IMG/VR virus record: IMGVR_UViG_3300009504_000328 | Coordinates: 1-22,238 of that record | DNA from: a virus | Length of the DNA stretch: 22,238 nucleotides | Direction: 5' to 3' (one strand) | Notes under the pieces: generated by a model | The model's database searches: none | What the model was told of the DNA's origin: nothing | The model's input: the letters and a program-made list of their open reading frames with translations, nothing else | In this document: positions 1 through 22,238 of the stretch, one piece after another | Position numbering within the stretch: position 1 is the stretch's first letter | Layout: every line of letters starts with the position of its first letter | Program-made: the position numbers and the translations under genes

Positions 1-681
1 ACTATCAATCATGAGCTAATCAATCTATCGAGTATCTTGACGCAGGCTATTAAAGCTGGCTATCTGGAATATAATATCATGTCACAGGTGGAGAAATTCA
101 AATTATCAACGCAAAATCCACGCTTCCTGAGCCTTGATGAGATTGACATGCTAGTGGAAGCGGCGCATAAGACCTATATTTATCCACTCCTAGTCTGCGC
201 CTTGCATACTGGGATGCGCAAATCGGAACTCTTCAATCTCCAATGGGGTGATATAGATTTTCAGCAGGAGACTATCACGATCCAGTCGAAGGATGATTGG
301 CATACGAAAAACTATAAAGCGCGCACTATTCAGATGACGCCGATGCTGAAAAGTGTCTTATTATCTCTGGAGAGTCGGAGCGTATATGTATTCGAGAACG
401 CCGATGGCGATAAAATACGATACATTGATAGAACGTTTAAGAATATATTGAAAAGAGCAGGCTTAAAAGATGTGACATTACATACCTTGCGTCATACTTT
501 TGCCAGCCAGTTAGTAATGGCAGGCGTTCCTCTGAGGGACGTGCAGGAGCTAATGGGACATAGAAGCTATGAGACGACACTTAAATATGCTCATTTATCC
601 AAAGAGCATGTCAAGCGACAAGTGATGCGGCTTCCGTATGGAGAGCCAAAGGAAAAGATAAAGATTTTACGCATCTCATAG
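1..681 (+). CDS. int: Tyrosine-type phage integrase (5' end cut off by window)
   Basis: Site-specific recombinase that would integrate and excise the phage at the adjacent tRNA-derived site. The reading frame is open from base 1 and its first residues look like the end of a SAM-like core-binding domain, so the TTG at 37 is probably not the start; the gene begins upstream of the window. All expected catalytic residues are visible: Arg (codon at 217, in TGMRKSEL), a beta-hairpin Lys around bases 300-320, His and Arg of HTLRH (481 and 490), His of MGHRSYE (559) and the nucleophile Tyr (586, in LKYAHL). It therefore looks intact in its catalytic part. The stop lies 76 bases before the tRNA fragment, the usual int-next-to-att arrangement. 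Family assignment is secure; directionality and partner excisionase are not visible here. Confidence 0.95.
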   Translation, partial: TINHELINLSSILTQAIKAGYLEYNIMSQVEKFKLSTQNPRFLSLDEIDMLVEAAHKTYIYPLLVCALHTGMRKSELFNLQWGDIDFQQETITIQSKDDWHTKNYKARTIQMTPMLKSVLLSLESRSVYVFENADGDKIRYIDRTFKNILKRAGLKDVTLHTLRHTFASQLVMAGVPLRDVQELMGHRSYETTLKYAHLSKEHVKRQVMRLPYGEPKEKIKILRIS

Positions 682-700
682 TCAAAAATTGGTCAAAAAT
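681..700. repeat. Two direct GTCAAAAAT repeats between int and att
   Basis: GTCAAAAAT occurs at 681-689 and again at 692-700, an 11-base period (about one helical turn), directly after the integrase stop and about 60 bases from the tRNA-like core. Short direct repeats in this position are typical of integrase arm-binding sites. The function is inferred from location only. Confidence 0.4.
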
Positions 701-757
701 GATTAATAATGGCGTTAATATGAAGGATAGGGAAATGTTATCAACGGTGATGATTAT

Positions 758-819
758 TGGTGCCGGCGGTCGGAATCGAACCGACATGGGCATCCCTGCC
801 CGCTGGATTTTGAGTCCAA
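758..819 (-). other. attP: Attachment-site core: 3' half of tRNA-Leu(CAA)
   Basis: Read on the minus strand this is the 3' portion of a leucine tRNA: a 5-bp anticodon stem (815-819 with 803-807) around a 7-base loop holding anticodon CAA (810-812 on +), a long class-II variable arm, a T-arm with GGTTCGATTCC, the 3' acceptor strand and an encoded CCA (758-760). The sequence beyond 819 is AT-rich and has no D-arm or 5' acceptor strand, so this is not a complete tRNA gene. Tyrosine integrases commonly carry such a 3' tRNA copy as the attP identity segment and restore the host tRNA after integration. Phage genes lie on both sides, which favours attP over attL or attR. Confidence 0.8.
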
Positions 820-853
820 AGATAAGATTTTATTTTAGTTTAAACATATCCAT

Positions 854-921
854 AACAACTTGATAATACTCAGTTCTCACGGGTTCGCTTCATCTATCGT
901 CTGAGTAGCTTTCACGTTGTT
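854..921. repeat. Nested inverted repeat beside att
   Basis: AACAAC (854-859) and TACTCAG (867-873) are mirrored by CTGAGTA (901-907) and GTTGTT (916-921), giving two nested arms around a 27-base centre. It lies about 35 bases from the tRNA fragment in a gene-free stretch. It may be a protein-binding region of the attachment site (integrase arm or excisionase site) or an RNA hairpin. The rest of 682-981 contains only AT-rich DNA and an 11-base palindrome, ACAATAATTGT, at 947-957. Confidence 0.35.
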
Positions 922-981
922 GTTGAATGCTTTGGGCAAAAAATAGACAATAATTGTTTTGATATAAAAGCAGGTGAAATT

Positions 982-1143
982 ATGAAAAATAATAATTGTA
1001 TGATTTCAGATCCACAAACAATAATTACTATTCGTTTCCCAATTCCTGATGATTGTTATGTTATCACCGATAAAAAACCAACAAAATATGTGATTGAGAC
1101 TCTTTATAATTATTATTATCGCAAGGGCATCTCGATTGCATAG
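982..1143 (+). CDS. Small hypothetical protein (53 aa)
   Basis: Unrecognised. ATG at 982 follows a weak AGGTG about 5 bases upstream; the frame runs 53 codons to TAG at 1141. The product is rich in Tyr, Asn, Ile and Lys, with two Cys, a central IRFPIPDDCY segment and a C-terminal stretch with a YNYYYRKG run. The TAG stop overlaps the strong GGAGGG Shine-Dalgarno of the next gene (start 1152), which is what a co-transcribed pair looks like and the main reason to believe this short gene. Its position between att and the late promoter is where small regulators often sit, but no DNA-binding motif is evident, so no function is claimed. Confidence 0.5.
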   Translation: MKNNNCMISDPQTIITIRFPIPDDCYVITDKKPTKYVIETLYNYYYRKGISIA

Positions 1144-1151
1144 GAGGGACA

Positions 1152-1349
1152 ATGGCAATATCAACACTCAAGAAAGCTGAAAAGATGATGAATCGAGGAG
1201 AGCATATCACTCTGGAAATGAAATCGTATCTTATCAAGCAATACTGGAATACAAAGGAATTGTTTGACAGGCTTTATGACGTGCTTCACTATAACAAAGA
1301 TGTTATTTATCCACCACCGCCGCCAACGAATTATATTGACAAAAATTGA
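1152..1349 (+). CDS. Small hypothetical protein (65 aa), Pro-run C-terminus
   Basis: Unrecognised. ATG at 1152 is preceded by GGAGGG at ideal spacing. The first 45 residues are Lys-rich and probably helical (LKKAEKMMNRGEH, then a Tyr- and Leu-rich segment), followed by a PPPPP run and a short hydrophilic tail. No transmembrane segment and no Cys. It is the second gene of a pair with the 53-aa gene at 982. The final codons overlap the -35 hexamer of the strong promoter at 1336-1363, so this gene ends where the late transcription unit appears to begin. It could be a late-gene regulator by position, but the sequence gives no direct support. Confidence 0.65.
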   Translation: MAISTLKKAEKMMNRGEHITLEMKSYLIKQYWNTKELFDRLYDVLHYNKDVIYPPPPPTNYIDKN

Positions 1350-1363
1350 AATTCATGTATAAT
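1336..1363 (+). promoter_or_regulatory. Consensus sigma70-type promoter
   Basis: TTGACA at 1336-1341 and TATAAT at 1358-1363 are separated by 16 bases. Both hexamers match the consensus exactly. The predicted start is about 1370. It overlaps the end of the preceding gene and points at the structured leader and the late genes. Confidence 0.8.
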
Positions 1364-1369
1364 ATATAA

Positions 1370-1491
1370 TAATATAATCCAATTATGAGTTTTCCTCGTC
1401 AAGGGGAATGCTCACCGTAAGAACCCGGGGAGCCGTGAACGCAGAAAGGTTCATATAGGAACTTTCTGCATTCATGACTTTTCGGGTTTTT
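1370..1491 (+). ncRNA. Candidate structured late leader / small RNA with terminator
   Basis: Downstream of the consensus promoter lie three successive hairpins and no credible coding frame: H1 TTCCTC/GGGGAA (1392-1408), H2 GCTCaCCG/CGGgGAGC (1410-1433), and H3, a 14-bp stem with one C-A mismatch (1434-1448 with 1462-1476). An outer stem AACCCG (1422-1427) with CGGGTT (1483-1488) ends in a five-T run (1487-1491) and would act as terminator. It shares bases 1426-1427 with H2, so H2 and the outer stem compete, a typical switch geometry. By analogy with the lambda pR' leader (6S RNA ending at tR'), this may be the late leader read through by an antiterminator. It matches no riboswitch or ribozyme family that I recognise. 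Confidence 0.5.
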
Positions 1492-1539
1492 GCGTTTTAC
1501 ATATCTTCTCATCTTCATTCCAGATCGCATATTTGCCGC

Positions 1540-1545
1540 TATAAT
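1540..1545 (+). promoter_or_regulatory. Possible second -10 element
   Basis: An exact TATAAT lies just before the terminator hairpin at 1554. The best -35 at suitable spacing (TTCCAG, 1518-1523, 16-base spacer) is poor. A start near 1552 would give a transcript beginning with the hairpin. Weak call. Confidence 0.25.
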
Positions 1546-1553
1546 GTTGATTC

Positions 1554-1584
1554 AGCCCCGGATTCTCCCTCCGGGGCTTTTTTT
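1554..1584 (+). terminator. Rho-independent terminator upstream of late genes
   Basis: AGCCCCGG (1554-1561) pairs with CCGGGGCT (1571-1578) across a 9-base loop, followed by a run of seven T (1578-1584). This is a textbook intrinsic terminator. It ends only a few bases before the Shine-Dalgarno GAGGTGG and ATG (1601) of the first late gene, so it stands between the upstream promoter and the late operon and probably regulates late read-through. Confidence 0.85.
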
Positions 1585-1600
1585 ATTCTGAGGTGGAATT

Positions 1601-1924
1601 ATGACACAAGCCGAAATTAAAAATCTGTTTCCGGGCGATATTGTCCGGGTAGATATTTCATATAGCAAAACTCATCGTATTATCATACAAGAGGCGACAG
1701 TAATTAGCATCATTGACTATGACAAAGACGGCTTGCCGGATATGGTATATGTATCAGGTATGCCAACAGGTTGGCAACATGAGCAGACATTTTACGTTAT
1801 GCCGGCAAACTGCGAATTCGTGAGACATGGCAGTAAGAGGGGTCTAACGCCTGAGCAGATGGAGAAATTCCGGAAAGTCAGGGACTTATTCAAAGAATTA
1901 TTCGTGGAACTGGAGATGCAATGA
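1601..1924 (+). CDS. Hypothetical late protein (107 aa)
   Basis: Unrecognised small soluble protein, first gene after the tandem terminators. ATG at 1601 has GAGGTGG about 5 bases upstream. The first 75 residues look beta-rich and SH3-like (FPGDIVRVDI, then alternating hydrophobics and a YVMPANCEFV strand); the last 30 are a charged helix (LTPEQMEKFRKVRDLFKELF). Its stop TGA overlaps the ATG of the endolysin gene (ATGA at 1921-1924), so translation of the two is likely coupled. Position suggests a lysis or late accessory role, but no family motif identifies it. No signal peptide or membrane segment. Confidence 0.75.
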   Translation: MTQAEIKNLFPGDIVRVDISYSKTHRIIIQEATVISIIDYDKDGLPDMVYVSGMPTGWQHEQTFYVMPANCEFVRHGSKRGLTPEQMEKFRKVRDLFKELFVELEMQ

Positions 1925-2289
1925 GACTATCGAGCAATTTCAATAGCAATGAGTTTAAGTGTAAATGTTGCGGTCAACTGCCAAACACTAAAGAATTCCA
2001 TGAAGAATTTATAGATAGACTACAGGCGGCACGGACAATCGCTGGAATACGATTTGACATAAATTCAGGCTATCGGTGCCAGAATCATAATCGCGCAGTT
2101 GGCGGCGCGGCTAATTCAGCACACTTGAAGGGTTTGGCGGCGGATATAGAAGCCAAGACTGACGAAAGCCGTTTTAAGATAATTGTGGCATTGCTATCGG
2201 CGGGTTTCACCCGCATTGGCATAGCAAAAACATATATCCATGCTGATATAGATGGTGATAAGAATCCGCAAAGGATGTGGTTGTATTGA
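1921..2289 (+). CDS. Endolysin, M15-type zinc peptidase (122 aa)
   Basis: Peptidoglycan-cleaving enzyme of the peptidase M15 group (D-Ala-D-Ala / L-Ala-D-Glu carboxypeptidase-like fold), which cuts peptide stems of the cell wall at lysis. Visible features: N-terminal SNFNSNEFKC, the SGYRCQNHNRAVGG segment (residues 49-62), the zinc motif SAHLKGLAAD with His68 and Asp75, and HADID with His107 as third zinc ligand. The length fits a stand-alone catalytic domain with no separate wall-binding module and no signal peptide, so release would depend on a holin. It overlaps the previous gene by ATGA and the next frame by TTGA. M15 proteins can also be structural tail lysins, but the neighbouring membrane gene favours a lysis role. 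Confidence 0.9.
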   Translation: MRLSSNFNSNEFKCKCCGQLPNTKEFHEEFIDRLQAARTIAGIRFDINSGYRCQNHNRAVGGAANSAHLKGLAADIEAKTDESRFKIIVALLSAGFTRIGIAKTYIHADIDGDKNPQRMWLY

Positions 2290-2450
2290 TTAAGACGGTT
2301 GTTAAATGGGTATTGCATAATCCGCAAACGATAGCGTTTATTATGACTTTTATTATCAAGACTATCAATGCGTTATCGGATAAGCGGCTGACTAAACATG
2401 AATTAGACGAGCTTAAACAAGATTTTGAGGATTATGTTGAGACGCTATGA
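2286..2450 (+). CDS. Candidate holin / small membrane protein (54 aa)
   Basis: A short frame starting with TTG at 2286, overlapping the endolysin stop as TTGA, with GGA of AAGGATG about 10 bases upstream. The product has one hydrophobic segment at about residues 5-30 (VVKWVLHNPQTIAFIMTFII) followed by a charged, probably helical tail (KHELDELKQDFEDYVETL). A one-helix protein with a charged C-terminus next to an endolysin is a common pattern for small holins or spanin-like lysis proteins. A later start at the ATG near 2337 is possible but would cut the membrane segment. Assignment rests on context and hydropathy only. Confidence 0.45.
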   Translation: MIKTVVKWVLHNPQTIAFIMTFIIKTINALSDKRLTKHELDELKQDFEDYVETL

Positions 2451-2527
2451 AAAAGAAGCGAAAAGCAAAAGTTAAGCAGAGAAAGCGTGAAAGAAGAAAG
2501 AAAAAAATGCCTGTACCAGATAATTAA
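2447..2527 (+). CDS. Lys/Arg-rich microprotein (26 aa), tentative
   Basis: ATG at 2447 overlaps the stop of the candidate holin gene as ATGA, so translation could be coupled. The frame ends with TAA at 2525. Of 26 residues, about 17 are Lys or Arg (MKKKRKAKVKQRKRERRKKK), followed by MPVPDN. Such a peptide could bind nucleic acid or membrane, but the low-complexity A/G-rich DNA here could also produce it by chance. It overlaps the 50-aa Cys-rich frame that starts at 2487, in a different frame; at least one of the two is likely real. Confidence 0.3.
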   Translation: MKKKRKAKVKQRKRERRKKKMPVPDN

Positions 2528-2639
2528 ATCTGAGCCGCCAAAGGAACATGGTAATTGCCGGATATGCAGAGCCGATGATAAAAACTCTCAATGCACAGGA
2601 TATAAGCCGGTTAAATGGATAGAATTTGAAGCGAAGTGA
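2487..2639 (+). CDS. Small Cys-rich protein (50 aa), putative zinc-binding
   Basis: A GTG-initiated frame running to TGA at 2637. The product has Cys at residues 8, 26, 29 and 38, with a clear CRIC (CxxC) and a further Cys nine residues on, and a C-terminal YKPVKWIEFEAK. The four-Cys pattern in a 50-residue product suggests a small zinc-binding knuckle. No ATG exists in the open stretch (2451-2636), so GTG 2487 is the best start; its Shine-Dalgarno is weak (AGAGAAAG). The next gene, for the small terminase subunit, begins 6 bases after the stop, which fits the packed operon. Unrecognised family. Confidence 0.5.
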   Translation: MKEERKKCLYQIIKSEPPKEHGNCRICRADDKNSQCTGYKPVKWIEFEAK

Positions 2640-2645
2640 GGAAAG

Positions 2646-3062
2646 ATGCCAAAAGGTGATAAATTAAATATAAGACAGGAGAGATTTATAAATAATCTGC
2701 TCAAGGGCATGACGCAGACTGCGGCATATATTGAAGCTGGATACTCAGCCAAAAATGCTATGTATCATGCTTCTCATTTAGCAAACAATAGCAAGATAAA
2801 GCCAGAAATCGAAAGACGTAAAAAGGAACAGGAAGACGAAAATAAATTTATTCTCTGGACAGCGCAAGAAGAATTGATACATGGATTATTACAGATAGCG
2901 CGCACAGCCGAAAGTGAAGCTGTTAGACTAGCGGCAATAAAAGATGGCTTAGATAGAACAGGCTTGAAACCTGTTGAGAAGCATGAGTATTCTGGCGAAA
3001 TGTCAATAGAGCATATCTGGAATAAGATTATTGGGACGGATGATGATGGCGATAGCGTATAA
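2646..3062 (+). CDS. terS: Terminase small subunit (138 aa)
   Basis: DNA-recognition subunit of the packaging motor. The N-terminal part (LNIRQERFINNLLKGMTQTA, then YIEAGYSAKNAMYHASHLANN) is the characteristic helix-turn-helix of the Terminase_2 / phage small-terminase family, where 'RQ-RFI-NLL-G-T-AAYI-AGYS' is the recurring pattern. A charged helical oligomerisation segment and an acidic C-terminus (GTDDDGDSV) follow. Length is typical. GAGG lies 4 bases before the ATG. The gene ends inside the start region of the large subunit (about 20 bases overlap), the standard terS-terL arrangement. Confidence 0.9.
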   Translation: MPKGDKLNIRQERFINNLLKGMTQTAAYIEAGYSAKNAMYHASHLANNSKIKPEIERRKKEQEDENKFILWTAQEELIHGLLQIARTAESEAVRLAAIKDGLDRTGLKPVEKHEYSGEMSIEHIWNKIIGTDDDGDSV

Positions 3063-4341
3063 AAGGTCATATTACGATAGGCTGAATAAGCCGGCATGGT
3101 TCAAGCTGACGGGCTATAAGCCTCATGATGGTCAGAATAAGGTGCATAATGATTCATCCAGATTCCGGGTGATGGTCGCTGGCAGGCGTTGGGGCAAGAC
3201 CGTTGCGGCGGCAAAGGAAGCGGAGTGCATGATAATGCTTCCCGGAACACGCGGATGGGTTGTCTCCAAGACTTACGATCTGACGATGAAGGTTATCAGG
3301 GAGATATACTCTGATATTGTCATCAAATTGCGTCAGAAGCCGACAATCAATAAGCTAGGCGGACCCGTTAAAATCGCCTTCCCATGGGGCTCGGTGGTAG
3401 AGGGTAAGACGGCGGAGCATCCTGAAAGCCTGCTTGGCGAGGGACTTGACTGGCTGATATTTGACGAGTGCGCGACATGCAAGCAATCGGTCTGGGAACA
3501 GTATCTGAGACCGACATTGAGCGATAGGCAGGGCTGGGCGTTATTCATCACAACGCCACGCGGGTATAACTGGGTATATGACATTTGGAAACGCGGGTAT
3601 GATTCGGATTATCCAGAATGGCAGAGCTTCAAGTCGCCTAGCTGGGATAATCCGTATCTCTCAAAAGACGACATCGCAGAGGCGAGGCATACGCTAACAT
3701 CCGCCACATTCATGCAGGAATATGGCGCGGATTTTACCTTAGCGTCAGGGCAGGTATATAACGAATTTGACGAGGTATATCATATATTGCCAGCGAATGA
3801 GATGGCAAAAATACTTGACCCAACGTGGCGGCGCTACCGGGCGATAGATTTCGGATATGAGAATCCGTTTGTGTGCCTGTATATCACAGTTGACCCTGAT
3901 GATAGACTTTATGTCTATAAGGAATATTATCAGCGACATAGAACAGTTGAGGCACATGCTAAAGCCTTGAATCAGGATGAGGGAAGATATGAGTATAGCG
4001 TCTGCGATCCTTCGGGGGCGTCTGCAAGGGCGACATTATTGGAGAACGGCATATCTACAATTGCCTTCCCATCGCTAGTCAATACAGGACTGGAGATGGT
4101 CAGACAGCAATTGAAAATCAGGGATGACGGCAAGCCGGGATTATATGTTAGTAGCGATTGCAAGAATGTAATCAAGGAATTTAGTCGTTATGTATATCCC
4201 GATACTGGCAAGGATGAGCCTGTGAAGGAATATGACCATTGCATGGACGCTCTGAGGTATTTCGTTTCTTATTGGAAGCGCGGGAGCGTTGTACATACTA
4301 TTTCGCGTAGGATGGGTTATGCGGATTTGGGGATACTATAA
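3043..4341 (+). CDS. terL: Terminase large subunit (about 432 aa)
   Basis: ATPase-nuclease that pumps and cuts DNA into the prohead. Visible in order: Walker A VAGRRWGKT (about residues 45-53), Walker B LIFDEC, coupling motif FITTPRG, and an RNase H-like nuclease with Asp in RAIDFGYENPF, Asp in VCDPSGAS and Asp in DHCMDALRYF. All key residues are present, so it should be active. Three consecutive ATG codons (3040, 3043, 3046) follow GGGACGG; 3043 or 3046 gives the best Shine-Dalgarno spacing, and a TTG at 3031 is less likely. The stop overlaps the portal start (TAATG). Confidence 0.95.
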   Translation: MMAIAYKRSYYDRLNKPAWFKLTGYKPHDGQNKVHNDSSRFRVMVAGRRWGKTVAAAKEAECMIMLPGTRGWVVSKTYDLTMKVIREIYSDIVIKLRQKPTINKLGGPVKIAFPWGSVVEGKTAEHPESLLGEGLDWLIFDECATCKQSVWEQYLRPTLSDRQGWALFITTPRGYNWVYDIWKRGYDSDYPEWQSFKSPSWDNPYLSKDDIAEARHTLTSATFMQEYGADFTLASGQVYNEFDEVYHILPANEMAKILDPTWRRYRAIDFGYENPFVCLYITVDPDDRLYVYKEYYQRHRTVEAHAKALNQDEGRYEYSVCDPSGASARATLLENGISTIAFPSLVNTGLEMVRQQLKIRDDGKPGLYVSSDCKNVIKEFSRYVYPDTGKDEPVKEYDHCMDALRYFVSYWKRGSVVHTISRRMGYADLGIL

Positions 4342-5774
4342 TGGCATTTGAAAAAGTAAAGCAATATATTATTAATAAGCTATCGGGAAGCAATACAAGC
4401 GGGACGGGCTATGTCAGACCAGTAGCGGAAGGGATGAAGGAATTTGATAAGGCGGCGATGCGATCTGATAGAGGCGGGAAAATACAGGATTGCACAGAGA
4501 TGGCAGAAGTCGACCCGCGTATTGCTAGGATGCTCAGGAAGCTCAAGTCTGACTCATGCGTTGGCGGGCTGGCAATACATATCGAGTCGGCGCCTGATGA
4601 GGCGACTGAACAGAAGGCGCAGGAGATAATTGACGATTTATTCAAGCGCTGCAAAATCCTTCGTCTCCTCAAGGGGTGGGTGAAGGCGTGCATAAGAGAC
4701 GGCGACTTGTTTCTGGAAGTGATTGTTGACGATAAGACGGGAGACATAGTAAGGCTAAAGAAGCTCGCGCCTAATATCACATGGTCAAGCGAGAATTCTG
4801 AGGGTAACTTTCCTGAAGATGAGCCTGCATATTATCAAGCGCATCCCTGGCAACCTGACGAAAAAATCAAGACATTCGAGAAGTGGCAAATCATACATAT
4901 CAAATGGGATGAGGAGGATGGCAAGCCTTATGGGACGGCGTTATTCGCGCCGGGTAGATTGACATGGAAGCGCGTTGATGGCGCCGAGAAGGCGATAGTA
5001 GCGCGCAGGCAGATAAACGGGATGAAGATCCATCACAAGATAGGCTCTCCTGAGCGACCTGACTGGGAACAGGTTAATAAATACAAGATTGAGAATCAGG
5101 ACACGATTGACCATCCGTTGGATCCTGTGGCGAATTATTTCACCACTGGGAACGTGGAGATAAAGGAAATTGCCGCTGACAAGACGATTGGCGATATGGA
5201 AGACGTCAAGCATCTTGAAGGGTTGTTATTTGCCCTAGCGGGCATACCGCCGGCGTTATTTGGCGGTGGGAACGAGAAAAACGTCAACCGTGACGTGCTT
5301 GATGAGATGGAAGAGGATTATTACCGCGTTCTTGAGGATATTGACGACTCATTCGAGGCGGCGTTTAGGGAGATAATTGATTTTGCTCTTTTGCTTAAGG
5401 AACTCAACCCTGATGCGCTTGAATATACGTTTAACTGGGGCGCGAAGGATAGAGACGATATTGAGTCTAAGATTACGCGTGGCGAACAGCTACAAAAGTT
5501 GGGCTTCTCGTTTGAGACGATATTTGCGACTTGCGATCTGGACGGCATCACATACGAAGACGAGATAGAACGCATCAAGAACCAAGTGGCTGAAGGGATT
5601 GTGCCTTATGGCATCGGGACGAAGCTGGATCCGATGATAGCGCAATTATTACTGGGCGTTGCATCGCAAAAGCCGGGAAACGAGGGCTTGACGGAAGAGA
5701 TAAGCAAGCTCAGGGAACTAGCTGAACGGCAGTTGGGACCTGGCGACGCGCCGTTGAAGGTTATAAAGAAATGA
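4341..5774 (+). CDS. Portal protein (477 aa)
   Basis: Dodecameric channel at the capsid vertex that docks the terminase and later the connector. The length and the order after terL fit, as do family-like segments: an N-terminal Asp-rich region (CTEMAEVDPRIARMLRKLKS), a WVKACIRDGDLFLEV strand-helix region, KWQIIHIKWDEEDGKPYGTA (typical of portals, where 'IIHI+ ... YG' recurs), and the LFALAGIPPALFGGG pore-loop-like segment. The C-terminal part is helical and charged. The ATG overlaps the terL stop by one base and the TGA overlaps the next gene as ATGA, indicating coupled translation. Confidence 0.92.
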   Translation: MAFEKVKQYIINKLSGSNTSGTGYVRPVAEGMKEFDKAAMRSDRGGKIQDCTEMAEVDPRIARMLRKLKSDSCVGGLAIHIESAPDEATEQKAQEIIDDLFKRCKILRLLKGWVKACIRDGDLFLEVIVDDKTGDIVRLKKLAPNITWSSENSEGNFPEDEPAYYQAHPWQPDEKIKTFEKWQIIHIKWDEEDGKPYGTALFAPGRLTWKRVDGAEKAIVARRQINGMKIHHKIGSPERPDWEQVNKYKIENQDTIDHPLDPVANYFTTGNVEIKEIAADKTIGDMEDVKHLEGLLFALAGIPPALFGGGNEKNVNRDVLDEMEEDYYRVLEDIDDSFEAAFREIIDFALLLKELNPDALEYTFNWGAKDRDDIESKITRGEQLQKLGFSFETIFATCDLDGITYEDEIERIKNQVAEGIVPYGIGTKLDPMIAQLLLGVASQKPGNEGLTEEISKLRELAERQLGPGDAPLKVIKK

Positions 5775-6865
5775 ACCTACAAGCATTTAATACTGCATTG
5801 ATTATATTGACTGAGCAGATGCTTCCAGACGAGAGCAGTATTGATAGGTATATCATGCCTATCGTCAGGTATATGGTTGACGAGTGGGCAAGGATAAAGA
5901 AAATCATTGCCGATACGATTATTGACGCCGGCAGGAAGCCGATTAGCGAGGCGATATTGAATGAGCGCGAGGTCTTCTTCCCTTCGGGCAGGCAAAACAT
6001 GGTCAAGCAGATGATAAACGCTTTGATTGGCTCTATGAGCCATGAAGTAGGCAAGCGAGTATCGGAAGCCAAACGGCAGGCAAAGATAGATTTCGCCATG
6101 CCGGGATTGACAGACCCGGACGTTGGTCCTATGAGGATTACATTGACACGCGAGGGCTTACAGGAAGTTATTGACGCTTTGGATTATCAGAAGGACTTTA
6201 TTGACGATTACAGGCAGACAACTGAGGAGCGCGTGATGCGGCTATTGCAGGCGCGTTATGGCTCGATAACCGACTTGAAAGATAACGTCTATCGAGAATT
6301 CAGGATTGACCGCGACCAGACGATGCGGCTGTTTCATCGCGAAGTCGAGGGATACGCCAAGAAGGTTATTGATGGGACGATGGATGTTGAGAGCTTTGTC
6401 AGCAACATGGAGTCGTCAATCGGCAAGTTTTACGAAAGGCTGTATCGCGAGGGCAAGAACGTAACGGATTTGGCTGACTGGGAGCGCGAGTTGATCAGGA
6501 AGCAGACGGAGAGCCAACGTCAATATCTGAATAATTTCGCTGATTATATCCGCACCAAGCAGGCGACTGGCAAGGAACTGACATCGTATATCGAGGCTAG
6601 AGCGGATTTATATGCCGAACGCGGGTCGGCAATGTTTGAGGCAGGTCAGGTGAACGCGTGGCCGGATGACGTATTAATTGACTGGGTGATGCAACCTGCG
6701 GAGCATTGCACTACATGCCCGATATATCAATCTAATTCTCCCTATACGAAAGAGACGTTGCCCGGCTATCCGGGCGAGGGCTTTCATCTTACGCAATGCG
6801 GGACGAACTGCAAATGTCTGCTTAGGGTTAGTGATTTGTATGTCGGCGAACTGAGAGGGATTTGA
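5771..6865 (+). CDS. Minor head / head morphogenesis protein (364 aa)
   Basis: Likely SPP1 gp7 / Mu F-like minor head protein, which binds the portal and takes part in head assembly. The N-terminal two thirds are predicted helical and charged. The C-terminal module is the diagnostic part: WVMQPAEHCTTCPIY, then a segment ending in LTQCGTNCKCLLRV, with Cys pairs matching the zinc-like cluster of Mu F-type proteins. Position directly after the portal (ATGA overlap) and before the protease/capsid gene supports this. Nothing is truncated. Confidence 0.85.
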   Translation: MNLQAFNTALIILTEQMLPDESSIDRYIMPIVRYMVDEWARIKKIIADTIIDAGRKPISEAILNEREVFFPSGRQNMVKQMINALIGSMSHEVGKRVSEAKRQAKIDFAMPGLTDPDVGPMRITLTREGLQEVIDALDYQKDFIDDYRQTTEERVMRLLQARYGSITDLKDNVYREFRIDRDQTMRLFHREVEGYAKKVIDGTMDVESFVSNMESSIGKFYERLYREGKNVTDLADWERELIRKQTESQRQYLNNFADYIRTKQATGKELTSYIEARADLYAERGSAMFEAGQVNAWPDDVLIDWVMQPAEHCTTCPIYQSNSPYTKETLPGYPGEGFHLTQCGTNCKCLLRVSDLYVGELRGI

Positions 6866-6866
6866 T

Positions 6867-9800
6867 ATGCCATACCCGAATCAACATGCGGCTCGGATTA
6901 GAGAGCCGGAGGGATTTATTAAGACGTCATTCATCACGAAGCAAATCGCTGCTGGGATCACGATAATCGCCGGCAAGCTGAAAAGCGGTGGGACGGCTCT
7001 TGTAACGCAGGCTTATAGATTCGCAAAGGACAAATATACCGCTTCGGCGGCAAAAGAGTGGATGAAACGGAATAAGATTAAGTATATCAAATTTGAGGAA
7101 GCTGAGGACACAAAAGACACAAACGAGGTGAACGATATGGCGAAAAAAGGCAAATTGGACAAAAATGAAATATATGCCACGATTCCAAATAGTATTGAAT
7201 CTATGTTAAACAAAATCAAAGACGCTATTGATAAAAATAATCCCTTTGGCATGTTGCGGGATAATGAATATGTAAGCGTTGAGGCTACTTTTGATGATTC
7301 TATAATAGTCTATAAATGGGGTGATGGAGAGCGCAAATATTATCAAGCTAAATGGAAGACAAATAAAGAAGGCGAGGTGGAGTTCTCAGATATAAAGCAA
7401 GTTGAAGTGAATGCGGTTATAAAAGTCAAAAATGAGATGCGCGAAAGAGCCGCTATGGTATCTTTGAATGAATCGGTTGATATGAATGAGACGATTGATA
7501 TTTCGTTCATATTAGAGAAGAAGGAAGAGGAAGCTGACGAATTAGAGAATTATTCTAGCAAGGCAATTTTCAAGCAAGAACATTCGGGTAATAATCGCGA
7601 ATATCCGCCGCAGGTAATGAAGGAGGCTATTGATGACGTAAAGAGCCGATTGCCGATTTTGATGGAGATACAGCATCCTAGAGATGGCAATATGGTGACG
7701 GATTTGGAGAAGACGGCGGCAATCATCAATAAAGTTGAACGCACCGATGACGGGCAGATAATACTTGAGGACATAAAGTTTGTGCCGACTGAGGCTGGTA
7801 AGACGATGTTTGGATTGTCTAAGACATTAGCGAAGTCGGGCGCAAAGTTAGGAATAAGTCAGAGGGCGACTGGTAAGTCGCATTATGTTAAAAACGAATC
7901 AACAGGGGCTGTCAAGGAAGTTGTTGACTGGCTACGAATCAAGAAATGGGACTTTACCGCTCCCAACGAACAGGGCGTTAAGGACGCACAATTTGAGCTA
8001 TTAATGGAGGAAAACGAGATGGCAGACAAAAAGGTATTGACCGAAGATGAAGTAACCGCGCTTTTGGGCGCGCAAAAGACTGAATTTATGACTATGATTG
8101 ATGAACTAAAAAATGCGCAAGCTGAACCGCCAAAGGTTGAAGAGCCGAAGGTTGAGCCAAAGCAGGAGAAGAAAGAAGAGTCAGATGGCAACAAGCTAAT
8201 CCTTGAGATGCAACAGAAGTTTAATGATGCAACAGAGAAGCTCAACCGTTTGACTCGTAAAGAGCAGATGACGGAACTCATCACAACTGGCACGAGGCTG
8301 ATGACTGAGGAACTAACGAAAGAGGATTATAAGCGATTCTCCGAAGCCGAAAAGAAGGTCTTGCTGGAGAGCGTAGATTTTGAGGTTGTATATCCGAAAG
8401 TTGATATGAGCAAGCCAGAAAGCATCACTGCTACGATTCTGGAATCGCTCAAAAACGAGATCAACCAGCTTGATAGGCTGATTGCGGCTTCTAAGCTCCG
8501 CGAGACGGGCTATCCGAAAAAGGGTACTGGCAACGGGATAACAAATGTCGAGGTGATAAATGAGAATGTTCCCGGCATGGAGCAAATCAAACGGCTAGAG
8601 AAAGACGTTGAACGCGCGATTGACCCGTACAATAAATACTGGAAACTCCCTGACGACCATCATGGACAGAGCGTTATCAATGAGATAATGAATAAGTATT
8701 ACAAGGACAATCATGAGAAGCTGATGCTGGAAGCAAACGAGGAATTCAAGCAGGATGATATAGGCGCGCGGATTGCGACAATCAACGCTGTTGTGATACC
8801 AGCGGCATTGAGACGATTGACGGCGATGAAGTTCTGCAATGTAGTGAACATGAAGGCATTGCTGGATTTTGTGCTGATAGAATCGTATGTGCCGACAATC
8901 GAGAGCAATGTTCATACCAATCTGGCATTATTCCAGCCAACTGAGGATGGGACGCTCACAATGGTTGGGTCAACCACCGTGGGCTATCCGATAGTTGCCA
9001 CTGAGAAAGGCTTCAGGACGATGATAACGACAAAGGCTATCGCTACAGCGAAAAATAGCGTTATTGATCCGGTGGTGATGTCAGTCGCGTCTATGGCGAA
9101 GCTAGGGGCGCAAATAACGGATCAGTACATATACGAATTTGTGATCGCTAGAACGCAGGGCTATGATGCTAGTGAGGTCTCGTCGTGGGAAACGCTGACT
9201 AAAGTAGGCGCTACGGCTGAATATCAGTCAGTCAATCAGGGCTGGATAAAGTATGAGCCATATAAGCATTATGACGGCAATGGCAACCCGGATGACGCGA
9301 AGCTCCTGAATCTGTTTGGCACGACATCGGGGAATGTATTGCAAAAGATTGAAATCGGTCATGGAGGTACTCCGACTGTGCTGACTTATGGGACGCATTA
9401 CACAATCAATTTTGCCGATGGGTCGGTGACATTGACCGCAGCGGGTGTTTCGGCTGTCTCAACTGACGATGTGAAGGCTAAATATTCATATACGAATAAC
9501 GCTAAATTCTGGAGCGTGACAGGCGGAGCGGGAACCGTGACGCTATATGACTGGCTCTTGAACTTGCAACAGATGATCGGGCAGGCAAAGGTATTGATTC
9601 GCAAGCGGCATTATGATCCAGATTTTGCCGTTGCGGGCATAACGGTTGAGGACTTGATTTCTAAGGGTCCGCAGTTTAACGCCTCGATGTCACAGCAAGG
9701 AAGCGTCAAGGACGCGTTGACTAATGTTATCACTTATGACGGCTTGCCGATGGACAGATCGGGCTGGGCGCCTGATCACTGGGTTATCGTTGGGGCTAAA

Positions 9801-9965
9801 GGCGCGGTAATCTTCGGCGTGCATACTCCGCCAATGGTTTCTGGACCTGTTGAAGACACAACGACTACGAGCAAGTATTACAAGTATAACGGCTTTACGG
9901 CTGTTGATGTGCCTGTGCCGGCGCAGTTCTCGCTGGTTGGCATCACAGATTTAGCGAGTTTATAA
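6867..9965 (+). CDS. Prohead protease-scaffold-major capsid fusion (1032 aa)
   Basis: One uninterrupted frame encodes what is usually two or three genes. Residues 1-90: an N-terminal domain (PYPNQHAARIREPEGF start) as seen ahead of phage proteases. 91-214: an unassigned insert. About 215-384: a T4 gp21-like serine protease with NNREYPP (242-248), catalytic His270 in EIQHPRDG and Ser331 in GISQRATG. 385-566: an acidic, Lys/Glu/Pro-rich then coiled-coil scaffold or delta region. About 567-1032: an HK97-type capsid protein with an inserted beta domain near 'THYTINFADGSVTL'. Strong internal ribosome-binding sites precede Met91 and Met385 in frame, so shorter products are likely. Candidate (L/I)XE cleavage motifs are LRE (544-546) and INE (564-566). 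Confidence 0.88.
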   Translation: MPYPNQHAARIREPEGFIKTSFITKQIAAGITIIAGKLKSGGTALVTQAYRFAKDKYTASAAKEWMKRNKIKYIKFEEAEDTKDTNEVNDMAKKGKLDKNEIYATIPNSIESMLNKIKDAIDKNNPFGMLRDNEYVSVEATFDDSIIVYKWGDGERKYYQAKWKTNKEGEVEFSDIKQVEVNAVIKVKNEMRERAAMVSLNESVDMNETIDISFILEKKEEEADELENYSSKAIFKQEHSGNNREYPPQVMKEAIDDVKSRLPILMEIQHPRDGNMVTDLEKTAAIINKVERTDDGQIILEDIKFVPTEAGKTMFGLSKTLAKSGAKLGISQRATGKSHYVKNESTGAVKEVVDWLRIKKWDFTAPNEQGVKDAQFELLMEENEMADKKVLTEDEVTALLGAQKTEFMTMIDELKNAQAEPPKVEEPKVEPKQEKKEESDGNKLILEMQQKFNDATEKLNRLTRKEQMTELITTGTRLMTEELTKEDYKRFSEAEKKVLLESVDFEVVYPKVDMSKPESITATILESLKNEINQLDRLIAASKLRETGYPKKGTGNGITNVEVINENVPGMEQIKRLEKDVERAIDPYNKYWKLPDDHHGQSVINEIMNKYYKDNHEKLMLEANEEFKQDDIGARIATINAVVIPAALRRLTAMKFCNVVNMKALLDFVLIESYVPTIESNVHTNLALFQPTEDGTLTMVGSTTVGYPIVATEKGFRTMITTKAIATAKNSVIDPVVMSVASMAKLGAQITDQYIYEFVIARTQGYDASEVSSWETLTKVGATAEYQSVNQGWIKYEPYKHYDGNGNPDDAKLLNLFGTTSGNVLQKIEIGHGGTPTVLTYGTHYTINFADGSVTLTAAGVSAVSTDDVKAKYSYTNNAKFWSVTGGAGTVTLYDWLLNLQQMIGQAKVLIRKRHYDPDFAVAGITVEDLISKGPQFNASMSQQGSVKDALTNVITYDGLPMDRSGWAPDHWVIVGAKGAVIFGVHTPPMVSGPVEDTTTTSKYYKYNGFTAVDVPVPAQFSLVGITDLASL
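7125..7139 (+). promoter_or_regulatory. Internal ribosome-binding site and start at Met91
   Basis: GAGGTG (7125-7130) lies 6 bases before an in-frame ATG (7137), at the junction between the N-terminal domain and the rest of the protease-capsid fusion. Initiation here would give a 942-residue product starting MAKKGKLDKNE. Confidence 0.5.
8006..8021 (+). promoter_or_regulatory. Internal ribosome-binding site and start at Met385
   Basis: GGAGG (8006-8010) is followed after 8 bases by an in-frame ATG (8019). It falls exactly between the protease domain and the scaffold region. Initiation gives a 648-residue scaffold-capsid protein (MADKKVLTEDEV) without protease, comparable in logic to the nested lambda C/Nu3 start. 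Confidence 0.7.
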
Positions 9966-9997
9966 TAGAATAGCGTAACTGTGTATATAACAATAAT

Positions 9998-10029
9998 CGC
10001 TAATGGGTGTAAATATACATCCATTAGCG
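9998..10029 (+). promoter_or_regulatory. 14-bp hairpin between capsid and next gene
   Basis: Bases 9998-10011 pair with 10016-10029 (CGCTAATGG/CCATTAGCG at the base, one G-T pair inside) around an AATA loop. The following TTCTTGG is not a good U-tract, so it is more likely a mild attenuator, RNA-processing or stability element than a full terminator. It lies just before the GGAGG of the next gene. Confidence 0.55.
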
Positions 10030-10047
10030 TTCTTGGAGGAAAGATAA

Positions 10048-11493
10048 ATGGCTAAGTTAAAGGATACAGTAGAATATCAGGACGCTATCGGTTCACGTGA
10101 CGATGCGGCATCCGCAGCCGCTGGGGCGTCATTGATTGCGTTACAGCGTCAAATTCTCGATACTGTCGGAGTATATGAAGGCGGGGCAGTAACGGCTATT
10201 CTAGGCGCGCTAAACGTTGCGGCGGCGACTGGCGCAGTTGGCACGAATAAGACGATGATGGCTTATCTGAAGCAGTTAGTCACCGAAGGCATCGCCAGAG
10301 ACGCGGTTATCGGCGCGAAGAATACCGCGGCGGCAACTGGCGCGATTAGCGATGAGAAGCTATTGATGGCTTATATCAAGCAAATTGTGACCGAAAGCAT
10401 CGCTAGGGATGGCGTTATTGGGTTAAAAGATACTGCCGCGGCAACCGGAGCGGTTACTGATGAAGACCTTATTATGGGCTATATCAAGCAATTAGTCACC
10501 GAAGGCATTGCCAGAGATGGCGTTATTGGGTTAAAAGACACTGCCGCGGCAACCGGGGCGATTAGCGATGAGAAGCTATTGATGGCTTATATCAAGCAAA
10601 TTGTGACTGAAGGAATCGCCAGGGACGCGGTGATTGGCTTGAAAGACACCGCCGCGGCAAGCGGCGCGGTTGGCGATGAAAAACTGTTGATGGCTTATGC
10701 TAAACAGCTAGTCACAGAAGGAATTGCTAGAGACGCGGTGGTAGGCGGCTTAACGGATGCGGCAAGCGATACCGTTGATGTGTCGACAATCGTGATGCTT
10801 TTGCGACAGATAGTCGAGGCGGTTAATAATGGCACAGGAGCGGCGATTGGAGAGAATTTATCGCTTGTTGACTTGTTAGGTGCGTTTGACGGTGGAGCCG
10901 ATCCACAGGGCGATATATTCCAAGCGCTTGGCGTTGACGAAAATAACTCAATAGTTGACTTATTAGGCGCGTTTGATGGCGACGCGGATCCACAGGGCGA
11001 CATCTTCCAAGCTCTTGGCGTGGATGAGAATAATTCAGTCAAGGATTTGATTGATATTGTTTTAGCGGCGCAACTGCCGAAGCTGGCAAAGAAAAAGGTT
11101 GATTATGACGGCTCGTCAGGGAACGGTCAGGCAGGCGTTGTTGTGCCTTTATTTACCGTAACCGGCGGCGTTAAGTTGAAGCTATACGCTATCTGTACGG
11201 ATGATTTAATAGAAGGCGAGGGTGATGGCACAACTGAGGTTGGCATAGTCGGGACAACCGATGCGCTGATAGCCACGACTACATCAGCCGCTATAGACGA
11301 GGGCGAGATATGGCATGACGCCTCTCCAGACGCTAAAGTGGAACTCGAATCTGTCGCGACAGAATATATACTTGGCGATGGGCAGAATGTTATCCAGACA
11401 ATTACTACCCGTAACATTACCGATGGGACGATAGAGTTTTGCGTTGAGTGGACGCCTTTGACGGCTGATGGCGATGTGACGCCTGTATCGTAA
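10048..11493 (+). CDS. Repeat-rich structural protein, putative capsid decoration/head fibre (481 aa)
   Basis: No enzyme motif. Residues 60-239 are five tandem 36-residue repeats with core MAYIKQLVTEGIARDAVIG and linker KDTAAATGA, likely helical. Residues 272-329 are two 29-residue repeats (LLGAFDGGADPQGD... ALGVDENN). The C-terminal domain (about 345-481) is beta-rich and clearly paralogous to the whole next gene, sharing EIWHDASPDA, CTDDL and a common strand order. ATG 10048 has GGAGG 8 bases upstream. Its place directly after the capsid gene and before the connectors suggests a virion surface protein; the shared C-terminal domain would be the capsid-binding or trimerising part. A fibre-like role is inferred, not shown. 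Confidence 0.7.
   Translation: MAKLKDTVEYQDAIGSRDDAASAAAGASLIALQRQILDTVGVYEGGAVTAILGALNVAAATGAVGTNKTMMAYLKQLVTEGIARDAVIGAKNTAAATGAISDEKLLMAYIKQIVTESIARDGVIGLKDTAAATGAVTDEDLIMGYIKQLVTEGIARDGVIGLKDTAAATGAISDEKLLMAYIKQIVTEGIARDAVIGLKDTAAASGAVGDEKLLMAYAKQLVTEGIARDAVVGGLTDAASDTVDVSTIVMLLRQIVEAVNNGTGAAIGENLSLVDLLGAFDGGADPQGDIFQALGVDENNSIVDLLGAFDGDADPQGDIFQALGVDENNSVKDLIDIVLAAQLPKLAKKKVDYDGSSGNGQAGVVVPLFTVTGGVKLKLYAICTDDLIEGEGDGTTEVGIVGTTDALIATTTSAAIDEGEIWHDASPDAKVELESVATEYILGDGQNVIQTITTRNITDGTIEFCVEWTPLTADGDVTPVS
10225..10764 (+). repeat. Five tandem 108-base coding repeats
   Basis: Each unit encodes 36 residues of the form ATGA[IV]xDEKLLMAYIKQ followed by [IL]VTE[GS]IARD[AG]VIGLKDTAA. Units 2-4 are the most alike, also at DNA level (shared ATTAGCGATGAGAAGCTATT). 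Expansion by unequal recombination or slippage is likely. Confidence 0.9.
10861..11034 (+). repeat. Two tandem 87-base coding repeats
   Basis: Units 10861-10947 and 10948-11034 each encode 29 residues beginning S[LI]VDLLGAFDG and ending ALGVDENN. They are nearly identical in protein and very similar in DNA. Confidence 0.88.
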
Positions 11494-11516
11494 CAATAAA
11501 GCGAGGTGTTAGCTAA

Positions 11517-11960
11517 ATGCAATTATTTGAGAAATTGGACGTTAGCAGTTATTTAGCTAAGAAGACAATTATCTTTGATGGCGATACAGGAAGCGGCGAG
11601 GTGGGCGCAGTTGACGTATTCAATATTACTGGCTTAGTCAAGGCGAGGTTTATTGCGCGCTGTACTGATGATTTAGTTTCGGATAACGACCCTGGAGGCG
11701 CGACGATCAGCATGGGCGTTAGCGGCAGTGAGACGGCATTTATCGCGTTGACAACTGCTGAGAATATTGATGAGGACGAGATATGGCATGACGCCTCTCC
11801 AGACGCTACTATTGAATTAGAGAGCGTTGCGCCATGGTATTTTATCAATGGCGAAGATGTGATATTAGACGTTGGGACGGATGATATTGTTGACGGCGCG
11901 ATAGAGATAATATGCGAGTATATACCGTTTTCGGATAACGCATCGGTAGCGATAGCGTGA
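11517..11960 (+). CDS. Putative capsid decoration protein, paralogue of upstream C-terminus (147 aa)
   Basis: A stand-alone copy of the C-terminal domain of the preceding protein: matching TGSGEVGAV / SGNGQAGVV, ARCTDDL / AICTDDL, DEDEIWHDASPDA / DEGEIWHDASPDA and ELESVA. The two genes share an identical 32-base stretch (11304-11335 and 11777-11808). Probably beta-rich and acidic; no enzyme motif or membrane segment. GAGGTG lies before ATG 11517, 23 bases after the previous stop. A small beta-rich protein here is likely a head decoration protein. A free domain plus a domain-tethered repeat fibre suggests the two may form mixed oligomers on the capsid. Confidence 0.68.
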   Translation: MQLFEKLDVSSYLAKKTIIFDGDTGSGEVGAVDVFNITGLVKARFIARCTDDLVSDNDPGGATISMGVSGSETAFIALTTAENIDEDEIWHDASPDATIELESVAPWYFINGEDVILDVGTDDIVDGAIEIICEYIPFSDNASVAIA

Positions 11961-11970
11961 AGGTGATAAT

Positions 11971-12645
11971 ATGTCTTCTTTAAGTAAAGCTGATTTTATT
12001 GATGAATTGCAAGCAAGGTTGGGCGTTAGCGTTATTGGCTCATACATAGATATTGCCTTGCGCGCTTATAGCATATCCTTTCCGAAGCGTAAAGTAAGCG
12101 CGGATAATGACATTGCCGATGGCTTGTATGACTATCCTGATGATGCTATCAGTATTATCAGGATAGTTGACAGCTATTCCCGGAAGGCGATAGAGTTCAC
12201 TATCGAGGATCAGGGCGAAGGCGATAAAATCCGCTTGGGACGCATAATGGAGCCGTCTTATGCCGCGCTTCTTGATACTGTGTATTATGATAATCCATTG
12301 GCTTTATCGGTTAGCAAGAGAACTACGTCTTATTCAAGGTTCGATATTGAGTATACGTTATTGCAAACGATGGCAACGATTGACGATATGGGCTTAGAGG
12401 CGATTGCCGATTATGTCGAGTATCTCGCCTTGAACAACAAGGCAAGCGCGGTATCGGTGGAAGCGGCAAATAGTTCTGAGCGCGTTGCGGAGAGCATAAC
12501 TGATCAGGATAGCACAGGGGCGTCAACGACTATCAAATATTCTTCGGCAAAGGAGACGTCTAATACTTTGAGACAGCAGGCAGATGAGGCGTTAAAGCGT
12601 TTTAAGGATGCGGCAAAATATGCCGCTTATGGGACGAGGAGCTAG
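11971..12645 (+). CDS. Putative head-tail connector/adaptor (224 aa)
   Basis: Located right after the head genes and before other connector genes. The N-terminus (SSLSKADFIDELQARLG) and the middle (DGLYDYPDDAISIIRIVDSYS, the YPDD strand turn) resemble phage adaptor proteins that bind the portal ring. A long helical, Ala- and Lys-rich C-terminus (LRQQADEALKRFKDAAKYAA) could insert along the portal. AAGGTG precedes the ATG. The gene has no catalytic motif. The role is inferred mainly from gene order. Confidence 0.6.
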   Translation: MSSLSKADFIDELQARLGVSVIGSYIDIALRAYSISFPKRKVSADNDIADGLYDYPDDAISIIRIVDSYSRKAIEFTIEDQGEGDKIRLGRIMEPSYAALLDTVYYDNPLALSVSKRTTSYSRFDIEYTLLQTMATIDDMGLEAIADYVEYLALNNKASAVSVEAANSSERVAESITDQDSTGASTTIKYSSAKETSNTLRQQADEALKRFKDAAKYAAYGTRS

Positions 12646-12648
12646 ATA

Positions 12649-13110
12649 ATGGGCGAACCTGAACCGGAACCAACGATTGAATATACATACTTATGGTGTA
12701 CTACAGCGGAGATACAAGCCTTCCTTGACGCCGAATCGGTCATCACTATCGGCAATGAGACGGGGACGTATTCGGAAGATGACGCTATGATTCTGGAGAA
12801 TGGGATCGTATATGAGATCGTATCGTATCTCAGTCCGTTTTTTGTGATCTCCGTAACGACTGTCAACCCACTGCTGGCGGCTATAGCCGCCAAGCTGACG
12901 GCGGCGCAGATCGGGCTGGCGCGTTTTGGCGCGTCAATGGGCAATGAGCCGGCTAATTGGACATACAGGCTCAAAAACGAGGCATGGGCGGCATTGCAGA
13001 GGATTGCCATACAGCAATCGCTACCTAATTTAGCGCCGAAGACTCTACCTTTAGAGCAGAGGCTTTTATTATCCAAGACACGTGAACGGACATTGATAGC
13101 GCAGGTGTAG
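12649..13110 (+). CDS. Putative head-tail connector, DUF1320/gp6-like (153 aa)
   Basis: A small, mostly helical protein: TTAEIQAFLDAESV near the start, then EDDAMILENGIVYEIVSYLSP, LLAAIAAKLTAAQIGLARFG, and a helical tail. The pattern 'YLxxxxxP(L/F)xxxxxxNPLLxxIAAxLTAAxI' is typical of the DUF1320 (Mu gp36-like) and related neck proteins. GAGGAG lies 8 bases before ATG 12649, overlapping the end of the preceding gene. It would sit between portal and tail in the neck. Confidence is limited because the family is defined mostly by helix pattern. Confidence 0.6.
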   Translation: MGEPEPEPTIEYTYLWCTTAEIQAFLDAESVITIGNETGTYSEDDAMILENGIVYEIVSYLSPFFVISVTTVNPLLAAIAAKLTAAQIGLARFGASMGNEPANWTYRLKNEAWAALQRIAIQQSLPNLAPKTLPLEQRLLLSKTRERTLIAQV

Positions 13111-13116
13111 TGTAAG

Positions 13117-13647
13117 ATGATTAAGATAAATTTCAGCATAACGCCGACAATAGAGGAATTAAAACAGTGGGTCGAAGGATGGGAGAAAGAGGCGATTAAG
13201 GACCTGACGCCATACTGGGATAAATACGCTAGTAGATTAGTCGCTGAAGAGATAGCCAGAGTGTTTGTTACCGAAGGCTATGGCACATGGGCGCCTTTAT
13301 CATATCAATATGCGTTAGCGAAGGCGATTAATTATCCCGGCAAGACGATTCTCAGGCGCAAGGACAGATACTTTAAGGCATCAACCCGCAAAGCCGCGCC
13401 GGGCAATATATATGATCGCGATGCGAATAAAATGACTTGGGGAGCTGACTTATCTTGGTTTGCAGGGGCTTATGACTATCCATATCCGATTGCTCATGAG
13501 GAAGGACGAGGGAATTTACCGCCGCGTCCTGTGTATGCGTTAGCGGAGAAGAGCCAAGCGTTAAAGGATAATCTTATTGTTGGATTGAAGACGTATATAC
13601 ATAAGACGATTGCTAATGAGACGAAGAAGTATTTTGGGAAGAGATAA
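13117..13647 (+). CDS. Tail completion / virion morphogenesis protein, Mu gpG-like (176 aa)
   Basis: Likely joins the tail to the head. Recognisable features of the Mu gpG / phage_tail_S group: a helical start, WAPLSYQYALAKAINYPGKT followed by ILRRKDRYFKAS (the 'W-PLS..Y...K....G..IL...G.L..S' pattern), and the terminal LPPRPVYAL. Lys-rich C-terminus. The stop overlaps the next start as TAATG at 13645-13649, implying coupled translation. The neighbouring tail-terminator-type gene supports the role. Confidence 0.78.
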   Translation: MIKINFSITPTIEELKQWVEGWEKEAIKDLTPYWDKYASRLVAEEIARVFVTEGYGTWAPLSYQYALAKAINYPGKTILRRKDRYFKASTRKAAPGNIYDRDANKMTWGADLSWFAGAYDYPYPIAHEEGRGNLPPRPVYALAEKSQALKDNLIVGLKTYIHKTIANETKKYFGKR

Positions 13648-14150
13648 TGTTTAGCACAATACCAAAACAGATATATGACAGATTATTTGCGATATTATCC
13701 ACTGCGCCGACATTGAATTATTTTAAGACTAAGCAACGGGCTTATGCTGAGGTGTCAGCGGATTTATTAGCGCCGACATTATATCCCTGGTTTTTTATTG
13801 ATGAAGGCTCTATCAGCAATTTAGAAGTTCATCGGTTTCCTAAGAATTGGGTATATCAATTTATTGTCCCGATCGTATATATGAGCTTTGCGGATAAGGG
13901 CAAGACAACGGATTTAGTCTTTAGCCAGAACTTGAATGCGAATAAAGGCACAGGCGACATGACAGCCGATATTGGCAATGTGCTATGGGCGCATAAGAAC
14001 GACTTTGGCGTGCAAGGCGTTATTGACTGGACAATCGGCAGGGTCGGGACGCCTGATGTGCTCACTGTTCAAAGGATATTAGTCAATCCATTGGTTCGAG
14101 GACGGCAGATGGATTTGGTCTTTCAGATAAGTGAAGTATTTCCTATATAG
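13647..14150 (+). CDS. Putative tail terminator protein (167 aa)
   Basis: Positioned between the tail completion gene and the tail tube gene, where siphophages carry the tail terminator that caps the tube. The sequence fits: an N-terminal helix (IPKQIYDRLFAILSTAP), a central beta strand series including YPWFFIDEGS and YQFIVPIVYMSFADKG, and a final beta segment (GRQMDLVFQISEVF). No other motif. Function is inferred from order, length and fold pattern. Confidence 0.65.
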   Translation: MFSTIPKQIYDRLFAILSTAPTLNYFKTKQRAYAEVSADLLAPTLYPWFFIDEGSISNLEVHRFPKNWVYQFIVPIVYMSFADKGKTTDLVFSQNLNANKGTGDMTADIGNVLWAHKNDFGVQGVIDWTIGRVGTPDVLTVQRILVNPLVRGRQMDLVFQISEVFPI

Positions 14151-14162
14151 GAGGAATTGACA

Positions 14163-15824
14163 ATGGCAACTAAAGGATATGCGAGTTATTTAATCGCAGG
14201 CAAGCAGACAAATTGGAATACGGTCATCAATAATGATGAATTCAACGGCATCATATATGAGTTCATGAGTTCTTCGCTCAAAAACAATTCAACGCCAATC
14301 ACGCCGACACGCTTCAAGGGCAATGCGAGTCCAATGCCACAGATTGAGAATTTCCTGAGCGCGGAGGGAGATATTCAGTTTAATCTCCATGCCGATAATA
14401 TGGTGATGTGGCTGGCACAGATGCTCATGGACGATATGAGCGATAACCCGGTTGTTGGCGACTGGACGGAAGTATTTGGCGATGGCATGGGCGAGGGCAA
14501 GGCATGGACATTTGACGAGGAGTTAGATGATCAGCCGGGCGATGTTGACCAAGAGCCCGGGAGGTTGCGCTTTACCTTTTCGGATGATGTGACGCTATCG
14601 GTGATTATCTTTGGCACAAACGCTAATGACAAGGCTATTATGGAGACATTGGTATTTGATGACGAGGATATTAAGACAACGATACAATACTTCAAGACTG
14701 TTAATGGCATGGACTTCAGCATCGAGCCGCCTGGCGATGAGACGGTCTTGATTGAATGTAGTAAGGAAAAGCCGGGCGATGTTGTTGAGCCTGAATGGCT
14801 AGAGGTATTTGGGAATACAGAAGGCGGCGGCAAAGCGTGGACAGATCCGGATAATCTCGATACACAGCCGGGGGCATTAACGCCAAGCCAGGCGCCAGCG
14901 TTGCTTAAATTCACCTTTGGCGCGAATGATACGATACAGGTGGATATAACAGGCACGGATCAGAATGATACGGTCATAGAAGAGACTCTAACATTTGCAA
15001 ACGAGACAACGAAGACAACGACAAAGTATTTCAAAACGGTAACGGAGATAGACTTCACAAACGAGGCAGGCGGCGGCGAGACGTTGTTTATCGAAGCCAG
15101 CAAGAACGTTTATATCCATACGATAGACTTAAAAGACGATATTCTTCCCGGTCTGACTATCGAGGAAGTCAAAGGCGCGTTACCATCAACTTATGTCGGC
15201 TGTTTGGTTAATCAGGGAACATTCGAGTTAGGCGATATAATCACAATGACGCTGGCATTGATGGCAAAGCGCGGCTGGAACAGCTACATTTGCAAGTCAA
15301 CAGGCAACGAAGTTGAAGTATCGGAGACGCCAACGGATGTTTCGTCATTCGATAGGGTATCGCAGGAGATTTTTCCGGCGTGGGGCATGGCATTAGAGAT
15401 CAACGGCGCGGGCAATCCAACGCCGATTGGCTCAATGACGCTAGTGATAAATAATCAGCTTGTCAATCCTTCGACACGCTTCCGTAACGATAGGACGCTC
15501 CCGAAGCCTGTCAGGAACGATAATCGCGATATCACATTGACATGCAATATTGATTACGATAGCGACAATAACGATTGGGACGAGAAGTTTGAGACGATGC
15601 AGGAAGCGTCTGCAATTTTGTATTGCTATCGTAAGCCTCATGCGGGACCTGAATTGAAGATAACCTTTACTCTCCCAAGATGTCAGATCGGCGCGTATCC
15701 CGATCCTGCGGTGACGGATTATGCGGAGGTATTGCAGGAGATTATTTTGCGTCCTATTCGCACCGAGAATGCGACTGATAGCGATGAGCTATCTATAACT
15801 GTCCAATGTTTAGCGGATGAATAA
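14163..15824 (+). CDS. Major tail tube protein with two inserted tandem domains (553 aa)
   Basis: Forms the tail tube. The ATG at 14163 has GGAGG (14150-14154) 8 bases upstream; an in-frame TTG at 14157 is less likely. N-terminal about 95 and C-terminal about 240 residues resemble tail tube proteins ('GYASYLIAGKQTNW', 'GDIQFNLHADNM', 'GMALEINGAGNPTPIGSMTL'). Between them lie two related domains, about 97-208 and 209-315, each starting W(T/L)EVFG, continuing through FTF, ETL, KYFKTV and ending ECSK/EASK. They look like Ig-like or carbohydrate-binding decorations on the tube surface. The total length is well above the usual 150-350 residues because of these inserts. No sheath gene is found, which fits a siphovirus. 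Confidence 0.75.
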   Translation: MATKGYASYLIAGKQTNWNTVINNDEFNGIIYEFMSSSLKNNSTPITPTRFKGNASPMPQIENFLSAEGDIQFNLHADNMVMWLAQMLMDDMSDNPVVGDWTEVFGDGMGEGKAWTFDEELDDQPGDVDQEPGRLRFTFSDDVTLSVIIFGTNANDKAIMETLVFDDEDIKTTIQYFKTVNGMDFSIEPPGDETVLIECSKEKPGDVVEPEWLEVFGNTEGGGKAWTDPDNLDTQPGALTPSQAPALLKFTFGANDTIQVDITGTDQNDTVIEETLTFANETTKTTTKYFKTVTEIDFTNEAGGGETLFIEASKNVYIHTIDLKDDILPGLTIEEVKGALPSTYVGCLVNQGTFELGDIITMTLALMAKRGWNSYICKSTGNEVEVSETPTDVSSFDRVSQEIFPAWGMALEINGAGNPTPIGSMTLVINNQLVNPSTRFRNDRTLPKPVRNDNRDITLTCNIDYDSDNNDWDEKFETMQEASAILYCYRKPHAGPELKITFTLPRCQIGAYPDPAVTDYAEVLQEIILRPIRTENATDSDELSITVQCLADE

Positions 15825-15838
15825 TAAACTTTTCCCTA

Positions 15839-15890
15839 GCTACAGGCTTGCTTTTTGCCGCCAATTACCCTCTTTGAGCAAGCCTGTAGC
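15839..15890 (+). promoter_or_regulatory. 13-bp inverted repeat after tail tube gene
   Basis: GCTACAGGCTTGC (15839-15851) pairs perfectly with GCAAGCCTGTAGC (15878-15890) across a 26-base loop. C-runs follow rather than T, so it is not a standard terminator. It may lower read-through or stabilise the 3' end of the abundant tube mRNA before the chaperone gene. No gene lies in 15825-15927. Confidence 0.55.
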
Positions 15891-15927
15891 CCCCCTACAC
15901 TGAAAATGTCATAAAGGAGACTAATTG

Positions 15928-16581
15928 ATGAACGCTGGAGAAATAGCAAGCAAAAAAGCGAGCAGTAAGAACCTTTCGGCAAGTTCCACCAAACAACAAA
16001 GCACTAATAATATCGCTGGCTTGACGACTTATGACGATCTGATGTCAGAATATCAGACGGATATTGTTAAGACGCCATCGGGTTTGACTTTCATTATACA
16101 GACGATTAACCCTGGGGATTATTTGGCAATTATCGGCACGCCATTATTGAAATATATGTCCGCTCATGGCATTGACATAAGCGATCCGCAGGCGAGGACG
16201 CAGGCGGTGATGGATATGCCGGCAAACGAGCAGGTAGAAATCCTTTCAGATCCTAATTTTCAAGAGATGTTGAAGAGTATCGTCTGCGCGGGTATTGTGC
16301 CGCATGATAAGCTCAGGGTGGTTAATAAGAGAGCTTATGATTGCGATAAGAGCAAATATGAAGTATCAATAGACGTTATCCCCGTTGCGGATTTATACCA
16401 TATCTTCATAGAGATAATGAAGCTCAGTCAGGGGGAGGAATTCGCAGACGAAATAGAGCTTTTTCGTGAACAGCACGAAATCCGACCGGGTGAGGCAGTG
16501 GCTGATCCGGGTCCATCAGATGGGGAAAGCTTACAGCAGGAGACCGAGCCAGATATTGTTTCCTCGAATAGCGAATCCTAA
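15928..16581 (+). CDS. Tail assembly chaperone, short form (217 aa)
   Basis: Located between tail tube and tape measure, the fixed place of the lambda G/GT-type chaperone pair that coats the tape measure during tail assembly. ATG 15928 has AAAGGAGA 7 bases upstream; an in-frame TTG at 15925 is unlikely. The first 30 residues are Ser/Lys-rich and disordered; the core includes TPSGLTFIIQTINPGDYLAIIG and a helical C-terminal half ending YHIFIEIMKLSQG. From residue 180 on the frame turns into a low-complexity tail (PGPSDGESLQQETEP), as expected when the real continuation lies in another frame. The long form is described at 16466. Confidence 0.8.
   Translation: MNAGEIASKKASSKNLSASSTKQQSTNNIAGLTTYDDLMSEYQTDIVKTPSGLTFIIQTINPGDYLAIIGTPLLKYMSAHGIDISDPQARTQAVMDMPANEQVEILSDPNFQEMLKSIVCAGIVPHDKLRVVNKRAYDCDKSKYEVSIDVIPVADLYHIFIEIMKLSQGEEFADEIELFREQHEIRPGEAVADPGPSDGESLQQETEPDIVSSNSES
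16459..16467 (+). promoter_or_regulatory. Candidate +1 ribosomal frameshift site CUU_UUU_CGU
   Basis: In the chaperone frame the codons are CTT TTT CGT (16459-16467). Slipping from UUU to UUC by one base (Phe tRNA re-pairs) enters the second chaperone frame at GUG 16466. That frame is closed by TAG at 16454, so the site sits at the first possible position of the overlap. It matches the known UUU_CGU motif of influenza PA-X. Confidence 0.6.
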
Positions 16582-16729
16582 TATCCAGATGCTCATAGAC
16601 AATATGGTCTTTGAGCTAGGACGCAAGCAAGAGATTGAGGAAGAATCGGAATGGGAAAAGATGAAGATAGAGCATCAGCACAAGATGCTGGAGACGCTAA
16701 TTAATGTGCTTGTGAAGGTAGTTAGATGA
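16466..16729 (+). CDS. Tail assembly chaperone, frameshift extension (T-like, 87 aa)
   Basis: Frame +1 to the upstream chaperone and overlapping it by about 115 bases. It has no ribosome-binding site of its own, and the first in-frame GTG is exactly where the slip lands, so it is probably expressed only as a 266-residue fusion (179 residues plus 87). The segment RPSQILFP, preceded by GKAYSRR and followed by LIDNMVFELG, matches the recurrent 'RPSEIL...' part of tail chaperone extensions. The remainder is a charged helix with EEESEWEKMKIEHQHKMLET. The stop overlaps the next start as ATGA. The missing independent start and conserved position make the fusion reading strong. Confidence 0.72.
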   Translation: MNSTKSDRVRQWLIRVHQMGKAYSRRPSQILFPRIANPNIQMLIDNMVFELGRKQEIEEESEWEKMKIEHQHKMLETLINVLVKVVR

Positions 16730-16920
16730 TAACCTATCATCTCCCCACCGGCGGCGGGTGTGTATTTTGCACTTGCGGGCATGATGTTCCATGTAAGTAT
16801 ATAGAGCCAAAAAAATGGCGTGAATGGCAACTGAACAATAGGCGTGTAATCAAGGATTTTGACGATGGCAGATGTAAGATTAACGATAACAGGACAGAAC
16901 CTCAGCAAGCAGGCGATTGA
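16726..16920 (+). CDS. Small Cys-rich protein between chaperone and tape measure (64 aa)
   Basis: ATG 16726 overlaps the chaperone extension stop as ATGA, so translational coupling is likely. The sequence has a dense metal-ligand cluster, CVFCTCGHDVPC (Cys12, 15, 17, His19, Cys23), followed by YIEPKKWREWQLNNRR and a final Cys. This looks like a small zinc-binding protein of unknown function. The last 18 codons overlap the start of the tape measure gene in another frame. It fills an otherwise empty 135-base gap in a very compact operon, which supports reality; the overlap is a reason for caution. Confidence 0.55.
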   Translation: MITYHLPTGGGCVFCTCGHDVPCKYIEPKKWREWQLNNRRVIKDFDDGRCKINDNRTEPQQAGD

Positions 16921-19900
16921 TCAGCTTAAGAAGGATTTAGAGGAAACCACTAGGAAGCTGAACGAGGTTAGTCAGGGCAATGTCAAGGTAGATGATACCA
17001 GCAAGAAGGCGCAGGCGGGCTTATTGATGGTCGCTGGCGGCTTAGGCGCGATATCGGCGGCAGGGGTACTGATGCTCAGGTCGACTATCGGCGCGGCGAC
17101 AAGGCTTGAACGGATGAAGCTAGCGCTGGTCGCCGTTGCGGGTAGCACAGAACGCGCTAACGCGCAATTCAGGGATTTAATCGAACTAGCGAAGATGCCG
17201 GGCTTAGGGTTGCCAGAGGTAAGCAAGGCGGTTACATCCTTGCAAGCGCTGGACGTTAGTTTTGAGGATTCTAAGCGGATTGTCCGCGAGTGGGGCAACG
17301 AGATCGTCAAGATGGGCGGCGGGAGAGATAACCTTGACCGCGTGATTGTGCAGTTGACGCAGATCATGGGCAAGACCTCTGGGTGGGGACAGGACATCAG
17401 GCAGATAGCGGAATCCATGCCATCTATACGCAAGCACATGATAGCGGCATTTGGCACGGCGACATCGGAAGAGTTTGCCAAGATGGGCATTACAGCACAG
17501 AAGTTCATCAAGGGCATTACTGACGAGTTAGCGAAGCAGTCGCGTGTTGCCGGCGGGACGCAGAACAGCATTGATAACTTGCGCGATAGCTGGTTCCAGA
17601 TGCAGGCGATGCTAGGCGAGATATTGCTTCCGACATTCCAGAAAGTATTGGATAGTTTAGCGAAGATGGTCGAATATGTCAAAAACTTATCGGCAACTCA
17701 GCGAGAGATAATCGCCTGGGGGACGGTAAGCGTGACGGCGCTTGCGGCTATTGGCGCGGCGGTTGCGGGACTAACGTTTACTATCGCCAAGCTCAAGGTG
17801 ATGATTGGTGCTTTAGCAGGCACTTGGGCGTGGTTTGCGGCGCATCCTGCTGGCGCGGCGGCGATTGCTATCGCGGCAGTTGCAGGCGCGCTGGTATCGC
17901 TATATATGAAGTCGCAAGATACGACAACGCGGGTCAATAAACTCGGCAAGGCGATAGATAGCACTAAGGCGTCTGCGGATAAGCTCAAGAAAATGGAAGG
18001 GCTGATAAACGAGATTGAGAAGCTCAGGGGCAAGACGGAACTCACCACCGAAGAGCATGGCAAGCTGAAGGACGCTCAAAGCGAATTAATCAAACTCTCT
18101 CCCGAATTTGTCGCTAAATTTGATAAGGAAGGCAATGCGATCGCCTTAGCGACTGACAAGCTCAAAGAACATATTGATAAGCTAAAAGAGATGCACGGCA
18201 TTGAACGCATGGAACGTGAACGGCTGGCAATGGAGGAGATTGCCAAGATTGAGGATAAAATCAATAAGAAAAAAGCCGATAGGCAAAAGCTTGAGGCTAA
18301 TCTTACAAAAGCCAGCGAAAAACGCTTAAAGGGCGAAAAAGTCGTCTTTGAACCATCTTTTGATTGGGCAGGGTATATAGGGACTCCCGAAGGGGCGATA
18401 AAGTATTTTAGCAAGGAGATGGATAAGATTGATGAGGAGACGAAAGCGCTTGAAGAGCAACTTAAGCAAGTAAGAGAATTGGTTAAATCTTTTAAGGTTA
18501 TTTCAGCAGAGCCTTTTGGTCCCCCAGAGCCACGACCAGCGTATCAGCCGACAAAGGAAGAGGAAGCGGCGTTTGCGGATTTGCAGAAAGCGCAAGCCGA
18601 GGCGATTGAGGACACATATAGGCGCAGGATTGCGTTAGCTAACCTCACATTTGCTGAAGAGACAAAGGGGCATAAAGAGGCGCGTGAAAGCATTATCGCT
18701 AATGCGCAGACCGAAGAGGAACGCAAGGCGAAGCTTGACGCCCTTGACGCTAAATATCAGGCGGCAAAGATTAGACGCGATATCGCCATCCGGGACGCTG
18801 AAAGAGATAGACAGGAAGCGATACAGAAAGTTATCAATGATACTCTTGATAAGGAACAGCAAAGGATTGAGGATTTACGCAACCGCAGAGAAGAGGCGAT
18901 AGCGGAGCGCGAAAGGCGGCAAGAGGAGGCTTTCAGGAAAGATTTAGAGCGTATTGGCAGGCATAACGAATTTGAAGCCGAGCAGACACAACAGCAACTT
19001 GATAAAAGCGAATCCATCAGGGGCGATGCAGACGATAGACGGCAAAAGGAGACTAAGGAGTTTTACGAATTCCTTGAACGCATTGAGGAAGCTAAACGGA
19101 CAGAGGAGAAAAAAACCTTTAATGCCTATTATCAAGCTGAGGAGGCAAGGATTAGCCTGATCCAGAATAATCGCGAAAGAGAGCTTGAGCAGATAAGATT
19201 GCAGTATGAGACACGAGTGAAATATATTGAAGACGAGTTGAATTCTGAAAATATCTCTTATGAACGCAAGGTGGAACTCGAAAGGCAGTTAGATTATCTT
19301 AAAAAGAAGTATATCAGCGATAGATGGGCAGTGGTGAACAGGGCGATTGAGATGGAGACGCAGAAGACCTTTAATGCCTATTATCAGGCTGAGGAGATGC
19401 GTATAGGATTAATAATTGATAATCGTCAACGCGAGATAGAGCAAACAAGGCTGAAATATGAGACCAATAAAAAGTATATTGAAGCGGAACTGGCTGAGGA
19501 AGAAATATCTTATGAACGCCGGATGGAATTGGAACGGCAACTAGCATATTTGCGGGAGCAATATACGAGAGATGTCACAACGATCCAGAATCGTACGCGT
19601 GACGAACTGCTCAGGACGACAAGCGATACGATTGCGGCGTTGCCATCGGGACTTGCTAGAGCGCTATGGGAAGCGAGGAGCCTTCATGAGCGATACGCTG
19701 ACGATATAAAGGCTTTGAACGAGGAGACGGCGCGGGAGATAAACAGAATCAATAGCGACTACGCCAAGTCGGCGGCGCAACGGCATCGAGAGATTGAAAG
19801 ATTAGAGAAAGAATCGGCACAACGCAGGCTGGAGATAGAGAAGCAGCTGGACGCTGAACGCAGGGCGATATATACGGATTTTATCAAGAATTTCTTTATG

Positions 19901-20536
19901 AAGCTACTGAGTAGCCTTGAGACACGCGCGACTGATATGCTATCAGACGCGATATTCAAGTTTTTGAAGAACCGATTTGCCGAACAAGACCAAGACCAGG
20001 GCATTGACGTCGCGGGCATTGGCATAGGATTAGCGACTGGCAACCCATGGCCGGCGGTGGCGGCATTGGCACAACCGATGTTATCAGGTATCATATTTGA
20101 TAATCCCGCGAATGACGCTCTAGCGAGGGATTATGGCAGGCAATCGGCGTTATTGTATGGGGCGTCATTTGATAATCCTATCAATGATACTCTAGCGAAG
20201 GATTTTGGCAAGCACGCGGCGGCGCTTTATGGCGCGTCGTTTGATAATCCTATCAATGACTTTAACGCGAAGCTGATGGGGACGAGGACGGCGGCATATA
20301 GTCTTGGCAGGAGGTCGGCTGATGATATGCTATCGAACTTTACACAGGGCTTTGCTGAGGGCGCCAGGACACGGGGCGAGACGGCGAAGGATAGCGAAAT
20401 AGCGGAACTCTTGAAGGAGTTGAAACACGCGCTACAGAATCCAGCGGCTTTCAAGCTGAATATTGACGGTAGAGAGCTTCATAGCACAATAGCAAGACTG
20501 GACGATAAGATCAGGGCTAGGGGGAGCGGGTATTAA
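16865..20536 (+). CDS. Tail tape measure protein (1223 aa)
   Basis: Sets tail length and is released on infection. The start is ATG 16865 with AAGGA 8 bases upstream; the in-frame TTG at 16859 is unlikely. Domains in order: an N-terminal coiled coil; a TP901-type core (about 60-265, with VTSLQALDVSFEDSKRIV and GKTSGWGQDIRQIAESMPSI); hydrophobic stretches at about 280-345 (VSVTALAAIGAAVAGLTF and HPAGAAAIAIAAVAGALV); then a long highly charged coiled coil (about 365-1040) including an 84-residue tandem duplication at 750 and 834; and three 24-residue repeats near the C-terminus (1078, 1102, 1126). By the usual 0.15 nm per residue rule the tail would be roughly 180 nm, an estimate only. Confidence 0.93.
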   Translation: MADVRLTITGQNLSKQAIDQLKKDLEETTRKLNEVSQGNVKVDDTSKKAQAGLLMVAGGLGAISAAGVLMLRSTIGAATRLERMKLALVAVAGSTERANAQFRDLIELAKMPGLGLPEVSKAVTSLQALDVSFEDSKRIVREWGNEIVKMGGGRDNLDRVIVQLTQIMGKTSGWGQDIRQIAESMPSIRKHMIAAFGTATSEEFAKMGITAQKFIKGITDELAKQSRVAGGTQNSIDNLRDSWFQMQAMLGEILLPTFQKVLDSLAKMVEYVKNLSATQREIIAWGTVSVTALAAIGAAVAGLTFTIAKLKVMIGALAGTWAWFAAHPAGAAAIAIAAVAGALVSLYMKSQDTTTRVNKLGKAIDSTKASADKLKKMEGLINEIEKLRGKTELTTEEHGKLKDAQSELIKLSPEFVAKFDKEGNAIALATDKLKEHIDKLKEMHGIERMERERLAMEEIAKIEDKINKKKADRQKLEANLTKASEKRLKGEKVVFEPSFDWAGYIGTPEGAIKYFSKEMDKIDEETKALEEQLKQVRELVKSFKVISAEPFGPPEPRPAYQPTKEEEAAFADLQKAQAEAIEDTYRRRIALANLTFAEETKGHKEARESIIANAQTEEERKAKLDALDAKYQAAKIRRDIAIRDAERDRQEAIQKVINDTLDKEQQRIEDLRNRREEAIAERERRQEEAFRKDLERIGRHNEFEAEQTQQQLDKSESIRGDADDRRQKETKEFYEFLERIEEAKRTEEKKTFNAYYQAEEARISLIQNNRERELEQIRLQYETRVKYIEDELNSENISYERKVELERQLDYLKKKYISDRWAVVNRAIEMETQKTFNAYYQAEEMRIGLIIDNRQREIEQTRLKYETNKKYIEAELAEEEISYERRMELERQLAYLREQYTRDVTTIQNRTRDELLRTTSDTIAALPSGLARALWEARSLHERYADDIKALNEETAREINRINSDYAKSAAQRHREIERLEKESAQRRLEIEKQLDAERRAIYTDFIKNFFMKLLSSLETRATDMLSDAIFKFLKNRFAEQDQDQGIDVAGIGIGLATGNPWPAVAALAQPMLSGIIFDNPANDALARDYGRQSALLYGASFDNPINDTLAKDFGKHAAALYGASFDNPINDFNAKLMGTRTAAYSLGRRSADDMLSNFTQGFAEGARTRGETAKDSEIAELLKELKHALQNPAAFKLNIDGRELHSTIARLDDKIRARGSGY
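19112..19615 (+). repeat. 252-base tandem duplication inside the tape measure gene
   Basis: Two units of 84 residues start at 19112 and 19364, each opening KTFNAYYQAEE and containing YETxxKYIExEL and ISYERxxELERQL. DNA is nearly identical at the start (ACCTTTAATGCCTATTATCA). A coiled-coil duplication of this kind would lengthen the tail. Confidence 0.9.
20096..20310 (+). repeat. Three 72-base repeats near tape measure C-terminus
   Basis: Units starting at 20096, 20168 and 20240 each encode 24 residues beginning FDNP[AI]ND and, in the first two, ending [ALY]LYGAS. The third degenerates after FNAKLMG. Confidence 0.85.
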
Positions 20537-20594
20537 TCCCCCATAATGAGATTTTGAAGAATTCAGAAGGGATGTTTTAATCAAATCCCCCCTA

Positions 20595-20730
20595 CCCCCC
20601 TTTATCAAGGGGGGAGGGAAAGGAAGTTTAGCTAAAGGGGGGAAAAGAAGAGAGATTTAGATAAAAAGGGGAAATGAGGAAAAAATTTCCCTTTATCAAG
20701 GGGAAGGAAGAAGAGATTTAGCTAAAGGGG
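20595..20730 (+). repeat. MITE/REP-like palindromic repeat cluster
   Basis: In the 197-base spacer between tape measure and distal tail genes: CCCCCCTT-TATC-AAGGGGGG (20595-20614) and TTCCCTT-TATC-AAGGGGAA (20687-20705) are two versions of one hairpin. Each is followed about 12 bases on by TTTAGCTAAAGGGG (20627 and 20717), with a degraded middle copy TTTAGATAAAAAGGGG (20656). The DNA is purine-skewed and unlike the coding regions. Similar CCCCCCTT...AAGGGGGG elements are widespread in the intergenic DNA of some bacteria, so an incoming host-type repeat is likely. The last copy supplies the AAAGGGG upstream of the next gene. Confidence 0.7.
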
Positions 20731-20733
20731 AAA

Positions 20734-21513
20734 ATGAGAATTGATATGGGACATTATTTTTTTACTGAATCATACACATATAAACAAGGCGTCGCGGCAA
20801 GCATCTCCGGCGGGACGCCAGCGGCGGGGCATTTGCCGCCGGATGCGATTGATTATGATAAGGCGTCTTATTGCGAGACTGACGGCGCGAATCCTGAGCT
20901 GGTGATTGACTTGGGCGTGGCGAGGACGGTGGATTCGCTTTGGCTTAAGCATGATAATATCGAGACGATTGAAGTGTATCATTCATCTGACGGCATCGCA
21001 TGGACAGAAACGGCAGGCGGCGATGGCGTTATAGATATGGGCGATGGGATATTATGGTATTTCGGCTTTACCGCGCAAAGTAAGCGATATTGGAAGATTA
21101 AGGTTGCGACTAAGGCAGGCGCTGGCAACGTTAAGTTTTATGAGGCGATGCTGATGGAATTGAAGCTGACGCTTGAGGATGATATTGATTTGCCAGCAGA
21201 CGTTAGAGTTGATAAAGTTGACACAATCGGCGGGCATTACGTCATGGCTGACGGCTCAACTCTTAGCTATGCGGGTCAACGGATATTTGCGAGGATTGCG
21301 GTCATGTTTCAATATACTCCAAAGGCGAATAAGGACGCGCTTGAGGCGTTATTTGCGTCTCCTATTAGGCAGGCGTTGACGATTGTGCCAGATGAGGCAT
21401 ATCCAGAGAATATTTATAGGGCGATATGGCAAGAGGCGGATTTCAAGCTGAATTATTCTATCCCATATAAGCCGAATGGGTTTAGCGGGGAATTGAATTT
21501 TATTGAATATTGA
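20734..21513 (+). CDS. Distal tail protein with discoidin-like domain (259 aa)
   Basis: Located right after the tape measure, where the distal tail (Dit) or baseplate hub proteins lie. Residues about 25-140 have the look of an F5/8 type C (discoidin) sugar-binding fold: DGANPELVIDLGVARTVDSLW, EVYHSSDGIAWTE, and SKRYWKIKV. The C-terminal half (RVDKVDTIGG, then FQYTPKANKDALEALF, IYRAIWQEADF) has the pattern of a tail tip scaffold. ATG 20734 follows AAGGGG from the repeat cluster at 3 bases, a close spacing; ATG 20746 (MGHYFFTESY) is an alternative. Could act as a receptor-binding tip. Function inferred from fold pattern and position. Confidence 0.65.
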   Translation: MRIDMGHYFFTESYTYKQGVAASISGGTPAAGHLPPDAIDYDKASYCETDGANPELVIDLGVARTVDSLWLKHDNIETIEVYHSSDGIAWTETAGGDGVIDMGDGILWYFGFTAQSKRYWKIKVATKAGAGNVKFYEAMLMELKLTLEDDIDLPADVRVDKVDTIGGHYVMADGSTLSYAGQRIFARIAVMFQYTPKANKDALEALFASPIRQALTIVPDEAYPENIYRAIWQEADFKLNYSIPYKPNGFSGELNFIEY

Positions 21514-21537
21514 AAAAGTTGAGAGTAGAAGGAAGAA

Positions 21538-22065
21538 ATGGAAGAGGCGGAATATATAAAGTTTTTGCAGATGAAGCGGCAAGCGGATAATCCCTTTATG
21601 CCGCTTGTGAACGCGGCGCAAGTATGGATGAGTAGCAATAATCATCTTTATACGCGCTTGCATCAGCAGGAGGATCCGGGGGCGGATAATGTCTGGAAAA
21701 TTGCGGACTTCCTTTATGCGACATTCTTTGGCAGGAAAGAGACGGCTATCGCGGCTGATACGGTAGCTATAGACGCGGAAGGGATAAACGGAGTATATTG
21801 CGAGCTTGACCAAGACGTTGAATTCACTATCGGCGCGGGGGCGGAATGGCAGAGGCTGTATATGGTGTTGAAGCAGGACGCGACAGGCGGCAGGGTGGCG
21901 AGCTTTGGCGCGGGCTTCGGAACGATAGGGAATAAAACCGCCGGCGTTGAGGAGTATTCTATCATTAGCCTGATATATGACGATGAGAATGGATTATGGC
22001 ATGAGATGGCTGGCGGCGGCGGGAATGGCGGCGGCGAAGTAATGGAGAGGTTCTTATGGTGGTAA
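21538..22065 (+). CDS. Fibre-like tail protein (175 aa)
   Basis: Unrecognised by exact family but resembles short tail-fibre or tip proteins. The N-terminus is helical (EEAEYIKFLQMKRQADN). The central part alternates short strands and Gly-rich turns (INGVYCELDQDVEFTIG, RVASFGAGFGTIG, then EEYSIISLIYDD) and ends in a Gly-rich linker (MAGGGGNGGGEV) with the terminal RFLWW. No chaperone or depolymerase motif is visible. It sits between the distal tail gene and a repeat-built fibre gene, at the host-recognition end of the module. GGAAG precedes ATG 21538 weakly. Confidence 0.5.
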   Translation: MEEAEYIKFLQMKRQADNPFMPLVNAAQVWMSSNNHLYTRLHQQEDPGADNVWKIADFLYATFFGRKETAIAADTVAIDAEGINGVYCELDQDVEFTIGAGAEWQRLYMVLKQDATGGRVASFGAGFGTIGNKTAGVEEYSIISLIYDDENGLWHEMAGGGGNGGGEVMERFLWW

Positions 22066-22095
22066 TAATTAAGCGATTCCCATGGTGGTGATTAT

Positions 22096-22238
22096 ATGTC
22101 TGACCCGGATTATGACGAATCATTCGATATAGACGTACCGGAAGTTAGCATTGCTGACGAGGCTATACTCGGTCATACACCGGCACAAATAGACGTACCG
22201 GAAGTTAGCATTGCTGACGAGGCTATACTCGGTCATAC
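22096..22238 (+). CDS. Repeat-built fibre-like protein (3' end cut off by window)
   Basis: ATG at 22096 (GGTGGTG a few bases upstream) opens a frame that runs off the window. After MSDPDYDESFD it is made of a 20-residue repeat, IDVPEVSIADEAILGHTPAQ, seen in two copies, the second cut at GHT. Hydrophobic residues alternate with polar ones, so a beta-rich stacked fibre is likely; role and total length cannot be judged. Confidence 0.5.
   Translation, partial: MSDPDYDESFDIDVPEVSIADEAILGHTPAQIDVPEVSIADEAILGH
22129..22238 (+). repeat. Perfect 60-base tandem repeat at window end
   Basis: Bases 22129-22178 are identical to 22189-22238, a 60-base period with a 10-base spacer segment (ACCGGCACAA). 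The window stops inside the second copy at the same point where the first copy ends, so the copy number is unknown. Confidence 0.93.

Follow-up and report, generated by a model that had tools for sequence, protein, structure and literature searches.

A probable nested scaffold-capsid gene within the fused T4-type head module of a tailed phage

Known arrangements of protease, scaffold and capsid genes

A basic question in the assembly of phage heads is what determines the proportion of protease to shell subunits. In bacteriophage T4 (genes 21-22-23) and in Salicola phage SCTP-2 (genes 93-94-95), the protease, the scaffold and the capsid part each have a gene of their own, with its own start and stop, and the protease and capsid families, as well as their order, are the same as those of the locus described here. 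In phage Mu, an in-frame internal start gives the scaffold (Z) separately from the protease-scaffold protein (I), and the lambda C/Nu3 genes are reportedly nested in the same manner, an in-frame internal start giving the scaffold apart from the protease-scaffold protein. When the protease and the shell protein are fused, however, separate genes can no longer adjust their proportion.

Such fusions are already present among deposited phages. Virus Rctr41k gp30 (KX853513, 871 aa), annotated as 'putative phage capsid protein and protease', carries an S77 protease, a scaffold and a capsid part in one frame, and the same three parts are found in Brevibacillus phage Emery gp6 (KC595516, 1006 aa), which is annotated as hypothetical; this phage apparently has no confirmed capsid protein (PMC4909266). 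CRP-831 and S-CBS1 also have protease, scaffold and capsid in one frame, although from other protease and capsid families (S78, PF05065), and NCBIfam holds a family named 'prohead protease/major capsid protein fusion protein' (NF045541). The protein studied here did not match NF045541, and that of CRP-831 reached 133 bits, below the curated cut-off of 525.

The fused frame and its genomic context

The window, that is, the whole 22,238-base virus contig analysed here, contains at 6867..9965 (+) one uninterrupted ORF of 1032 codons, running from ATG to TAA with no internal stop. According to the ORF and its relatives, the 1032-aa (115-kDa) product comprises an N-terminal domain, an S77 protease, a scaffold and a capsid part. 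The single frame described in the first-pass annotation was therefore confirmed, the more so as an identical ORF was found in a second IMG/VR contig, IMGVR_UViG_3300025135_000217, which is 100% identical to the window over positions 2155-12731. Since the two contigs possibly come from related samples, this identity argues against an assembly slip and not for an independent isolate. A frame of 1032 codons is not a product of chance, and dozens of divergent phages have the same three parts.

In single-sequence searches, the window protein alone gave no significant match in Pfam, PHROG, NCBIfam or PDB, so that relatives were needed, and these were reached via Rctr41k gp30 and Emery gp6. The former matched the window protein by BLASTP (4e-9), on the protease and, separately, on the capsid, with about 25% identity. 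One round of searching IMG/VR yielded 65 closed ORFs with an S77 protease and a capsid part, Rctr41k and Emery being counted among them; 50 remained at less than 90% mutual identity. These ORFs form three deep lineages, represented by the window, the Rctr41k-like and the Emery-like members.

The gene order of the head module is small terminase, large terminase, portal, one more gene, the fused ORF, a decoration-like gene, a connector and tail genes. The only match of the gene between portal and fused ORF was a PHROG of unknown function, and its position suggests a MuF-like protein. Near the contig edge, positions 37-681 encode the C-terminal part of a tyrosine integrase, because of which the phage may be temperate. 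The gene that follows the capsid ORF (10048-11960) is made of 108- and 87-base tandem repeats (KDTAAATGA..., VDLLGAFDG...), and the next ORF (11517-11960) repeats its C-terminal part; the product is possibly a head-fibre or decoration protein of variable length. Further downstream, a tail-tube-like protein (14157-15824) has an internally duplicated segment (VFGDGMGEGKAW... / VFGNTEGGGKAW...). Directly before the tape measure gene, the ORFs 15925-16581 and 16466-16729 (together 15925-16729) overlap in different frames, resembling the tail-assembly chaperone pairs made by frameshifting; no obvious classical slippery site was seen in this overlap.

The protease part

The protease domain (residues about 200-384; 7464..8018, +) was delimited by alignment, profiles and predicted structure. 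It had been proposed from the sequence that His270 and Ser331 are T4 gp21-like protease residues, and both were located as described: His270 (codon 7674..7676, +), within EIQHP, and Ser331 (codon 7857..7859, +), within GISQR, are invariant in the 43 aligned relatives, together with G241, N242, R244, Y246, P247, E267, P271, R333 and D362. Although the window member alone fell below the threshold of PF03420 (Peptidase_S77), this family was matched by 42 of the 43 aligned members, and the alignment profile matched the solved T4 gp21 structure (5jbl) at 1.1e-14. Structure prediction, suggested earlier for residues 215-384, was carried out on residues 91-384 (7137-8018; mean pLDDT 75) and returned the gp21 fold, 5jbl being the only convincing structural match of the model (Foldseek E 6e-6, probability 1.00; TM 0.68-0.71 by target length). 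Thus, by profile, catalytic residues and predicted fold, the protease is of the S77, T4 gp21 type.

Scaffold and candidate cleavage sites

Between the protease and the capsid part lies an acidic, scaffold-like (delta-like) region, recognised by this position (residues 385-566; 8019..8564, +). An LME site is present at the protease/scaffold junction, and near the scaffold/capsid junction the window holds two (L/I)xE candidates, INE (564-566; 8556..8564, +) and LRE (544-546), either of which could be the putative cleavage site. Of the Rctr41k-like relatives, 87% retain (L/I)xE at the corresponding scaffold/capsid junction, and no conserved (L/I)xE site was found at this junction in the Emery-like relatives.

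The N-terminal domain and the outer starts

The first about 80 residues (6867..7112, +) form a domain named here 'MPYPNxHAAR', for which no significant match was obtained in Pfam, PHROGs or NCBIfam. The same domain occurs in S-CBS1/3 and CRP-821/822/823/831, there inside the capsid polyproteins, and N-terminally in the relative labelled L008; from these sequences, it is a domain that moves between S77 and S78 head polyproteins. The outer start is preceded by a Shine-Dalgarno (SD)-like GAGAGG (6853..6858, +; duplex -6.3 kcal/mol), and an internal GAGGTG with an in-frame ATG (M91, at 7137) follows at 7125..7139 (+; duplex -10.2). Many relatives have the start of their ORF at the M91 position (MAKK...). 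L008 shares the double internal-start arrangement of the window, its equivalent N-terminal-domain junction carrying AAGGAGG (-11.7). In the window, both internal starts, M91 and M385, have stronger duplexes than the outer start.

A conserved internal start at the protease/scaffold junction

The second internal start lies between protease and scaffold, where a GGAGG (8006..8010, +; duplex -9.3) stands 8 nt before the in-frame ATG of M385 and is conserved at this junction among relatives. In 48 of the 50 nonredundant fused ORFs, the duplex energy with the 16S tail at the junction was -8.5 kcal/mol or lower, versus 2.6% of 972 other in-frame ATGs. When the best start was taken per 90-codon window, the junction reached 96% and control windows 13%, the junction starts having mostly been chosen as the best in their window and the control windows handled alike. 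The signal is followed, a few bases downstream, by an in-frame ATG or GTG, and it was also observed in seven of eight prophage or MAG contigs. Among the S78 fusions, 11 of 15 nonredundant sequences carry it (73%), compared with 4% for control windows.

The peptides encoded at the junction vary widely (EENE|M, KEDDK|M, SSMEDD|M, QGDDE|M, RRGKK|M) and include basic ones. Each of the three codon phases is represented among the SD sites, and this is the pattern expected of selection on a nucleotide signal. For the window alone, the signal is unexceptional, M-E-E being encoded with a GGAGG in about half of cases (synonymous p 0.54), and synonymous shuffles within one ORF have too little power, six to seven codons deciding the outcome. 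Because acidic codons favour GGAGG, the family-wide synonymous-codon test was likewise modest (Fisher p 0.003, from sequences that are not independent). A GTG at residue 838 of the window has a stronger SD duplex (-10.7) than M385; this codon falls inside the capsid domain and was regarded as a chance match.

The signal has exceptions. No SD was found at the junction of the fusion in the Alicyclobacillus prophage L169, no well-spaced junction SD was found in S-CBS1 and S-CBS3, and L071 and L072 have a weaker junction site only. These exceptions indicate that the inner start is usual and not universal.

A nested gene or a single polyprotein

On these grounds, the locus is quite probably a nested gene in a fused T4-type head module (21-22-23) of a tailed phage, with at least two in-frame starts. 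Translation from 6867 (or 7137) would give a minor, full-length protease-scaffold-capsid protein (115 kDa from 6867), and the internal SD and ATG at 8019 would give, in excess, a scaffold-capsid protein of 648 aa (71.8 kDa; about 72 kDa), read from M385 to the shared stop (8019..9965, +). Both products would co-assemble into the procapsid via their shared scaffold and capsid parts, the long chain bringing the protease, and the tethered protease would then cut (L/I)xE sites, remove the scaffold and free itself, so that mature shell protein of some 50 kDa would remain. A nested scaffold-capsid gene allows shell subunits to outnumber proteases, and a conserved internal start would be a simple and directly testable answer to the question of their ratio.

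The main alternative is that only the 1032-aa chain is made. Proteases and capsid subunits would then be equal in number, every part would be a cleavage product, and the SD would be a by-product of the acidic linker or of the cleavage-site peptide. The frame is indeed open throughout, the LME site lies at the protease/scaffold junction, GGAGG is favoured by acidic peptides such as M-E-E, and L169 has the fusion without the signal. However, the signal persists where the junction peptide is not acidic (GRRGKK in L017, GAEDIR in L031), in all three codon phases, and it recurs in S78 fusions whose junction peptides are unrelated. In addition, if a T=7-sized shell is assumed, about 415 copies of the 54-kDa internal part would amount to about 22 MDa, which would be near the physical limit. 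A chain of this kind as the only product is therefore considered unlikely. The first-pass annotation had described a 1032-residue precursor cleaving itself at sites such as INE; this site is present, and the picture of a single precursor is probably incomplete, given that a ribosome-binding site with its start codon is conserved where protease and scaffold meet.

A wider form of the nested-gene reading, held with somewhat less assurance and still judged likely, is that S77 (gp23-like capsid) and S78 (HK97-like capsid) fusions as a rule either retain an internal ribosome-binding site or acquire one again, the inner scaffold-capsid protein being the major product and the full-length chain a minor subunit that carries the protease within that shell lattice; a third product would come from the further internal start of the window and L008. 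If this is true, dozens of ORFs labelled hypothetical or 'major capsid protein' carry the wrong primary start for their main product, and such mis-assigned starts would affect virion proteomics and work on capsid structures. No description of internal starts in protease-scaffold-capsid fusions was found in a search of the open-access literature; subscription papers may differ.

The capsid part

The major capsid part (residues 567-1032, 51 kDa; 8565..9962, +) was assigned by profile comparison. The C-terminal region of the window protein matched the Rctr41k-like capsid profile (pairwise P 1e-9, 131 columns), and this profile in turn matched gp23 (P 5e-5, 266 columns), with unrelated control profiles at P 0.04 or worse. 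As the window capsid itself gave no direct match to gp23 (P 0.03), the link is transitive, via the Rctr41k-like profile. The Pfam family Gp23 (PF07068) was matched directly by eight relatives (best 2.7e-8), some relatives matched other capsid families (Phage_capsid_4, Phage_cap_E and PHROG major head families), and no other capsid candidate was recognised within the window. A C-terminal part of T4 gp23 capsid type is thus supported by transitive evidence. The earlier proposal of protease, scaffold and capsid in one frame agrees with the sequence, the predicted protease structure and the relatives, the capsid being identified as gp23-type only transitively.

A small beta-rich insertion inside the capsid part (9366..9500, +), also present in relatives, resembles phrog_807 and NF052337, that is, the Ig-like region of tail tubes. 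These matches to tail-tube families could indicate that the C-terminal part, instead of being the shell protein, is an Ig-like-domain protein of the decoration or tail type. Nevertheless, the insertion accounts for only about 45-80 residues of a larger domain, the relatives' matches include Gp23, Phage_capsid_4, Phage_cap_E and PHROG major head families, and the ORF sits just downstream of the terminase and portal genes, all of which makes a decoration or tail protein very improbable.

Distribution of the fusion

The first-pass annotation regarded a protease, scaffold and capsid in one frame as uncommon and recommended a search for the same fusion in related phages. The search succeeded, with the two deposited phages among the 65 ORFs, and the supposed rarity was not borne out, considering these ORFs, the plentiful S78-capsid fusions and the NCBIfam fusion family. 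The fusion was also found in MAGs or genomes labelled Anaerolineales, Clostridiales, Slackia and Alicyclobacillus, and independent fusions of an S78 protease with an HK97-type capsid are abundant, with 490 IMG/VR candidates around CRP-831. Profile comparison detected no kinship between gp23-like and S78-type capsids. From these findings, the fusion itself is a known, recurring arrangement.

An origin of the frame from separate genes joined by an assembly error or by loss of a stop codon, for which the same three parts as separate consecutive genes in Salicola phage SCTP-2 might speak, has a negligible probability, and assembly error was rejected, since the ORF is identical in the second contig and the fusion recurs in 65 related ORFs, including two deposited phages.

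In a few relatives, frame changes split the fused frame, into two ORFs in L019 and L020 and into three in L011, which may reflect sequencing error, decay or frameshifting. In Microcystis phage vB_MaeS-yong1 (L081), an 848-aa 'Mu-like prophage I protein' (2408-4954) has a C-terminal part that matches the Emery capsid region, and this ORF is possibly a third, Mu-type protease-capsid fusion.

Comparison with known systems

Among the deposited fusions, Rctr41k gp30 and its IMG/VR relatives share with the window an internal SD and ATG at the junction, although the Rctr41k ORF begins at MAKK, without the N-terminal MPYPN domain. Emery gp6 likewise has a junction SD, AAGGAGG, which stands 8 nt before the ATG of Met343, and differs from the window in its N-terminal region. 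CRP-831 resembles the window in carrying a domain of the N-terminal type and, at the junction, an internal start with an SD, whereas S-CBS1/3 are without a clear internal SD. Lambda C/Nu3 and Mu I/Z have in common with the proposed gene an in-frame internal start at the protease/scaffold boundary. However, their nested product is the scaffold only, while that of the window would also contain the capsid protein. By analogy with lambda C/Nu3, we infer that the gene is nested; it would differ from that pair in having the shell protein within the inner product.

Follow-up and report, generated by a model that had tools for sequence, protein, structure and literature searches.

A probable internal translation start at the protease/scaffold border of a viral protease-scaffold-capsid fusion gene

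The protease gene C of bacteriophage lambda is annotated with an internal in-frame start, that of nu3, which gives a shorter product sharing its C-terminus and stop codon with the long one. The short product of lambda is scaffold only, the protease is of the S49 type, and the capsid protein E is encoded by a separate gene. The herpesvirus genes UL26 and UL26.5 similarly encode a long protease-scaffold protein and a shorter scaffold protein sharing its C-terminus; the short form is produced from its own promoter and transcript, and the capsid protein is separate. In T4-like phages, the protease, scaffold, and capsid protein are encoded by the separate genes 21, 22, and 23. In phages HK97 and T5, the scaffold is carried within the capsid protein (PMC3185693).

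The stretch of DNA analysed here, referred to as the window, is a virus record of 22,238 bp in which protease, scaffold, and capsid protein are joined in a single open reading frame (ORF), located directly downstream of the terminase and portal genes. The features of the ORF are as follows.

6867..9965, + strand: fused ORF of 1032 amino acids with an N-terminal add-on, S77 prohead protease, scaffold, and HK97-fold major capsid protein (one open frame; domain matches; hhalign homology to Rctr41k-type fusions)
6867..7103, + strand: N-terminal "YPNQHAARI" domain, residues 1-79 (tblastn, motif scan)
7125..7139, + strand: second candidate internal start, GAGGTGA followed by ATG 7137 at residue 91, MAKKGK (Shine-Dalgarno scan, motif scan)
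7554..7958, + strand: T4 gp21-like (peptidase S77) protease domain (alignment, phrog_207 match, structure model)
7674-7676 (CAT), 7857-7859 (AGT), and 7950-7952 (GAC), + strand: predicted catalytic His, Ser, and Asp, respectively (alignment)
8006..8010, + strand: internal Shine-Dalgarno sequence GGAGG, kept in relatives
8019..8021, + strand: internal ATG start, codon 385, of a predicted 648-residue scaffold-capsid protein (MADKKV), in frame with ORF 6867-9965
8019..8504, + strand: approximate extent of the helical scaffold segment in the short form (AlphaFold2 model)
8565..9965, + strand: major capsid protein part, approximate, its start set at a possible cleavage site between INE and NVPG (PDB folds, Pfam matches in relatives)

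The division of the ORF into protease, scaffold, and capsid parts had been proposed from the sequence alone, and it is supported by PHROG and PDB matches, the AlphaFold2 model, and the Pfam matches of relatives. The full-length window protein gave nothing significant against Pfam and NCBIfam. A search for its close relatives returned only an identical contig (L001) from the viral contig collection and none from the genome contig collection. The protease part (residues 210-384) matches the head maturation protease family PHROG 207 (phrog_207) with an E-value of 3.6e-11, and its structure model, with a pLDDT of 86, has T4 gp21 (5jbl) as the top PDB match (E 6.5e-5). All 39 aligned sequences share the predicted catalytic His, Ser, and Asp, and 38 of them, all except the window, have a Pfam PF03420 match at E 0.01. 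Residues 9-162 of the short form were modelled mostly as helix, with pLDDT values mostly of 70-80, and the approximately 160 mostly helical residues at the start of the 648-residue protein are consistent with a scaffold. The model of the scaffold-capsid protein is of low confidence in its middle part (mean pLDDT 51); the best PDB folds for the capsid part of this low-confidence model are T4 gp23* (8gmo), followed by other HK97-fold capsid proteins, with E-values of about 3e-4. All structure models were built from alignments of the window and the loci fetched in the scans only. Pfam Gp23 (PF07068) is matched by 9 of 35 aligned relatives. The ORF is thus a fused, single-gene version of a T4-like 21-22-23 set.

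Two annotated fusions were found by tblastn, in Virus Rctr41k_30 and in Brevibacillus phage Emery (gp6). When the window protein was compared with the Rctr41k family using hhalign, the probability of homology was 93% for the C-terminal capsid part and 68% for the protease part. Residues 561-638 of the Rctr41k_30 protein (L009:3796-6411) match the phage tail tube NCBIfam model NF052337, and a PHROG with an Ig-like domain is matched by 29 of 35 relatives. The capsid part seems to contain an inserted beta domain.

The sequence-only reading had placed a ribosome-binding site, GGAGG separated by 8 bases from an in-frame ATG, at the border between protease and scaffold. This description is exact: the elements occupy positions 8006-8021, with the spacer AAAACGAG at 8011-8018. 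An additional in-frame ATG at 8004 overlaps the internal Shine-Dalgarno sequence. The downstream gene of the same virus, starting at 10048, has a nearly identical ribosome-binding site, GGAGGAAAGATAA-ATG. Within the fused ORF, only two in-frame ATGs are preceded by a match to the anti-Shine-Dalgarno sequence of at least 5 nt, those at 7137 (GAGGTGA) and 8019 (GGAGG). However, among the + strand ATGs of the window, 7.9% have a match of at least 5 nt ahead of them, and a start with such a match is present in 10.8% of 40-codon control intervals from ORFs of the fusion family. The match at 8019 is only 5 nt long, and the mRNA around it folds no more weakly than its own synonymous recodings (z -0.4). 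Taken alone, the site in the window is unremarkable and constitutes weak evidence. It is judged to be more than chance because homologues keep the same arrangement.

The borders of Rctr41k_30 and Emery gp6 read AAGGAG-ACGACGAA-ATG and AAGGAGG-ATGATAAA-ATG, respectively. Scans of sequence collections provided about 80 Rctr41k-like and 12 Emery-like loci, one of the latter being a lone protease. The comparison set comprised 95 ORFs: 82 resembling Virus Rctr41k, 12 resembling Brevibacillus phage Emery, and that of the window. It includes L088, in which protease and scaffold are fused and the capsid protein has its own gene. Since a few of the loci overlap, having been cut from the same contig, the tests were run on dereplicated sets. 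All 95 ORFs have, at the protease/scaffold border, an in-frame ATG or GTG preceded by an anti-Shine-Dalgarno match of at least 4 nt. Among 44 representatives sharing less than 70% identity, the match reaches at least 5 nt in 40 and at least 6 nt in 23, whereas synonymous recoding of the whole interval predicts 16.6 and 8.3 (p 9.7e-17 and 2.8e-12, respectively, values that are optimistic since the representatives share ancestry). In 3374 control intervals, the corresponding frequencies are 10.8% and 3.0%. The start was taken as the one with the best Shine-Dalgarno match within the junction interval, which favours a match, and the control intervals and the synonymous null were given an equal choice. 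With the start chosen at the junction in the same manner, all 14 sequences below 50% identity have at least 5 nt. Conservation of the Shine-Dalgarno sequence beyond synonymous-site expectation, the check proposed together with the site, is thus strongly upheld.

The peptide encoded at the border varies, with 38 distinct 5-mers in the five residues before the internal start among the 44 representatives. For example, AGGAGG is found within the codons of SRRKHI, AAGGAG within those of QGEFE, and AAGGAGG within those of KEENT; in L074, the pair Arg-Arg is encoded as AGG AGG. The codon phase of the Shine-Dalgarno sequence differs among the fusions. GTG takes the place of ATG in six representatives, although GTG accounts for only 10-47% of the valine codons in those ORFs. 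The mRNA structure at the border is -9.5 kcal/mol, compared to -17.4 kcal/mol elsewhere in the same ORFs; it is weaker than the control mean of the respective ORF in 44 of 44 representatives and, across the representatives, weaker than that of synonymous recodings (p 2e-4). On the basis of these sequence comparisons, what is conserved at the border is a nucleotide signal. The ATG at 8019 is very probably a real internal translation start, and the gene would be read both as a long protease-bearing form and as an abundant short scaffold-capsid form.

It is conceivable that only the full-length protein is made, that the protease cuts itself off near the border, and that GGAGG is incidental. Of the 44 representatives, 29 carry a motif of two hydrophobic residues followed by Glu-Ser at a distance of 6-17 residues upstream of the internal start (background 5.3%). 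The motif looks like a cleavage site and suggests that the protease may cut itself free there. The window carries LME at residues 379-381, ahead of the internal start. For the T4 cleavage pattern [LI]xE there is little enrichment ahead of the internal start: it occurs in 25 of 44 representatives, against a background of 44%. Autoproteolysis alone, however, gives one protease per capsid subunit, and it leaves both the excess of Shine-Dalgarno matches over synonymous expectation and the exchange of ATG for GTG unexplained. As the sole explanation it is improbable; self-cleavage and internal initiation are compatible and may well operate together.

A lower probability still is given to the idea that constraint on the protein maintains an acidic, EEDDE-like linker ahead of the scaffold, the codons of which mimic a Shine-Dalgarno sequence. 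Many members are indeed rich in Glu and Asp here, and under the synonymous null a match is already expected in 16.6 of the 44 representatives, but 40 were observed. The signal is also reached through other peptides, such as SRRKHI, GRRGKK, TGDPPT, HKESVT, and AKKESN, in different codon phases. Least probable of all is a decaying relic of an ancestral gene border that lost its stop codon and is no longer used; the sequence-only reading had entertained a fossil of such a border. Viruses with divided genes agree with such a history: in L113, protease, scaffold, and capsid protein are all encoded by separate genes, as they are in SCTP-2, where GGGAG precedes the ATG of the scaffold gene. L088 (L088:1-1572) is an architectural intermediate, in which protease and scaffold are fused, with AAGGAG and GTG at their border, and are followed by a separate gp23-like capsid gene. 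A fossil would erode, but all 95 fusions, and divergent families, retain a Shine-Dalgarno sequence and start. An ancestral gene border is supported only as history, and the non-functional relic is rejected because the site is kept across divergent sequences with changing peptides and swaps of GTG and ATG.

Internal initiation at the border is also indicated by fusions that join an HK97-type protease to an HK97 capsid protein, for which the second comparison used phage CRP-831 and 80 IMG/VR loci. The border Shine-Dalgarno match is at least 4 nt in 16 of 16 representatives and at least 5 nt in 11 of 16; the frequencies in control intervals are 28% and 8.7%, respectively. In one example, the peptide KKEVK before the ATG is encoded by AAAAGGAGGTCAAA. 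Synechococcus phages S-CBS1/3 have the border ATG without a Shine-Dalgarno sequence ahead of it, and S-CBS1 was scored as a 4-nt match only via a nearby GTG. In 199 genomes of one phylum, the NF045541 profile of these fusions gave weak partial matches only. The annotation of CRP-823 divides its protease-capsid ORF (L007:4335-7263) into two overlapping "major capsid proteins", with the split upstream of a YPNEHAAR motif, unlike that of CRP-831.

The N-terminal YPNQHAARI domain of the window protein was not seen in other S77-type fusions and was found inside HK97-type protease-capsid fusions, carried by S-CBS1/3 and the Roseobacter phages CRP-821, CRP-822, CRP-823, and CRP-831. It is apparently a mobile domain. 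The anti-Shine-Dalgarno match ahead of ATG 7137 is 7 nt, the longest in frame within the fused ORF, and the MAKK start at residue 91 resembles the first methionine of Rctr41k-type fusions. These two properties suggest that the YPNQHAARI domain is an add-on and that three nested starts are possible, with a possible third nested product of 942 residues initiated at ATG 7137.

The short protein would be made in excess of the long one, and the following assembly and cleavage steps are proposed. Initiation at the upstream start or starts would produce the long protease-scaffold-capsid protein, whereas the 648-residue scaffold-capsid protein initiated at ATG 8019 would be the bulk subunit of the shell. 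The long form may co-assemble through the scaffold-capsid part shared by both forms, and therefore could be a built-in means of admitting proteases to the procapsid in limited number. Their copy number there would depend on how often each of the two starts is used relative to the other. Once assembly is complete, the protease would remove both itself and the scaffold by cleavage.

An internal start would explain how a single fused protease-capsid gene avoids a 1:1 ratio of protease to capsid protein. With some reserve, we favour the wider reading that protease-scaffold-capsid fusions arose more than once, each keeping or gaining a ribosome-binding site at the border, that dual initiation is a general and recurrent way of dosing the procapsid protease, and that three nested starts (6867, 7137, and 8019) are present here. 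Internal initiation also predicts that annotated fusions in many phages hide an unannotated short capsid protein that is the true major capsid protein, to which automatic annotation and structural studies of capsids would otherwise assign a wrong N-terminus. The prediction can be tested cheaply in cultured phages such as Brevibacillus phage Emery and Roseobacter phage CRP-831. A literature search found no paper stating an internal start in protease-capsid fusions; its coverage of subscription journals was poor, and a prior report is possible.

Among the systems compared, Rctr41k_30 and Emery gp6 share with the window the single ORF containing an S77 protease, scaffold, and capsid protein, and the Shine-Dalgarno sequence and ATG at the border. 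They differ in their low identity to the window, about 18-20% across the aligned region, and in lacking the N-terminal YPNQHAARI domain. The HK97-type prohead protease/major capsid protein fusions of NCBIfam (NF045541/NF045540) are likewise encoded by one ORF, with an internal Shine-Dalgarno sequence and ATG in CRP-831-like members, but their protease and capsid families differ from those of the window, which gave no match to either model in an NCBIfam scan (curated cut-off for NF045541). The T4 genes have the same order and encode a protease of the same fold (5jbl) and a capsid protein of the gp23 kind; in the window, the corresponding parts are fused into one ORF. The herpesvirus pair resembles the proposed products in their shared C-terminus and differs in its separate transcript and capsid protein. 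As in the lambda C/Nu3-type layout, the window has an in-frame internal start with a ribosome-binding site at the protease/scaffold border and a shared stop codon; unlike in lambda, the predicted short product contains scaffold plus capsid protein, and the protease is of the S77 type. The in-frame nesting of a protease and a scaffold gene has its established precedent in lambda C/Nu3, of which the arrangement in the window is a variant.

What the first reader, a model, noticed from the sequence alone, without database searches (positions are those of the whole stretch)
16459..16729. Tail chaperone +1 frameshift at UUU_CGU
Most known tail chaperone shifts are -1 (lambda, P2) or -2 (Mu). Here the extension frame is +1, and at the very start of the overlap lies CUU_UUU_CGU, the same UUU_CGU motif used by influenza PA-X. 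Phe tRNA can re-pair on UUC, which it reads better than UUU. The extension contains an RPSQIL segment typical of chaperone T parts and has no ribosome-binding site of its own.
Basis: partly seen in the sequence, partly recalled or inferred. Interest (0 to 1): 0.75.

Follow-up and report, generated by a model that had tools for sequence, protein, structure and literature searches.

The report
Phage tail-chaperone +1 ribosomal frameshift
This phage appears to make the long form of its tail-building chaperone by letting some ribosomes skip one base at the sequence TTT-CGT, and the same site is kept in nearly all of a large family of related phages; it is the motif some animal and plant viruses use, here apparently working in bacteria.

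Summary
Chaperone gene G (15928-16581) lies between the major tail protein and tape measure genes. The extension ORF (16457-16729) is open in the +1 frame, and its last upstream stop ends 5 nt before TTT CGT (16462-16467). That is the only in-frame TTT-CGN among 6,666 codon pairs of the window's 19 main genes. A profile of T domains built without the window picks this ORF first in the window (E 2e-4). The requested conservation test was decisive. In homologues the +1 entry is TTT CGT or TTT CGC in 44 of 47 non-redundant lineages. The rest use TTT CCT (2) or AAA AGT (1), which also allow perfect +1 re-pairing. Sampling by the G protein alone, without the T part or the site, gave 35 of 37. Bases before TTT vary freely, which argues against a -2 shift, although the window's own T5 run would allow one. 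Where the preceding codon is Arg it is always CGA (15/15; background 15%), suggesting an E-site element. No 3' RNA structure was found. Known: UUU_CGN in eukaryotic viruses, UUU_Y shiftiness in bacteria, a few +1 chaperones. No paper found described this conserved phage site. No protein evidence exists.

The parts
15928..16581 (+). Tail assembly chaperone, short form (G), 217 aa; ATG 15928 with AAGGAG upstream
   Evidence: ORF; lies between major tail protein and tape measure; top window hit of a G profile from +1 chaperones, E 0.028; aligned PSG, D and F179-R180 columns invariant in 21 sequences; no Pfam or PHROG hit of its own
16457..16729 (+). +1-frame extension (T domain), open from the codon after TAG 16454-16456 to TGA 16727-16729
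   Evidence: best window hit of a T-domain profile built without the window, E 2e-4 (next 0.097); hhalign E 3.3e-5, probability 72
16459..16467 (+). Shift cassette CTT_TTT_CGT; P-site TTT 16462-16464, A-site CGT 16465-16467; +1 re-pairing of tRNA-Phe on TTC 16463-16465
   Evidence: Sequence; conserved as TTT CGT/CGC in 44 of 47 non-redundant relatives
16454..16456 (+). TAG in the extension frame just upstream of the site; limits the shift to the codons at or after it
   Evidence: Sequence
16430..16439 (+). Shine-Dalgarno-like AGGGGGAGGA, 22 nt upstream of TTT; too far for an independent start at GTG 16466; role, if any, unknown
   Evidence: Sequence; inference
16865..20536 (+). Tape measure protein
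   Evidence: Pfam PF20155 TMP_3 E 5e-16 and PHROG tape-measure families
14157..15824 (+). Tail protein (major tail protein position), upstream neighbour
   Evidence: phrog_290 minor tail protein E 3e-17

Best explanation
The locus encodes a lambda-G/GT-like pair of tail assembly chaperones. Most ribosomes translate G and stop at 16581. A minority slip one base forward when tRNA-Phe sits in the P site on UUU with CGU waiting in the A site. The tRNA re-pairs on UUC, which matches its GAA anticodon better, and translation continues in the extension frame to 16729, giving G-T with junction ..EIELF-VNSTK... By analogy with lambda, G coats the tape measure protein and the T part recruits tail tube subunits. 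Shown here: gene order, frames, homology of the T part, near-universal conservation of UUU_CGY at the +1 entry, and lack of conserved bases that -2 re-pairing would need. Inferred: that the shift occurs, its efficiency, the tRNA movement, and the protein functions.
For: T-domain profile (window excluded) finds the extension ORF first, E 2e-4; hhalign E 3.3e-5. T homology in relatives starts at the Phe of the shift site in both seed tblastn searches. TTT CGY at +1 entry: 44 of 47 non-redundant lineages; 35 of 37 loci sampled by G alone at a near-fixed offset; 64 of 66 loci sampled by T profile. The Phe is TTT although TTC is used for 82% of Phe codons in these loci. Stops in the extension frame 5 nt before TTT in six lineages, the window included, exclude earlier entry. 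Exceptions TTT_CCT and AAA_AGT also re-pair perfectly at +1. Re-pairing at -2 is possible only in the window. UUU_Y is known as +1-prone in bacteria (PMC5009743), and UUU_CGU is the mapped +1 site of influenza PA-X (PMC3498833).
Against: No peptide or reporter data. The G homology of the window is weak (E 0.028) and no Pfam or PHROG model finds it. CGU/CGC are not generally slow codons, so the A-site role is unexplained. TTT-CGY is not clearly avoided in other genes (TTT share 0.29 before CGY against 0.32 before other Cxx, weak test because spurious ORFs are included). No stimulatory 3' structure was found. The window lacks the CGA E-site codon seen in many relatives.
Confidence: 0.9

Rival explanations
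1. The extension frame is entered by a -2 shift (as in phage Mu), tRNA-Phe moving back two bases in the CTTTTTC run.
For: The frame cannot distinguish +1 from -2; in the window alone bases 16460-16462 are TTT, so -2 re-pairing is possible; relative Send513 is annotated as '-2 frameshift'.
Against: In all 45 other TTT-type non-redundant relatives the two bases before TTT do not allow tRNA-Phe to re-pair at -2 (GA, CG, AG, CC, AC and others), while the C after TTT, needed only for +1, is invariant.
Confidence: 0.05
2. The P-site codon that slips is CUU on CUU_U, as in prfB, with the same junction peptide.
For: CTT_T is the bacterial release factor 2 shift codon; it is present here.
Against: The preceding codon is CTT in 1 of 46 TTT-type lineages; the usual ones (CGA, ACG) cannot re-pair at +1. 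A minor contribution in this virus is not excluded.
Confidence: 0.06
3. TTT CGY is kept only because both frames encode conserved residues (FR in G; F-A/V in T), not as a shift signal.
For: F and R are invariant in the G alignment and F is invariant in T, which together would force TTTCG.
Against: Both frames could be translated across the site only if ribosomes entered upstream; in six lineages a stop in the extension frame 5 nt before TTT leaves only one or two codons, whose tRNAs mostly cannot re-pair. The preceding Arg codon is always CGA (15/15), a nucleotide-level constraint in a stretch read in one frame only.
Confidence: 0.04
4. The two ORFs are separate genes, or the frame break is a sequencing error in one fused gene.
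For: Many annotators list the second ORF as a separate hypothetical protein or chaperone gene.
Against: No early start with a properly spaced RBS in the extension; T homology begins at the shift site, upstream of annotated starts; the same break recurs in more than 40 lineages, many of them finished genomes.
Confidence: 0.03

Closest known systems
Lambda G/GT and other phage tail assembly chaperones (Xu et al. 2004 type)
   Same: Place before the tape measure gene, short form plus frameshifted long form, T domain after the shift
   Different: Lambda and P2 shift -1 on X_XXY_YYZ-type sites, Mu -2; here +1 on UUU_CGU with no similarity to lambda detected here
Chaperones of Wollypogvirus, Krampusvirus, Terapinvirus, Lambovirus, Konstantinevirus, Plotvirus, Papyrusvirus and relatives (Pfam PF24117 DUF7391 / PHROG 4336 for G; PHROG 6778 for T)
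   Same: Homologous T domain, +1 phase, TTT CGC/CGT at the same place
   Different: The window's G is too diverged for the Pfam or PHROG models; its G stop is not in the PSE motif (117 nt after TTT against usually 69); E-site codon CTT; an extra 64-aa ORF precedes the tape measure gene
Influenza A PA-X UCC_UUU_CGU and plant amalgavirus UUU_CGN +1 sites
   Same: UUU_C P-site re-pairing with a CGN A-site codon
   Different: Eukaryotic ribosomes; E-site UCC in PA-X, CTT here and CGA or ACG in many relatives; A-site only CGC/CGT in the phages
Bacterial +1 sites: prfB CUU_UGA, Listeria phage tsh CCC_UGA, Yersinia YopN-TyeA UUU_Y
   Same: +1 re-pairing of the P-site tRNA in bacteria
   Different: prfB and tsh pause at a stop codon; here a sense Arg codon; YopN-TyeA is UUU_Y but not a chaperone
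Haloarchaeal virus HSTV-2 tail chaperone
   Same: Called very likely +1 in the literature (PMC5009743)
   Different: Archaeal myovirus; its site was not compared here

Membership tests
Frameshifted tail assembly chaperone (G/GT kind) | Gene pair directly before the tape measure gene and after the major tail protein gene | tested here: met
   tail protein 14157-15824, tape measure 16865-20536; a 64-aa ORF lies between
Frameshifted tail assembly chaperone (G/GT kind) | Overlapping extension frame without its own good start | tested here: met
   125-nt overlap; GTG 16466 lacks a properly spaced RBS
Frameshifted tail assembly chaperone (G/GT kind) | T domain homologous to known chaperone T parts | tested here: met
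   Profile E 2e-4, best in window; hhalign E 3.3e-5, probability 72; relatives hit PHROG 6778
Frameshifted tail assembly chaperone (G/GT kind) | Both proteins made; G-T joins tape measure and tail tube protein | not testable with these tools
   Needs mass spectrometry or genetics
DUF7391 (PF24117) / PHROG 4336 | Match of G to the family model | tested here: not met
   No hit for the window G at E 0.01, though all 20 aligned relatives hit; a custom G profile gives E 0.028, so a remote relative, not filed as a member
UUU_CGN +1 shift cassette | In-frame UUU followed by CGN at the start of a +1-phase overlap | tested here: met
UUU_CGN +1 shift cassette | Direction +1 shown by a junction peptide | not testable with these tools
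   Supported only by the comparative re-pairing argument
-1 heptamer (X_XXY_YYZ) site | Extension in the -1 frame with slippery heptamer | tested here: not met
   -1 frame open only 16572-16598 around the G stop
Mu-type -2 shift | P-site tRNA can re-pair two bases back, conserved among relatives | tested here: not met
   Possible only in the window; in 0 of the 45 other TTT-type lineages

The most novel reading that the evidence does not exclude
UUU_CGY, often with CGA in the E site (CGA_UUU_CGY), is a dedicated +1 frameshift cassette of bacterial ribosomes, kept across an ancient tail chaperone family and convergent with the UUU_CGN cassette of influenza and amalgaviruses; the CGN codon in the A site and a weakly paired E-site codon stimulate the slip without a stop codon, Shine-Dalgarno interaction or RNA structure.
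Probability: 0.5. Interest if true: 0.72.

Novelty: new variant of a known kind. Interest (0 to 1): 0.57.

Why it matters
The PRFect paper says no general motif for forward frameshifts has been identified, and Firth et al. (2012) predicted a UUU_C plus CGN class and asked whether cells use it. A phage chaperone family with UUU_CGY in nearly every lineage gives such a motif in bacteria. It would fix the annotation of many chaperone genes (some marked -2 or as separate genes), and it offers lab-tractable phages (for example of Microbacterium foliorum and Mycobacterium smegmatis) in which A-site and E-site effects on +1 slippage can be measured.

Tried and rejected
Direct homologue searches with the window G, the tape measure protein and the G protein in 85 genomes of the phylum of G001, the Poribacteria MAG with the closest terminase, found nothing; the virus is isolated, so the test used remote relatives. 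The closest terminase relative (64%, Poribacteria contig, L013/L132) showed no clear chaperone pair. The first overlap scan mixed true pairs with chance overlaps; only pairs with T homology were kept. Five '-1' rows came from picking a longer chance frame; searches show TTT CG in the +1 arrangement for all five. A 3' stimulatory structure: no signal in the window or four relatives. Genome-wide avoidance of TTT-CGY: none clear. Vibrio phage Ceto hit: spurious. Pfam DUF7391 in 396 genomes of the phylum of a Solirubrobacterales MAG: none, with no positive control.

Full report
WHAT IS THERE. The window is a whole virus record of 22,238 bases with a tailed-phage structural module: terminase, portal, capsid, tail protein, chaperone, tape measure. 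G runs 15928-16581. The extension frame is +1 (or -2) relative to G, closed by TAG 16454-16456 and open to 16729. Among 6,666 codon pairs of the 19 main genes, TTT-CGN occurs once, here; the chance of finding one in the roughly 15 codon pairs where a shift could happen is about 0.002. The extension has no well-placed RBS: the purine run AGGGGGAGGA is 26 nt before GTG 16466.

WHAT IT IS. No close relatives of the chaperone or tape measure were found. Terminase relatives led to Arthrobacter phage Wollypog, whose chaperone pair has CGA TTT CGC at its +1 overlap, and to further IMG/VR contigs with +1 pairs carrying TTTCG. From annotated phages and tblastn with two T parts came Krampusvirus, Terapinvirus, Lambovirus, Konstantinevirus, Plotvirus, Papyrusvirus and others. 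Their overlaps read NNN TTT CGC/CGT, with T homology starting at that Phe. A T-domain profile built without the window ranks the window's extension first among its ORFs, E 2e-4, next best 0.097; hhalign gives E 3.3e-5, probability 72. The window's G is the top hit of the matching G profile but only at E 0.028. In the 21-sequence G alignment the invariant columns are M1, P50, S51, G52, D155 and F179-R180, the last two being the shift site.

CONSERVATION TEST. Three samplings were made. By T-part queries, all 43 loci fetched have TTT CG in +1 phase. By T profile over everything fetched, 64 of 66 loci (with corrections). By G protein alone, with the T part and the site cut off, 35 of 37 usable loci, nearly always 10 codons after the query end. 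After collapsing, 47 non-redundant lineages give TTT CGT 28, TTT CGC 16, TTT CCT 2 and AAA AGT 1. The exceptions (Nocardia P3.1 and L259; Onyinye and L270) still allow perfect +1 re-pairing: UUU to UUC, AAA to AAA. The A-site Arg codon is never CGA or CGG. Phe is always TTT at the site although TTC makes up 82% of Phe codons in these loci. These counts are not independent events, but codons among proteins below 60% identity are largely scrambled elsewhere.

DIRECTION AND SITE. The frame alone cannot tell +1 from -2. Bases before TTT vary, so tRNA-Phe could re-pair at -2 only in the window itself, whereas the C needed for +1 is invariant. In six lineages, the window included, a stop in the extension frame lies 5 nt before TTT, leaving no room for earlier entry by codons that could re-pair, except CUU_U in the window, which would give the same peptide. 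So the best-supported mechanism is P-site slippage on UUU_C. In relatives whose preceding codon is Arg, it is CGA in 15 of 15, against 15% background (p 7e-13, ignoring shared ancestry). This is a nucleotide-level constraint in a stretch translated in one frame only, which suggests an E-site effect, as proposed for PA-X. The window has CTT there. No 3' structure was found. In most relatives the G stop lies 69 nt downstream, inside the codons of the PSE/PSD motif of T (CCG AGT GA); in the window the G stop is instead 117 nt downstream.

KNOWN AND NEW. UUU_Y is known as +1-prone in bacteria, and HSTV-2 is called very likely +1 (PMC5009743). UUU_CGU +1 was shown by mass spectrometry for PA-X, where the authors predicted a UUU_C/CGN class and asked about cellular use (PMC3498833). 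Amalgaviruses use UUU_CGN, with AGN A-site variants (PMC5052127); AAA_AGU in Onyinye and L270 is reminiscent. PRFect states that no general forward-shift motif has been identified (PMC10885494). Full-text searches found no paper naming this motif in phage chaperones, but subscription papers such as Xu et al. 2004 and annotation forums were not searchable, and individual phages already carry joined chaperone annotations in the +1 phase, one noted as -2. So the kind is known; the deep conservation of UUU_CGY, its +1 direction by re-pairing logic, and the CGA E-site bias appear to be additions.

LIMITS. There is no protein-level evidence. Shown: frames, homology, conservation. Inferred: that the slip happens, its rate, the E-site effect, and chaperone function by analogy.

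Noticed in passing
L172, L259 (TTT CCT); L184, L270 (TTG AAA AGT GTT): Rare chaperone homologues without TTTCG keep other perfect +1 re-pairing sites, UUU_CCU and apparently AAA_AGU; the latter recalls the AGN A-site variants of amalgaviruses.
   Followed up: partly
codon before TTT in relatives, e.g. L012, L160, L199, L202, L206, L210: Arg codon before the shift site is always CGA (15/15 non-redundant against 15% background), a possible E-site stimulator.
   Followed up: partly
G stop in most relatives, e.g. L176, L174, L175: The G stop codon sits inside the T-frame PSE/PSD motif (CCG AGT GA), which fixes the distance of 69 nt from TTT.
   Followed up: partly
window 14457-15116: The tail protein holds two tandem copies of a ~104-aa domain, 51% identical: an internal duplication in a tail tube-like protein.
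   Followed up: partly
window 10048-11493: Protein with 4.5 copies of a 108-nt repeat and 2 of an 87-nt repeat, followed by a related small protein at 11517-11960; possibly capsid decoration.
   Followed up: no
window 6867-9965: 1,032-aa ORF whose first ~100 aa match N-terminal parts of phage 'major capsid' records and whose residues 242-395 weakly match a prohead protease: possibly a fused scaffold/protease/capsid gene.
   Followed up: no
window 16726-16920: 64-aa Cys-rich ORF between T and tape measure, its ATG overlapping the T stop; not seen in the annotated relatives examined.
   Followed up: no
window 37-681 and 1921-2289: Tyrosine integrase fragment and M15 peptidase (likely endolysin): probably a temperate phage.
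   Followed up: no
L013 (WJIO01000049.1): Closest terminase relative (64%) is on a Candidatus Poribacteria contig, a hint at the host group, but its downstream genes differ.
   Followed up: partly
L178 (Send513): Annotated as '-2 frameshift' although its site is CCG TTT CGC, where -2 re-pairing of tRNA-Phe is not possible: probably a mis-annotation.
   Followed up: yes
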